Shown: piece by piece, positions 1-47,209 of the stretch
Layout of the letters: every line of letters starts with the position of its first letter
How positions within the stretch are numbered: the stretch's first letter is position 1
Assembly: GCA_017379075.1 (NCBI GenBank)
Contig: JAFNXL010000043.1
Span: 1-47,209 of the forward strand
From: Bacteroidaceae bacterium
Lineage (GTDB): Bacteria > Bacteroidota > Bacteroidia > Bacteroidales > Bacteroidaceae
Direction: 5' to 3'
DNA length: 47,209 nucleotides
The notes under the pieces: generated by a model
What the model was told of the DNA's origin: nothing
The model's input: the letters and a program-made list of their open reading frames with translations, nothing else
Databases searched by the model: none
Program-made: the position numbers and the translations under genes

Positions 1-200
1 ACAGATGACCGCAGATTTTGATTTTTGACAGAAGAACAAAAGAACAAGTTTTTGGGTCTTGAGCAATGAGCGATGAGCGGTGAGAGTAGGGACGTCTGCG
101 TGCAGCGTCCGAAGTTTACTCACGCCAATCCCACCAATCCCGCCAAAGGTTTAGAGCAATATTGCGTGAGATTCGTGAGATTATAACCCTATGTTCCGTA

Positions 201-274
201 CCATCGGATATGCCATCCGATGGAATTGAGGTGGGAATTTACAATCCCCTTCTATGCTATCGGGTTACAGACCC
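201..274. repeat. Three small hairpins in the composite repeat
   Basis: CCATCGGAT (201-209) pairs with ATCCGATGG (215-223) over a 5-base loop. An imperfect GGGA/TCCC stem around a TTAC loop follows at 233-248, and a GGGT/ACCC stem around TACAG at 262-274. The segment lies between two copies of GTGAGATTATAACYCT (175-190 and 375-390). It therefore looks like an insertion into, or a rearrangement of, the composite repeat that is uninterrupted at 4740-4862. Confidence 0.6.
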
Positions 275-429
275 TTATACTCAAAAACAGTGAATAACAT
301 ATCCGCCGTAACAGGAAGACATGTTTTTCTCTTTTGATTCTTATGTTCTTATGTCTAGTCCTTTTCGTGAGAGCGTGAGATTATAACTCTTGTGTACTCT
401 TCGGACGCTGCACGCAGACGTCCCTACCC

Positions 430-560
430 TCTCACCTCTCACAGCTCATTGCTCACGGCTCATAACTCACTACTCATTGCTCAAAATGTTCTTTTGTCGA
501 AAAATCTCACAACTCGCAACTCATTGCTCATCGCTCAAAGCTCACAACTCACCGCTGAAG
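430..560 (+). repeat. Perfect-register heptamer array (RCTCAYN)
   Basis: Two runs of eight 7-base units keep an exact 7-base register. The first, 430-485, includes GCTCATT, GCTCACG, GCTCATA, ACTCACT and ACTCATT. The second, 505-560, includes ACTCGCA, ACTCATT, GCTCATC, GCTCAAA and GCTCACA. They are separated by a spacer containing TGTTCTTTTGTC. The opposite-strand version (TGAGNNN) lies at 61-86, so the arrays bracket the 87-429 segment as an inverted pair. Because 7 is not a multiple of 3, the array opens in several frames; the resulting Ser/Leu/His-rich frames are not genes. Confidence 0.85.
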
Positions 561-646
561 ATTGCATCTACAGTTTACAAAACAGCGAATTTGCCACAGA
601 TAATCAAAAAGGTGCCTTATCATTAGGTCGTTCCGAAAAAAAACGT

Positions 647-654
647 TATTTTTG
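647..654 (+). promoter_or_regulatory. Bacteroidota -7 box for the 681 gene
   Basis: TATTTTTG matches TAnnTTTG. Transcription would start near 661, giving a leader of about 20 bases before the ATG at 681. No clear TTTG -33 box is present. Confidence 0.5.
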
Positions 655-680
655 CAAAATGAACTTGATTAATACCGCCC

Positions 681-3600
681 ATGAAAAAGTTATTTTTATC
701 AAACAAAAACAGACCTGAATTATTTTTCGGCAGGTTCTTACTACGCGCATTGTTTTTCATTGTACTACAAATTGTAACAATGAATATATATTTGAATGCA
801 CAAACCATCTCACTCAATGCCACCGTAGTAGATGATGCCACAGGCGAACCTCTCCCCTATGCAAGCATATATGTAAGTCCGGAAGTGGGTTCGATGACTA
901 ACGATGCCGGAGTATTTCAATTGGAACTGGAACAGGGGCAACGCATCCGCATATCGTATGTGGGATATGAAACACTTCACACCAGCGTTGCTGCAGGAGA
1001 ACAGACTTACAGGCTAAGACCATTAACTGCCAACATGAATGAAATCACCGTTCTGCCAAAAGAAGATATCATGCTGAATGTGGCAAAACGCCTATATAAA
1101 GAATTCCGCTGGAAGAAGAATAAAGATTCTGATTATTTCTATCGCCTCACACATTCGTTTTCGGGAAACACAGAAATGGTGGAAGCCTTTTTGCGAGGTC
1201 ATTCGGCCATAAGCCTGCGTGATTACAAGTTTTATAGCGGGCGCAGAATCAGACAGACCAGATACAGCCGTACCGAATCCAAGATTTCCTATTCGGACAT
1301 GGTTCATTTCAATGAGTTGAGTCCGATGACAGTAGGTACATCCTTTTGGTCAACAGCCATGCTGCCCATGTTCATAAAAAAGTATTTAAAATTAACGGTA
1401 TATCAGGTAACCGGAGATGATATCCACTTCAATGACAGGCCCTATGGAGTAAGTTATTTTGCTTATCACACAAGCGTAAAAGAAGCGACGTCATCAAATG
1501 GGAACCGAATATATTGTATTGAGATGAGACGAAAGGATGGTCTTGATTATCCGATAGTAGACGGCACGCTATATGTTGACGCCGAAGATTACCGGCTCTT
1601 AAGTTTTGAAGGAAAGATCAGCAACCTGATGATGAACGTGGGCATAGACTTTCACAACCAAAGCCACCACATCAAACCGGAAATAAAAATACAATACAAG
1701 CATGACAACGGATTTACCGAAGTGGATAACATTGTGGCATACATGGAAATGGGGGACATGAAAACCCGCTCCGTCCTATACAACATGCAGAAACGCAAAC
1801 TGCCCTTCAAAAAGCGGAAAGCCCAAAGTGGCGACCTCATTTCGGCCATTGACGCAACCGGGTATGACCCAGAACAATGGAAAGATGAAATTGTCCACCG
1901 CACAGTGGAGGAACAACATTTGGCGTGGTTTGCCACACTTTCTGCAAAGGAACAGGAAGAATGGATTTCCGCAAACATTGACACCACATTCGCTTTTGCT
2001 GGCGAGTTCAAGCCTTTGGTAAAACGGCTGGCAAACTTTGGCCAGGCCATTCCACAAGAAAAGGTTTATGTACACATGGACAACACCAGTTATATGCTTG
2101 GGGACACCATTTGGTTCAAGGCTTATACCAGACAGACCAACAATAACCGTCCGTCAAACATCAGCGGTGTGCTTTATGCCGAACTCTGGAACCATGACGG
2201 ATATCTTGTGGAACGGAAAATGATTGAAATGAACCACGGAAGCGGACATGGGTATTTTGTCCTTAATCCCCAAATGCAATATGCCGGATTCTACGAACTG
2301 CGGGCCTATACTCGCTGGCAACTGAACTGGGGCGTGTTCGAACACAAGCATTCGCGTATTGCAAGCCAATGGTTCCCCAACAAAGAGATGGAAAAACGTT
2401 TTTACCGCGACTACCATAAACTCTATAGCCGCACGTTTCCGGTCTATGATCAACCGGATTCACCCGAATCACAGTCAAGATACATGACCATGCGTACCTT
2501 CAGGCGTACCTTCAAGAAGGAACAGGACAAACGCAAGCTGACGCTCACTCTTTATCCCGAAGGTGGCACTCCAGTTGCCGGCACTCCTTGCAGAACTGCA
2601 TTTGAAGCGGCATGGAGCGACGGACAATGGGTGGAAGGATGGCTTCACATTGGCAAAGATTCTGTTCCTGCCACAAACCGTGGAAGAGGTGTCTTCACCT
2701 ACACTCCTGTTGCTGGAGAAAAACTTTCTGTCATCTTCAAAACAAAAAACGGAGAAACGGCAGAGGCCAAATCTCTGAGAGGAGAACCAGACGGTGTTGC
2801 CCTGCAGATAAGGCAAAACGAAACAGGCTGGACCATTGAAAGCCGTATCGGCGGCAATCTTTCCGCAGACAGTCTTGCCATAACCGTCATGCACCAAGGC
2901 AAGCTGTTAAAGTTCTGGAACCGTGTAGGAGAACCGTTTACTCTTCCTGTTTCCGCATTGGAAAGCGGTGTCCACCAGGTTACAGTGTTTGACACCCAGG
3001 GCAGAGTCTATGCCGACAGACTTTTCTTCAACTACACATCAGCGGACAACCGCCCGACGGTAAAGATTAACGGGATAAAGGAAAGCTATGCTCCTTTCCA
3101 GCCGATAGAACTTCAAGTGTCAACAGACAATGCCGGCTCTTCCATGTCGCTGGCTGTCCGCGACGCAAATGTTATGGACAAGACGTTTGACAACGGAAAC
3201 ATCCTGACCGAAATGCTGCTGGCAAGCGAGATTAAAGGTTTTGTGCCTGATCCAGGTTGGTATTTCCAGACCGACAACAAGGAACGCCGTCAGGCATTGG
3301 ACTTGCTTATGATGACACAGGGCTGGAGGCGGTTTGACTGGCGCAGCATGGCGGTCCGCGGCGTATGGGATCTTACACAACCCGACGAAAAAGCCCCTAT
3401 CCTCATAGGCAAGGTTTATGATAGTGAAATAAGTGACTATAATTTCCATTTGCAGGATAATAACGACACAACGCTAATTTACGAGACTCCACGCAAGAAT
3501 TTCGACATCAAGCGTGAAGTCCGTGTCAGAGCCGAACTACAGCCGTTAGCCAGTGTGAACAAGGACAGTGCCGTGCTTTATCTTGACAAGATTGTCGTAT

Positions 3601-4691
3601 TGGAACGCGAGACCAAGGGGCATAAGTTCCGTCTTCAGCTACCCAAGATGTACGACAAGAACATTCTGTTTCTGGCTGCATCTGATACCACCAAATGGAA
3701 AAAAGGGAAAGAACACATTTGGATTCAAGGCAGCAGAGATAACAAAGTACTATCGAAGAAACATCAGAAACGCAAAGAGTTGCAGCCGGCAGAATTCAGC
3801 GTTAAGGTGGACTTTCATTATCCGCGGTTTGTCAAACCATACACTTTCCATCAGACCCATATTATGGATACCTCCATAGAAGAAGAAAAGACGGGAAACA
3901 CCTTGCTTTCAGACGGCACAACGCAGATGAAAGAGGTTGAGGTAAAGGGTAAGAGAAATGTATGGAGACGCTTTAATGACGAATATCCCGTAGCCATTAT
4001 AGATGCTGAGGTGGCCAGAAATATGGAATTCGATGATGGTCTACCATTGGCACGCATTTTTGTTGGAGATTTTGGCAGTGACTTTCCCTATGCGTCATGG
4101 GATGATCCGGATAGAAGTTTAAGTCGTGACCGTATATACAACCGCTACGCGTGGAATGCCAACCGCCGTCGACACAAAGGTTTGAGCATACACCCCGATT
4201 CTATCTATCTACGTTCACAACTGTATTCTTTCCATGAAAGCTACCTGAAAAATTTCCCTCCAACTTCTATGGAGTTTCAGGAATACACAGATGCGCATGC
4301 TACTGACAAATATGTTATTTATACCGATTATTGTCCCCGCCTTGAAGGGAGCAACCGGTATAAAGGAGACAAACTTCCAGAAACAAATGTAGTGAGATAT
4401 AACTTCAATGTAACCGGAGAATACAAATTACGCATGATTTACCGCGACCGCAGATTCTTTATGGAAGGCTTTGCCTATCCTGCCGAATGTTACAGTCCCG
4501 ACTACAGCAAGCAGACACCGCCCGACAGCATCAAGGACTACCGCCGCACGCTCTACTGGAACCCCAACCTGATGCTGGACAAGGACGGAAAGGCTACCAT
4601 TACATTATATAATAACGCGCGCACGACACAAATCAGCGTGGATGCCGCAGGACAGGCTGCGGATGGAACATTGTTGTGGGGGGTTGAGTAA
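681..4691 (+). CDS. Large secreted carboxypeptidase-regulatory-like / MG2-like protein
   Basis: This 1336-residue protein is probably exported. Lys residues are followed by a hydrophobic stretch (about residues 20-40) ending near LNAQ. Residues about 42-110 fit a carboxypeptidase D regulatory-like domain (DATGEPLPYASIYV, then ISYVGYETL), the beta-sandwich found at the N-terminus of many Bacteroidota outer-membrane proteins. Residues about 455-560 resemble the MG2 domain of alpha-2-macroglobulin-like proteins (KVYVHMDNTSYMLGDTIWF). The C-terminus (YWNPNLMLDKDGKATITLY) is typical of the same large Bacteroidota family. No thioester (CxEQ) or TonB-dependent barrel is evident. Substrate and role are unknown. 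The stop codon lies inside a TGAGNNN heptamer array, so the last residues (GVE) may be repeat-derived. It appears monocistronic. Confidence 0.75.
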   Translation: MKKLFLSNKNRPELFFGRFLLRALFFIVLQIVTMNIYLNAQTISLNATVVDDATGEPLPYASIYVSPEVGSMTNDAGVFQLELEQGQRIRISYVGYETLHTSVAAGEQTYRLRPLTANMNEITVLPKEDIMLNVAKRLYKEFRWKKNKDSDYFYRLTHSFSGNTEMVEAFLRGHSAISLRDYKFYSGRRIRQTRYSRTESKISYSDMVHFNELSPMTVGTSFWSTAMLPMFIKKYLKLTVYQVTGDDIHFNDRPYGVSYFAYHTSVKEATSSNGNRIYCIEMRRKDGLDYPIVDGTLYVDAEDYRLLSFEGKISNLMMNVGIDFHNQSHHIKPEIKIQYKHDNGFTEVDNIVAYMEMGDMKTRSVLYNMQKRKLPFKKRKAQSGDLISAIDATGYDPEQWKDEIVHRTVEEQHLAWFATLSAKEQEEWISANIDTTFAFAGEFKPLVKRLANFGQAIPQEKVYVHMDNTSYMLGDTIWFKAYTRQTNNNRPSNISGVLYAELWNHDGYLVERKMIEMNHGSGHGYFVLNPQMQYAGFYELRAYTRWQLNWGVFEHKHSRIASQWFPNKEMEKRFYRDYHKLYSRTFPVYDQPDSPESQSRYMTMRTFRRTFKKEQDKRKLTLTLYPEGGTPVAGTPCRTAFEAAWSDGQWVEGWLHIGKDSVPATNRGRGVFTYTPVAGEKLSVIFKTKNGETAEAKSLRGEPDGVALQIRQNETGWTIESRIGGNLSADSLAITVMHQGKLLKFWNRVGEPFTLPVSALESGVHQVTVFDTQGRVYADRLFFNYTSADNRPTVKINGIKESYAPFQPIELQVSTDNAGSSMSLAVRDANVMDKTFDNGNILTEMLLASEIKGFVPDPGWYFQTDNKERRQALDLLMMTQGWRRFDWRSMAVRGVWDLTQPDEKAPILIGKVYDSEISDYNFHLQDNNDTTLIYETPRKNFDIKREVRVRAELQPLASVNKDSAVLYLDKIVVLERETKGHKFRLQLPKMYDKNILFLAASDTTKWKKGKEHIWIQGSRDNKVLSKKHQKRKELQPAEFSVKVDFHYPRFVKPYTFHQTHIMDTSIEEEKTGNTLLSDGTTQMKEVEVKGKRNVWRRFNDEYPVAIIDAEVARNMEFDDGLPLARIFVGDFGSDFPYASWDDPDRSLSRDRIYNRYAWNANRRRHKGLSIHPDSIYLRSQLYSFHESYLKNFPPTSMEFQEYTDAHATDKYVIYTDYCPRLEGSNRYKGDKLPETNVVRYNFNVTGEYKLRMIYRDRRFFMEGFAYPAECYSPDYSKQTPPDSIKDYRRTLYWNPNLMLDKDGKATITLYNNARTTQISVDAAGQAADGTLLWGVE

Positions 4692-4726
4692 TGAGTTGTG
4701 AGCAATGAGCCGTGAGAGATGAGTTA
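4685..4726 (-). repeat. Heptamer array overlapping a stop codon
   Basis: Six TGAGNNN units keep exact 7-base register: TGAGTAA, TGAGTTG, TGAGCAA, TGAGCCG, TGAGAGA, TGAGTTA. The first unit supplies the stop codon of the preceding gene (4689-4691). The array opposes the CTCA arrays at 4865-4892 and 4919-4953, bracketing a composite core as at 61-560. Confidence 0.85.
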
Positions 4727-4739
4727 GAACTGAAGATTC

Positions 4740-4862
4740 TTTTCTCACGCAAATCTCGCCAATCCCGCCAAAGGTTTAGAACAATTTCGTGAGATTCGTG
4801 GGATTCGCGTGAGACTATAATCCCATGTGTTATCTCCGGACGCTGCACGCAGACGTCCCTAC
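4740..4862 (+). repeat. Composite repeat, uninterrupted copy
   Basis: This segment contains CCCGCCAAAGGTTTAGAACA, then GTGAGACTATAATCCC (4809-4824), then the 26-base core starting CGGACGCTGC and ending GTCCCTAC (4837-4862). The left-end locus has the same order, but with about 200 bases between its two halves. The 26-base core can itself fold (GACGCTGC with GCAGACGTC, one bulged A). The core occurs three times in the window: 86-111 inverted, 402-427 and 4837-4862. Confidence 0.8.
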
Positions 4863-4864
4863 TC

Positions 4865-4953
4865 CCTCACTACTCATCACTCATTACTCACTGCCAAAAA
4901 AACTGTTCTTATGTCAAATCTCATCGCTCACAACTCATTGCTCATAACTCAAA
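4865..4953 (+). repeat. CTCA heptamer arrays
   Basis: Units in 7-base register occupy 4865-4892 (four) and 4919-4953 (five: TCTCATC, GCTCACA, ACTCATT, GCTCATA, ACTCAAA). The spacer contains TGTTCTTATGTC, close to the TGTTCTTTTGTC spacer of the 430-560 array. Confidence 0.8.
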
Positions 4954-5009
4954 AATCTGTCGCATTGGCGTCATCTGCGTGCCATTAAAAAACGAAAGGC
5001 GCATTCTTC

Positions 5010-5260
5010 ACAAAGTAGAGGCGATTCATTGCGGGATGAAAGGCGATTCATGGGCAAAGTAAAGGCGATTCGTTGCATCGGTTAAGACATTGCGGTGCGT
5101 TGGCAAAGACAATGCGGTGCATGAGCAAAGGCAATGCGGTGACTTTACCGGGGCACCGCATTGCCTTTTCAGAGCAGATATACTGCATGGGCCGATGCAG
5201 ATATACTGCAACGGCTGTAGAAGATATCTTAAACGGGCAACGCAGTACTACTGCTGTGAA
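5010..5260. repeat. Degenerate ~21-base repeats with hairpins
   Basis: Imperfect direct repeats of the form AAAGRCRATKC-TTGC occur about every 20-28 bases from 5012 to 5141 (AAAGGCGATTC, AAAGACAATGCGGTG, AAAGGCAATGCGGTG). The last unit (5127-5141) has a perfect 15-base inverse at 5154-5168 (CACCGCATTGCCTTT) over a 12-base loop. Two copies of GCAGATATACTGCA (5174-5187, 5197-5210) follow, then a related GCAGTACTACTGC. The units are too short, too degenerate and lack unique spacers, so this is not a CRISPR array. The function is unknown. Confidence 0.75.
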
Positions 5261-5263
5261 TTA

Positions 5264-5321
5264 TGAGCCGTGAGCAATGAGTATACCGTCTAATCCGAAA
5301 ACTCACAATTCATTACTCAAA
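5264..5321. repeat. Short opposed heptamer pair
   Basis: TGAGCCG, TGAGCAA and TGAGTAT (5264-5284) face ACTCACA, ATTCATT and ACTCAAA (5301-5321) across only 16 bases. This looks like a minimal or decayed version of the opposed arrays at 61-560 and 4685-4953. Confidence 0.65.
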
Positions 5322-5324
5322 GCT

Positions 5325-5360
5325 AAAAAAACCGCGGACATCGTTTAGGGTTGTCCGCGG
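5325..5360 (-). terminator. Intrinsic terminator of aspS
   Basis: On the minus strand a 9-base stem CCGCGGACA (with its inverse TGTCCGCGG, 5352-5360 and 5332-5340) has an 11-base loop and is followed by seven T residues. It lies 27 bases beyond the aspS stop. Confidence 0.9.
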
Positions 5361-5387
5361 ATTATCATATATTAACTTTATTAACTT

Positions 5388-7151
5388 TTATTCAGTGGGG
5401 AGATTCAATGAAAGACAAAGTTCATCGAGTTGTTTCTGGTCAATTGAACCTGGGGCATCCAACATGACATCGCGTCCACTGTTGTTCTTGGGGAAGGCTA
5501 TGCAGTCTCTGATGCTGTCCAATCCGGCGAAGAGGCTTACCCAACGGTCGAGACCGTATGCCAAGCCACCATGAGGGGGCGCTCCATACTTGAAAGCATT
5601 CATCAGGAAGCCGAACTGCTCCTGCGCCTTTTCGGGTGTGAAACCGAGAATCTCGAACATTCTTGCCTGCAAAGCCTGGTCATAGATACGGATGCTTCCT
5701 CCGCCCACTTCCACGCCATTGCATACCATGTCATAGGCATCTGCACGAACAGCTTCGGGGTCAGTGTCCAACAAGGGGATATCCTCTGTCTTGGGATGTG
5801 TGAAGGGATGGTGCATGGCCATGAGTCTGCCCTCTTCCTCGCTCCACTCGAACATGGGGAAATCAACCACCCAAAGAAGAGAGAACTTGTTCTTATCACG
5901 CAGTCCCATGCGTGAACCCATCTCCAGACGCAGTTCGCAAAGCTGCTTGCGAGTCTTCATGATGTCGTCTCCGCTGAGGATAAGTATCAGGTCGCCAGCT
6001 TCGGCACCCATTGCATTCTTCAGATTCTCAAGCACCTCGGGGGTATAGAACTTGTCCACGCTGCTCTTTACGCTGCCATCCTCCTGTACACGGGCATAAA
6101 CCATACCCTTTGCACCAATCTGGGGTCGCTTGACGAAGTCGGTAAGCTGGTCAATCTGCTTACGGGTGTAAACAGCCTGACCCTTGGCACAGATACCGCC
6201 GATATAGGCTGCATCGTTGAACACAGAGAACTCGCCAGTACCTTTCAATACATCCATCAGTTCCACAAACTCCATACCGAAACGGGTATCGGGCTTGTCA
6301 GAACCATAGAGACGCATGGCATCCGCCCAAGCGATACGGGGGAAGTCGCCCTCAATCTCCACTCCGCGCAATTCGCGGAAAAGATGCTTGGCCATGCCTT
6401 CGAAAAGCTGGATGACATCTTCCTGCTGAACGAATGACATTTCGCAGTCAATCTGGGTAAACTCGGGCTGACGGTCGGCTCGCAAGTCCTCATCGCGGAA
6501 ACACTTCACAATCTGGAAATAACGATCCATGCCCGCAACCATAAGCAGCTGCTTAAGGGTTTGGGGGCTCTGAGGCAGGGCATAGAACTGTCCGGGGTTC
6601 ATGCGGCTGGGCACAACAAAGTCGCGCGCACCTTCCGGAGTTGAACCGATGAGCATGGGAGTCTCAATCTCCAAGAATCCCTTGCTATCAAGATAACGGC
6701 GTACCTCCATAGTCATGCGGTGACGCAACTCGATATTTTCGCGTACATTGCTACGGCGAAGGTCCAAATATCGGTACTTCATGCGGATGTCGTCACCACC
6801 GTCAGAATTCTCTTCAATGGTAAAGGGAGGTGTGAGACTCTCGTTCAATACCGTAAGCTGCTCTGCAATGATTTCAATCTCACCAGTGGGGAGATTCTTG
6901 TTCTTGCTTTCGCGCTCGCTTACCTTGCCCACAATCTGGATTACGTATTCACGTCCCACGTGGTTGGCACGCGCACAAAGTTCGGCATCGTACTCTTCAT
7001 TGAAAACTATCTGGGTGATGCCATAACGGTCACGCAGGTCCACAAAGGTCATGCCACCCATCTTTCGGCTGCGCTGAACCCATCCGGCCAGCGTTACGGT
7101 AGATCCGCAATCGGAAATACGCAACTCGCCACAAGTTTTTGTCCTATACAT
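5388..7151 (-). CDS. aspS: Aspartate--tRNA ligase
   Basis: This cytosolic class II aminoacyl-tRNA synthetase charges tRNA-Asp with aspartate using ATP. The 587-residue length is that of the bacterial enzyme. It has an N-terminal OB-fold anticodon-binding domain (about residues 1-110, with [19 protein letters not shown]), class II motif 2 around [18 protein letters not shown], and an inserted bacterial GAD domain in the middle. Motif 3 near the C-terminus is [10 protein letters not shown]. The start [11 protein letters not shown] is the usual N-terminus of the family. It lies downstream of two tRNA-Lys genes on the same strand but is separated from them by an intrinsic terminator, so it is probably transcribed alone. 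It ends at a strong terminator. Confidence 0.97.
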
Positions 7152-7202
7152 AATTTTATATATTATATTTATTCAATCAATCAAATACTGTTGTCTTGAA
7201 AC

Positions 7203-7240
7203 AAAAAAAGAAGGGAAAACCATCTTGGTCATCCCTTCTT
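7203..7240 (-). terminator. Intrinsic terminator of the tRNA-Lys pair
   Basis: AAGAAGGGA (7208-7216) pairs with TCCCTTCTT (7232-7240). Read on the minus strand, the stem is followed by a T-rich tract (7203-7209). It sits just after the second tRNA-Lys and before aspS. Confidence 0.8.
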
Positions 7241-7244
7241 TCTG

Positions 7245-7317
7245 TACGCCCTCAGGGGCTCGAACCCTGGACCCATTGATTAAGAGTCAATTGCTCTACC
7301 AACTGAGCTAAGGACGC
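7245..7317 (-). tRNA. tRNA-Lys (anticodon CTT)
   Basis: This 73-base tRNA gene has no encoded CCA. The acceptor stem GCGTCCT pairs with AGGGCGT (two G-U pairs), and the D-arm is TAGCTCAGTTGGTAGAGC. The anticodon loop CTCTTAA gives anticodon CTT, reading AAG, and the T-arm CAGGG-TTCGAGC-CCCTG has the standard 7-base loop. The gene body is identical to the copy at 7341-7413. Confidence 0.97.
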
Positions 7318-7340
7318 ATCCGGAAAAATATTTTTTTTTG

Positions 7341-7413
7341 TACGCCCTCAGGGGCTCGAACCCTGGACCCATTGATTAAGAGTCAATTGCTCTACCAACT
7401 GAGCTAAGGACGC
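7341..7413 (-). tRNA. tRNA-Lys (anticodon CTT), second copy
   Basis: The 73-base gene body is identical to that at 7245-7317, with the same CTT anticodon. It is promoter-proximal; 23 bases containing a run of T/A separate the copies. Identity stops essentially at the gene ends, apart from a shared TG beside the 3' end. Confidence 0.97.
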
Positions 7414-7434
7414 TTATTTTTCCTTTTTGCGCTG

Positions 7435-7466
7435 CAAAGGTACGCACTTTTTATCAAGTGACCAAA
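7435..7466 (-). promoter_or_regulatory. Promoter of the tRNA-Lys pair
   Basis: On the minus strand, TTTG (7463-7466) is followed by a 20-base spacer and TACCTTTG (7435-7442). This matches the Bacteroidota consensus exactly. Transcription would start about 15 bases upstream of the tRNA. Confidence 0.8.
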
Positions 7467-7489
7467 TTTTATGCCATTTTTTTTAGCAT

Positions 7490-8293
7490 TTATTTCAAAT
7501 CATACACTTCTGAGTGGGTTTTTCTCTTCAGAATCTCCACATTAAAGTCTACACCAGGTATAATACCATGGTTTCTGAGCACAGACTCCATTGTCTTGCG
7601 AGCCAGTTCTGGATGGTTGTTTTCCTCACTAAGATGACAGAGCCAGACATGACGCAGTTTGGGCGTGGCATGCTGTGCAATCAGCGTTGCAGCGGTCTTA
7701 TTGCTTAGATGGCCCTTGTCGCTTCTGATTCTACCTTTGAGATAAGCAGAATAAGGACCCATCATCAGCATGTCCTCATCATGATTGGATTCAAGCACCA
7801 GATAATTGGCATTTGACACATTCTGCTCAATCAGGGGTGTCACGTGGCCTGCGTCTGTGATCAAACAGAACGTAACATCATTATTAACGACTGTATAGCC
7901 CACACAATCACTACTGTCATGGGGCACTTCAAATGGCGTGATCTGCAAATCACCTATGGTAACAGGCTCACCTTTGTTGATGAACCTTACATATTCGGCA
8001 CATAGTTTGGAAGACAAACAGTGGTTGCGGTTGATTCCACGATGAACAAGTTCGGTGGAATGGACTGGAATCTTCATGTCATTGGCAAATACGCCCAAAG
8101 CCTTGATGTGGTCGGCATGGTCATGCGTAACGAATATGGCATCAATCTCCTCAAGACTGATTCCAAGTTCCTTGAAGTGCTTTTTCATTGTACGGGCATT
8201 GATTCCCGCGTCAATGAGTATGCAACATTCATCGCTTTTTAACAAATAACTGTTTCCGCTACTTCCTGAACCTAAAGAAATGAATTTCAACAT
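7490..8293 (-). CDS. YycJ/WalJ-type MBL-fold metallo-hydrolase
   Basis: The 267-residue cytoplasmic protein starts MLKFISLGSGSSGNSYLL, the usual N-terminus of the YycJ/WalJ branch of the metallo-beta-lactamase fold. The metal-binding HxHxDH motif is H57-x-H59-x-D61-H62. Further conserved positions are the DAGH segment near residue 160 and the C-terminal CHLSEENNHPE. In Firmicutes the family is a predicted 5'-exonuclease linked to DNA repair and cell-division control; its role in Bacteroidota is not established. It has its own promoter (8314-8345) and no operon partner. Confidence 0.88.
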   Translation of the reverse strand: MLKFISLGSGSSGNSYLLKSDECCILIDAGINARTMKKHFKELGISLEEIDAIFVTHDHADHIKALGVFANDMKIPVHSTELVHRGINRNHCLSSKLCAEYVRFINKGEPVTIGDLQITPFEVPHDSSDCVGYTVVNNDVTFCLITDAGHVTPLIEQNVSNANYLVLESNHDEDMLMMGPYSAYLKGRIRSDKGHLSNKTAATLIAQHATPKLRHVWLCHLSEENNHPELARKTMESVLRNHGIIPGVDFNVEILKRKTHSEVYDLK

Positions 8294-8313
8294 TACTTTA
8301 CTTATTTTCTATG

Positions 8314-8345
8314 CAAATTTACATCATTATCCTTAAAAGGACAAA
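8314..8345 (-). promoter_or_regulatory. Promoter of the MBL-fold gene
   Basis: On the minus strand, TTTG (8342-8345), a 20-base spacer and TAAATTTG (8314-8321) match the Bacteroidota consensus. The leader is about 13 bases. Confidence 0.8.
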
Positions 8346-8385
8346 TTTTTGCCACACTTTATGTACAAACGGTAACACTATATCA

Positions 8386-8429
8386 GAAAGAAAAGCAATG
8401 CAGCGAGTGATATAGCCACCCGCTGCATT
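8386..8429 (-). terminator. Terminator of the tricorn-like gene
   Basis: AATGCAGCG (8397-8405) pairs with CGCTGCATT (8421-8429) over a 15-base loop. On the minus strand the stem is followed by GCTTTTCTTTC. It lies 26 bases after the stop codon of the tricorn-like protease gene. Confidence 0.75.
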
Positions 8430-8455
8430 ATATAGTATAATATTTGCCTAAAGTA

Positions 8456-11400
8456 TTACTTCATCAACTCCTTAACCGCAGTTTGTATCTGGGTGTCGTT
8501 GCCCTTGAGCATATCTTCGGGTGTAACATAACACTCAATGTCTGGCTGAAGCTGCTGGTTCTCGAGGTAATTGCCACGGTTGTCCTTTGCTCCTACCTGG
8601 GGAATACCGAACGTGTAAGAGCCGATATTCTCCCACCATACTGCAGTCATGGTACCGGGTACGGGTGCGCCAATCAGCTTGCCGATTCCCATTTCCTTAT
8701 AAAGCCATGGTGTGCCGTGTGCATTGGAATAGTTGTCTTCGCAGACCAACATACAAGAGGGTTTTACCCATCTCTCATAGGGATCATTGCCAACAAACTT
8801 GCCTCGGGGTGTGTATTGTGAATATACTTTTCCTGAAAGGGCAATGCAGACATCATTGTGCAACCAACCTCCTCCATTATGACGTGTATCCACAATTACC
8901 GCATCACGCATTCTGTTCTTTTCAGAAAGCAGATTCTTATAAAAGTCGTGGAAAGAGTCTCCATCCATTGCCTTGATATGCACATAGGCCAACTTACCTT
9001 GCGACAGACTGTCCACCATGTGTTCGTTGCGGCGCACCCAGCGTTTGTAGAGCAATGTACTCTGGCGACCCCAAGAAATGGGACGTACCACCACATCAAG
9101 TTTCTTACCCTTGACAGTAAGACGGGTTGCCTTGCCAGCCTTACCGGCCAAGAGTTGGCAGTAATCCGTATTGGCCTCTATCTTCTGTCCGTCAATGGCG
9201 GTAATCAACGAACCGGGTTTTACATCGGGATTCACATCCAAAGGACCACCGGGGAGAATTTCAGCAACCTTCAGTCCATCGCCCTGATAGGTTTCATCCA
9301 GCAGCAAGCCAAGTTCAGCCACAGGCAAACGGCTGGAAGAAGCATGATAACGGCAACCTGTGTGGCTTACGTTCAACTCTCCGAGAAGTTCACTGGCCAT
9401 TTCAGAAAAGTCATAACCATTATTGATATGGGGAAGGAAACGCTTGTAGGTTGTATAAAGTGAATCCCAATCCGCACCGTTCATTCCTGGATCATAAAGT
9501 TTCTCTTTGGTCTGGCGCCAAATATGCTCAAAGTTATAAGCCTGGGTCTTTGCAGGTTGGTTAATGACAAAGGCTTCAAAAGGAATGGTCTTTACAGAAG
9601 AAGTCTGGAGATCCAACTTGCATAGCGAACCACCAGGACCCACAAAATAGCAGTTCCTGCCCTCTCGGTCGGGTTGCAAAGAACGGGCATCAATACGGGC
9701 CATCTTCATTTCTGTACGCTCATCAAGGAAATCGCGCATCCACAAGGCCATTCCACCATTGTATGGCGCAATATAATAAAGACGGGTACCATCATTATTC
9801 ATCACGGCATCTGACAAATGTGAAGACTGGAAGGTAAGCCTCATCGTACGTCCATCCAAATTATCCAACTGCAGTTTCAAAGGTTCTGGCTTCTTTTCCT
9901 TATCCGCACTGTCCTTCTTTTCTTCATTCTTCTTGCCTTTCAGTTTTTCCGCCTCTTCCTGAATGGCGCGGTCTTCACGGTTCATTCTGAACTTGTCATA
10001 GGCTTCGGTATCAAAGAAAGTGATATAGACATCGCTGTGAGCGCCCCAGCTTCCGTGGCTGCGGTAACCAGCTCTGTCGCTACCAAAAATCATAGCCTTT
10101 CCACCCATCACCCATTTGGGACGTGAGTCCGTATAACCACTTTGCGTCAGGTTAACCGGTTCTGATTTGCCGTCGGCAGGAACAAGCGCCACATCGCCAC
10201 TATTCCATCCACCCACGCCTATATAGTCAGCCAAAATCCATTTGCTGTCCGGGCTCCATGTGAAATATTGATCACCGTCTGAATATGAATAAGCATATTT
10301 GGCATCCATTGCCGTATGAATCTTACCAGACTTCAAATCAATAACACGTATCGCTTCACGGTTCTCCAGATAGGCCACCTTCTTACCGTCAGGGCTATAG
10401 CTGGGTTGAAAACTTGTGGTCACACCATCTGTAAGACATTTTTCCTTAATGTCGGTACAATAGGTCATGACTGGCTCCTTGTCATTGGCGATTTCGGATT
10501 CATAAATGCTCCAGATTCCACCGCGCTCGCTGTCATAGACAACCGCACGACCGTCGGCACGGAAATCGACTCTGCGCTCACGCTCGGGAGTCTGGGTTAT
10601 CTGTTTGGTGGTATTGAAGTCCATTGTGGTGACATAGACATCGCCATTCATGATAAAGGCAACTTCTTTGCCATTGGGCGAAACGGCCACATGAGTGGCT
10701 CCACCAGAGCTGAGACTACGAATAATTTTATCGGGATCCAAATCAGTCATAATACGCACATCCACCTTAGAGGGTTTTCCTCCTGGTGCTTGTGTGTAAA
10801 GTTCACCATTGTAGGCATAAGACAATATGCCATTGTCAGAAATGGTGAGATAACGTACGGGATTTCCCTTGAAGTGGGTCAATTGGGTACGGCTACCGTC
10901 AAGCGTTGAGTGATATACATTGAACGTGCCATCCTGTTCGCTCAAATAATAATAGCTGTTTCCATCTGGCGCCCAAACGGGGTTACGGTCCTCGCCTTCA
11001 AAGGTGGTCATACGCTTATAAGCATCTCCTTGCTTCATGTATATGTCACGGGTGATACTGCTGGTATGATGCTTGCGCCATGGGTCTTCATATCCCTTTA
11101 CATTATTATATAATATACGGCCATCCTTAGCCATACTGATATGATCCATGGAAAGCGCAGAAAAAAGCACCTGTCGCCCACCCTTCTTGCTTACTTTATA
11201 CAAACGAGTGAAAGTATTGCCCGGAAAAGTGAGTTCCTGAACGGTTGGGTTACCGGCTCTGCGTATCAAAAGTGTCTCACCATCGAGCCACCCTGCTGGA
11301 TACTCATTGAAAGAATGTGTGGTAACACGACTGGCTGTTCCACCATAGGCAGACATGATAAACACATCCATTGAACCTTCACGATTGCTGCAAAAGGCAA

Positions 11401-11638
11401 GCTCTGTACCGTCAGGGCTCCACATAGGATGTCCTTCATAGCTTTCATTGGTGGTCAACTGCTTTGCGTATCCGCCTTGCACAGGTACCGTATACAGGTT
11501 ACCCATATAAGAAAAAGCAATCTGCTTACCATCGGGAGAGATTGACCCACCCCTCATCCACAATGGTTCGGTTGTCTGAGCAAAGGCTGATGCCCCTATC
11601 GACAGGCTCAGAAAGAATGATAATGTTTTTTTTCTCAT
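8456..11638 (-). CDS. Secreted tricorn-like S41 protease
   Basis: The start MRKKTLSFFLSLSIGASAFAQ (11638) gives a clean signal peptide, so it is preferred to a start four codons upstream; length is about 1060 residues. The N-terminal two-thirds is a PD40/WD40-like propeller with repeats such as PVWAPDGNSYYYLS and FTWSPDSKWILADY. A Lys/Glu-rich linker (near residue 600) and a second propeller follow. The C-terminal third holds a PDZ-like segment (KPGSLITAIDGQKIEANTD) and the tricorn/S41 core. The likely nucleophile is the Ser in EDNYSNAHG (about residue 971). It probably degrades peptides in the periplasm. It lies 29 bases after the ttcA-like gene, probably in one transcript. Confidence 0.88.
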   Translation of the reverse strand: MRKKTLSFFLSLSIGASAFAQTTEPLWMRGGSISPDGKQIAFSYMGNLYTVPVQGGYAKQLTTNESYEGHPMWSPDGTELAFCSNREGSMDVFIMSAYGGTASRVTTHSFNEYPAGWLDGETLLIRRAGNPTVQELTFPGNTFTRLYKVSKKGGRQVLFSALSMDHISMAKDGRILYNNVKGYEDPWRKHHTSSITRDIYMKQGDAYKRMTTFEGEDRNPVWAPDGNSYYYLSEQDGTFNVYHSTLDGSRTQLTHFKGNPVRYLTISDNGILSYAYNGELYTQAPGGKPSKVDVRIMTDLDPDKIIRSLSSGGATHVAVSPNGKEVAFIMNGDVYVTTMDFNTTKQITQTPERERRVDFRADGRAVVYDSERGGIWSIYESEIANDKEPVMTYCTDIKEKCLTDGVTTSFQPSYSPDGKKVAYLENREAIRVIDLKSGKIHTAMDAKYAYSYSDGDQYFTWSPDSKWILADYIGVGGWNSGDVALVPADGKSEPVNLTQSGYTDSRPKWVMGGKAMIFGSDRAGYRSHGSWGAHSDVYITFFDTEAYDKFRMNREDRAIQEEAEKLKGKKNEEKKDSADKEKKPEPLKLQLDNLDGRTMRLTFQSSHLSDAVMNNDGTRLYYIAPYNGGMALWMRDFLDERTEMKMARIDARSLQPDREGRNCYFVGPGGSLCKLDLQTSSVKTIPFEAFVINQPAKTQAYNFEHIWRQTKEKLYDPGMNGADWDSLYTTYKRFLPHINNGYDFSEMASELLGELNVSHTGCRYHASSSRLPVAELGLLLDETYQGDGLKVAEILPGGPLDVNPDVKPGSLITAIDGQKIEANTDYCQLLAGKAGKATRLTVKGKKLDVVVRPISWGRQSTLLYKRWVRRNEHMVDSLSQGKLAYVHIKAMDGDSFHDFYKNLLSEKNRMRDAVIVDTRHNGGGWLHNDVCIALSGKVYSQYTPRGKFVGNDPYERWVKPSCMLVCEDNYSNAHGTPWLYKEMGIGKLIGAPVPGTMTAVWWENIGSYTFGIPQVGAKDNRGNYLENQQLQPDIECYVTPEDMLKGNDTQIQTAVKELMK

Positions 11639-11667
11639 TGTATTATACATGGTTTATATTTATTAAT

Positions 11668-12366
11668 CTAAAGTTTCCACGTCTTTTCAATTGCATGCCA
11701 CATACTCTGACGCGCCTCGGGATGTAGTCCGGAAAGCAACGACAATGTCTTTTCCGTTGCACTGCGCTTGGTTGTGTCTTCATAAGGGCAGGGCGTAATC
11801 TGACGAACTAGTTCCTTCTCTTCTGCATAATGTGAGATGAGGACTTCGGGAACAAGACAAAGCGGACGGATTAGCGTTACCGGGTAATGTTCCATGGACA
11901 TGGACGGCGCCATGGAATGGAACGATCCTTCATAGACAAGATTCATCAGCATGGTAACTAGAAAGTCGTCCATGTGATGTCCAAAGGCAACTTTGTTGAA
12001 TCCGTTTTCCTTTGCAAAAGAAAAAAGAGCCTTTCTACGATACCGCGCACAAAGGAAGCACTTTGTCTTTCGGCCATCAGTGGTCTCGTCAAAAGAAGTA
12101 TTCAACACATTAAGCTTTATGCCAAGACCATTACAAAAATCCCTCAAGTAAGCAATATCTGTCACATACGGCACATTAGTCATTACAACATGCACTGCCT
12201 CAACAGAAATCGAGGGTTTGAAAATGCGCGCACGCTCTGCCATAAGACGCGCCATTACAAGAGAATCCTTGCCCCCTGAAAGAGCAAGAAGAATCTTGTC
12301 ACCATCAGCCAACAACGCATATCCAGTGCAAGCTTTATTAAAAAGACGTCTGATTCGGCTATCCAT
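11668..12366 (-). CDS. TtcA-like tRNA 2-thiocytidine synthetase
   Basis: This 232-residue cytoplasmic PP-loop ATP pyrophosphatase has the signature SGGKDS at residues 30-35. It has a CxxC pair, C103 and C106 (CFLCARYRR), matching the TtcA pattern CxxCxRxRR, and HHMDD at 130-134. TtcA adenylates C32 of some tRNAs and inserts sulphur using a labile iron-sulphur cluster. The protein is shorter than E. coli TtcA (about 310), as is common for Bacteroidota members, so exact substrate assignment is by family only. The ATG at 12366 is preferred over a GTG one codon earlier. The -7 box is at 12401-12408. The tricorn-like gene follows 29 bases downstream. Confidence 0.82.
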   Translation of the reverse strand: MDSRIRRLFNKACTGYALLADGDKILLALSGGKDSLVMARLMAERARIFKPSISVEAVHVVMTNVPYVTDIAYLRDFCNGLGIKLNVLNTSFDETTDGRKTKCFLCARYRRKALFSFAKENGFNKVAFGHHMDDFLVTMLMNLVYEGSFHSMAPSMSMEHYPVTLIRPLCLVPEVLISHYAEEKELVRQITPCPYEDTTKRSATEKTLSLLSGLHPEARQSMWHAIEKTWKL

Positions 12367-12400
12367 CACACCAAAAGGTGTACAAATTCGTTAATTTCTA

Positions 12401-12408
12401 CAAAGATA
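12401..12408 (-). promoter_or_regulatory. -7 box of the ttcA-like operon
   Basis: TATCTTTG on the minus strand matches TAnnTTTG and lies 35 bases from the start codon. No TTTG -33 box is seen at standard spacing. Confidence 0.5.
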
Positions 12409-12469
12409 ATGGAAATATTTTATTCTTGGGGTAAAACTCCTCTAAAAGATGCATTTACATAGACGTTTT

Positions 12470-12501
12470 TTTGTCATAAGGAAGATAATTGCGTAAATTT
12501 G
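12470..12501 (+). promoter_or_regulatory. Promoter of the Gfo/Idh/MocA gene
   Basis: TTTG (12470-12473), a 20-base spacer and TAAATTTG (12494-12501) give a full consensus match. The start would be near 12508, with a leader of about 22 bases. It is divergent from the ttcA-like promoter. Confidence 0.8.
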
Positions 12502-12529
12502 CATTGACAACTAATTTAATGACAGAATT

Positions 12530-13507
12530 ATGAACCATAAAATAGGAATTTTGGGCGCCGGAAGAATTGCTCACAAGATGGCATATACGGTTTCTCAAAT
12601 GGAAGGATATGAAATTGCAGCTGTAGCCTCACGCTCACAGGAAAACGCGGACAACTTTGCCCGACAATACGGCATTGGAAAAGCCTATAATAGTTATGAA
12701 GCGCTTGTTGCTGACCCGGAAATAGAACTGGTATACATTGCCACGCCCCACTCTCACCACTACAATCATGCCATGCTTTGCTTACAAAACAAGAAGCCCG
12801 TATTGTGCGAAAAGTCTTTTACCACAACAGCATGGGAAGCGGAAGAGCTTTTTGCCACAGCCAAAGAGAATGGTGTTTTTATAACAGAAGCCATCTGGAC
12901 AAGATACATGCCTTTGTCACAAAAGATTACCGAGCTGGCCAATAGTGGCATTATCGGCACACCAAGAACACTATCGGCCAACCTTTGTTATCCGGTAGCT
13001 GACAAGGAACGCCTGATACGTGCCGACCTGGGCGGAGGCGCATTGCTGGACATTGGCACATACACCCTTCACTTTGCGGCAATGGTATTCGGAACAGAAG
13101 TGGAACGCACCGTATCTTCGTGTACATTGACAGATTCCAGGGTAGACGCTCAGGGTAATATCACACAATTCTTCACCCGTGACCGCATTGCCGTTCTCTA
13201 CAGCAGTATTTTTGCGCGTAGCGACAGAAAAGGCATTGTATCTGGAGACAAAGGATATATTGTGGTGGAAAACATCAACAATCCGCAAGTTGCCCGGGTC
13301 TATGACGGATTTGACAATCTCATTGAAGAACATTATGCACCACAACAGATAACCGGATTTGAATACCAGGTACAAGCTTGCTTTGACGCACTTGCCACAG
13401 GAGCCATAGAAACGCCCTTTATCCCACATGCCGAAACAATCCGGATGATGAGAATTATGGATGACCTTCGTAAAGAATGGGGCGTAAAATTCCCCGCAGA
13501 CAAATAA
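12530..13507 (+). CDS. Gfo/Idh/MocA-family oxidoreductase
   Basis: This 325-residue NAD(P)-dependent dehydrogenase has an N-terminal Rossmann fold starting IGILGAGRIAHKM (GxGxxA at 9-14). The family's catalytic-lysine motif EKP appears as E94-K95-S96, and GGGALLDIGTYTLHF opens the C-terminal domain. The closest recognised branch is the dihydrodiol-dehydrogenase-like group, which acts on sugars or cyclic diols. The substrate cannot be deduced. Proline to serine in the EKP motif is a mild variation. It is the first gene of a likely plus-strand operon with the unknown protein 31 bases downstream and the DUF389 gene. Confidence 0.88.
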   Translation: MNHKIGILGAGRIAHKMAYTVSQMEGYEIAAVASRSQENADNFARQYGIGKAYNSYEALVADPEIELVYIATPHSHHYNHAMLCLQNKKPVLCEKSFTTTAWEAEELFATAKENGVFITEAIWTRYMPLSQKITELANSGIIGTPRTLSANLCYPVADKERLIRADLGGGALLDIGTYTLHFAAMVFGTEVERTVSSCTLTDSRVDAQGNITQFFTRDRIAVLYSSIFARSDRKGIVSGDKGYIVVENINNPQVARVYDGFDNLIEEHYAPQQITGFEYQVQACFDALATGAIETPFIPHAETIRMMRIMDDLRKEWGVKFPADK

Positions 13508-13538
13508 CAACAATGAACAATCCCCAAAAGAAATAATT

Positions 13539-14087
13539 ATGGATGCAATTGAAAACCACCTGAAAATATACGAAGACAGACTTTGCAAGGACCTGATACG
13601 CCAATGTACCTCATACAACATTCTTGAAAACAAATTGTTGGAATCGGAAGACATAGACAACTACTGGAAACGCATAGCACCGGAATATCTTGCAGATGCG
13701 GTGCTTCAGGTACGCGAATACCCTCTGGTTTCCGTTGCCTGGGCAGCCTACCTAGGCATGGGAGTGGCTCATCTTTGGGACACGAAATGGAACGAGGCAC
13801 AAAACATGCCATATACAGACTTTTATGGTGACAAAGGCTTCGACAACATGGACGACCATATCATGAGCCAGGTCTTGGGCGTTGATATAGAATCGCTGCA
13901 CGCCACAACACTTGCAAAAATTGTGCAAAACCTGGCAAGAAAGGCAGTATCGGCAATATATCACGAGAACGTGGAGCCACAAACGAAAATGGCCTACCTT
14001 CTGTTCGCAAGCACCAGTCATGTTATGTTCAAAATAGGAGCAGCCATAGAACTATACCGCCTGGGATATAAATTTGAAAAGTTATGA
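13539..14087 (+). CDS. Uncharacterised 182-residue protein
   Basis: I do not recognise this family. It is a soluble, mostly helical 182-residue protein with no signal peptide and no catalytic motif I can name. Conserved-looking stretches are VSVAWAAYLGMGVAHLWD (around residue 67) and a hydrophobic C-terminal helix with HVMFKIGAAIELYRLGYKF. Its stop overlaps the start of the DUF389 gene (ATGA, 14084-14087), which implies translational coupling and possibly a shared role with that membrane protein. Codon use resembles its neighbours. Confidence 0.75.
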   Translation: MDAIENHLKIYEDRLCKDLIRQCTSYNILENKLLESEDIDNYWKRIAPEYLADAVLQVREYPLVSVAWAAYLGMGVAHLWDTKWNEAQNMPYTDFYGDKGFDNMDDHIMSQVLGVDIESLHATTLAKIVQNLARKAVSAIYHENVEPQTKMAYLLFASTSHVMFKIGAAIELYRLGYKFEKL

Positions 14088-15478
14088 TCAACAACAAAAA
14101 AAAGCCTCTGACATGGGAACAACGCTTCAAGCGCCTCATTCACTTTGGACATGACAAGGCGCCTGAAACAGAAATTGTACAATCCATCAGCGAAGGAGTG
14201 GAATTTCATGGAGCAAGACTATGGATTCTTGTGCTGGCTGTATTCGTCGCTTCATTAGGACTGAATACGAACAGTGCTGCCGTTATCATCGGTGCAATGC
14301 TTATATCTCCGCTCATGGGTCCCATAATCGGAATGGGCTTTGGAGTTGGAATCTACGACTTTGAATTGTTCAAACGTTCTGCCCGAAATTACATCATCAC
14401 AACAACATTCAGTGTTGCAACAGCCTGCCTATATTTCCTCATATCCCCACTGGATGAGGCTCAATCGGAACTTCTGGCACGCACCTCTCCCACGATATAT
14501 GATGTATGCATCGCTTTATGCGGAGGTCTTGCAGGCATAATAGCCCTAAGCAGCAGAAGCCAAAGGGCAGGAAATGTGATACCAGGCGTGGCCATAGCCA
14601 CTGCGCTGATGCCACCCTTATGTACGGTTGGATATGGCATAGCCCTCGGAAACTGGGTATTTGCAGCCGGCGCATTCTACCTTTACCTGATCAACACGGT
14701 GTTCATTGCCCTAAGTACATTTCTTGGAGCAGCCTTTATTCTTAAACTCAATAAAAAAAAGCAGGTAGACAAGAGTAAAGAAAAACAGGTAAGGCGAATT
14801 ATCAGCGCAATAGCCCTCCTCACCATTATTCCAAGTATCTACCTCACGTTCGACATCATTAAAAAGACAGTTTACGAGCAGAATATCAGAGAGTTTATAC
14901 AGTCCGAATTCACCTTCAAACACTCGCAAGTATTAAACTATACTTCAGATTATCAAAGCAAAAGCCTACGCATTATGATGGTAGGCGAACCGATTGATAC
15001 CACTGGCATCAATTTCCTGACAGATAGAATGCACAACTATCATATTCAAGACACCAAGTTGGAAATAGTACAAAGTGGGTCACGAATAAACGAAAAGGAG
15101 ATACTTTCGCTTGTCAACAACATGTATGACAAGAAAATCTCAAACCAAAACCAATCTGAAAAACGTATCCATGAACTAGAAATGATACTTTCATCTTACA
15201 AAATGGAAGATGGCAAAGCCCTATCACTCTACCCTGAACTAAACGCACTCTGTCCCGAGGTAAATACAATTACATGGCTACGCGGAAAAACTGCATTCAA
15301 AAACGAGGGTGAAGTTGCAGACAGCTCTTCACACATGATACTCGTAACCACAGACAGTGTACTACCATCCGAGACCATCACAACGCTTACCAACTGGCTG
15401 AAACAACGAACGGGAATACCCTATCTCGGTGTACTCTTCCAACAAATCAAAGAAGAAGAAACAATTAATCCTAATTGA
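14084..15478 (+). CDS. DUF389-family membrane protein
   Basis: This 464-residue protein has an N-terminal cytoplasmic stretch (about 1-45) and then about six hydrophobic segments (residues 48-225). These include the DUF389 signatures TNSAAVIIGAMLISPLMGPI and VIPGVAIATALMPPLCTVGY. A soluble C-terminal region (about 240-464) follows. DUF389 proteins are inner-membrane proteins of unknown function. The start overlaps the stop of the upstream unknown gene by four bases. The GH20 gene begins 16 bases after its stop, so the three genes are probably co-transcribed. Confidence 0.88.
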   Translation: MINNKKKPLTWEQRFKRLIHFGHDKAPETEIVQSISEGVEFHGARLWILVLAVFVASLGLNTNSAAVIIGAMLISPLMGPIIGMGFGVGIYDFELFKRSARNYIITTTFSVATACLYFLISPLDEAQSELLARTSPTIYDVCIALCGGLAGIIALSSRSQRAGNVIPGVAIATALMPPLCTVGYGIALGNWVFAAGAFYLYLINTVFIALSTFLGAAFILKLNKKKQVDKSKEKQVRRIISAIALLTIIPSIYLTFDIIKKTVYEQNIREFIQSEFTFKHSQVLNYTSDYQSKSLRIMMVGEPIDTTGINFLTDRMHNYHIQDTKLEIVQSGSRINEKEILSLVNNMYDKKISNQNQSEKRIHELEMILSSYKMEDGKALSLYPELNALCPEVNTITWLRGKTAFKNEGEVADSSSHMILVTTDSVLPSETITTLTNWLKQRTGIPYLGVLFQQIKEEETINPN

Positions 15479-15494
15479 TAATAATCTTGTGATA

Positions 15495-17225
15495 ATGAAA
15501 AAGGCGCTTTTAATCATAACGTCTCTGTTTTCGTTGGTATTGACAATAAATGCCTCACAGTTTGTAAACCTCACCCCAATGCCAAAACATATAACTGTGG
15601 CAGAAGGTGCGTACAAATTGCCCGAGTCATATAGTATCAACGCCAAACATCTGCCCGACAGTATCTGCGTTGAAGCTGAAAAGTTTGTCCAGGCAATTCT
15701 GAAAACAACAGGTTGCAAAGCAAGAATAACAAGCAAAAAGAAAGCTGACATTGAAATGTACCTTGACACCAATCTGCCTAACGAAGGATACAAATTGAGC
15801 GTCACAAAGAAAAAGATTCAAATCAGTGCCTCTACAACAAGTGGATTCTTCTATGCTTTCCAAACCATAAAGAAGATTATGCCAGCCCATGTGATGGCAG
15901 GCCTTAACCCAGAACAGGCACAAGCGATTATACCGACATTTCAAACTGATAAACGACCCACCATTCCGTGCGTTGAAATATACGACGAACCAAGATTCTG
16001 GTATCGCGGATTCATGCTCGACTGTGGTCGACATTTCTTTACTGTAGATGAGATCAAGCATATTCTGAACGGAATGGCCATGTACAAATTGAATTATTTC
16101 CACTGGCATCTGACAGAAGACCAAGGGTGGAGATTCGAGGTAAAGAAATATCCGAAGCTAACCTCTATCGGCTCGGTGGCAAGCGATTGCAGAATGAATG
16201 ACATGGAAAAAGGATATTATTGGTTGGGCAAACCTTATGGTCCCTTTTTCTACACACAAGAAGATTGCCGTGAAATTGTTGAATACGCACGCAATCTGCA
16301 TATTGAGGTCATTCCGGAAATCGATATGCCAGGACACATCATGGCCGCACTTGCCGCATACCCAGAATTCAGTTGCACACCAGAAGGAGAGCATAAAGTA
16401 CAGACCTATCAAGGCGGTGTCTGGGCCGATGTGCTGAATGTTGGTGACCCGAAGGCTGTACAATTTGCCCGTGATGTGCTTACAGAAGTCATGGATGTTT
16501 TCCCAGGAAAATTCGTTCATATTGGAGGAGACGAATGTCCCACTTCTGCATGGGAGAAGAATAAGCTCTGCCAAGTACAATTAGAAAACTTGATAAAAGA
16601 AGGAAAGATAAAAGATCTGGGAAAAGACAATAAACACCGTTTCCGTCCGCTGCAAAGCCATTTCATTGTGGAAATGAACAACCACATTAAAGCACGCGGA
16701 AAACAAATGATTCTATGGAACGAAAGTGTAACTGCAGCCGGAGCAGACTTGGAACTTATCAAATCCACCGGTGCTACTATTTTTTGCTGGAATCCCTGTC
16801 AGCAGGGAGCTGCTATCGCCTCATCGCTTGGGCTGGATGCTGTAATAACCGAATGGGGACCAGGATGCTATTACATCAACCGCAAACAACATGACGGAGC
16901 GGAAGAACCAGGAGCAGCCGGTTCTGGTGGAAAGAACGACCAGCTTCCCGCTGTCTACGCCTACAAACCCATACCTGACAAAGTAACAGATCCTGCATTA
17001 AAAAAGCACTACGCAGGTGTACAAGCCACTTTTTGGACAGAACACGTTTCAGACATCAGATACTGCGATTATCTTGCTTTTCCACGTCTCTTGGCTGTTG
17101 CAGAAAGTGCATGGAGCCCCGAAGAGAAAAAAGATTTGGAAAGTCTACGCAAACGATTTACCGCTGACACTTTACTATTTGACCTTACTGGCAGACTTTA
17201 CGGGAAACATTACCTGCTAAAATGA
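15495..17225 (+). CDS. GH20 beta-N-acetylhexosaminidase
   Basis: The start MKKALLIITSLFSLVLTINA (15495) supplies a signal peptide; an in-frame ATG at 15429 lies inside the preceding gene and is rejected. Length is 576 residues. The N-terminal GH20b domain (about 22-150) precedes the catalytic barrel, with LDCGRHFFTVDEIKHIL, the FHWHLTEDQGWR segment, and the catalytic pair D346-E347 in HIGGDECP. The enzyme removes terminal beta-linked GlcNAc or GalNAc from glycans by substrate-assisted catalysis, probably in the periplasm or at the surface. It ends before a large hairpin shared with convergent fabI. Confidence 0.95.
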   Translation: MKKALLIITSLFSLVLTINASQFVNLTPMPKHITVAEGAYKLPESYSINAKHLPDSICVEAEKFVQAILKTTGCKARITSKKKADIEMYLDTNLPNEGYKLSVTKKKIQISASTTSGFFYAFQTIKKIMPAHVMAGLNPEQAQAIIPTFQTDKRPTIPCVEIYDEPRFWYRGFMLDCGRHFFTVDEIKHILNGMAMYKLNYFHWHLTEDQGWRFEVKKYPKLTSIGSVASDCRMNDMEKGYYWLGKPYGPFFYTQEDCREIVEYARNLHIEVIPEIDMPGHIMAALAAYPEFSCTPEGEHKVQTYQGGVWADVLNVGDPKAVQFARDVLTEVMDVFPGKFVHIGGDECPTSAWEKNKLCQVQLENLIKEGKIKDLGKDNKHRFRPLQSHFIVEMNNHIKARGKQMILWNESVTAAGADLELIKSTGATIFCWNPCQQGAAIASSLGLDAVITEWGPGCYYINRKQHDGAEEPGAAGSGGKNDQLPAVYAYKPIPDKVTDPALKKHYAGVQATFWTEHVSDIRYCDYLAFPRLLAVAESAWSPEEKKDLESLRKRFTADTLLFDLTGRLYGKHYLLK

Positions 17226-17264
17226 GAAGAGTGACAGCAGATTAAGAGAGACCAGCATACAATT

Positions 17265-17314
17265 ATCCCCCGGAACGTAAGAAAAAGAGAAATTGCTTAC
17301 GTAATCCGGGGGAT
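17265..17314. terminator. Shared hairpin between convergent genes
   Basis: ATCCCCCGGA and ACGTAAG (17265-17281) pair with CTTACGT and TCCGGGGGAT (17296-17314), with a two-base bulge and a 14-base loop. It lies between the ends of the GH20 gene and fabI and probably serves both. T-tracts are weak on either side. Confidence 0.7.
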
Positions 17315-17326
17315 ATATTTATGCGA

Positions 17327-18190
17327 TTATCCGTATATTATCTTTCCAGTTTCCTTATCAGTATTCTCGTCAATGAATGACTTGTTATATTGAGTCATTC
17401 CTCGCAAGGACATTCCCATATTGGAGAATCCGCCATCATGGAAAAGGGTCTGCATAGTAACCTTTCTGGTAAGGTCGGAGAACATCACAACGCAGTAGTC
17501 TGCGCATTCGTCCGCATTGGCATTGCCAAGGGGTGACATACGGTCTGCAAAGTCAAACAAGCCGTCAAAACCTTTGATACCACCGCCAGCTGTGGTGTAA
17601 GTGGGCGACTGAGAAATGGTATTCACACGAACGCCTTTCTCACGTCCATAAATGTAGCCAAAGCTGCGGGCAATACTTTCAAGCAAAGACTTGGCATCAG
17701 CCATATCATTGTATCCGAAGAATGTACGATGGCTTGCCACATAAGTGAGCGCCAGAACAGATGCAAAATCGTTCAAAGCATCCAATTTCTTGGCCACCTG
17801 AAGCATCTTGTGGAAAGAAATAGCGGAGATGTCAAGTGTCTTGTCAAGCAATCCATAGTCCAGATCATCGTAAGGACGCTTCTTACGCATGTTGGCAGAC
17901 ATGGCACAAGAGTGAAGAACGAAATCAATCTTACCACCCAAAACCTGCATGGCTTCGCTGAAAAGCATCTCAAGGTCTTCCACTTTGGTTGCGTCTGCAG
18001 CGATAACCGTTGAACCGGTCTGCTCTGCCAATTGTGAAATTGTACCCATTCTACAGGCAACGGGTGTATTGGTAAGCACCAATTGTGCTCCTTCCTCAAC
18101 GGCACGCTCTGCCACTTTCCAGGCAATGGACTGGTCATTAAGCGCACCGAAGATGATGCCGCGTTTTCCTTTTAATAAATTGTATGCCAT
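17327..18190 (-). CDS. fabI: Enoyl-[acyl-carrier-protein] reductase (NADH), FabI type
   Basis: This 287-residue cytosolic short-chain-dehydrogenase-fold enzyme catalyses the last step of each fatty-acid elongation cycle. The nucleotide-binding segment is KRGIIFGALNDQSIAW. The FabI active-site pair Y-x6-K is Y160 and K167 (YNDMADAK), and the substrate-loop region is RVNTISQSPTYTTAGGGI. It is about 25 residues longer than E. coli FabI, as usual for Bacteroidota. It lies 15 bases after carB on the same strand, so it is probably co-transcribed with carB although the pathways differ. Confidence 0.95.
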   Translation of the reverse strand: MAYNLLKGKRGIIFGALNDQSIAWKVAERAVEEGAQLVLTNTPVACRMGTISQLAEQTGSTVIAADATKVEDLEMLFSEAMQVLGGKIDFVLHSCAMSANMRKKRPYDDLDYGLLDKTLDISAISFHKMLQVAKKLDALNDFASVLALTYVASHRTFFGYNDMADAKSLLESIARSFGYIYGREKGVRVNTISQSPTYTTAGGGIKGFDGLFDFADRMSPLGNANADECADYCVVMFSDLTRKVTMQTLFHDGGFSNMGMSLRGMTQYNKSFIDENTDKETGKIIYG

Positions 18191-18205
18191 TATTTTATCA
18201 ATACT

Positions 18206-21200
18206 TTATTCGTATTCCTGCCAACTCTTAATCTGGATGTCATCCAGCTGCAATGACGTAAACGCCTCGATGAATGCCTTTGCCAAACGAGCGTTGGTGA
18301 TGAGAGGAATATTATGGTCAATTGCACCACGACGAATCTTATATCCGTTGGTCAGTTCACGCTTTGTATGGTTCTTGGGAATATTGATAATCAGATCGAA
18401 GCAATGCTCGCTGATCATGTTCATTACATTGTTTTCAGAATCATCATGCTCATCGGGCCAATATACGGGAGTGGCATCCACACCATTTTCCTTCAAGAAC
18501 TTAGCAGTTCCTGCAGTTGCACAAATATTGTATCCAGCATTTACCAATGAGTGTGCCACATCCAGCAAAGCTACCTTGCTCTTTGTCTCTCCGCTACTTA
18601 CCATGATACTCTTCTCCTTTGAAGGAATATTGTATCCAGTGGCGATGAGGGCATTGAGCAGTGCCTCGTTATAATCATCTCCAAGACAGCCTACTTCGCC
18701 AGTTGAAGACATATCTACGCCCAATACGGGGTCTGCATTCTGCAAACGCGCAAAAGAGAACTGGCTTGCCTTCACACCGATGCGGTCAATATCAAACGCA
18801 CTCTTGTCGGGCTTGCTGTATGGTGCATCGAGCATAATCTTTGTTGCGGTCTCGATGAAGTTGCGCTTAAGCACCTTGCTCACGAAGGGGAAGGAACGGC
18901 TAGCACGCAAGTTACACTCGATAACCTTCACAATGCTACCCTTGGCGAGGAACTGGATATTGAAAGGACCTGAAATATTAAGTTCCTTGGCAATGGCGCG
19001 TGAAATCTTCTTGATACGGCGTGCTGTTGCGAAAGAAATCTGCTGGGCGGGGAATACCATTGTGGCGTCACCAGAGTGTACACCGGCATATTCCACATGC
19101 TCACTGATGGCGTATTCAACAATCTCGCCATTCTGTGCCACTGCATCAAATTCGATTTCATTTGTTTCCTGCATAAACTGGCTGATTACCACAGGATATT
19201 CCTTGCTCACCTCAGATGCCATTTCCAGGAAACGCTTCAGTTCATCATCGTCATGACAAACATTCATAGCAGCTCCGGAAAGCACATAACTGGGACGTAC
19301 AAGAACGGGATAACCCACCTTGTCCACAAAGGCTTTCACATCGTCCATTGAGGTCAGTGCGCTCCATTCCGGCTGGTCAATGCCTAACTGGTCAAGCATT
19401 GCAGAGAACTTGTTGCGGTTCTCAGCGCGGTCAATGCTGATGGGTGATGTGCCCAAAATGGGTACACCCTGACGATAGAGTTTCATTGCCAAATTGTTGG
19501 GAATCTGACCACCCACTGAAACAATTACACCACGAGGCTGTTCCAGATCTATCACATCGAGTACACGCTCGAAAGAAAGTTCGTCAAAGTACAGACGGTC
19601 ACACATATCGTAGTCTGTAGAAACGGTCTCGGGGTTATAATTAATCATGATGCTCTTATAGCCCAGTTTACGTGCGGTATTGATGGCATTTACAGAACAC
19701 CAGTCAAACTCCACGCTTGAACCGATACGATATGCACCAGAACCCATTACGATGACACTCTTCTCATTATTATAATAATTAATGTCATAACCCTCTACTG
19801 CATAGGTCATGTAGAGATAGTTGGTAAGATCGGGGTGCTCGCTGGCAACAGTAGGAATTCTCTTTACAGCAGGAACAATACCGAGTTTCTTACGGTAAGC
19901 ACGCACGCTGAGGTTTTCCTTCTCCATGTTTCCTGCAGCATCCTTCAGCACAAATCGGGCAATTTGGAAGTCGCTGAAGCCCATAACCTTTGCCTGTCGC
20001 ATTACATCAGCGGGAATTTCCTCAACACTGTTGTATTCGCTCAGCTTTGCCTTATAATCCACTATGTTCTTCAGTCTCTCAAGGAACCAGGGATCAATTT
20101 TTGTAAGTTCTACAATACGATCAATAGTATAACCCTCTTCCAACGCCTGGGCAATAGCAAAGACACGCAAGTCTGTGGGGTTGGCCAGTTCGTCATCAAG
20201 ATTCTCGAACTTGGTATGATCATTACCAACAAAACCATGCATACCCTGTCCAATCATGCGCAGACCCTTCTGGATAAGCTCTTCAAAAGTGCGTCCGATT
20301 GACATGATTTCTCCAACAGACTTCATGCTTGAACCAATTCTGCGGCTTACGCCAGCAAACTTGGTGAGGTCCCAACGGGGAATCTTGCAAATGAGGTAGT
20401 CCAGAGAAGGAGCCACATAAGCAGAATTGGTTGTTCCCATTTCGCCAATCTGATCCAATGTATAGCCCAAAGCAATCTTTGCGGCAACGAAAGCCAAAGG
20501 ATAACCAGTTGCCTTAGACGCCAAAGCAGAAGAGCGGCTCAAACGGGCATTGATTTCAATGATACGATAGTCATTGGTAACGGCATTGAATGCATACTGG
20601 ATGTTACATTCACCTACAATGTTAAGATGACGAACACACTTAACGGCAATTTCCTGAAGCATCTTCACCTGGCCTTCTGTAAGCGAGCAGGTTGGAGCCA
20701 CCACGATGGATTCACCAGTATGAATGCCCAGAGGGTCGAAGTTTTCCATGCTTGCCACGGTAAAGCAACGGTCGTTGGCATCGCGGATTACCTCGAATTC
20801 AATTTCCTTCCATCCCTTCAAGCTCTCTTCAACCAGTACCTGGGGTGCAAAGGTGAAAGCAGATTCTGCCAGTTCGATGAAAGATTTCTCGTCCTGACAA
20901 ACTCCAGAACCCAAACCGCCAAGCGCATAGGCCGAACGAATCATGATGGGGTAACCGATGCGACGGGCCGCCTCAACGGCATCTTCAATGCTCTCGCAAG
21001 CCTGGCTTACGGGAACCTTCATGTCTATCTTATTAAGTTCCTTTACAAACAGGTCTCTGTCCTCAGTGTTCATGATGGCTTCCACACTGGTACCGAGAAC
21101 CTCCACTCCGTACTCCTTCAACGTACCGTTGAGGTAAAGTTCTGTACCGCAGTTGAGCGCTGTCTGTCCACCAAAAGCCAAAAGGATACCATCGGGACGT

Positions 21201-21436
21201 TCCTTTTTGATAATTTCGGTTACAAAGTGAGTATTTACAGGAAGGAAATATACCTTGTCAGCAATTCCTTCACTTGTTTGGATTGTAGCAATATTCGGAT
21301 TGACCAGAATTGAGCGTATACCCTCTTCACGCAATGCCTTGAGTGCTTGACTGCCTGAGTAATCAAATTCTCCTGCCTGACCGATTTTCAATGCTCCCGA
21401 ACCAAGGACGAGCACATTCTTCAATGTCTTCTTCAT
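18206..21436 (-). CDS. carB: Carbamoyl-phosphate synthase large subunit
   Basis: This 1076-residue subunit makes carbamoyl phosphate from bicarbonate, ATP and ammonia supplied by the small subunit, for arginine and pyrimidine synthesis. It starts MKKTLKNVLVLGSGALKIGQAGEFDYSG in two adjoining quotes of the family N-terminus: KVLVLGSG-like and GQAGEFDYSG. Two ATP-grasp halves each open with GSGAxxIG (near residues 12 and 565), and a C-terminal MGS-like allosteric domain follows (about 935-1070). The small subunit gene carA is not adjacent. The promoter is at 21472-21505, and fabI follows after 15 bases. Confidence 0.96.
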   Translation of the reverse strand: MKKTLKNVLVLGSGALKIGQAGEFDYSGSQALKALREEGIRSILVNPNIATIQTSEGIADKVYFLPVNTHFVTEIIKKERPDGILLAFGGQTALNCGTELYLNGTLKEYGVEVLGTSVEAIMNTEDRDLFVKELNKIDMKVPVSQACESIEDAVEAARRIGYPIMIRSAYALGGLGSGVCQDEKSFIELAESAFTFAPQVLVEESLKGWKEIEFEVIRDANDRCFTVASMENFDPLGIHTGESIVVAPTCSLTEGQVKMLQEIAVKCVRHLNIVGECNIQYAFNAVTNDYRIIEINARLSRSSALASKATGYPLAFVAAKIALGYTLDQIGEMGTTNSAYVAPSLDYLICKIPRWDLTKFAGVSRRIGSSMKSVGEIMSIGRTFEELIQKGLRMIGQGMHGFVGNDHTKFENLDDELANPTDLRVFAIAQALEEGYTIDRIVELTKIDPWFLERLKNIVDYKAKLSEYNSVEEIPADVMRQAKVMGFSDFQIARFVLKDAAGNMEKENLSVRAYRKKLGIVPAVKRIPTVASEHPDLTNYLYMTYAVEGYDINYYNNEKSVIVMGSGAYRIGSSVEFDWCSVNAINTARKLGYKSIMINYNPETVSTDYDMCDRLYFDELSFERVLDVIDLEQPRGVIVSVGGQIPNNLAMKLYRQGVPILGTSPISIDRAENRNKFSAMLDQLGIDQPEWSALTSMDDVKAFVDKVGYPVLVRPSYVLSGAAMNVCHDDDELKRFLEMASEVSKEYPVVISQFMQETNEIEFDAVAQNGEIVEYAISEHVEYAGVHSGDATMVFPAQQISFATARRIKKISRAIAKELNISGPFNIQFLAKGSIVKVIECNLRASRSFPFVSKVLKRNFIETATKIMLDAPYSKPDKSAFDIDRIGVKASQFSFARLQNADPVLGVDMSSTGEVGCLGDDYNEALLNALIATGYNIPSKEKSIMVSSGETKSKVALLDVAHSLVNAGYNICATAGTAKFLKENGVDATPVYWPDEHDDSENNVMNMISEHCFDLIINIPKNHTKRELTNGYKIRRGAIDHNIPLITNARLAKAFIEAFTSLQLDDIQIKSWQEYE

Positions 21437-21471
21437 TATCGTATTTTTGGTAGTTGGTTTCTTAAATTATG

Positions 21472-21505
21472 CAAAGGTAATGAAAATTTTTCAGATTATC
21501 CCAAA
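21472..21505 (-). promoter_or_regulatory. Promoter of carB-fabI
   Basis: On the minus strand, TACCTTTG (21472-21479) is preceded by TTTG (21502-21505) with a 22-base spacer, slightly longer than the usual 19-21. The leader is about 30 bases. Confidence 0.6.
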
Positions 21506-21584
21506 AAACCTTCACTACCTTTGCCTTAACCCGTAAAAAAGTTTTGTTTTTCTTACATTAATTGCATTTTTTGACAATTTGCTC

Positions 21585-22511
21585 TTAACGGCCACCACGT
21601 CCACTTCTTGACTCCCGGCCTGCTCCAGAGCCTCGGGAAGGAGAACTATGCGAGTTACGGTGTGGGCGTTGCTGACTGCCCACTGACGCGCTTCGCGATT
21701 GAGAAGTCATTCCCTGCGGACGGTTAACTGTTGTGCGAGTGCTACTATTCTTGAAACTTACACGACCATTGCGTCCATGAGAAATATTAGGCTTTACAGC
21801 ATCGCTTGAAGAGCGTTCAACCCTTGAACCGCGACCCGACTGGACGCTGCCTCTTTCTTGGCGGGGTGAAACGGGACGGTCTGCACGGGGACGGGCATCG
21901 GAACGCACACTTCCATCTCTCATACCAGAAGGCCTGCCCTGCCCTTTATCGGGCAAACTGAAACTATATCCATTACCACGCACGGTTCTTCCGCCTCCAC
22001 GGTGATCGCGATGTACCTGGCCCATGTGTGTACCCCTAAAGCCTTTATTCCAAGAAGGTCTGCGACCAGCATAGAAACCATTGTGATAATGAGTGCGGGC
22101 ATGACCACCTACGTAATGGTGATACACTCGAGGATGCGAATAGAAGAAATGACCTCTTGCATAATGGCTATAGATGGGAAATTGCCAGCAGGAATTGCGC
22201 CAGATAACGGGACGCAGGAAATAATCTGCAGCCATAAAAAGGCTGTACTGCCAATCATAAAGAATATCACGGAGATCGGCGCAACGATGACGGTAGCACA
22301 ATCCATTGATATCGCGGTGCGAACGCAGGCTAAGCAAATAATCGAGGTTGATTTCATAAGCATAATCATACTGGTCTGCATTGAGATTCAGCTCGTATGC
22401 CATCTTATCCGTAAGATAAAGGGCCTCGTTACGTGCCTGCTCGTAACTCATTGAAAAGGCCGCAAAGCAAGTCATACAGGCAAAAAACAATGTCAAAATG
22501 TAGCGTTTCAT
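21585..22511 (-). CDS. Secreted Arg/Ser/Gly-rich basic protein
   Basis: This 308-residue protein starts with a signal peptide (MKRYILTLFFACMTCFAAFS). Residues about 20-100 are ordered and look helical (ARNEALYLTDKMAYELNLN, then YAYEINLDYLLSL). A His/Tyr-rich middle follows, and from about 150 the chain is low-complexity, strongly basic and rich in Arg, Ser and Gly, ending GRGGR. I recognise the N-terminal pattern as a Bacteroidales-only secreted family without a named function. The basic tail could bind polyanions such as nucleic acid or acidic glycans; that is inference. It has its own -7 box (22562-22569). Confidence 0.75.
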   Translation of the reverse strand: MKRYILTLFFACMTCFAAFSMSYEQARNEALYLTDKMAYELNLNADQYDYAYEINLDYLLSLRSHRDINGLCYRHRCADLRDILYDWQYSLFMAADYFLRPVIWRNSCWQFPIYSHYARGHFFYSHPRVYHHYVGGHARTHYHNGFYAGRRPSWNKGFRGTHMGQVHRDHRGGGRTVRGNGYSFSLPDKGQGRPSGMRDGSVRSDARPRADRPVSPRQERGSVQSGRGSRVERSSSDAVKPNISHGRNGRVSFKNSSTRTTVNRPQGMTSQSRSASVGSQQRPHRNSHSSPSRGSGAGRESRSGRGGR

Positions 22512-23034
22512 AATATTCTCCTTTCTTTTTAACTTTTCAACTTTAATTATGTTTTCTGCTGCAAAATTATATGTTTTACCATGAACGGAAAAGATGTTTT
22601 CCCTATCTTGCGCGGGATTTTTCCTATTTCAATGATGGTTTTGCCGTGTTTTATATGCAACAGAAGCAGAAATTCGCATTAAAATTACGATAAAAGTCCT
22701 ATTTCAATCCACGAAATGCAAAACCAACAAGAAGGCTATATGTAAAGATTTTTCAAATGAATATTGTTTAGTACACGAGGAAATGAAATTTTCCTCGGGA
22801 CGCAGTTCAAACTACATCGCGAGGAAAATCATTATGTCTTGCGTTACCTAAAAACCTATGTAAATATATTTTACCAAAACTATCCACGCTTTTTGTATTT
22901 TTGCATTTTTGCATTCAGAAAAATGTATACATATTCACCGGAAAAACAACTCACCATTATAATATAATAATGTGTTGCTTTTTGCGTGACTGCATGGATG
23001 AGCGCTTTTGGCGATGTGCAAAACTTAAAAGGTC
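22512..23034. other. 523-base AT-rich spacer with orphan promoter-like box
   Basis: No credible gene lies here. The minus-strand -7 box TAATTTTG at 22562-22569 serves the upstream basic-protein gene. CGAGGAAA (22776-22783) pairs with TTTCCTCG (22790-22797), and CGAGGAAAA recurs at 22820-22828. A plus-strand TATTTTTG (22896-22903) matches the -7 consensus, but no gene follows on that strand before ispE ends at 23035. The frame at 22764-22967 has no family features and is rejected. Confidence 0.6.
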
Positions 23035-23850
23035 TTACGGCAGCACACAGGTATAGAGGAAATGGTCAGAAAACTCATTCCCCACATCAATGGGAGTGCG
23101 GAAAAGCCCGAACACACTGCTTCCGCTTCCGCTCATTGAGGCATAGTCCGCACCAAGCTCATAAAGTCTGTCACGAATGCCCTGCACTACGGGATGAAGC
23201 GGGAAGACACTCTTTTCAAAATCATTGACCATGCGACCACTCCATGTTTCCACAGAGTCGGCAACCAAATCTTTTAAATCATAAAGCGGACGGCAAGGGG
23301 TTACGGCCGAATAGGCCTCGCGGGTTGAAATAAAATCATCTGGCTTAACCAAGACAAGGAACCATCCGGAAAGATTCAGTTCTATAGGAGAAAAAACATT
23401 GCCTATACCCTCTGCAAACACAGGCTTATTCTGTATGAAAACCGCACAGTCTGCACCCAACGTAACAGCCAAACGCTCCATTTCTTCCACAGAAAGACCC
23501 AGCGAAAAATTATCGTTCAACATCTTTATCATGAACGCCGCATCACTACTTCCGCCACCAAGTCCGGCTCCGTTGGGTATGTTTTTGGTCAATACCACAC
23601 GAATGGGAGGTATGACATGGCCTGCTGCTCTAAGCAACTTTACGGCACGCCACACCAAATTGTCAAAGATATCGCCGTCAACGGGTATTCCCTTTACCTC
23701 AATCTGGTCTGTTTCCGATTCTTCCAAGACAAGTTCGTCGCACAAAGGAACAGGATAGAAAACTGTCTCAAGGTTGTGATAGCCATCGGGACGGCGTTCA
23801 ACCACGTTAAGACCTAAATTTATCTTACAATTGGGGTGTGTAATTATCAT
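23035..23850 (-). CDS. ispE: 4-diphosphocytidyl-2-C-methyl-D-erythritol kinase
   Basis: This 271-residue GHMP-family kinase phosphorylates CDP-methylerythritol in the non-mevalonate isoprenoid pathway, in the cytosol. Visible signatures are the N-terminal NCKINLGLNVVERRPDGYH, the ATP-binding loop IPNGAGLGGGSSDAA at 91-105, and the C-terminal MSGSGSSVFGLF. Its start overlaps the stop of the lipid-kinase gene by four bases (23847-23850), so it is translated from the same minus-strand transcript. No terminator is obvious after it. Confidence 0.95.
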   Translation of the reverse strand: MIITHPNCKINLGLNVVERRPDGYHNLETVFYPVPLCDELVLEESETDQIEVKGIPVDGDIFDNLVWRAVKLLRAAGHVIPPIRVVLTKNIPNGAGLGGGSSDAAFMIKMLNDNFSLGLSVEEMERLAVTLGADCAVFIQNKPVFAEGIGNVFSPIELNLSGWFLVLVKPDDFISTREAYSAVTPCRPLYDLKDLVADSVETWSGRMVNDFEKSVFPLHPVVQGIRDRLYELGADYASMSGSGSSVFGLFRTPIDVGNEFSDHFLYTCVLP

Positions 23851-24890
23851 GACTTTAATTTTCTGAGCAATTCTTTATTTATAATCTTTATTCTGCGTGG
23901 AGTCTTCTTTATATCGTCCTTTAGTTGGGTAAACTCTTCGTTCATATCGTTGTACAGGTCATTGAACATTCGCAACAATGGAGGGAGCGAAGGTTGTTCG
24001 TTAGTGTTTACCACCATTCTTATGTCGTGGGGGAAAAGCTCAATCTCAAGATCAGCCACCTCGTCCTTTGGGTCTCCATCAAAATGGATTACCCCTGGCT
24101 GAGAACGGTGTATGACAAGTCTTCGGCATCGGAATGTGCGGATATGGCTGTTACGCTGTATCTTCTTGTTGAGCAGCTGGATGGTTATCTGTGGGGCCTC
24201 AAGCATTGTAAAGGGTTGCATGATGGTGACATCCATCAACCCATCGCTCATACTTGCCGAAGGTGCTATATAGACATTGTTGCCATATTGGCTGGCGTTG
24301 GCACAGGCAATAAGAAAGGCATTATACTTTTCAGTCTTACCATCCTCGCCGTCCACCTCAATCTCGTAAGTTTCGGGCTTGTATTTCAGCCCCTCCATCA
24401 GCGTGTTTTCGATATAAGAACGAAGTCCGCGCTTGGCGCTATTGGCAAACTTGCTGCTGACAAAGGCATCAAACCCCACACCACAGGTACAGAAAAAGGG
24501 AGTGCCGTTGATGCGACCATAATCCAATTCTTGGATAACACATTCGTTCAGCACCTGCAAAGCACCTTCCGGATTCATTGGGATATACAGATGGCGCGCC
24601 AATCCGTTTCCGCTTCCGCAGGGAATAATGCCCAAAGCCGTCTTGGTGTGGATGAGCGAGCGGGCAACCTCATTTACGGTTCCATCTCCTCCAACAGCCA
24701 CTACAACATCCACACTATTGAACACTGCTTCACGCGCAAGTTCGGCTGCATGGCCACTGTATTCAGTATAGCACACTTTTGTGTCGAACTTTTCAGTGTC
24801 CATGAACCTGGGAATCATCTCCACTATCCGCTTCTTGTTTTCTGTGCCGGAAATGGGATTTACCAAAAACCAAACCTTTTTCTTTTTCAT
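23847..24890 (-). CDS. Diacylglycerol-kinase-family lipid kinase
   Basis: The protein has 347 residues from the ATG at 24890 (MKKKKVWFLVNPISG). A longer start at 24911 would sit inside the -7 box (24909-24916) and is rejected. Family motifs are NPISG (11-15), the glycine-rich VAVGGDGTVNEV (64-75) and GSGNGLARH (92-100). The C-terminal region has GVIHFDGDP. The family phosphorylates diacylglycerol, sphingoid bases or ceramides at the inner membrane. It is divergent from serine palmitoyltransferase, the first enzyme of sphingolipid synthesis, so a sphingolipid substrate is worth considering; the sequence alone does not decide it. It overlaps ispE. Confidence 0.88.
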   Translation of the reverse strand: MKKKKVWFLVNPISGTENKKRIVEMIPRFMDTEKFDTKVCYTEYSGHAAELAREAVFNSVDVVVAVGGDGTVNEVARSLIHTKTALGIIPCGSGNGLARHLYIPMNPEGALQVLNECVIQELDYGRINGTPFFCTCGVGFDAFVSSKFANSAKRGLRSYIENTLMEGLKYKPETYEIEVDGEDGKTEKYNAFLIACANASQYGNNVYIAPSASMSDGLMDVTIMQPFTMLEAPQITIQLLNKKIQRNSHIRTFRCRRLVIHRSQPGVIHFDGDPKDEVADLEIELFPHDIRMVVNTNEQPSLPPLLRMFNDLYNDMNEEFTQLKDDIKKTPRRIKIINKELLRKLKS

Positions 24891-24908
24891 CTTAAAATTA
24901 CGTTCATG

Positions 24909-24916
24909 CAAAATTA
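24909..24916 (-). promoter_or_regulatory. -7 box of the lipid kinase-ispE operon
   Basis: TAATTTTG on the minus strand matches TAnnTTTG. It places transcription start near 24902 and so supports the start codon at 24890, with a leader of about 12 bases. Confidence 0.6.
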
Positions 24917-25011
24917 GAAAGAATATTTCTTAGTTATTGCATTAAATGTGCCTTTTGTGCAATATTGATATGTTTTTTAACAGAACTTGATGATATTTGA
25001 AAAAAAAGAGC

Positions 25012-25019
25012 TAACTTTG
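25012..25019 (+). promoter_or_regulatory. -7 box of spt
   Basis: TAACTTTG matches the consensus; a TTG-containing segment lies about 22 bases upstream. Transcription from near 25026 supports the start at 25058 rather than the upstream in-frame codon at 25034. Confidence 0.7.
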
Positions 25020-25057
25020 CATAGTTTTTAAAATTGATAGATTTTAATATTTACATA

Positions 25058-26242
25058 ATGGGTTTACTACAAGAAAGATGCGCCAAGTACACTTTGCCAC
25101 AGGAATTCATGGCACAGGGAATCTATCCCTATTTCCGTGAAATTGAAGGCAAGCAAGGTACAGAGGTAATGATGGACGGACATCGCGTGCTGATGTTCGG
25201 TTCAAACGCATACACCGGCCTTACCGGCGACCAACGAGTGATTGACGCCGGAATTGCAGCTATGCAACGTTATGGAAGCGGATGTGCAGGAAGCCGTTTT
25301 CTGAATGGCACACTGGACATTCATGTTCAGTTGGAAAAAGAGTTGGCTGAATTTGTGGGCAAAGATGAAACGCTTTGCTTCCCCACCGGATTCACCGTAA
25401 ACAGCGGAGTTATCAGCCAGCTGGTTGACAGAAACGACTATATTATCTGTGATGACCGTGACCACGCCAGTATCGTGGACGGACGCAGATTGAGTTTTGC
25501 CACCCAGTTGAAATTCAAGCACAATGACATGGAAGACCTTGAAAAGCAACTCCAGAAGTGCGAGCCCAACCGCGTTAAACTGATTATCGTGGACGGTGTC
25601 TTCAGCATGGAGGGCGACCTTTGCAATCTTCCCGCCATCATTGAACTGAAGAAAAAATACAACGCAACCGTTATGGTGGACGAAGCCCACGGACTTGGCG
25701 TGTTCGGACGTCAGGGACGAGGTGTCTGCGACCATTTTGGTTTGACTAAAGAAGTTGACCTCATCATGGGTACCTTCTCAAAGAGTCTTGCCAGCATTGG
25801 TGGATTTATTGCCGCAGACAGTTCCATTATCAATTGGCTTAGACACACCTGCCGCACCTACATCTTCAGCGCAAGCTGCACCCCCGCTGCCACAGCCGCA
25901 GCACGCGAAGCACTGCGCATCATCCAGGCAGAGCCAGAACGTCTGGAAGCACTGTGGAACGTAACAAAATACGCACTTAAGCGCTTCCGCGAAGAAGGTT
26001 TTGAGATTGGTGACACCGAAAGCCCCATCATTCCTCTTTATGTACGCAATACAGACAAGACCTTCATGGCCGTTGCCCGTGCATTTGAAGAAGGAGTGTT
26101 CATCAATCCGGTTATCCCACCTGCATGCGCTCCCCAGGACACACTGGTAAGGTATGCGCTGATGGCAAACCACACCTTCGAACAAGTGGACGAATCTGTC
26201 GAAAAGCTCAAGAAAGTATTCAAGGAATTGGAAATCATATAA
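25058..26242 (+). CDS. spt: Serine palmitoyltransferase
   Basis: This 394-residue PLP enzyme of the alpha-oxoamine synthase family condenses serine with palmitoyl-CoA to 3-ketosphinganine, the first step of sphingolipid synthesis. The PLP-binding lysine is K242 (GTFSKSLASIGG), with D208 and H211 in VDEAHGLG and H136 in DDRDHASIVDG. The N-terminus MGLLQERCAKYTLPQEFMAQ and the whole sequence closely resemble, from memory, Bacteroides SPT rather than KBL or BioF. It is monocistronic, with a promoter at 25012-25019 and a strong terminator. It is divergent from a lipid kinase. Confidence 0.92.
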   Translation: MGLLQERCAKYTLPQEFMAQGIYPYFREIEGKQGTEVMMDGHRVLMFGSNAYTGLTGDQRVIDAGIAAMQRYGSGCAGSRFLNGTLDIHVQLEKELAEFVGKDETLCFPTGFTVNSGVISQLVDRNDYIICDDRDHASIVDGRRLSFATQLKFKHNDMEDLEKQLQKCEPNRVKLIIVDGVFSMEGDLCNLPAIIELKKKYNATVMVDEAHGLGVFGRQGRGVCDHFGLTKEVDLIMGTFSKSLASIGGFIAADSSIINWLRHTCRTYIFSASCTPAATAAAREALRIIQAEPERLEALWNVTKYALKRFREEGFEIGDTESPIIPLYVRNTDKTFMAVARAFEEGVFINPVIPPACAPQDTLVRYALMANHTFEQVDESVEKLKKVFKELEII

Positions 26243-26264
26243 TCCGCACAATTCAAACAAATCT

Positions 26265-26300
26265 GCAAGAGGCACCAACACTGGATGCCTCTTGCTTTTT
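26265..26300 (+). terminator. Intrinsic terminator of spt
   Basis: GCAAGAGGCA (26265-26274) pairs with TGCCTCTTGC (26286-26295) over an 11-base loop and is followed by TTTTT. Confidence 0.92.
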
Positions 26301-26359
26301 GAATGGTTAATTGTAAAGCTATTGATTTGTTCATTTTAACACCTTATAATATATAATGT

Positions 26360-26390
26360 TTTGGTGAATCACAAAAAATCATTACCTTTG
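26360..26390 (+). promoter_or_regulatory. Promoter of the amidase-MCE operon
   Basis: TTTG (26360-26363), a 19-base spacer and TACCTTTG (26383-26390) match the consensus. The predicted transcription start, near 26397, leaves only about 5-11 bases before the start codons at 26402 and 26408, so the mRNA is almost leaderless. Confidence 0.75.
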
Positions 26391-26401
26391 CGGCAGAAAA
26401 A

Positions 26402-27151
26402 ATGACAATGAAAAGAATAACGACCATTTTATTCCTGCTTCTGGCAAGCATATACGCACAGGCATTCACACTCGTCATTGACCCTGGACACGGAGGGAAA
26501 GACGCGGGAGCCATTGGCAAGAACAGCAAGGAAAAAGACATAAATCTGGCCGTAGCACTGGCATTTGGCGAAATGGTAAAGGCTAATTTCCCAGATGTCA
26601 AGGTAATCTTTACACGAAAGACTGACGTTTTTGTTGAACTCAGCGAAAGAGCAAACATAGCCAACAAAGCTAAAGCAGACTTATTCGTAAGCATCCATAC
26701 CAACAGCCTGCCCAAGGGGAGAATTTCAAGAGGAACAGAAACTTATACGCTGGGTATGCACAAAGCTGCGGAAAATCTTGAAGTGGCAAAGAGAGAGAAC
26801 AGCGTCATCACCATGGAGTCGAACTATAAGACACACTACGAAGGTTTTGACCCGTCAAGCAGCGAAAGCTACATCATATTCGAATTCATGCAAGACCAAA
26901 ACATGGAAAAAAGTGTGATGTTTGCCAAAAACGTACAACAGGAATTTGCCGCAACCGCAGGCAGAAAGAACAAAGGAGTGTTCCAGGCCGGCTTCTTGGT
27001 ACTGCGGGAGACAAGTATGCCGAGCGCGCTGGTGGAACTGGGATATATCAGCACCCCCGACGAAGAACGCTATCTGAAAAGTGCAGCCGGACAGAAGGCG
27101 CTGGCAAGAAGTATTTACAAAGGATTCAAAGCATATAAGAACAAGTTATGA
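26402..27151 (+). CDS. N-acetylmuramoyl-L-alanine amidase (Amidase_3)
   Basis: This zinc amidase cleaves the bond between N-acetylmuramic acid and the stem peptide of peptidoglycan, in the periplasm. It has 249 residues, with a signal peptide (KRITTILFLLLASIYAQA) followed directly by the catalytic domain. Zinc ligands are H30 (VIDPGHGGKD), E44 and H99 (FVSIHTN), and the C-terminal catalytic Glu lies in ALVELGYIS. The start could be 26402 (MTMKR) or 26408 (MKR). Its stop overlaps the MCE gene start by four bases, and the pairing suggests a cell-envelope operon. Confidence 0.93.
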   Translation: MTMKRITTILFLLLASIYAQAFTLVIDPGHGGKDAGAIGKNSKEKDINLAVALAFGEMVKANFPDVKVIFTRKTDVFVELSERANIANKAKADLFVSIHTNSLPKGRISRGTETYTLGMHKAAENLEVAKRENSVITMESNYKTHYEGFDPSSSESYIIFEFMQDQNMEKSVMFAKNVQQEFAATAGRKNKGVFQAGFLVLRETSMPSALVELGYISTPDEERYLKSAAGQKALARSIYKGFKAYKNKL

Positions 27152-28038
27152 AAATATCCAAAGAAGCTAAAATCGGACTGATGGGTACAATAGCCCTCAT
27201 TGTATTATTTTTCGGCATCAATTTTCTGAAAGGAATGAGCATTTTTAGCAATGACGCCGTTTACTATCTTCAATTCAAGAATGCGAAGGGACTGACCAAG
27301 AACAGCACAGTATTTGCCGACGGCTTTGACATTGGAAGAGTCAGCGACGTGAGATACGACTACATGAACCCCGGAAAAGTTATTGTGGAAATCTCTGTAG
27401 ACAGAAGCCTTCGCATACCCAAAGCATGCAAAGTGGCTTTGGACGAAGCCATGCTGGGCGGATGTACCCTGAACATGCACCTGACCGGAAGCGTGGAAGA
27501 TGCTTATGCAGAAGGTGACACCATCATAGGCGACGAGTCAAACGGCCTGATGGAAAAAGCGTCAGCCATGATTCCTCAGGTAGAGCCCATTTTGGCCAAA
27601 ATGGATTCTCTTCTTGCCGCACTCAACCGCATTGCGGCAGATCCCGCCCTTGCACAAATCCTGCACAATGCAGAAGAACTGACTGCCAATCTGAACCAAA
27701 GCTCAATCCAACTGAACAAGCTGCTGGCAAAGGACATGCCACAAATGGCAAAAACTTTCAATCAAGCAGGAGAAAACATCGTAACCCTTACGAACAACTT
27801 GAACCAGCTTGACTTGCAGACAACCCTTAATGGAATCACGGCAACGGTGAACAACGTAAACAACATGATTGCCCAAATGCAGAATCCTCAAGGAACGTTG
27901 GGCAAATTCATGAACGACCCTACCCTTTACAACAATTTGTCTGAGACAGCAAACAGCGCAAACGAGCTGATGAAAGACTTGAAAGCGCGTCCCAAACGCT
28001 ACGTTCACTTCTCTGTTTTTGGCAAAAAGGAAGAATAA
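27148..28038 (+). CDS. MCE/MlaD-family protein
   Basis: This 296-residue envelope protein has one N-terminal membrane segment (about residues 10-27, GLMGTIALIVLFFGINFL). A single MCE domain follows (about 38-120, AKGLTKNSTVFADGFDIGRV), then a long helical region (about 140-275). MCE proteins form hexamers that carry lipids between inner and outer membranes with an ABC transporter. The usual MlaE/MlaF partners are not in the window; here it is coupled to a peptidoglycan amidase instead. A hairpin follows at 28083-28121. Confidence 0.88.
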   Translation: MKISKEAKIGLMGTIALIVLFFGINFLKGMSIFSNDAVYYLQFKNAKGLTKNSTVFADGFDIGRVSDVRYDYMNPGKVIVEISVDRSLRIPKACKVALDEAMLGGCTLNMHLTGSVEDAYAEGDTIIGDESNGLMEKASAMIPQVEPILAKMDSLLAALNRIAADPALAQILHNAEELTANLNQSSIQLNKLLAKDMPQMAKTFNQAGENIVTLTNNLNQLDLQTTLNGITATVNNVNNMIAQMQNPQGTLGKFMNDPTLYNNLSETANSANELMKDLKARPKRYVHFSVFGKKEE

Positions 28039-28082
28039 GGCAAAAAGCACCCCGATTTCACTCTATTTAAATTTAATCTAAA

Positions 28083-28121
28083 TAGCCAACCTTCCTAAAA
28101 GCATAGTCGGAAGGTTGGCTA
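28083..28121. terminator. Hairpin after the MCE gene
   Basis: A perfect 13-base stem, TAGCCAACCTTCC (28083-28095) with GGAAGGTTGGCTA (28109-28121), has a 13-base loop. It is followed by an A/T-rich stretch without a clean T-run, so it is a probable terminator. Confidence 0.75.
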
Positions 28122-28417
28122 ATTTATAAAAAATCTGAAACTTACACACAGATAGAAAGAATCGCTATATAAAACCCAATTACAACAAACAAACTAAATA
28201 TCAAATAGTTAAAATCTCAAAACAGGCAAAACAAATCGTGCTATAACGAATGGGCTAAGTATCTTTGATTAACAATAATTTGCAATTGATTTGCTAAAGA
28301 TGTCTGGTTTAAAGCTAGATTTTGTAATATGGTTTTTTATACCGAAATTTGCAGTCGAAAAAGGGATAAGTACACCTTAGAAAAGAAATACAATTTAATA
28401 TATAAAACAAGGAAGAC
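28122..28417. other. AT-rich dnaA upstream region
   Basis: No gene is present between the MCE hairpin and dnaA. TATCTTTG (28260-28267) could be the dnaA -7 box, with a leader of about 145 bases. I found no exact DnaA box (TTATCCACA) on either strand; the nearest is a two-mismatch TTACACACA at 28142. An origin is therefore not supported. Confidence 0.5.
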
Positions 28418-29827
28418 ATGGCAGAAGCACCACAAATATTGTGGCAGAATTGTTTAAGTTTTATTCAAAGCAACTTGAACGAGCAACAATTCCAGACATG
28501 GTTCGTACCGACTAAATTCAAGTCATACGATGCCGAGTCTGGGCTGCTTACCTTATATGTACCCAGCCAGTTCTTCTATGAATATATTGAACAGAATTTC
28601 CGTAAGCTTGTATATGCCGCCATTTTCCGTTTTTTCGGTCAGAAGACACGTCTGAACTACATCGTCAAGATTACCTCTTCTTCCTTGGTCGAGCAGGAAA
28701 GCGACAGAAGTCCTTTTGTTGAGACTGCAACTGGCAATAGGCCCGCCAACCAAAGCCCGAATATACTGCAGGCTAGTGCTCCCGCACAGGATTTAGATTC
28801 ACAACTAAATACAAAGTTGAATTTCGACAACTTCATTGCAGGAGACAGCAACAAACTGCCCCGCTCTGTTGGTATGGCTATTGCTGAGCACCCCAACCAG
28901 CAGACATTCAATCCCTTATTCATATACGGACCGAGCGGTGTGGGTAAGACCCATCTTGTCAATGCCATTGGCACACGCCTCAAACAGCTTTATCCCGCCA
29001 AACGTGTGCTATATGTCAGCGCCCACCTATTCCAGGTACAATACACGGATTCTGTGCGCCATAATACGGTGAATGATTTTATCAACTTCTATCAGAGTAT
29101 TGATACACTTATCATTGATGACGTACAAGAATTTGCATCATTGAAGGGCACCCAAAATACCTTCTTCCACATCTTCAACCATCTGCATCAAAACGGAAGA
29201 CAGATTATCCTGACCAGCGATCGTCCCCCACACGCATTATCCGGAATGGAAGACCGCATGCTCACCCGTTTCAAATGGGGATTGATTGCAGAATTGGAAA
29301 AGCCCGAAGAAGCACTCAGACAAGCCATCTTGACAAGCAAGATACAACACGATGGACTGAACATCGGCAAGGATGTCATCAACTATATCGCCGAACATGT
29401 TAGTGAAAGTGTGCGCGAATTGGAAGGTGTCGTACATAGCCTGCTTGCCAATTCCATCGTATATAATAAGAAAGTGGTTGACCTTGAGTTCGCCAAGCGC
29501 ATTCTCAAGCACAACAAACCGGCAATCAACAAGCGCAATATCACCATTGACAAGATTGTGGAGGAGACCTGCGCTTGCTGTAACATCCGCCAGGAAGACG
29601 TCTACAACAAGACCAGAAAAGCAGACATCGTTGAGGCACGCCAGCTGAGCATGTACCTGGCACAAAAACATACCACGCTTACTATAAGCCGTATAGGTAC
29701 ATTGTTGGGAAACCGTAACCATGCAACGGTAAGCCATGGTATAAAGAACATCGAGAATAAATTGAAAGTGAGCAAAAAGCTCCGCGATACTCTGAAACTC
29801 ATTGAGGAAAAACTTTGTCTACAATGA
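28418..29827 (+). CDS. dnaA: Chromosomal replication initiator DnaA
   Basis: This 469-residue initiator binds DnaA boxes and melts the origin. It has an N-terminal interaction domain (residues 1-90, ILWQNCLSFIQSNLNEQQF) and a variable linker (about 90-130). The AAA+ domain has Walker A GPSGVGKTHL near 171-180 and Walker B TLIIDDVQE near 229-237. The domain IV helix-turn-helix signature is GNRNHATVSHGIKNI near 430-445. The next gene begins within its last bases (ATGA, 29824-29827), so it is translationally coupled to the nitroreductase fusion. No beta-clamp gene follows, unlike many other phyla. Confidence 0.97.
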   Translation: MAEAPQILWQNCLSFIQSNLNEQQFQTWFVPTKFKSYDAESGLLTLYVPSQFFYEYIEQNFRKLVYAAIFRFFGQKTRLNYIVKITSSSLVEQESDRSPFVETATGNRPANQSPNILQASAPAQDLDSQLNTKLNFDNFIAGDSNKLPRSVGMAIAEHPNQQTFNPLFIYGPSGVGKTHLVNAIGTRLKQLYPAKRVLYVSAHLFQVQYTDSVRHNTVNDFINFYQSIDTLIIDDVQEFASLKGTQNTFFHIFNHLHQNGRQIILTSDRPPHALSGMEDRMLTRFKWGLIAELEKPEEALRQAILTSKIQHDGLNIGKDVINYIAEHVSESVRELEGVVHSLLANSIVYNKKVVDLEFAKRILKHNKPAINKRNITIDKIVEETCACCNIRQEDVYNKTRKADIVEARQLSMYLAQKHTTLTISRIGTLLGNRNHATVSHGIKNIENKLKVSKKLRDTLKLIEEKLCLQ

Positions 29828-31050
29828 TGAACATAAAAACCAGACGTACCATACGAAAATATAATCAGCAGCCCATCACCGATGAGCTGCTGAATCAGTT
29901 ATTAGAAGATTCTGCCCGCACCCAGACAATGGGCAACCTGCAACTCTACAGCGTGATCGTAACCCGTGATGAAGAGATGAAGAAGCGTCTTGCACCATTT
30001 CATTTCAACCAACCGATGGTTACAGAAGCACCCGTAGTGCTGACCATTTGCGCAGATTTCAGAAGAACAACAGACTGGTGCGAAGCTAGGAAAGCCACAC
30101 CGGGATATGACAATCTGTTAAGCTATCAGAATGCCGCCACAGACGCCCTGCTCTATGCACAGACGTTCAGCAATCTTGCTGAAGAAGCCGGACTGGGCAT
30201 CTGCTTCCTTGGTACAACGGTTTATATGACACAAGGCATCATAGACACCCTCAAGTTGCCCGCACTCGTCATGCCTGTAGCCACACTTACGGTTGGATGG
30301 CCGGATGAGGAGCCAGCCTTGACAGACCGCCTTCCATTGGAGGCATTTGTGCATCAAGAAACATACCAGCCCTACTCCGCCGAACGTATCGACAACCTGT
30401 ACGAATACAAAGAAAGTCTGCCCGAGAACAAAGCTTTCGTGGAACAGAACAGCAAAGAAACACTTGCACAAGTGTTCACAGACTGCAGATACACCAAGGA
30501 CGCCAATGAAGCCATGTCGATAACCCTGGCCGAATCGTTATTCAAACAAGGTTTCCTCAGCTCTCCCCAAATTTGCTCCTCACTTCCCATTTTGGAAGTC
30601 CGCCCAGACGTGCTGGAGTGTGACGTAGTGCGCTTCCAAAACAAACGCGAGAAATGGGTAGCGTTTGTGGGTCTGTATGAAGGCTATCCATATGAAATCT
30701 TCACCGGACTGATGGATGATGAAGAAGGCATCATGTTGCCAAAGAGTGTTTCCAGCGGACGCATCATCAAACACACAAGCCGCAACGGGCAGAAACGCTA
30801 CGATTTCCAGTTCGAGAACAAACGTGGTTACAAGACTACCGTAGAGGGACTAAGCGAGAAATTCAACCCCGAATATTGGAACTACGCCAAGCTCATCAGC
30901 GGTGTGCTCCGTTACCGCATGCCCATTGACCATGTGATAAAGCTTGTCAGCTCATTGGAACTTGACAGCGACAACATCAACTCCTGGACAACCGGTGTAG
31001 TACGCGCCTTGAAACGCTATCAGCCCAACGCACCGCTGGAAGAAGAATGA
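29824..31050 (+). CDS. Nitroreductase fused to NrdJ-like C-terminal region
   Basis: In 408 residues this joins two unrelated parts. Residues about 1-245 are a nitroreductase-fold flavin oxidoreductase of the Bacteroidota NADPH-dependent type (KTRRTIRKYNQQPITDELL; QNAATDALLYAQTFSNLAEE; AGLGICFLGT). Residues about 259-405 match, from memory, the region before the extreme C-terminus of adenosylcobalamin-dependent ribonucleotide reductase (ECDVVRFQNKREKWVAFVGL; YEIFTGLMDDEEGIMLPKSV; FNPEYWNYAKLISGVLRYRM). The reductase's catalytic barrel and its C-terminal Cys/zinc-ribbon tail are absent. The frame is uninterrupted. It overlaps dnaA and folB by four bases on either side, so the transcript is tightly coupled. 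Function is unknown. Starts at 29815, 29824 and 29827 are possible. Confidence 0.85.
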   Translation: MMNIKTRRTIRKYNQQPITDELLNQLLEDSARTQTMGNLQLYSVIVTRDEEMKKRLAPFHFNQPMVTEAPVVLTICADFRRTTDWCEARKATPGYDNLLSYQNAATDALLYAQTFSNLAEEAGLGICFLGTTVYMTQGIIDTLKLPALVMPVATLTVGWPDEEPALTDRLPLEAFVHQETYQPYSAERIDNLYEYKESLPENKAFVEQNSKETLAQVFTDCRYTKDANEAMSITLAESLFKQGFLSSPQICSSLPILEVRPDVLECDVVRFQNKREKWVAFVGLYEGYPYEIFTGLMDDEEGIMLPKSVSSGRIIKHTSRNGQKRYDFQFENKRGYKTTVEGLSEKFNPEYWNYAKLISGVLRYRMPIDHVIKLVSSLELDSDNINSWTTGVVRALKRYQPNAPLEEE

Positions 31051-31412
31051 CAGCAACCATCAAGATAGAACGTTTGCGCATCCATGCCCGACATGGTGTG
31101 CTCCCCCAAGAACGCATTGTGGGAGCATGGTTTTATGTCAGCATGGAAGCGGAGTTCGACTGCACCCCCGAAGCATATCTCGATGACCAACTTAGTGGTA
31201 CGATAAACTATGCCGATATCGTATCATGCATAACTCAACAACTAGACACCCCCAGCCAGCTTCTGGAACATTTGGTGTACCGCTCAGGCCAATCGCTGAT
31301 GGACACTTTCCCCCAAATCAACCACCTTACGCTTTCCATCTTCAAGGAAAACCCACCCATGAAAGCCCAATGCGATGAAATTGGCATAAAAATGGATTTC
31401 GCACGCCAATAA
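31047..31412 (+). CDS. folB: Dihydroneopterin aldolase
   Basis: This 121-residue cytosolic enzyme converts dihydroneopterin to 6-hydroxymethyl-dihydropterin and glycolaldehyde in folate synthesis. It has the family pattern LRIHARHGVLPQER (E22 in the conserved HGxxxxE region), INYADI near 53-58, and LLEHLVYR near 72-79. KENPPMKA near 106 supplies the usual lysine. The start overlaps the fusion gene's stop (ATGA), placing it third in the dnaA transcript. Confidence 0.92.
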   Translation: MTATIKIERLRIHARHGVLPQERIVGAWFYVSMEAEFDCTPEAYLDDQLSGTINYADIVSCITQQLDTPSQLLEHLVYRSGQSLMDTFPQINHLTLSIFKENPPMKAQCDEIGIKMDFARQ

Positions 31413-31449
31413 AGCCCCATGAAATAGCCCAAAATTGCATTTTTTTTTG

Positions 31450-31457
31450 TAACTTTG
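31450..31457 (+). promoter_or_regulatory. -7 box of the oadG-oadA-oadB operon
   Basis: TAACTTTG matches the consensus, with no TTTG at -33 spacing. Transcription would start near 31464, so the start at 31498 (leader about 34 bases) is preferred over an in-frame GTG at 31468. Confidence 0.65.
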
Positions 31458-31497
31458 TCGCAATTTCGTGAATTTTAATCATATATCACATATATTT

Positions 31498-31758
31498 ATG
31501 GAAAATATCGGTTTAGGAATCCAACTGATGGTGGTGGGCATGAGTACTGTCTTCCTCATCCTTATGATTCTGATCAGCGGCGGCAAGCTGCTCATCAATT
31601 TCGTGAACAAGGTAGCCCCCGAAGAGGTTGTGGCTCCAAAGAAAGCGGCAGCCGCTGCACCCGCTACAATTGACGCAGGCACAATGGCTGTTTTGCAAGA
31701 AGTTGTAAAACAGATTACTGGCGGAAAAGGCCATGTGGCTTCTGCCAAGAAAATCTAA
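31498..31758 (+). CDS. oadG: Oxaloacetate decarboxylase gamma-type subunit
   Basis: This 86-residue protein starts MENIGLGIQLMVVGMSTVFL, with one membrane helix covering about residues 8-32. An Ala/Pro-rich linker and a short C-terminal segment (MAVLQEVVKQITGGKGH) follow. It fits the OadG/MmdD small subunit that anchors and assembles the sodium-pumping decarboxylase at the inner membrane. Size, topology and position directly before oadA and oadB support the call. Confidence 0.85.
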   Translation: MENIGLGIQLMVVGMSTVFLILMILISGGKLLINFVNKVAPEEVVAPKKAAAAAPATIDAGTMAVLQEVVKQITGGKGHVASAKKI

Positions 31759-31789
31759 GACAACCACATTGCACAACCCATAATTCTTT

Positions 31790-31818
31790 AGGGCAGACAT
31801 TGGTTCCACGCCCTTTTT
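31790..31818 (+). terminator. Weak hairpin between oadG and oadA
   Basis: AGGGC (31790-31794) pairs with GCCCT (31810-31814) over a 15-base loop and is followed by a T-run. The short stem suggests partial termination or RNA processing inside the operon rather than a full stop. Confidence 0.35.
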
Positions 31819-31851
31819 AATCATCAAACAAAATTAAGGTAAAAGAAAAAT

Positions 31852-33696
31852 ATGGAAAGAGAAGTAAAATTCAGTCTCGTATTCCGCGACATGTGGCAGA
31901 GTGCGGGCAAGTACCAACCCCGTGTAGACCAATTGGTAAAAGTGGCTCCCGCCATCATCAGAATGGGATGCTTTGACCGCGTTGAAACCAACGGCGGCGG
32001 TTTTGAACAGGTGAACCTGCTCTATGGCGAAAACCCCAACAAGAGCGTTCGCGAATGGACCAAGCCCTTCCATGAGGCCGGCATCCAAACCCACATGTTG
32101 GACCGCGCACTAAACGGTCTGCGCATGAGTCCCTGTCCCAAGGACCTCCGCCAGTTGTTCTACAAGGTGAAGAAAGCCCAGGGCACAGACATCACCCGTA
32201 TTTTCTGCGGTCTGAACGACGCACGCAACGTAATCCCCTCTATCCAATACGCAAAGGAAGCCGGCATGATTGCCCAGGCTTCGCTCTGCATCACCCACAG
32301 CCCCATCCACACAGTGGAATACTATGTAGACCTGGCCAAGCAGTTCATTGAGGCAGGCGCCGAGGAAATCTGCCTGAAGGATATGGCCGGTATCGGCCGT
32401 CCCGTAAGCTGCGGAAAGATTGTTGCTGGCATCAAGGCCATCAAGAAGGACATCGTGGTGCAGTACCACTCTCACGCAGGACCTGGTTTCAACATGGCTT
32501 CCATCCTTGAAGTGGCAGAAGCCGGTTGTGACTACATCGACTGCGGTATGGCTCCCCTTTCATGGGGTACCGGACACGCCGACATCATTGCCGTGCAGGA
32601 AATGTTGAAGGACGCCGGATTCAAGGTGAAGGACATCAACATGGAAGCCTACATGGAAGTGCGCACCCAGATTCAGGAAATGTGCGACGATTTCCTAGGC
32701 TATTATATCCCCGAACTGAACCACATCAACAACTCTCTGCTGGTGAAGCCCGGTCTGCCCGGTGGTATGATGGGAAGCCTAATGACCGACTTGGAAGACA
32801 ACCTGAAGTCGTTGAACAAGTGGAAGGTAAAGAACGGACAGCCCGAACTGACTACAGACCAGTTGCTGGTTAAGTTGTTCGACGAGGTGGCCTACGTATG
32901 GCCCAAGGTGGGATACCCCTGCCTGGTTACCCCCTTCTCACAATATGTGAAGAACCTGGCGCTGATGAACGTCATTCAGATGGAAAAGGGCAAGGAACGC
33001 TGGAGCATGATTGCCGACAACATCTGGGACATGATTCTTGGCAAGAGCGGACAGCTGCCCGGCCCCGTAGCCCAGGAACTGAAGGACATGGCAAAGGCTG
33101 AAGGACGCGAGTTCGAGACCAACGATCCTCAGGGCTACTATCCCGATGATTTGGAAGACTACAAGAAGAAGATGCAGGAAAAGGGATGGGAACTGGGTGA
33201 AGACCTGGAAGAACTGTTCGAGTACAGCATGCATCCGTCACAGTACGAGGCCTACAAGAGCGGAAAGGCAAAGGCCGACTTCGAGAAAGACCTTGCCGAG
33301 CGCAAGGCCAAGAAGAACGCTCCCGCCGCTGCCGATATGCCCAAGAGCATCAAGGTGAGCGTGAACGGACAGACCTACGAGGTGAACATTGCCTACGGTG
33401 CCGAGGCTCCCGCGGCCACAACCGCTGCTGCCGGCGCTCCCGTTGCCGCAGCCGGAGAGGGCGAGGATGTTCTAGCTCCGCTGGAAGGAAAGTTCTTCCG
33501 CACCAAGGACGCACAGGAACAGCCGATCGCAGTAGGACAGGAAGTAAAGGCTGGCGACGTCATCGGCTACATTGAGGCCATGAAGACCTATAACGCCATC
33601 CGCGCCGACTTCGACGGCATCCTCACCGCAGTGCTGGTAAACAACGGCGACAGCGTGGAGGAGGACGATCCCATCATCAAGATCGCACGCAAGTAA
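31852..33696 (+). CDS. oadA: Biotin-dependent carboxyltransferase alpha subunit (OadA type)
   Basis: In 614 residues this has an N-terminal carboxyltransferase barrel (about 1-300), a conserved middle domain (about 300-470), an Ala/Pro-rich linker, and a biotinyl domain with the biotin lysine K578 in EAMKT. The barrel's catalytic lysine is K176 (ICLKDMAGIG). The usual LRDAHQS and HTHDTSG motifs read FRDMWQS and HSHAGPG here, a variant I associate with Bacteroidota. With OadB and OadG it decarboxylates a biotin-linked acid (oxaloacetate, possibly methylmalonyl-CoA) and drives Na+ export. Codon use is biased towards C-ending codons, suggesting strong expression. Confidence 0.88.
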   Translation: MEREVKFSLVFRDMWQSAGKYQPRVDQLVKVAPAIIRMGCFDRVETNGGGFEQVNLLYGENPNKSVREWTKPFHEAGIQTHMLDRALNGLRMSPCPKDLRQLFYKVKKAQGTDITRIFCGLNDARNVIPSIQYAKEAGMIAQASLCITHSPIHTVEYYVDLAKQFIEAGAEEICLKDMAGIGRPVSCGKIVAGIKAIKKDIVVQYHSHAGPGFNMASILEVAEAGCDYIDCGMAPLSWGTGHADIIAVQEMLKDAGFKVKDINMEAYMEVRTQIQEMCDDFLGYYIPELNHINNSLLVKPGLPGGMMGSLMTDLEDNLKSLNKWKVKNGQPELTTDQLLVKLFDEVAYVWPKVGYPCLVTPFSQYVKNLALMNVIQMEKGKERWSMIADNIWDMILGKSGQLPGPVAQELKDMAKAEGREFETNDPQGYYPDDLEDYKKKMQEKGWELGEDLEELFEYSMHPSQYEAYKSGKAKADFEKDLAERKAKKNAPAAADMPKSIKVSVNGQTYEVNIAYGAEAPAATTAAAGAPVAAAGEGEDVLAPLEGKFFRTKDAQEQPIAVGQEVKAGDVIGYIEAMKTYNAIRADFDGILTAVLVNNGDSVEEDDPIIKIARK

Positions 33697-33741
33697 TCCC
33701 ACGTCAAGTCATTCACATAATCCCCGTTAAAGCAAGTAATT

Positions 33742-34998
33742 ATGGAAATGTTAATGGATATCCTTGAGAAGCTGTATCAGATGACTGCCTTCGGAGCCAT
33801 TGGCGAGAACCCCATGTTCCTCGTCATGTATCTGCTGGCCTTTGTGCTTCTCTATCTTGGAATCGTAAAGAAATACGAACCCCTGCTGCTTGTACCCATT
33901 GCCTTCGGTGTGCTCATCGCCAACTTCCCCGGTGGCGGTATGGGCGTAATCCAGGCCGATTCAGAAGGCATGGTGCCCGTTACCGTAAACGGAGTGACCA
34001 CCATGAAGAACATCTATTCGATGCCTCTTCATGAGATTGCGCACGACCTGGGTCTGATGAACTACCTCTACTATGCACTCATCAAGAGCGGACTGCTGCC
34101 CCCCATCATCTTCATGGGCGTGGGTGCGCTCACCGACTTCGGCCCCATGCTGCGCAACCTCAAGCTCGCCATCTTCGGCGCTGCCGCACAGATGGGAATC
34201 TTTGCCGTGCTGCTGATTTCTCTGCTCGTGGGCTTCACTCCTCAGGAGGCTGGCTCACTTGGCATCATTGGCGGTGCTGACGGCCCCACAGCCATCTTCA
34301 CCACCATCAAACTGGCTCCCCACCTGCTCGGTCCCATTGCCATTGCAGCCTACTCTTACATGGCTCTTGTACCAGTAATCATCCCCTTGGTGGTGCGACT
34401 GCTCTGCTCTGAGAAGGAGCTCCGAATCAACATGAAAGAGCAGGACAAGCTCTACCCCGACGCACTGCAAATCAAGAACATGCGCGTTCTGAAGATTATC
34501 TTCCCCATTGCCGTAACCACCATTGTGGCCATTTTCGTGCCCACAGCCGTGAGTCTCGTAGGTATGCTCATGTTCGGTAACCTGGTAAAAGAAATCGGTA
34601 ACGACACAAGCCGTCTGTTCGATGCAGCAAGCAACGGTGTGATGAATGCTGCCACCATCTTCCTGGGCCTCTGCGTGGGTGCAACCATGACGGTTGACGC
34701 CTTCATCAACGTGCAGACTCTCGGTATCGTGGCCGGCGGATTCTGCGCCTTCGCCCTCAGTATCGCAAGCGGTATCTTCATGGCTAAGGCATGGAACCTC
34801 TTCGCCAAGAAGAAGGTGAATCCACTCATCGGCGCCACCGGCCTCTCTGCAGTGCCCATGGCAAGTCGTGTGTGCAACACCATCAGCACCAAGTACGACC
34901 CCAAGAACCATGTGCTGAACTACTGCATGTCATCCAACATCAGCGGTGTAATCGGCTCAGCCGTTGCCGCCGGTGTGCTCATCAGCTTCCTTGGCTGA
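33742..34998 (+). CDS. oadB: Sodium-pumping decarboxylase beta subunit
   Basis: This 418-residue polytopic inner-membrane protein decarboxylates carboxybiotin and exports Na+. The signature region IIGGADGPTAIF contains D180, matching the essential Asp of the Klebsiella OadB family. GALTDFGPML (residues 128-137) and the C-terminal GLSAVPMASRV, then SSNISGVIGSAVAAGVLISF, are also typical. It follows oadA by 45 bases and ends at a strong terminator, closing the oadG-oadA-oadB operon. Confidence 0.94.
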   Translation: MEMLMDILEKLYQMTAFGAIGENPMFLVMYLLAFVLLYLGIVKKYEPLLLVPIAFGVLIANFPGGGMGVIQADSEGMVPVTVNGVTTMKNIYSMPLHEIAHDLGLMNYLYYALIKSGLLPPIIFMGVGALTDFGPMLRNLKLAIFGAAAQMGIFAVLLISLLVGFTPQEAGSLGIIGGADGPTAIFTTIKLAPHLLGPIAIAAYSYMALVPVIIPLVVRLLCSEKELRINMKEQDKLYPDALQIKNMRVLKIIFPIAVTTIVAIFVPTAVSLVGMLMFGNLVKEIGNDTSRLFDAASNGVMNAATIFLGLCVGATMTVDAFINVQTLGIVAGGFCAFALSIASGIFMAKAWNLFAKKKVNPLIGATGLSAVPMASRVCNTISTKYDPKNHVLNYCMSSNISGVIGSAVAAGVLISFLG

Positions 34999-35029
34999 TA
35001 GCGGAAGGAAAATCATACAACCCTATAGC

Positions 35030-35064
35030 GAGGGAGGACGACATTGCATCGTCCTCCCTCTTTT
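35030..35064 (+). terminator. Intrinsic terminator of the oad operon
   Basis: GAGGGAGGACGA (35030-35041) pairs perfectly with TCGTCCTCCCTC (35049-35060) over a 7-base loop, followed by TTTT. The remaining spacer to 35246 shows no gene. Confidence 0.95.
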
Positions 35065-35246
35065 GTATCAGTTGTTTTCTTGGGCGATGTCCAAACGGGA
35101 TGAAGGTTGAATAACATTTTGAAGTTTCTCCCCGTTCCAGACCACGGCTATGAAAATTGCGGAAACAGAATCCGGCGTCAGACCTTGCTTCTGAAACATT
35201 TCTGGAGCATGGCCCAACGCCGGACAGCGTAAAAAAGGGAAATCTT

Positions 35247-36644
35247 TTATTGGAACATTCCTTCAGGCACCTCGTAGGGGCTGTCAAAAACCGTTGTGGT
35301 GTCGGCGGTGTACATACGGGTGCAGAGCGTGAAGCTGTCGTATCCTGCGGGATGCTTGTAGGTCAGCATCACAAAGAAAGCCTTGTAGCCCTTCTGCGGC
35401 AATGACACGGGAACGCTGAATTTCTTCGTAGAAGGCAGGGGCTGGTCTACGGGAGTGAAGCGACACTTGCGGAAATCCTTGGTCTCGGACTCTGCCTGCC
35501 AAAGCTGTGCGGAGAGCAGTTCTCCCCTGCCCGTCTTCAGTTGCAATTGGAACTGGCCGTCCTTCTCAACCAGCTCGCTCTGGCAAGAGGGATACTTGCG
35601 GCCGTGGATGGTGTGGTGGAAGAATGCCTCGAGCGAGGACGCCACAGCCTTGCGGTCGCCCAGACCATGTCCGGCATTGGGCACATAGGTAATGCGCTCC
35701 TCGCCGGGAATACCGTACATGTAGTTCTTCACGGCATCCACCGTCCAGTACTCATCGTTGGTGCCCAGCATCAGCCATTTGGGCATGGTGTACGCTGAGC
35801 GGTACGAATAGGGGTCCACCATGTCGAGCAGTCCCTTTCCCTTTGTGGAGGCAAGCAGGTCGGTAAGTCCCAGGTCCACATAGTCGTGAATCTCCATACT
35901 GTAGGCGCCGTACATGTGCTTCTGGTAAGGCACGTTCACCGGCATGTTGAGAATGTCGATGACCATCGGCGCAATGGCTACCACGCGAGAGTCGCCCGTG
36001 GCGGCAGTCATCCATGTAGTCCATCCGCGCTTGGATACGCCGTTCACCACAAAGCGTCCCTTACGGCAGGGCAACGACTTGCGGGCGGCAAACTCCTCAA
36101 TGGCGTTCATGGCACTTACCACGCTCTTGGTCATGGGGAAGATGAGCGGCCAGGTCTGGTCTCCCGTAAGCTGATACTGGTGGAAGGTGTAGGACATCAG
36201 CGCGTCTTCGTACAGATTGTCATAGAGCGGCTGTCTGGGCACTTGCCACAGCACGGCGGTTACGGCGTTGCAGTGGCGGGCGCTATGACCCATCATGCTG
36301 ATGATGCCCTCGTCCCATCCGTGATAGTTGGGCTCGCCGGTCTCCTTGTTTGCCGAACCACCGGTAACATGAAGCAGGACGTGGCGGTGCTTCACCTCTT
36401 GGGGCACAATGACCACCATCTCATGAATCCAGGGAAAGCCGCGCCAAGTCTGCGACTGCATGCGCAGGCGGTAGGCCGTGCCGTCCTGGGTACGGAGGCT
36501 GTCCAGCACCTTCCACTGGAACGAGTTGTCATACTGCTCCACATAGGCGCGGAGGGCTTTAGAGGTTTCCTGGGCATAAGCCTGGTGTGCGCCTGCAAGC
36601 ATCAGACACACAAGAAGGGCGCAGAAGAAGATTTTTCTTTTCAT
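35247..36644 (-). CDS. PhoPQ-activated pathogenicity-related (PqaA-type) protein
   Basis: This 465-residue exported protein has a signal peptide (RKIFFCALLVCLMLAGAHQAYA) and matches the PhoPQ-related family, an alpha/beta-hydrolase-like fold. The putative nucleophile is S204 in NGVSKRGWTTW. Other family positions are VTGGSANKETG near 93-103, WLMLGTNDEYW near 305, and the late catalytic-type HGL in NAGHGLGD. The Salmonella relative PqaA is linked to antimicrobial-peptide resistance; the substrate here is unknown. It lies 19 bases after the antiporter gene, the last of three genes on the minus strand. Confidence 0.85.
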   Translation of the reverse strand: MKRKIFFCALLVCLMLAGAHQAYAQETSKALRAYVEQYDNSFQWKVLDSLRTQDGTAYRLRMQSQTWRGFPWIHEMVVIVPQEVKHRHVLLHVTGGSANKETGEPNYHGWDEGIISMMGHSARHCNAVTAVLWQVPRQPLYDNLYEDALMSYTFHQYQLTGDQTWPLIFPMTKSVVSAMNAIEEFAARKSLPCRKGRFVVNGVSKRGWTTWMTAATGDSRVVAIAPMVIDILNMPVNVPYQKHMYGAYSMEIHDYVDLGLTDLLASTKGKGLLDMVDPYSYRSAYTMPKWLMLGTNDEYWTVDAVKNYMYGIPGEERITYVPNAGHGLGDRKAVASSLEAFFHHTIHGRKYPSCQSELVEKDGQFQLQLKTGRGELLSAQLWQAESETKDFRKCRFTPVDQPLPSTKKFSVPVSLPQKGYKAFFVMLTYKHPAGYDSFTLCTRMYTADTTTVFDSPYEVPEGMFQ

Positions 36645-36663
36645 CGTTAATCACATATTAATA

Positions 36664-38112
36664 TTATGTATTGATTTCTTCTCGTTGAAGCAGGAGCAGC
36701 ACATCGCCATTTTCCAGCACCAGCTGTCCGTTGGGCACCTGATAGTCATCGCCACGGCGCACCAGCACCACCAAAGCACCCTTGGGCAGACGGGCATTCA
36801 TCAGGCGCTCGCCCTCGGAGAGAATTTCGGGCGTAACCACAAGGTCGGTCAGATAGCTTCCGGTCTCCTCCGGCAGTTCCACACCAAAGCTGTTCACGTG
36901 TTCCTCCAAAGGCTCGTCCAGCTTCAGCTTGCGTGCCACAAAGGGAATGGTGGTTCCCTGTACAAGCAAGGAAAGGAGTGTGATGAAGAACACTATGTTG
37001 AAGATGATTTCAGAGCCTGGGATATTGGCCGCCACGGGATAGGTGGCAAAGATGATGGGCACGGCACCGCGCAGTCCCACCCACGAGATGAAGGTTACGG
37101 CCTTGGGATTCATCTCCTTGATCCAGGGCAGCAGACAAAGCACCACGCTGACCGGACGCGCCACAAGCATCAGGAACGCACCCACCACCAGAGCTTCAAG
37201 AATGACACTCATCATGTCGCTTGGGTTGACCAGAAGTCCGAGCGAGAGGAACATCACAATCTGCACCAGCCATGTCATTCCGTCCATGAAGGAGTCAATC
37301 TCCCTGCGGCGTGCAATGCGGCTGTTGCCCACAAGCATACCGGCCACATAGACCGAAAGGAAGCCGTTTCCACCGGAAGCGTTGCTCACGGCAAAGGTGA
37401 TGAAGATGGTACTGAAAAGGAACAGCGCATAGAGCGAGCCGTTCTGCAGGGTGATACGGTTGATGCTCCACACAATGACTTTTCCCATGCCAAAGCCGAA
37501 GAAAAGGCCCACGGCAAACTGCACAACCAGCTTGGTGCCCAATGCGCCAAGGTCGAAAGTGCCATCCGTAATGGCTTGCAGCAGCACAATGGTCAGCAAA
37601 TAGGCCATGGGGTCATTACTTCCGCTCTCGAACTCCAAAATGGGACGCAGGCGGTGCTTGAGGTTCATCTTCTGCGAGGAGAGCAGGTTGAAGACCGAAG
37701 CGCTGTCCGTCGAGGCCATGGTTGCAGCCAACAGCAGTGCCAGCAGCAGGGTGAAACTGCGGCCGTCATAGAGTTTGGGGGTGACCCAATAGATGAAAGC
37801 TCCGGTCAATACGGTGGTCAGCACCACGCCCACGGTGGAAAGCATGACACCCTTTCCCAATACGGGTTGTATTTCCTTCCATTTGGTACCCATACCGCCC
37901 GAAAAGAGGATGACACAAAGGGACAGTGTACCCACAAACTGCGCCTGGCTGGTGTTGTCATATTGAATGCCCAGTCCGTCGGTTCCGAACAACATTCCCA
38001 CCACAAGGAACATAAGCAAGGCGGGGAGTCCAAACTTGAAACCGGTTCGGCAGAGCAAAAGGCTGACCAACAGGAGCGAGGCAGCCGTAAAGATTATTAG
38101 TTCTGTAGACAT
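36664..38112 (-). CDS. K+/H+ antiporter (CPA1, NhaP2/CvrA-like)
   Basis: This 482-residue inner-membrane antiporter has about twelve hydrophobic segments covering residues 1-385. It contains FGLPALLMFLVVGMLFGTDG, the ion-binding-type ESGSNDPMAY near 185, and WVGLRGAVPIIFAT near 345. A cytosolic C-terminal TrkA-C-like domain (about 400-482) is typical of the NhaP2 branch. It would exchange K+ or Na+ for protons and help control volume and pH. It sits between the GH71/99-like and PqaA-like genes with gaps of 35 and 19 bases. Confidence 0.9.
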   Translation of the reverse strand: MSTELIIFTAASLLLVSLLLCRTGFKFGLPALLMFLVVGMLFGTDGLGIQYDNTSQAQFVGTLSLCVILFSGGMGTKWKEIQPVLGKGVMLSTVGVVLTTVLTGAFIYWVTPKLYDGRSFTLLLALLLAATMASTDSASVFNLLSSQKMNLKHRLRPILEFESGSNDPMAYLLTIVLLQAITDGTFDLGALGTKLVVQFAVGLFFGFGMGKVIVWSINRITLQNGSLYALFLFSTIFITFAVSNASGGNGFLSVYVAGMLVGNSRIARRREIDSFMDGMTWLVQIVMFLSLGLLVNPSDMMSVILEALVVGAFLMLVARPVSVVLCLLPWIKEMNPKAVTFISWVGLRGAVPIIFATYPVAANIPGSEIIFNIVFFITLLSLLVQGTTIPFVARKLKLDEPLEEHVNSFGVELPEETGSYLTDLVVTPEILSEGERLMNARLPKGALVVLVRRGDDYQVPNGQLVLENGDVLLLLQREEINT

Positions 38113-38147
38113 TAAGATTCTTAGTGTATGATTGATTTGGGTTTTAA

Positions 38148-39950
38148 TTATTCAGCATATACATAGTTGAAGCGTCCTCCGGGCGCAACATCGCCGTTCA
38201 CATAGAAGTCCATCAGGTTGCCTTCGTCCTGCATGTTGTCGCTCCACTTGAACTCGAAGTCCAGCTTGCTTCCTTCCATGCCCAACACCTTGCGCGGGAT
38301 GCGGAGCATCATCTTGTTTCCATTGACGCTCATGGAAGCCTCGCCACAATTATGCCATATCCACTTGTTCTGGTGACTCTTCTGCACAAAGGCCTTTCCG
38401 CCCATGGGATTTTTGTAGTTCACAATGAAGTCGTAGCCCTGCCATCCGGTCTGTTTGTTTCGGTCCGCGTCAATGAACAGGCGCATCCATGCCGCATCCG
38501 TTGAAGGAGTGAGCTTGTCCGCTGTCTCCACATAGAAGCAGACAAACTTGTCATCACGAGCCACCTTTGCGCCCACGATGTCATTGCGTCCGGTTGTGTT
38601 CACATAGTGGTACTGGCTGCAGGCCTTGGCATCCCGGTGACGGGTGTTGCCCTTGTAGCTGGCATAGAAGGGCTGCACGTCTGCCCACTTTTTCCATTGT
38701 CCGGGCATGATGCTCACGGGCGCAGACACGGCGGGTTGTGCGTCGGTTCCCTTGAACTTGCGCACGCGGTCCACCAGCTGCAGGTAGTACACGTCGCCAT
38801 AGTCGCCCCAGGTCTTCACCGGCTCAATATCGCGGCTGCGGTCAGAGTCGAACTGGTCTACAAAGGAGAAGGGGTCGCCCGTCCAGGGACTGTTCTCCCG
38901 CGTATATTTTCCGGCAATCCACTCGTTCCATCCAGTTATGAACACCGCCTTGGGGTCAAGCTCATACGCCCTGTCCCACTGCTCCAGGAAGTTCCATCCG
39001 TACAGGTAGCCGTCCGGACGGGGGTCGAAGCCCTTGCGCTTGGAATAGCTGCGCGAGTGAGAGCCTGGCTTGTTGAAGGCGCTGCAATGTCCCTTGGTCT
39101 CGGGACAGGCATTCTGCGCAATACCCACGGTCACCAGCTCATAGCTGCCGTCAGTCGTGGGCACATAGCCGTGCTGCGGATAATTCTCCAGCCATCCCCA
39201 CTGGTTGGGGAAGGCGGGATTGGGACCGTCCACATAGTCGGGCTGTCCGGGACGGAAGGTGAAGAAGTCCTTGATGGCACGGTCCTGCTCGCTGTCCGTA
39301 AGGTTGTGCGGATAGGCCATAATCACGGGTTTTCCGTTCCAATGGAGCCACAGGTTCTTGTATTTTCCCTTGCTGTAGAGTCTGTCATAGAGGTGGCGAA
39401 GGGAATAAAGCGAGTTTTCGCTGAAGCCGAAAGGCAGCATAAACGCAATCTTGGGCACGTTCACACCGTCCTTCTGTGCCTGGTCCCAGGCATATAGCAG
39501 CGAGTCTGTGCTGGCATCCCAGGTGAAGGTACCGTTGGTGCAGTCGAAGAACACACCGTCCACCTTGGCGTCGGCCAGCAGTTCGGCATGCTTGCGCAGC
39601 ACCCAGGTGTCCGTGGTGCGGTAGTATCCGAAGAGCGGCTCGCCCCAGAAATAATTTCCAGTGGCCTTCTTTGTCCAGGCGGGATGGTTGGCATCCTGCA
39701 TGGCTTCGGGATATTGTCGGATGATTTCCGTATTGTTCTTCACCTCGGTACCGGGGGCATCGTGGCGCTCGTGCCATGTCCAGTAGAACATGAACACCTG
39801 CTTGTCCTTCTCTGCCCTGTCATATCGTCCCACGGTGCGTCCCAGCGCATCCGTAGCAGCCCAATGGTCACTGTTTACAACTACATCCTGGGCCACGCTT
39901 AGGACTGAAAACGAAAGGAACAACGCGGTTAATAACCAGTTCTTTTTCAT
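38148..39950 (-). CDS. Secreted GH71/99-like glycosidase with CBM9-like tail
   Basis: This 600-residue protein starts with a signal peptide (MKKNWLLTALFLSFSVLSVA). Residues about 40-390 look like a GH71/GH99-type barrel (VFMFYWTWHERHDAPG; DAKVDGVFFDCTNGTFTWD; VFITGWNEWIAGK). WNEW and the preceding acidic positions are plausible catalytic-cleft elements. Residues about 430-600 look like a carbohydrate-binding family 9-type sandwich (MRLFIDADRNKQTGWQGYDF). GH71/99 enzymes act on alpha-glucans or alpha-mannans; the substrate here is not deducible. It is first of a minus-strand operon with the -7 box at 39994-40001. Confidence 0.72.
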   Translation of the reverse strand: MKKNWLLTALFLSFSVLSVAQDVVVNSDHWAATDALGRTVGRYDRAEKDKQVFMFYWTWHERHDAPGTEVKNNTEIIRQYPEAMQDANHPAWTKKATGNYFWGEPLFGYYRTTDTWVLRKHAELLADAKVDGVFFDCTNGTFTWDASTDSLLYAWDQAQKDGVNVPKIAFMLPFGFSENSLYSLRHLYDRLYSKGKYKNLWLHWNGKPVIMAYPHNLTDSEQDRAIKDFFTFRPGQPDYVDGPNPAFPNQWGWLENYPQHGYVPTTDGSYELVTVGIAQNACPETKGHCSAFNKPGSHSRSYSKRKGFDPRPDGYLYGWNFLEQWDRAYELDPKAVFITGWNEWIAGKYTRENSPWTGDPFSFVDQFDSDRSRDIEPVKTWGDYGDVYYLQLVDRVRKFKGTDAQPAVSAPVSIMPGQWKKWADVQPFYASYKGNTRHRDAKACSQYHYVNTTGRNDIVGAKVARDDKFVCFYVETADKLTPSTDAAWMRLFIDADRNKQTGWQGYDFIVNYKNPMGGKAFVQKSHQNKWIWHNCGEASMSVNGNKMMLRIPRKVLGMEGSKLDFEFKWSDNMQDEGNLMDFYVNGDVAPGGRFNYVYAE

Positions 39951-39993
39951 GTCTTATGTAAAATTTAGGGGTTTCTGTTGCAATTATTGCGCA

Positions 39994-40001
39994 CAAAGAT
40001 A
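39994..40001 (-). promoter_or_regulatory. -7 box of the GH71/99-antiporter-PqaA operon
   Basis: TATCTTTG on the minus strand matches the consensus. No TTTG is at standard spacing. It is divergent from the sulfatase promoter 50 bases away. Confidence 0.55.
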
Positions 40002-40051
40002 CATAAAAATCGGAACAAAAACACGTTTCCTTCCTTAATATTTACACATTA

Positions 40052-40083
40052 TTTGCCAGTGAAATGTAATTCCCGTATCTTTG
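40052..40083 (+). promoter_or_regulatory. Promoter of the sulfatase
   Basis: TTTG (40052-40055), a 20-base spacer and TATCTTTG (40076-40083) give a full consensus match. The leader is about 37 bases. Confidence 0.8.
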
Positions 40084-40126
40084 CTTTGCATTAGAATAAA
40101 AACACGTATTTTACACGACAGAAATC

Positions 40127-41740
40127 ATGAAAACCCGTCCCGACATTCTGTTCCTTCTGCTCGGAGGCCTTCCCGCAACCGCAATGGCGCACCAACGCCC
40201 CAACATCATCTATATCATGTGCGACGACATGGGATATGGCGACCTTGGCTGTTACGGGCAGAAACTCATCTCCACCCCCAACCTCGACCGCATGGCTGCC
40301 GAGGGCATGCGCTTCACACAGGCCTATGCCGGCAGTCCCGTCAGCGCTCCTTCTCGTGCCTGCTTCATGACCGGCCAGCACACGGGTCACGTCCATGTCA
40401 GGGGCAACCGCGAGTATTGGCAGAGAAGCCTTCGGCAAAACGCATTCGGGCAGAACCCCGACTATGATGTCATTGGACAGGAGCCATACAAGAACACCCA
40501 CAAGATCATCCCCGAGCTGTTCAAGGAAGCCGGCTACAAGACGGGCATGTTCGGCAAGTGGGCGGCGGGCTATTACAACATGAAGCACCCCGACACCTAC
40601 AAGACTGACGCCGAGGGCAACACGGACACGGACGCATGGCAGACAAGCAGCTCGGCATCGCTGCCCAACCTGCGTGGAATAGACTGCTACTATGGCCCCA
40701 TCTGCCAATTCCAGGCACACACCTACTACCCGAACTTTCTGAACAGATACGACCCGGAAAAGTATGGCGACCAACACGTTGTCATTGACACATTAAAGCA
40801 GAACATCAACCATCGCGACGTCAGTAGCGGACATCCCGATTATGAAAACCGCGCACAATACTCGGCCGACCTCATCCACCGCTATGCGCTGGAATGGATA
40901 GACCGCCAGCACAAGGACGAACCCTTCCTCGGCATCTTCACCTACACCCTTCCCCATGCCGAACTGTGGCAGCCGAACGACAGCATCCTGCAGCATTACA
41001 CCGACAAGTTCCAGGGCGATGACAGCCCCTTTGGAGGCGCGTTCGGGTCGTGGTACTACAGGAACGCAAACCGCCACGCCCAGTTCGCCGCCATGATTAC
41101 CCGCCTGGACACACAAGTGGGCGAAATACTGCAAAAACTGGAAGAGAAGGGATTGGCGGAGAATACGCTGGTCATCTTCACATCGGACAACGGCCCGCAC
41201 ACAGAGGGTGGCGCCGACCCCGACTGGTTCAACCGCGACGGCCTGCTCAGGGGCGTAAAGCGTTCCACACACGAGGGTGGCATCCGCGTCCCTTTCATCG
41301 CCTGGGGGCATGATGTGCCAGCCGGAACGGTAAACGACCACCAGTTGGCGTTCTACGACCTCATGCCCACCCTCCTTGACTATGCCGGCCTGGACGGCGA
41401 CGCTTACAGCCTGAAGGCCAGTACAGCGGAACAGCGGTTCGACGGCATTTCCTTTGCCAAGACCTTGCGCGGCAAGCACAGGAAGCAGAAGAAGCATGAG
41501 TTCCTCTACTGGGAATTCCACGAAACCGACATGATGGCGCTGCGTATGGCCGACTGGAAGATGATTGTCAAGAACGGAAAGGTCAGCCTGTACAACCTTG
41601 CCACCGACCTCCACGAAGACCATGACGTGGCTGCAGAAAACCCCGAGATTGTGGCCCGCATGACCGACATCATCCGCCGCGAGCACACCACCAGCAGCAT
41701 GTTCAAGATTACGCTTCCGGGCGAAAGCGGGAAGAGGTAA
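40127..41740 (+). CDS. Serine-type arylsulfatase-family sulfatase
   Basis: This 537-residue exported sulfatase has a short signal-like N-terminus (ILFLLLGGLPATAMA). Metal ligands D33-D34 lie in YIMCDDMGYGDLGC. The formylglycine motif is S73-A-P-S-R77, followed by ACFMTG. A serine here means maturation by a radical-SAM anaerobic sulfatase-maturating enzyme, which is not in this window. Further active-site positions include the FTSDNGPH segment and GVKRSTHEGGIRVP. It removes sulfate from glycans or aryl esters; the substrate is unknown. Its stop is 3 bases from the end of the convergent DUF3784 gene. Confidence 0.93.
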   Translation: MKTRPDILFLLLGGLPATAMAHQRPNIIYIMCDDMGYGDLGCYGQKLISTPNLDRMAAEGMRFTQAYAGSPVSAPSRACFMTGQHTGHVHVRGNREYWQRSLRQNAFGQNPDYDVIGQEPYKNTHKIIPELFKEAGYKTGMFGKWAAGYYNMKHPDTYKTDAEGNTDTDAWQTSSSASLPNLRGIDCYYGPICQFQAHTYYPNFLNRYDPEKYGDQHVVIDTLKQNINHRDVSSGHPDYENRAQYSADLIHRYALEWIDRQHKDEPFLGIFTYTLPHAELWQPNDSILQHYTDKFQGDDSPFGGAFGSWYYRNANRHAQFAAMITRLDTQVGEILQKLEEKGLAENTLVIFTSDNGPHTEGGADPDWFNRDGLLRGVKRSTHEGGIRVPFIAWGHDVPAGTVNDHQLAFYDLMPTLLDYAGLDGDAYSLKASTAEQRFDGISFAKTLRGKHRKQKKHEFLYWEFHETDMMALRMADWKMIVKNGKVSLYNLATDLHEDHDVAAENPEIVARMTDIIRREHTTSSMFKITLPGESGKR

Positions 41741-41743
41741 GGG

Positions 41744-42061
41744 CTACTTCTTCTTTGCCCACGTATTGGCCAGAACAACCACGGCAATGGCGGCAATGAC
41801 TATGATGGCGGTGACCACATAATAGAGCTGCTTGCTGTCGGGCTTGCCCAGTATATCGGGTAACCACATGACGGCACACACAAGAAACATCACTCCGCCC
41901 ACCAGTTTGCGCAGACGTTCCGCATAATACTTGTCCTTCTCCTTCTCATTGGCTGTGTTGTAGCCCGCAATCAGGGAATCCCCCTTGCCAAAGAAAACGA
42001 TAAGCGCCAGAAGAAGCGGAATAAACGTGAAGAGAGCCTTGATGACAATATGAGCAAGCAT
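41744..42061 (-). CDS. DUF3784-like small membrane protein
   Basis: This 105-residue protein starts MLAHIVIKALFTFIPLLLAL. A longer GTG-initiated version would begin inside the -7 box, so the ATG at 42061 is preferred. It has three hydrophobic segments, and the DUF3784 pattern GYNTANEKEKDKYYAERLRKL lies after the first (written here in two parts: GYNTANEKEKDKY and YAERLRKL). Function is unknown. Its promoter region carries a 13-base inverted repeat (42067-42110). It converges on the sulfatase gene with 3 bases between stops. Confidence 0.8.
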   Translation of the reverse strand: MLAHIVIKALFTFIPLLLALIVFFGKGDSLIAGYNTANEKEKDKYYAERLRKLVGGVMFLVCAVMWLPDILGKPDSKQLYYVVTAIIVIAAIAVVVLANTWAKKK

Positions 42062-42066
42062 AAATG

Positions 42067-42110
42067 AAACCGTATCTTTAATGGTAAAACGTGCCACAAA
42101 GATACGGTTT
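42067..42110. promoter_or_regulatory. 13-base inverted repeat over the DUF3784 promoter
   Basis: AAACCGTATCTTT (42067-42079) is the exact reverse complement of AAAGATACGGTTT (42098-42110), with an 18-base spacer. The right arm contains the -7 box TATCTTTG (42097-42104, minus strand), and the left arm lies in the leader just before the ATG at 42061. It could be an operator dyad or a leader duplication. Confidence 0.6.
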
Positions 42111-42138
42111 TATTTTATATCAGAGAAAAAACAGTCTC

Positions 42139-43320
42139 TTATTTTGCCCACTTTGACAACCAGCGGCGCACCGGCTCGTCATACAGCTTCAGGCAAGCAT
42201 AGGCCACAGACAGATTGACGGCAAACACCAGCAGCACCACGGGCCATGTCTCGGCCAGGGTGTATTGCTTGGTCTCGATGAGCCAGGCATAGAACAGGTA
42301 CATCACGGGATAGTGCACAATGTAGAGCGGATAAGAGATGTCGCCCAGGAACTTGCAGATTTTTGTAGAGGCCACATCGCTTGTCACACCCGATGCCGCC
42401 AGCCACACGATGACGGGGAACACGAAGGCGATGCACAGCACCTCAAACGCGCTGTTGATGCACACACCCTCCACGGGCAGCAGTTCGGCAGGCAGATAAG
42501 GAATGGAGAAGAGGCCGAACAATGCGGCTATCGAAAGCCAGAACACGCCACGCACCTTCACGGGCTTGAAGTTGCGCGCCAGCAGCATACCCATGGAGAA
42601 GGGGAACATCATGCGCAGGAAACCGCCGCAGAGGTTCATCGTATCTGCAGCCCATCCCACACCAATCATGCCATAGCCAGACACGTCACTTACGGCAAAC
42701 CATGCCCAAGCGGCTCCGGCCAGCGCCACAAACACAGCCAGCGCCTTGTTGGAAAGGCGGCGGATAAGAAGCGCATACACAATGTTGCCAATGTATTCAA
42801 AGAACAACGACCATGCCGGGCCGTTCAGAGGGAACATCTCGCCGTTTCCGCGCACCTCATATCCCGCGCCCGCATAGGCTGGGATGAAGAGAAAAGAAAG
42901 CAGCAGACAGAGGAACACCCAGGGCAGGGGCGTCTCCGTGCCGTCCCACTTCACACCGCCACCAATCAAAAAGGTGATGAAGCCGATGAACATACCCATC
43001 ACCAGCATGGGATGCAGGCGGATAAGGCGGCGTTTGAAGAAGTTGCCAAGCGTCAGCCGCTTCTCTCCCAGGGCTGTCCAGCGGTCGTCATAGGCATAAC
43101 TGATGACAAAGCCCGAAAGCATGAAGAAGAAGTCCACGGCCAGATGGCCATGATTGAAGACATCAATGGCGCTGCCTTCCGCAAAGGCAAACCCTTCGAA
43201 CACATGATACCACACCACCATCAGTGCAGCCGCTCCGCGCAGACCGTCCAACAACTCATAGTGGGGTTTTGAATCGGCAAAAGAAGCCGACGAAACAATG
43301 CTTTTTTTGTTTTCAGACAT
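42139..43320 (-). CDS. Acyltransferase 3 family membrane protein
   Basis: This 393-residue polytopic protein of the OafA/acyltransferase-3 family transfers acyl groups, often acetyl, onto surface glycans or lipids at the inner membrane. The N-terminal signature is LLDGLRGAAALMVVWYHVFE, containing the conserved His in the first membrane segment. DFFFMLSGFVISYAY follows, and about ten hydrophobic segments are visible. There is no periplasmic SGNH extension. A -7 box, TATATTTG on the minus strand, lies at 43355-43362. It is the last chromosomal-looking gene before the accessory module on the right. Confidence 0.9.
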   Translation of the reverse strand: MSENKKSIVSSASFADSKPHYELLDGLRGAAALMVVWYHVFEGFAFAEGSAIDVFNHGHLAVDFFFMLSGFVISYAYDDRWTALGEKRLTLGNFFKRRLIRLHPMLVMGMFIGFITFLIGGGVKWDGTETPLPWVFLCLLLSFLFIPAYAGAGYEVRGNGEMFPLNGPAWSLFFEYIGNIVYALLIRRLSNKALAVFVALAGAAWAWFAVSDVSGYGMIGVGWAADTMNLCGGFLRMMFPFSMGMLLARNFKPVKVRGVFWLSIAALFGLFSIPYLPAELLPVEGVCINSAFEVLCIAFVFPVIVWLAASGVTSDVASTKICKFLGDISYPLYIVHYPVMYLFYAWLIETKQYTLAETWPVVLLVFAVNLSVAYACLKLYDEPVRRWLSKWAK

Positions 43321-43500
43321 ACAATGTTAATAAAGTATTATAGGATTTATGTTGCAAATATAGACATAAAAAGACAAACTCACTAATTTTAAGGACAAAA
43401 AACAAATGCAAATGCAAAAAAAGTTACAACCCACTGATACACAATGGGGTATAAAATTCAGTAAATGCAAAATTTGCAAAAAGGCGAAAAAAGGGGCTTT
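43321..43500. other. AT-rich boundary spacer
   Basis: This 180-base spacer separates the acyltransferase gene from the mobile-type module. It holds the -7 box at 43355-43362, repeated AAATGCAAA words (43404-43420) and the palindrome TGCAAAATTTGCA near 43467. No att-like direct repeat could be paired within the window. Confidence 0.5.
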
Positions 43501-43515
43501 CTATGCCCCCTTTTT
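43487..43515 (-). terminator. Terminator of the DUF3987 gene
   Basis: GGGGC (43493-43497) pairs with GCCCC (43505-43509) over 7 bases, flanked by an A-run and a T-run. On the minus strand the stem is followed by TTTTTT. It overlaps the stop codon of the DUF3987 gene. Confidence 0.75.
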
Positions 43516-45204
43516 CAGCTTGTAATACGTCTGAAACTCCTTTCTTACCACTCCCGACTTCAACCATCGGCTCAAAATGTACCCACACTCGCCATCCAGC
43601 CCCTTCTTCCGTCTCAGGTCAATCAGGTCTTCCTTGCAGAACTCGTCGGGCAGCTCGCTCAGCATCTTCATGTTCTTGCTGTTCCTCAGTTCGCGGATGC
43701 CGCTCATCCTAATCTTTCGGCACTCCTCCTCGTTCTTGTTCAGCTCCTTGCCAAAGAAGGCCAACTGCCCGTTCAGCGTCTCTGTGGCCACCCAGAGGGC
43801 AAAGTCCGTCACCACCTTCCGCTCGCATCCGCAAAGGGCATACATCACCATGGCCGCGCGGAAACCAATCAGGCACGAGCGCCTTCTCAGAATCTCCAAC
43901 GCCTCGTTGCCGCTTTCCAGATACTCGTCTATGCGCTCGTCCGTCCATTGTTCCAGCGCTTTCAGCGTCCGGGGCAGGCGGATGACCACCTCCGCGTCCG
44001 TTCCGGGGCTGCTGCCCATCTCATAAAGCCTCTGCACCTCTTGGCGCACCTTCTCCATGCCCGCCTTGTCCAGCGTGCGTTTCACAATCCTCTGCGCCCG
44101 GTCATCGGCCATGCTGGCAAACATGAATCTCGAGTTGAGTCCGTTCTCCACGTTTCTGAAAAACCTTTTCACCGACATTTCCGTGCCCGCAAACAGCAGG
44201 TTGTAGCGCAGGTTCACGCTTGCGCTGTACGAGTTGTCGCTCATGTAGTCCTGCCCCATTCTTCCGCCCTCGAACCCGTGGCGGTAGATGTCCGACTTCT
44301 CGCTCCATGCGCCCCCCTTCATGCTTCTCAGCGCGCTGTCAATCTCGGTGGTGAAGGAGAGCAGCGACTGCCCCCGGTTCTCGTCGGCACGCTTAATCAG
44401 CACCGCATTGCTCACCACCACAGGCACAATGCGTATGGGGAAAGTCTCCTTCTCGGGCTGCTCCTTCTTGTTTCTCGCCTGGCGCATCTTCTCCCTGAAC
44501 TCCATTTCCCGCTTGCGGCTCTCCTCGTCGTCCCTCACCATGGGCCACGCCAGAAGCTCGAAAAGCTGGTTCAGGAACGACTTTCCGCTGGCCTGCGCCC
44601 CCTTGATGGCGGTCATGAATATGGGGCTTTCCATGTTGCCGTCCAGATAGGCCGACCGCAGCCTTGTAAGCAGATTGCCCAGGATGGGGAGCGAGGCCAG
44701 CAGCACCGCCCTTTCGTTTGACGGGCTCAACTTTATGATATACCTCATCAGAAAAGGCAGGTTCGCCGGAATGGGGTTCATCCGCACAAACTCCTGGTTG
44801 TCGTCTTCCGTCTCCCCGGCCATGCGCATTGCCACACGTTTCAGCAGGGGCGGAACCGACGTGCCCTTGGGTTTGCCCCAATGGCTGTTCACCACCGCGT
44901 CCACCTCCTTCTGTGGCAGTCCCCAGTCGGGCAAAGCCTCCTTCAGCTCATCCGCGCTGCCGAAGACATACCTCATGTCCTTCACCATCTGTGCCAGCAC
45001 ATTGTTGCGGTTTCCCTGCTCCACATCACCGTATATCTGCTGTTCCTCCAGCCACATACGAATCCACTCCTTGCCCTCAAACCCCTTCTCCATCAGTTCG
45101 GGAAAGGCCCTTTCCATCGCCGCAGAAGCCCTTTCACCCTCTCCGGCTATTGCGGGAACGGCACACTCCGCCGCCCCCTCCAAAATCATTTTAATTTGTT
45201 TCAT
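43501..45204 (-). CDS. DUF3987-family P-loop protein
   Basis: This 567-residue cytoplasmic protein has a P-loop variant GAQASGKS at residues 202-209. A Walker-B-like acidic pair is E287/D289 (LSFTTEIDS), and a sensor-like region around 340-370 contains LLFAGTEMSVKRFF. DUF3987 proteins occur in Bacteroidota prophages and integrative elements. They are predicted helicase-like ATPases that work with a primase-like partner. That partner (BT4734-like) is encoded 90 bases upstream on the same strand; in many genomes the two are fused, here they are separate. Codon use is GC-rich. Confidence 0.85.
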   Translation of the reverse strand: MKQIKMILEGAAECAVPAIAGEGERASAAMERAFPELMEKGFEGKEWIRMWLEEQQIYGDVEQGNRNNVLAQMVKDMRYVFGSADELKEALPDWGLPQKEVDAVVNSHWGKPKGTSVPPLLKRVAMRMAGETEDDNQEFVRMNPIPANLPFLMRYIIKLSPSNERAVLLASLPILGNLLTRLRSAYLDGNMESPIFMTAIKGAQASGKSFLNQLFELLAWPMVRDDEESRKREMEFREKMRQARNKKEQPEKETFPIRIVPVVVSNAVLIKRADENRGQSLLSFTTEIDSALRSMKGGAWSEKSDIYRHGFEGGRMGQDYMSDNSYSASVNLRYNLLFAGTEMSVKRFFRNVENGLNSRFMFASMADDRAQRIVKRTLDKAGMEKVRQEVQRLYEMGSSPGTDAEVVIRLPRTLKALEQWTDERIDEYLESGNEALEILRRRSCLIGFRAAMVMYALCGCERKVVTDFALWVATETLNGQLAFFGKELNKNEEECRKIRMSGIRELRNSKNMKMLSELPDEFCKEDLIDLRRKKGLDGECGYILSRWLKSGVVRKEFQTYYKLKKGA

Positions 45205-45224
45205 TGTTGTTTTGATTTATACGT

Positions 45225-45296
45225 TAGCTTTTGGCTTTTAGCCATTGGCCCGCTGATCGTTGTCCGTTGTCTGTTGTCCGTTGTCTGTTGTCCCCT
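45225..45296. repeat. Simple-repeat spacer between primase-like and DUF3987 genes
   Basis: The spacer holds CTTTTGGCTTTTAGCCATTGG, in two overlapping words (CTTTTGGCTTTT and AGCCATTGG), then alternating TGTCCGTTG/TGTCTGTTG units (10-base period, 45256-45292). The CTTTTGGCTTTTGGCT word recurs at 45967-45985. A role in spacing or in mobility is not evident. Confidence 0.7.
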
Positions 45297-45837
45297 AAAA
45301 CAACGTCTCCCAATCCACATAATAAAATTCCTCGGCCACAGAAATGAAGTAGAGCCGGGCCCAATCCTTGCACACAGCATCATACTGGCACCCAATCTCG
45401 CCCGCCAGCCAGGCCTGGTTGTCGGCAAGGGTATTGAACTGGGGCTGGCACAGGAACACCACCCGCAGACCGTCTCCGCTTGGGGTCTTGTGTACGCACA
45501 CGATGTCCAGCTCGTCCACCCTCTCCCGGAAGCTCAGCCAGAGTTCCTCGGGCGTACTGATGCCCGGCAATCCCATCTGCCTGATGTGGTCGATGTCCAG
45601 GGCGCAGAGACCGTTCGGCTGTGCGTTCGCGTCCGTCCGCCTGCCCTCCTTGAAGGTGGCTTGCCAGCAGATGCCCGGAAGCTCGCCCTTCGCCCTTTCC
45701 AGCGCCCCCTCTTCCTCAAGACGGGCATAGCTGATCCACCGCCTCACCTCGGCCGAGTTTATCAGCCCGATGAACAATTCTTTACTCAGGCGCTCGCACC
45801 GTGAGCGCACGTTCTTTACATAATCTATTTGTATCAT
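45295..45837 (-). CDS. BT4734-like (VirE_N) primase-like protein
   Basis: This 180-residue protein matches the BT4734/BF3469 N-terminal domain family. Its D81-x-D83 (LCALDIDH) followed by S120-G-D-G-L-R125 (KTPSGDGLRVVF) resembles the DxD and SxH-type motifs of archaeo-eukaryotic primases; the His of motif II is not obvious. A primase or prim-pol role is inference. It stands alone here, whereas related proteins often carry a C-terminal DUF3987 part, encoded as the next gene in this window. A 405-base repeat-filled gap separates it from the upstream SSB-like gene. Confidence 0.8.
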   Translation of the reverse strand: MIQIDYVKNVRSRCERLSKELFIGLINSAEVRRWISYARLEEEGALERAKGELPGICWQATFKEGRRTDANAQPNGLCALDIDHIRQMGLPGISTPEELWLSFRERVDELDIVCVHKTPSGDGLRVVFLCQPQFNTLADNQAWLAGEIGCQYDAVCKDWARLYFISVAEEFYYVDWETLF

Positions 45838-46005
45838 TTTGCTTTTGTTTGTTTAGAGTTTAATGTTTAGAGGTTTCGACAGAAGAACAAAAGAACATTT
45901 TTTTGAGTTTTGGCCTACGCTCTTATGAAACTAATGTACTTGTGTCTGGTCTCTTTTGTTTTACTTTGGCTTTTGGCTTTTGGCTGTTAGCTATTGGCCG
46001 TTGGT

Positions 46006-46159
46006 CGTCTGGAAGACGGGGAGTTAAATAGCCGCGGGTTTTCAAACCCGTGGAAGACAAGAAGTCCTCATTATTAAGGGGCGTCTGAAAGACGCGAAGT
46101 TAAATACCGAGGGACTTTCAAGTCCCCGGATACGTTGCCGTTCCCCGTCTTTACAGACG
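46006..46159. repeat. Cluster of hairpins with compensatory stem changes
   Basis: Five stem-loops occur in a row. CGTCT-GGA-AGACG is at 46006-46018. CCG + CGGGTTTTCAAACCCG + TGG is at 46032-46053. GCGTCT-GAA-AGACGC is at 46081-46095. CCG + A + GGGACTTTCAAGTCCC + CGG is at 46107-46129. CGTCT-TTAC-AGACG is at 46146-46159. Hairpins 2 and 4 share the TTCA loop and the CCG/NGG base, while inner stems differ in paired fashion (GGGTTT/AAACCC versus GGGACT/AGTCCC). GAGTTAAATA or GAAGTTAAATA joins hairpin 1 to 2 and 3 to 4, so the unit is duplicated. Confidence 0.8.
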
Positions 46160-46164
46160 TATTT

Positions 46165-46195
46165 GCTCATTACTCATCACTCGCAACTCATAGCT
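46165..46195 (+). repeat. CTCA heptamer array
   Basis: GCTCATT, ACTCATC, ACTCGCA and ACTCATA keep 7-base register, the same family as at 430-560 and 4865-4953. No opposed TGAG array is visible within about 300 bases on the left. Confidence 0.75.
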
Positions 46196-46242
46196 ATAAA
46201 CTCCCCTCCCTTGGGAGGGGCAGGGGGGAGGGTCCTCCTCCC

Positions 46243-46542
46243 TCACGCCAACGGCTCCAGCCTATTCACCCTAATTTCCGTCACCGATTTCGTCTCGCCG
46301 TTCTGGTTTTGGAACTGCCGAAGGTGGAGCGTTACATCGGCCGACCACAGCGCCACGCTTTCCAGCAGATGCTGATGGGGCCATCTGACCGCCGTTTCTC
46401 CCATCATCTCGCCCACAAGCGAGTCCGTGCCGCAGTTCAGCACAATGGTACGGAAGTTGAACACTTGGGCCGCACCGTCGCGTCCCGTAAAGTTTCGCTG
46501 TTGCAGCACAGGGGCTGCCATAAGTTTTCCTATTACGTTCAT
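46243..46542 (-). CDS. SSB-like OB-fold protein
   Basis: This 99-residue protein has the layout of single-stranded-DNA-binding proteins. It opens with a strand (MNVIGKLMAAPVLQQRNF), continues with FNFRTIVLN, and ends DVTLHLRQFQNQNGETKSV followed by TEIRVNRLE. That end mirrors the SSB pattern of a strand, a short loop with DGxxR, and TEIxV. It lacks the acidic C-terminal tip of bacterial SSB that recruits partners. It begins 18 bases after the antirepressor gene, probably in the same transcript. Position beside primase-like and helicase-like genes supports a replication role, but similarity is low and another OB-fold function is possible. Confidence 0.55.
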   Translation of the reverse strand: MNVIGKLMAAPVLQQRNFTGRDGAAQVFNFRTIVLNCGTDSLVGEMMGETAVRWPHQHLLESVALWSADVTLHLRQFQNQNGETKSVTEIRVNRLEPLA

Positions 46543-46560
46543 TTCTTTGAAGTAAAAAAA

Positions 46561-47209
46561 TTAGTTTAACAATAATTTGTGGATAAATTCCTTACCCTTC
46601 TCGGTCCACACCAGTTGCGAGGTGGTGTGAACGGTGCCGAAGAGGTCCAGAAAGGTGCGCGTGCGGTTCTGCGCTAGCCCTTGCCGGGCATAGGAGGCAT
46701 AGAGAAGGTACTGCCCGCTCTGCCCATACTGGATGCCCTTTTCGCACAGAATGCGGTTCAGCTCCATGGCAGTCATGCCCATGCCCTTTGCCACCTGCGT
46801 GGTGGTGAGGCACGATACGGAGTCCAGCACCTGGTCGGCATAGTCCGCCTTCGGTTTCAGCCGAGCAATCTCCTCGTCCCTCCTCATCAGGGTGGCGTGT
46901 GCAATCTGCAGGGCACGGGCCATAATAGCCTCGTCGCTCTCGTCGGGACGTACCACCATGTATCCCCCCTGCTTTCGTATGGAAGGCAGCACCTCGCTGG
47001 TCACCCAGTGCTTGAACCTCCGTGCGCTCTCCAGTTTGGAGCCGAGGATGAGGGCATAAACACCGCTTTCGTTGATGAAAAGCATCTGCTGAATTCCGCT
47101 TGTGGTAGGGGTGGGACGTTTCGTCCCATCCCCCTCTTCTACGTGTCTTTTCACCGCTTTGTGTGTCTGGTCATACCCCAGTGCATCGCACACGTCCTTG
47201 GCACAAAAC
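46561..47209 (-). CDS. BRO-N / KilAC phage antirepressor (partial)
   Basis: The gene is cut by the right edge; the frame is open to 47209 and the upstream residues FCAKDVCDALGYDQ match the WFxAKDVCxxLGY start of BRO-N domains, so the internal GTG at 47193 is not the true start. The BRO-N domain continues with LFINESGVYALILGSKLESA and FKHWVTSEVLPSIRKQGGYM. The C-terminal half (about 120 residues) fits the KilAC DNA-binding domain (LTTTQVAKGMGMTAMELNRI, ending WTEKGKEFIHKLL). Such proteins act as antirepressors in phage lysis-lysogeny switches. It marks the module as phage- or integrative-element-derived. Confidence 0.88.
   Translation of the reverse strand, partial: FCAKDVCDALGYDQTHKAVKRHVEEGDGTKRPTPTTSGIQQMLFINESGVYALILGSKLESARRFKHWVTSEVLPSIRKQGGYMVVRPDESDEAIMARALQIAHATLMRRDEEIARLKPKADYADQVLDSVSCLTTTQVAKGMGMTAMELNRILCEKGIQYGQSGQYLLYASYARQGLAQNRTRTFLDLFGTVHTTSQLVWTEKGKEFIHKLLLN

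Follow-up and report, generated by a model that had tools for sequence, protein, structure and literature searches.

Class II ribonucleotide reductases (RNRs; NrdJ) combine a catalytic barrel (PF02867) with a C-terminal region, the CRD, in which a body of about 145 residues is followed by six cysteines, assigned to a zinc site and a redox pair. In one NrdJ that has been studied, dATP or dGTP induces tetramers and hexamers, which no longer form once the entire CRD is deleted; the study leaves open both the native reductant and the way in which the CRD drives oligomerisation (PMC5704485). The CRD can also be encoded apart from the catalytic chain, as in the split class II RNR of Pseudomonas aeruginosa, where it forms NrdJb and exchanges dithiols with NrdJa (PMC4520616). 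An IscU-like domain has been described in long class II C-termini, studied within RNR sequences and NrdJb; according to that work, it has no reported role (PMC9669993).

Here, we describe a gene from a Bacteroidaceae genome in which the body of the CRD is again encoded apart from a catalytic chain. Unlike the CRD of NrdJ and NrdJb, it lacks the six-cysteine array with its redox pair, has no barrel, is fused to a nitroreductase and is found in a genome in which no NrdJ or other catalytic partner was detected.

A nitroreductase fused to the C-terminal domain of NrdJ

The window, that is the whole stretch of DNA analysed, is 47,209 nucleotides long and contains the following features at this locus:

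28418..29827, + strand: dnaA, an open reading frame upstream of the fusion gene, matching Bac_DnaA (189 bits), Bac_DnaA_C and DnaA_N
29824..31050, + strand: nitroreductase/NrdJ C-terminal domain fusion gene, 408 amino acids from the ATG at 29824
29824..30558, + strand: nitroreductase domain, residues 1-245 (PF00881, PDB 3eof_A, 48-sequence alignment A1)
30559..30600, + strand: linker, residues 246-259, of varying length among fusions (junction columns of A1)
30601..31020, + strand: body of the NrdJ C-terminal domain (CTD), residues 260-399, a CRD without its cysteine array
31021..31047, + strand: short acidic end replacing the six-cysteine zinc/redox tail of NrdJ
31047..31412, + strand: folB (dihydroneopterin aldolase), an open reading frame matching FolB (87.5 bits)

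Both the list of open reading frames and the sequence itself give a single frame, open throughout from 29824 to 31050, with a second ATG at 29827. An ATGA at 29824-29827 is shared by the stop of DnaA and the start of the nitroreductase, and another at 31047-31050 by the stop of the fusion and the start of folB.

The nitroreductase half exceeds the cut-off of PF00881 (59.7 against 23.5 bits) and aligns with residues 3-247 of PDB 3eof, a 'putative oxidoreductase' of 248 amino acids (E 1.3e-99). Judged by this profile match and by the full-length match to a solved member, it is a member of the FMN nitroreductase superfamily. Its whole length aligns with NfsA/NfrA-type NADPH nitroreductases as represented by 3eof, whose chain stops where the fused CTD starts; the NCBIfam equivalog PRK10765 was not reached (108 bits, cut-off 223).

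The second half (residues 256-400 approximately) is 74-80% identical to the CTD of full-length NrdJ in Bacteroidaceae relatives, for example 77-78% in G067. Profile searches returned less. The window copy scores 14.8-17.0 bits against Pfam TSCPD (PF12637), below its curated cut-off of 22.8, and matches no NrdJ model in NCBIfam; the identity of the CTD therefore rests on direct comparison with NrdJ. The second half of the domain resembles TSCPD, and 69 of 96 CTD relatives match it at E values up to 1. The RNR matches of the CTD in NCBIfam and PHROGs were traced to about 26 rows carrying the NrdJ tail, and PDB sequence searches with the CTD, as a single sequence and as a profile, gave nothing significant. 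Judged by position, the CTD body probably corresponds to the IscU-like domain described earlier (PMC9669993).

A Pfam profile search found no PF02867 barrel in the fusion gene, and none in the window's own genome, where the absence is uncertain because the assembly is 92% complete. The fusion ends in QPNAPLEEE, which holds no cysteine. The preliminary description had proposed a single frame joining a nitroreductase to the NrdJ C-terminus, with barrel and Cys/zinc tail missing and ATGA overlaps on both sides, and each of these points is borne out; its expectation of an NrdJ match for the C-terminal part is upheld by direct comparison and not by the profile models.

Forms of the gene at the nrdJ locus

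The gene order dnaA, nitroreductase (opposite strand), nrdJ and folB within about 4 kb is found in other genera (L126-L129, L131, L159, L160), as well as in part of the genus to which the window belongs (L061, L062, L105). Elsewhere, the equivalent place is taken by a full nrdJ, a stand-alone CTD, a fusion or a barrel-less NrdJ, and stand-alone and barrel-dead versions occur across several genera. The NrdJ remnants differ in their breakpoints, with the CTD preceded by NrdJ residues 3-97 in L055 (which also keeps most of the tail), by residues 1-34 in L092 and by residues 1-64 approximately in L153-L155. In another genus, the barrels of NrdJ copies are dead or eroding (14-42% identity) and the CTDs intact (77-81%). 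Two full-length dead copies, L165 and L246, keep one of 12 landmark residues, with barrel identities of 37% and 33% and CTD identities of 81% and 80%, against 12 of 12 landmarks, 80-87% (barrel) and 81-86% (CTD) in nine live NrdJ controls. folB frequently adjoins nrdJ or CTD genes over several genera; no other constant neighbour of stand-alone CTD genes emerged among ten neighbouring proteins at six loci.

Distribution in the genus, family and order

The 101 genomes of the genus yielded 96 CTD genes, of which 49 are fusions: the window copy and 48 others. Since 48 other genes share this architecture, the fusion is not due to chance. The CTD tree is short (18 of 143 branches starred) and gives no firm branches, and DnaA trees were therefore relied on instead; 46 of the 49 fusions fall in one well-supported DnaA clade. 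These trees were built by the 'quick' method only, and in the second, which covers the 103 of 153 loci with a DnaA stretch, long branches meet (L098 with L156 and L157).

Most of the surveyed genomes are drafts with many contigs. The CTD is kept in 70 of the 75 genus genomes without a PF02867 match, including all 8 with a completeness of ≥90% and a contamination of ≤5%. None of the 101 genus genomes has a class I small subunit. NrdD is present in 91 of them, and its frequency hardly differs between genomes with a barrel (21/26) and without (70/75); in other genera, three of 19 orphan-type genomes show no NrdD. At the family level, 368 of 399 genomes carry the CTD and 246 the nitroreductase. 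The domain can be lost, as a search of the order for the CTD alone found it missing from 50 of 393 genomes, and its retention looks mainly family-specific.

Loss of the cysteine tail and selection on the domain

All six tail cysteines are present in each of the 46 NrdJ examined, and no copy among the 107 that are orphan, fused or degenerate has the full set. A tail remains in six of the orphan or degenerate copies; in all six the redox pair is broken and the four presumed zinc cysteines are kept. The tails of four fusions (L039, L041, L044, L045) lie outside the search pattern, and their printed ends hold no cysteine. Since each orphan copy that was examined has lost its redox cysteines, the domain is unlikely to be a redox relay, and an electron shuttle role of the orphan CTD was rejected.

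The domain body is under strong purifying selection. Median dN/dS in fusions is 0.012 for the CTD (16 pairs), lower than for the nitroreductase half (0.045, 17 pairs) and for DnaA (0.037, 15 pairs); FolB gives 0.090 (10 pairs). Twenty fusion, six stand-alone and five NrdJ pairs were computed, and those with dS undefined, ≤0.05 or ≥2 were dropped, leaving 16, 6 and 2 CTD pairs, respectively. The NrdJ pair L098-L059 runs contrary to the trend, with a CTD ratio of 0.194. Over 96 sequences 55 columns are invariant, and at 56 of 144 columns the same residue is found in at least 95% of sequences alike in the NrdJ, fused and orphan groups.

Alternative explanations

Could the fused part be a passive remnant of a recent deletion, or an assembly chimera without function? 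Stops do occur: the L057 fusion has a single in-frame TAG within its nitroreductase half, and two stand-alone CTD frames (G386, G490) contain stops. However, 49 fusion genes, most of them in one deep DnaA clade and in assemblies derived from several animals, led us to reject a chimera or recent deletion, and the dN/dS values, together with the columns conserved across groups, to reject decay, which makes this reading scarcely credible. An iron-sulphur scaffold is very improbable too. IscU-like folds are present in long class II C-termini, and in one cluster 253 of the 600 sequences have the IscU ligand cysteines (PMC9669993); the domain might still handle Fe-S clusters, for instance for the NrdD activase; but only one cysteine within the CTD body is invariant over 96 copies, and a stand-alone copy (L250) has alanine there, on which grounds this role was rejected. 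Another possibility is that the nitroreductase serves CRD-type class II RNRs as their long-sought native electron donor, with the fusion a sign of protein contact. This would fit an enzyme whose native donor was not found and for which a redoxin is doubted (PMC5704485); in several genera (L126-L135, L159-L161) a nitroreductase gene lies next to nrdJ, and the two parts are fused in 49 genus genes. We consider this unlikely, as no intact redox pair survives in the 107 copies, only seven of the 25 NrdJ genes of the genus lie within 1.5 kb of a nitroreductase (18 do not), and some NrdJ genomes, such as G016 and G059, have none at E 1e-40.

Two further readings link the gene to its neighbours. NfsB-type nitroreductases reduce dihydropterins, and the fused enzyme might be a dihydropterin reductase working with FolB, the CTD merely setting its oligomeric state. 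The frequency of folB beside these genes and its overlap with, or short spacing from, the fusions (a gap of exactly -4 in 13 of 39 measured) speak for this, yet folB also follows full nrdJ genes with no nitroreductase nearby (for example L099, L102) and adjoins stand-alone CTDs where none is near (L153-L155, L256-L259), and we regard the proposal as improbable. Alternatively, the CTD might bind dATP or dGTP, change how the nitroreductase assembles or how active it is, and so report deoxynucleotide supply beside dnaA. The operon with dnaA and folB favours such a sensor, as do the CRD-dependent oligomers and indications that a third nucleotide site exists; it is nonetheless doubtful, since a CRD nucleotide site was never directly shown and binding assays were inconclusive in that study (PMC5704485), and effector binding in P. 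aeruginosa resides in NrdJa (PMC4520616).

A probable catalysis-independent role for the NrdJ C-terminal domain

The explanation that we favour overall, at about even chances, is erosion of nrdJ in place, fusion, and retention of the CTD for a job other than ribonucleotide reduction. An nrdJ flanked by the nitroreductase gene and folB would have eroded, the nitroreductase would then have been joined in frame to the surviving domain, and the CTD would have been kept for a task other than aiding ribonucleotide reduction. The preliminary description had nrdJ once lying beside the nitroreductase, most of it deleted here to leave the fused part, and synteny with relatives that have a full nrdJ supports this account; the fused part is not decaying, as it also held, and the same architecture recurs in related genomes. 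Its picture of a single stranded remnant gives way to a recurrent pattern, and the choice that it offered between deletion remnant and recruitment falls away as a choice, since the gene seems to have undergone in-place loss as well as recruitment. The sensing of nucleotides or of flavin redox state that it suggested would be a hypothetical function of the recruited domain, and the missing redox cysteines tell against a redox relay. Linkage of CTD and nitroreductase is not general, which counts against this explanation; G101 and G130, each with a stand-alone CTD, have no nitroreductase.

Repeated removal of barrel and redox cysteines with the CTD kept indicates that its function is separated from catalysis. 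A role that is under selection and does not depend on catalysis by NrdJ is very likely, and it seems not to involve redox chemistry. What that role may be is more evenly poised: we infer a non-redox docking or assembly (oligomerisation) module tied to nucleotide supply. Fused, it would gather a reductase of the NADPH:FMN type or tether it to a protein that helps to supply deoxynucleotides or folate. NrdD, as the RNR left in these genomes, is the evident candidate for this partner, though we give it a low probability; its similar frequency with and without the barrel and the three orphan-type genomes that show no NrdD count against it.

In many gut Bacteroidaceae, the B12-dependent RNR has decayed or vanished while its CTD survives under very strong selection. 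We lean slightly towards the view that the CRD/IscU-like domain works independently in bacteria: after the death of the class II enzyme it would act in trans, free or fused to a nitroreductase, on what is left of the deoxynucleotide machinery (NrdD, or a partner in folate supply or replication), and some full-length NrdJ would be catalytically dead carriers of it. Evolution has carried out a natural experiment, repeatedly stripping barrel and redox cysteines and keeping the CTD, and has left small proteins in which its function can be tested, either stand-alone (about 170-250 amino acids) or as the 408-residue fusion; cultured rumen bacteria probably encode some of these.

The fusion gene and its neighbours

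29824-31050, + strand: fusion gene of a nitroreductase and the C-terminal domain (CTD) of the class II ribonucleotide reductase NrdJ; open frame, 408 residues counted from the first ATG

The nitroreductase part of the fusion is complete (residues 1-245; PF00881, 59.7 bits), and PDB entry 3eof aligns to the same residues across nearly its whole chain (E 1.3e-99). Among genomes of the genus, the closest relatives of the fused C-terminal part are other fusions, and its identity to full NrdJ proteins, encoded by open frames of 851-934 aa, is 74-79%. One such genome, G067, encodes an NrdJ of 845 aa separately from its own fusion; its CTD is 77-78% identical to that of the window and is followed by a six-cysteine tail, which the window copy lacks. 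An ATGA is common to the fusion gene and dnaA, and likewise to the fusion gene and folB. dnaA and the nitroreductase frame overlap by exactly four bases in 36 of 48 fusions, and the gap between them is below 40 bases in 47. Frame, nitroreductase matches and NrdJ comparison thus confirm the preliminary description of one open frame without the cysteine tail, joined to dnaA and folB by ATGA junctions. The window's own genome contains the ribonucleotide reductase (RNR) NrdD, and the catalytic barrel of NrdJ (PF02867) was not found in it.

Among the best 80 of 583 loci, 13 align along the full length of the fusion, reaching residue 401 or further. Their titles are all of uncultured Bacteroidaceae, Prevotellaceae or Bacteroidales, six of them naming buffalo, deer, goat, sheep or reindeer.

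Origin of the fusion

In other genera (loci L126-L129, L131, L159 and L160), dnaA is followed by a nitroreductase gene on the opposite strand, nrdJ, and then folB directly or within about 4 kb. The same order occurs within the genus (L061, L062 and L105) and is taken for the ancestral one. In place of nrdJ, loci such as L068-L074 have a stand-alone CTD gene between folB and the opposite-strand nitroreductase, and intermediates retain pieces of the enzyme: NrdJ residues 3-97 with the CTD and most of the tail (L055), residues 1-34 (L092), or, in another genus, residues ~1-64 (L153-L155). Gene order and intermediates together bear out the earlier proposal that nrdJ once lay beside the nitroreductase and was mostly deleted, leaving a fused remnant.

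This deletion was not a single event. Breakpoints differ, and presence or absence of NrdJ requires seven changes on the DnaA tree, three of them forced by starred branches; the barrel has therefore been lost several times. The fusion itself requires three to four changes on the DnaA trees, three of them forced, and so may have several origins or have been reversed since; linker length varies among fusions. The trees were made by a quick method and the genomes are drafts, which limits the conclusions drawn here.

Retention of the CTD without the enzyme

The CTD is present in 95 of 101 genomes of the genus, a sample taken out of a larger group. Its 96 genes comprise 49 fusions (L057 alone has an in-frame TAG, at nitroreductase residue 39-40), 25 full NrdJ, 20 stand-alone genes and two mini NrdJ with the barrel missing. 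The barrel itself was matched in only 26 genomes, one of which (G014) has no visible CTD, so that the CTD persists in 70 of the 75 genomes with no barrel match. In the subset with completeness of at least 90% and contamination of at most 5%, the CTD is present in 12/12 genomes and the barrel in four, so that the CTD is kept in 8/8 without the barrel. NrdD is found in 91/101 genomes (21/26 with the barrel, 70/75 without), and the class I RNR small subunit is absent from all 101. The NrdD matches fall into separate score classes (E about 1e-190, 1e-100 and 1e-78), which suggests different NrdD types in these genomes.

Two genomes carry both a dnaA-linked fusion and a full NrdJ (L032/L050 in G067; L162/L163 in G232). 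The latter lies elsewhere, with neither dnaA nor folB in the fetched stretch, and is perhaps a re-acquisition. Locus L075 (G011) holds a 448-aa frame joining the CTD to ~250 residues of another N-terminal part, with a nitroreductase 4-5 kb away.

Another genus, g15, was sorted by open-frame size. Among its 58 genomes, 24 have full-length NrdJ (including G350, which has a stand-alone copy too), 21 only stand-alone frames (those of G386 and G490 containing a stop), four odd frames, one a fragment (G498) and eight no match. The odd frames were aligned with the NrdJ of G067 and scored at 12 landmark residues, whose roles are those generally attributed to them in RNRs. L165 (G264, 772 aa) and L246 (G142, 817 aa) have each lost 11 of the 12, among them two residues of the NPCGE motif (its cysteine and its glutamate) and the greater part of the APTGT block; barrel identity is 37% and 33%, and the Pfam barrel score 87 and 65 bits, versus 304 in a live NrdJ. 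L248 (G482, 538 aa) matches only part of the barrel, weakly (14% identity). L247 (G492, 815 aa) has no cysteine tail, yet with 10/12 landmarks and 42% barrel identity its enzyme may be alive. CTD identity is nevertheless 77-81% in all four, versus 81-86% in nine live controls. In L143 (G230, genus g6, 516 aa), the CTD (79% identity) stands behind 330 residues in which no barrel was found (10% identity, the chance level; no Pfam barrel match). None of these five frames contains a stop, and L165 and L246 read as catalytically dead enzymes whose CTD lives on. The second, stand-alone CTD of G350 (L250) is long-branched, with the single conserved cysteine replaced by alanine, and the stand-alone CTD L138 (G448) has an N-terminus of ~75 residues.

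Across 19 genomes of other genera with orphan or degenerate forms, PF02867 is found in two (G230, a separate 843-aa RNR; G264, the dead copy) and NrdD in 16. In three g14 genomes with a stand-alone CTD (G276, G421 and G436), no match to NrdD or to the RNR barrel was seen; these genomes may be incomplete or may use an unusual deoxynucleotide source. Order-wide, the CTD occurs in 343 of 393 genomes. Since frames outside the family are NrdJ-sized among the matches listed, except in G743 (161 aa, stand-alone), G760 (558), G511 (624) and G595 (793), retention without the barrel looks mainly like a trait of the Bacteroidaceae.

Genomic neighbours

In the genus, 21 of the 22 stand-alone or mini genes have a nitroreductase no more than 1.5 kb away, but only seven of the 25 NrdJ genes do. 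Family-wide, nitroreductase is found at E 1e-40 in 246 of 399 genomes, and the CTD in 368 of the 399; a stand-alone CTD occurs without nitroreductase in G101 and G130, and the reverse in G288 and G303. Among fetched loci, some ending at contig ends, nitroreductase was seen at 0/3 in genus g2 and 1/13 stand-alone loci in g15. These counts speak against a tight link with nitroreductase, so that fusion is only one way in which the CTD is used and does not define it. At the same loci folB was present in 3/3 and 12/13, directly downstream on the same strand in 8/13.

Selection and possible function

Median dN/dS (Nei-Gojobori, chosen close pairs) in fusions is 0.012 for the CTD (16 of 20 pairs usable), 0.045 for the nitroreductase (17 pairs), 0.037 for DnaA (15) and 0.090 for FolB (10), making the CTD the most constrained of the four parts. 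The earlier view that the fused part is not decaying therefore holds; the word "stranded" does not suit a domain kept repeatedly without its enzyme. In stand-alone genes the CTD median is 0.029 (6 pairs); two NrdJ pairs were usable (0.009 and 0.194), too few for a fair comparison with live NrdJ. In an alignment of 153 copies covering every genus sampled, a shared residue reaches 95% or more in the NrdJ, fused and orphan groups at 56 of 144 CTD columns, and about 18 columns fixed in NrdJ are looser or shifted in fused or orphan copies.

The known role of this region of NrdJ is electron relay (PMC5704485; for NrdJb, PMC4520616). All six tail cysteines are present in 46/46 NrdJ and in 0/107 other copies, whether fused, orphan or degenerate. 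Four or five tail cysteines remain in six of the 107 (L055, L143, L156, L157, L246 and L249). By spacing, and following the zinc ligands and redox pair proposed for Stackebrandtia NrdJ (PMC5704485), all four zinc ligands are kept in these tails and at least one cysteine of the redox pair is gone from each. With this pair broken or absent outside NrdJ, the retained job would hardly be electron relay.

A further role of the C-terminal region of NrdJ is to drive the formation of higher oligomers induced by dATP and dGTP (PMC5704485), and such class II C-termini contain a predicted IscU-like domain that, according to PMC9669993, has no reported role. The simplest reading is that the CTD would be an assembly or docking module, which in NrdJ served the enzyme and something else, and whose second job outlived the enzyme. 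In the fusion, this module would be carried by a flavin reductase of nitroreductase type that is produced along with DnaA and FolB. NrdD, as the RNR left in these cells, would be the first candidate partner. Among the literature matches listed (titles and abstract openings; few subscription journals covered), there was no description of an NrdJ domain that is orphan or fused to a nitroreductase. The finding is of greater importance than the preliminary description supposed, because the CTD has repeatedly been retained where the enzyme was lost.
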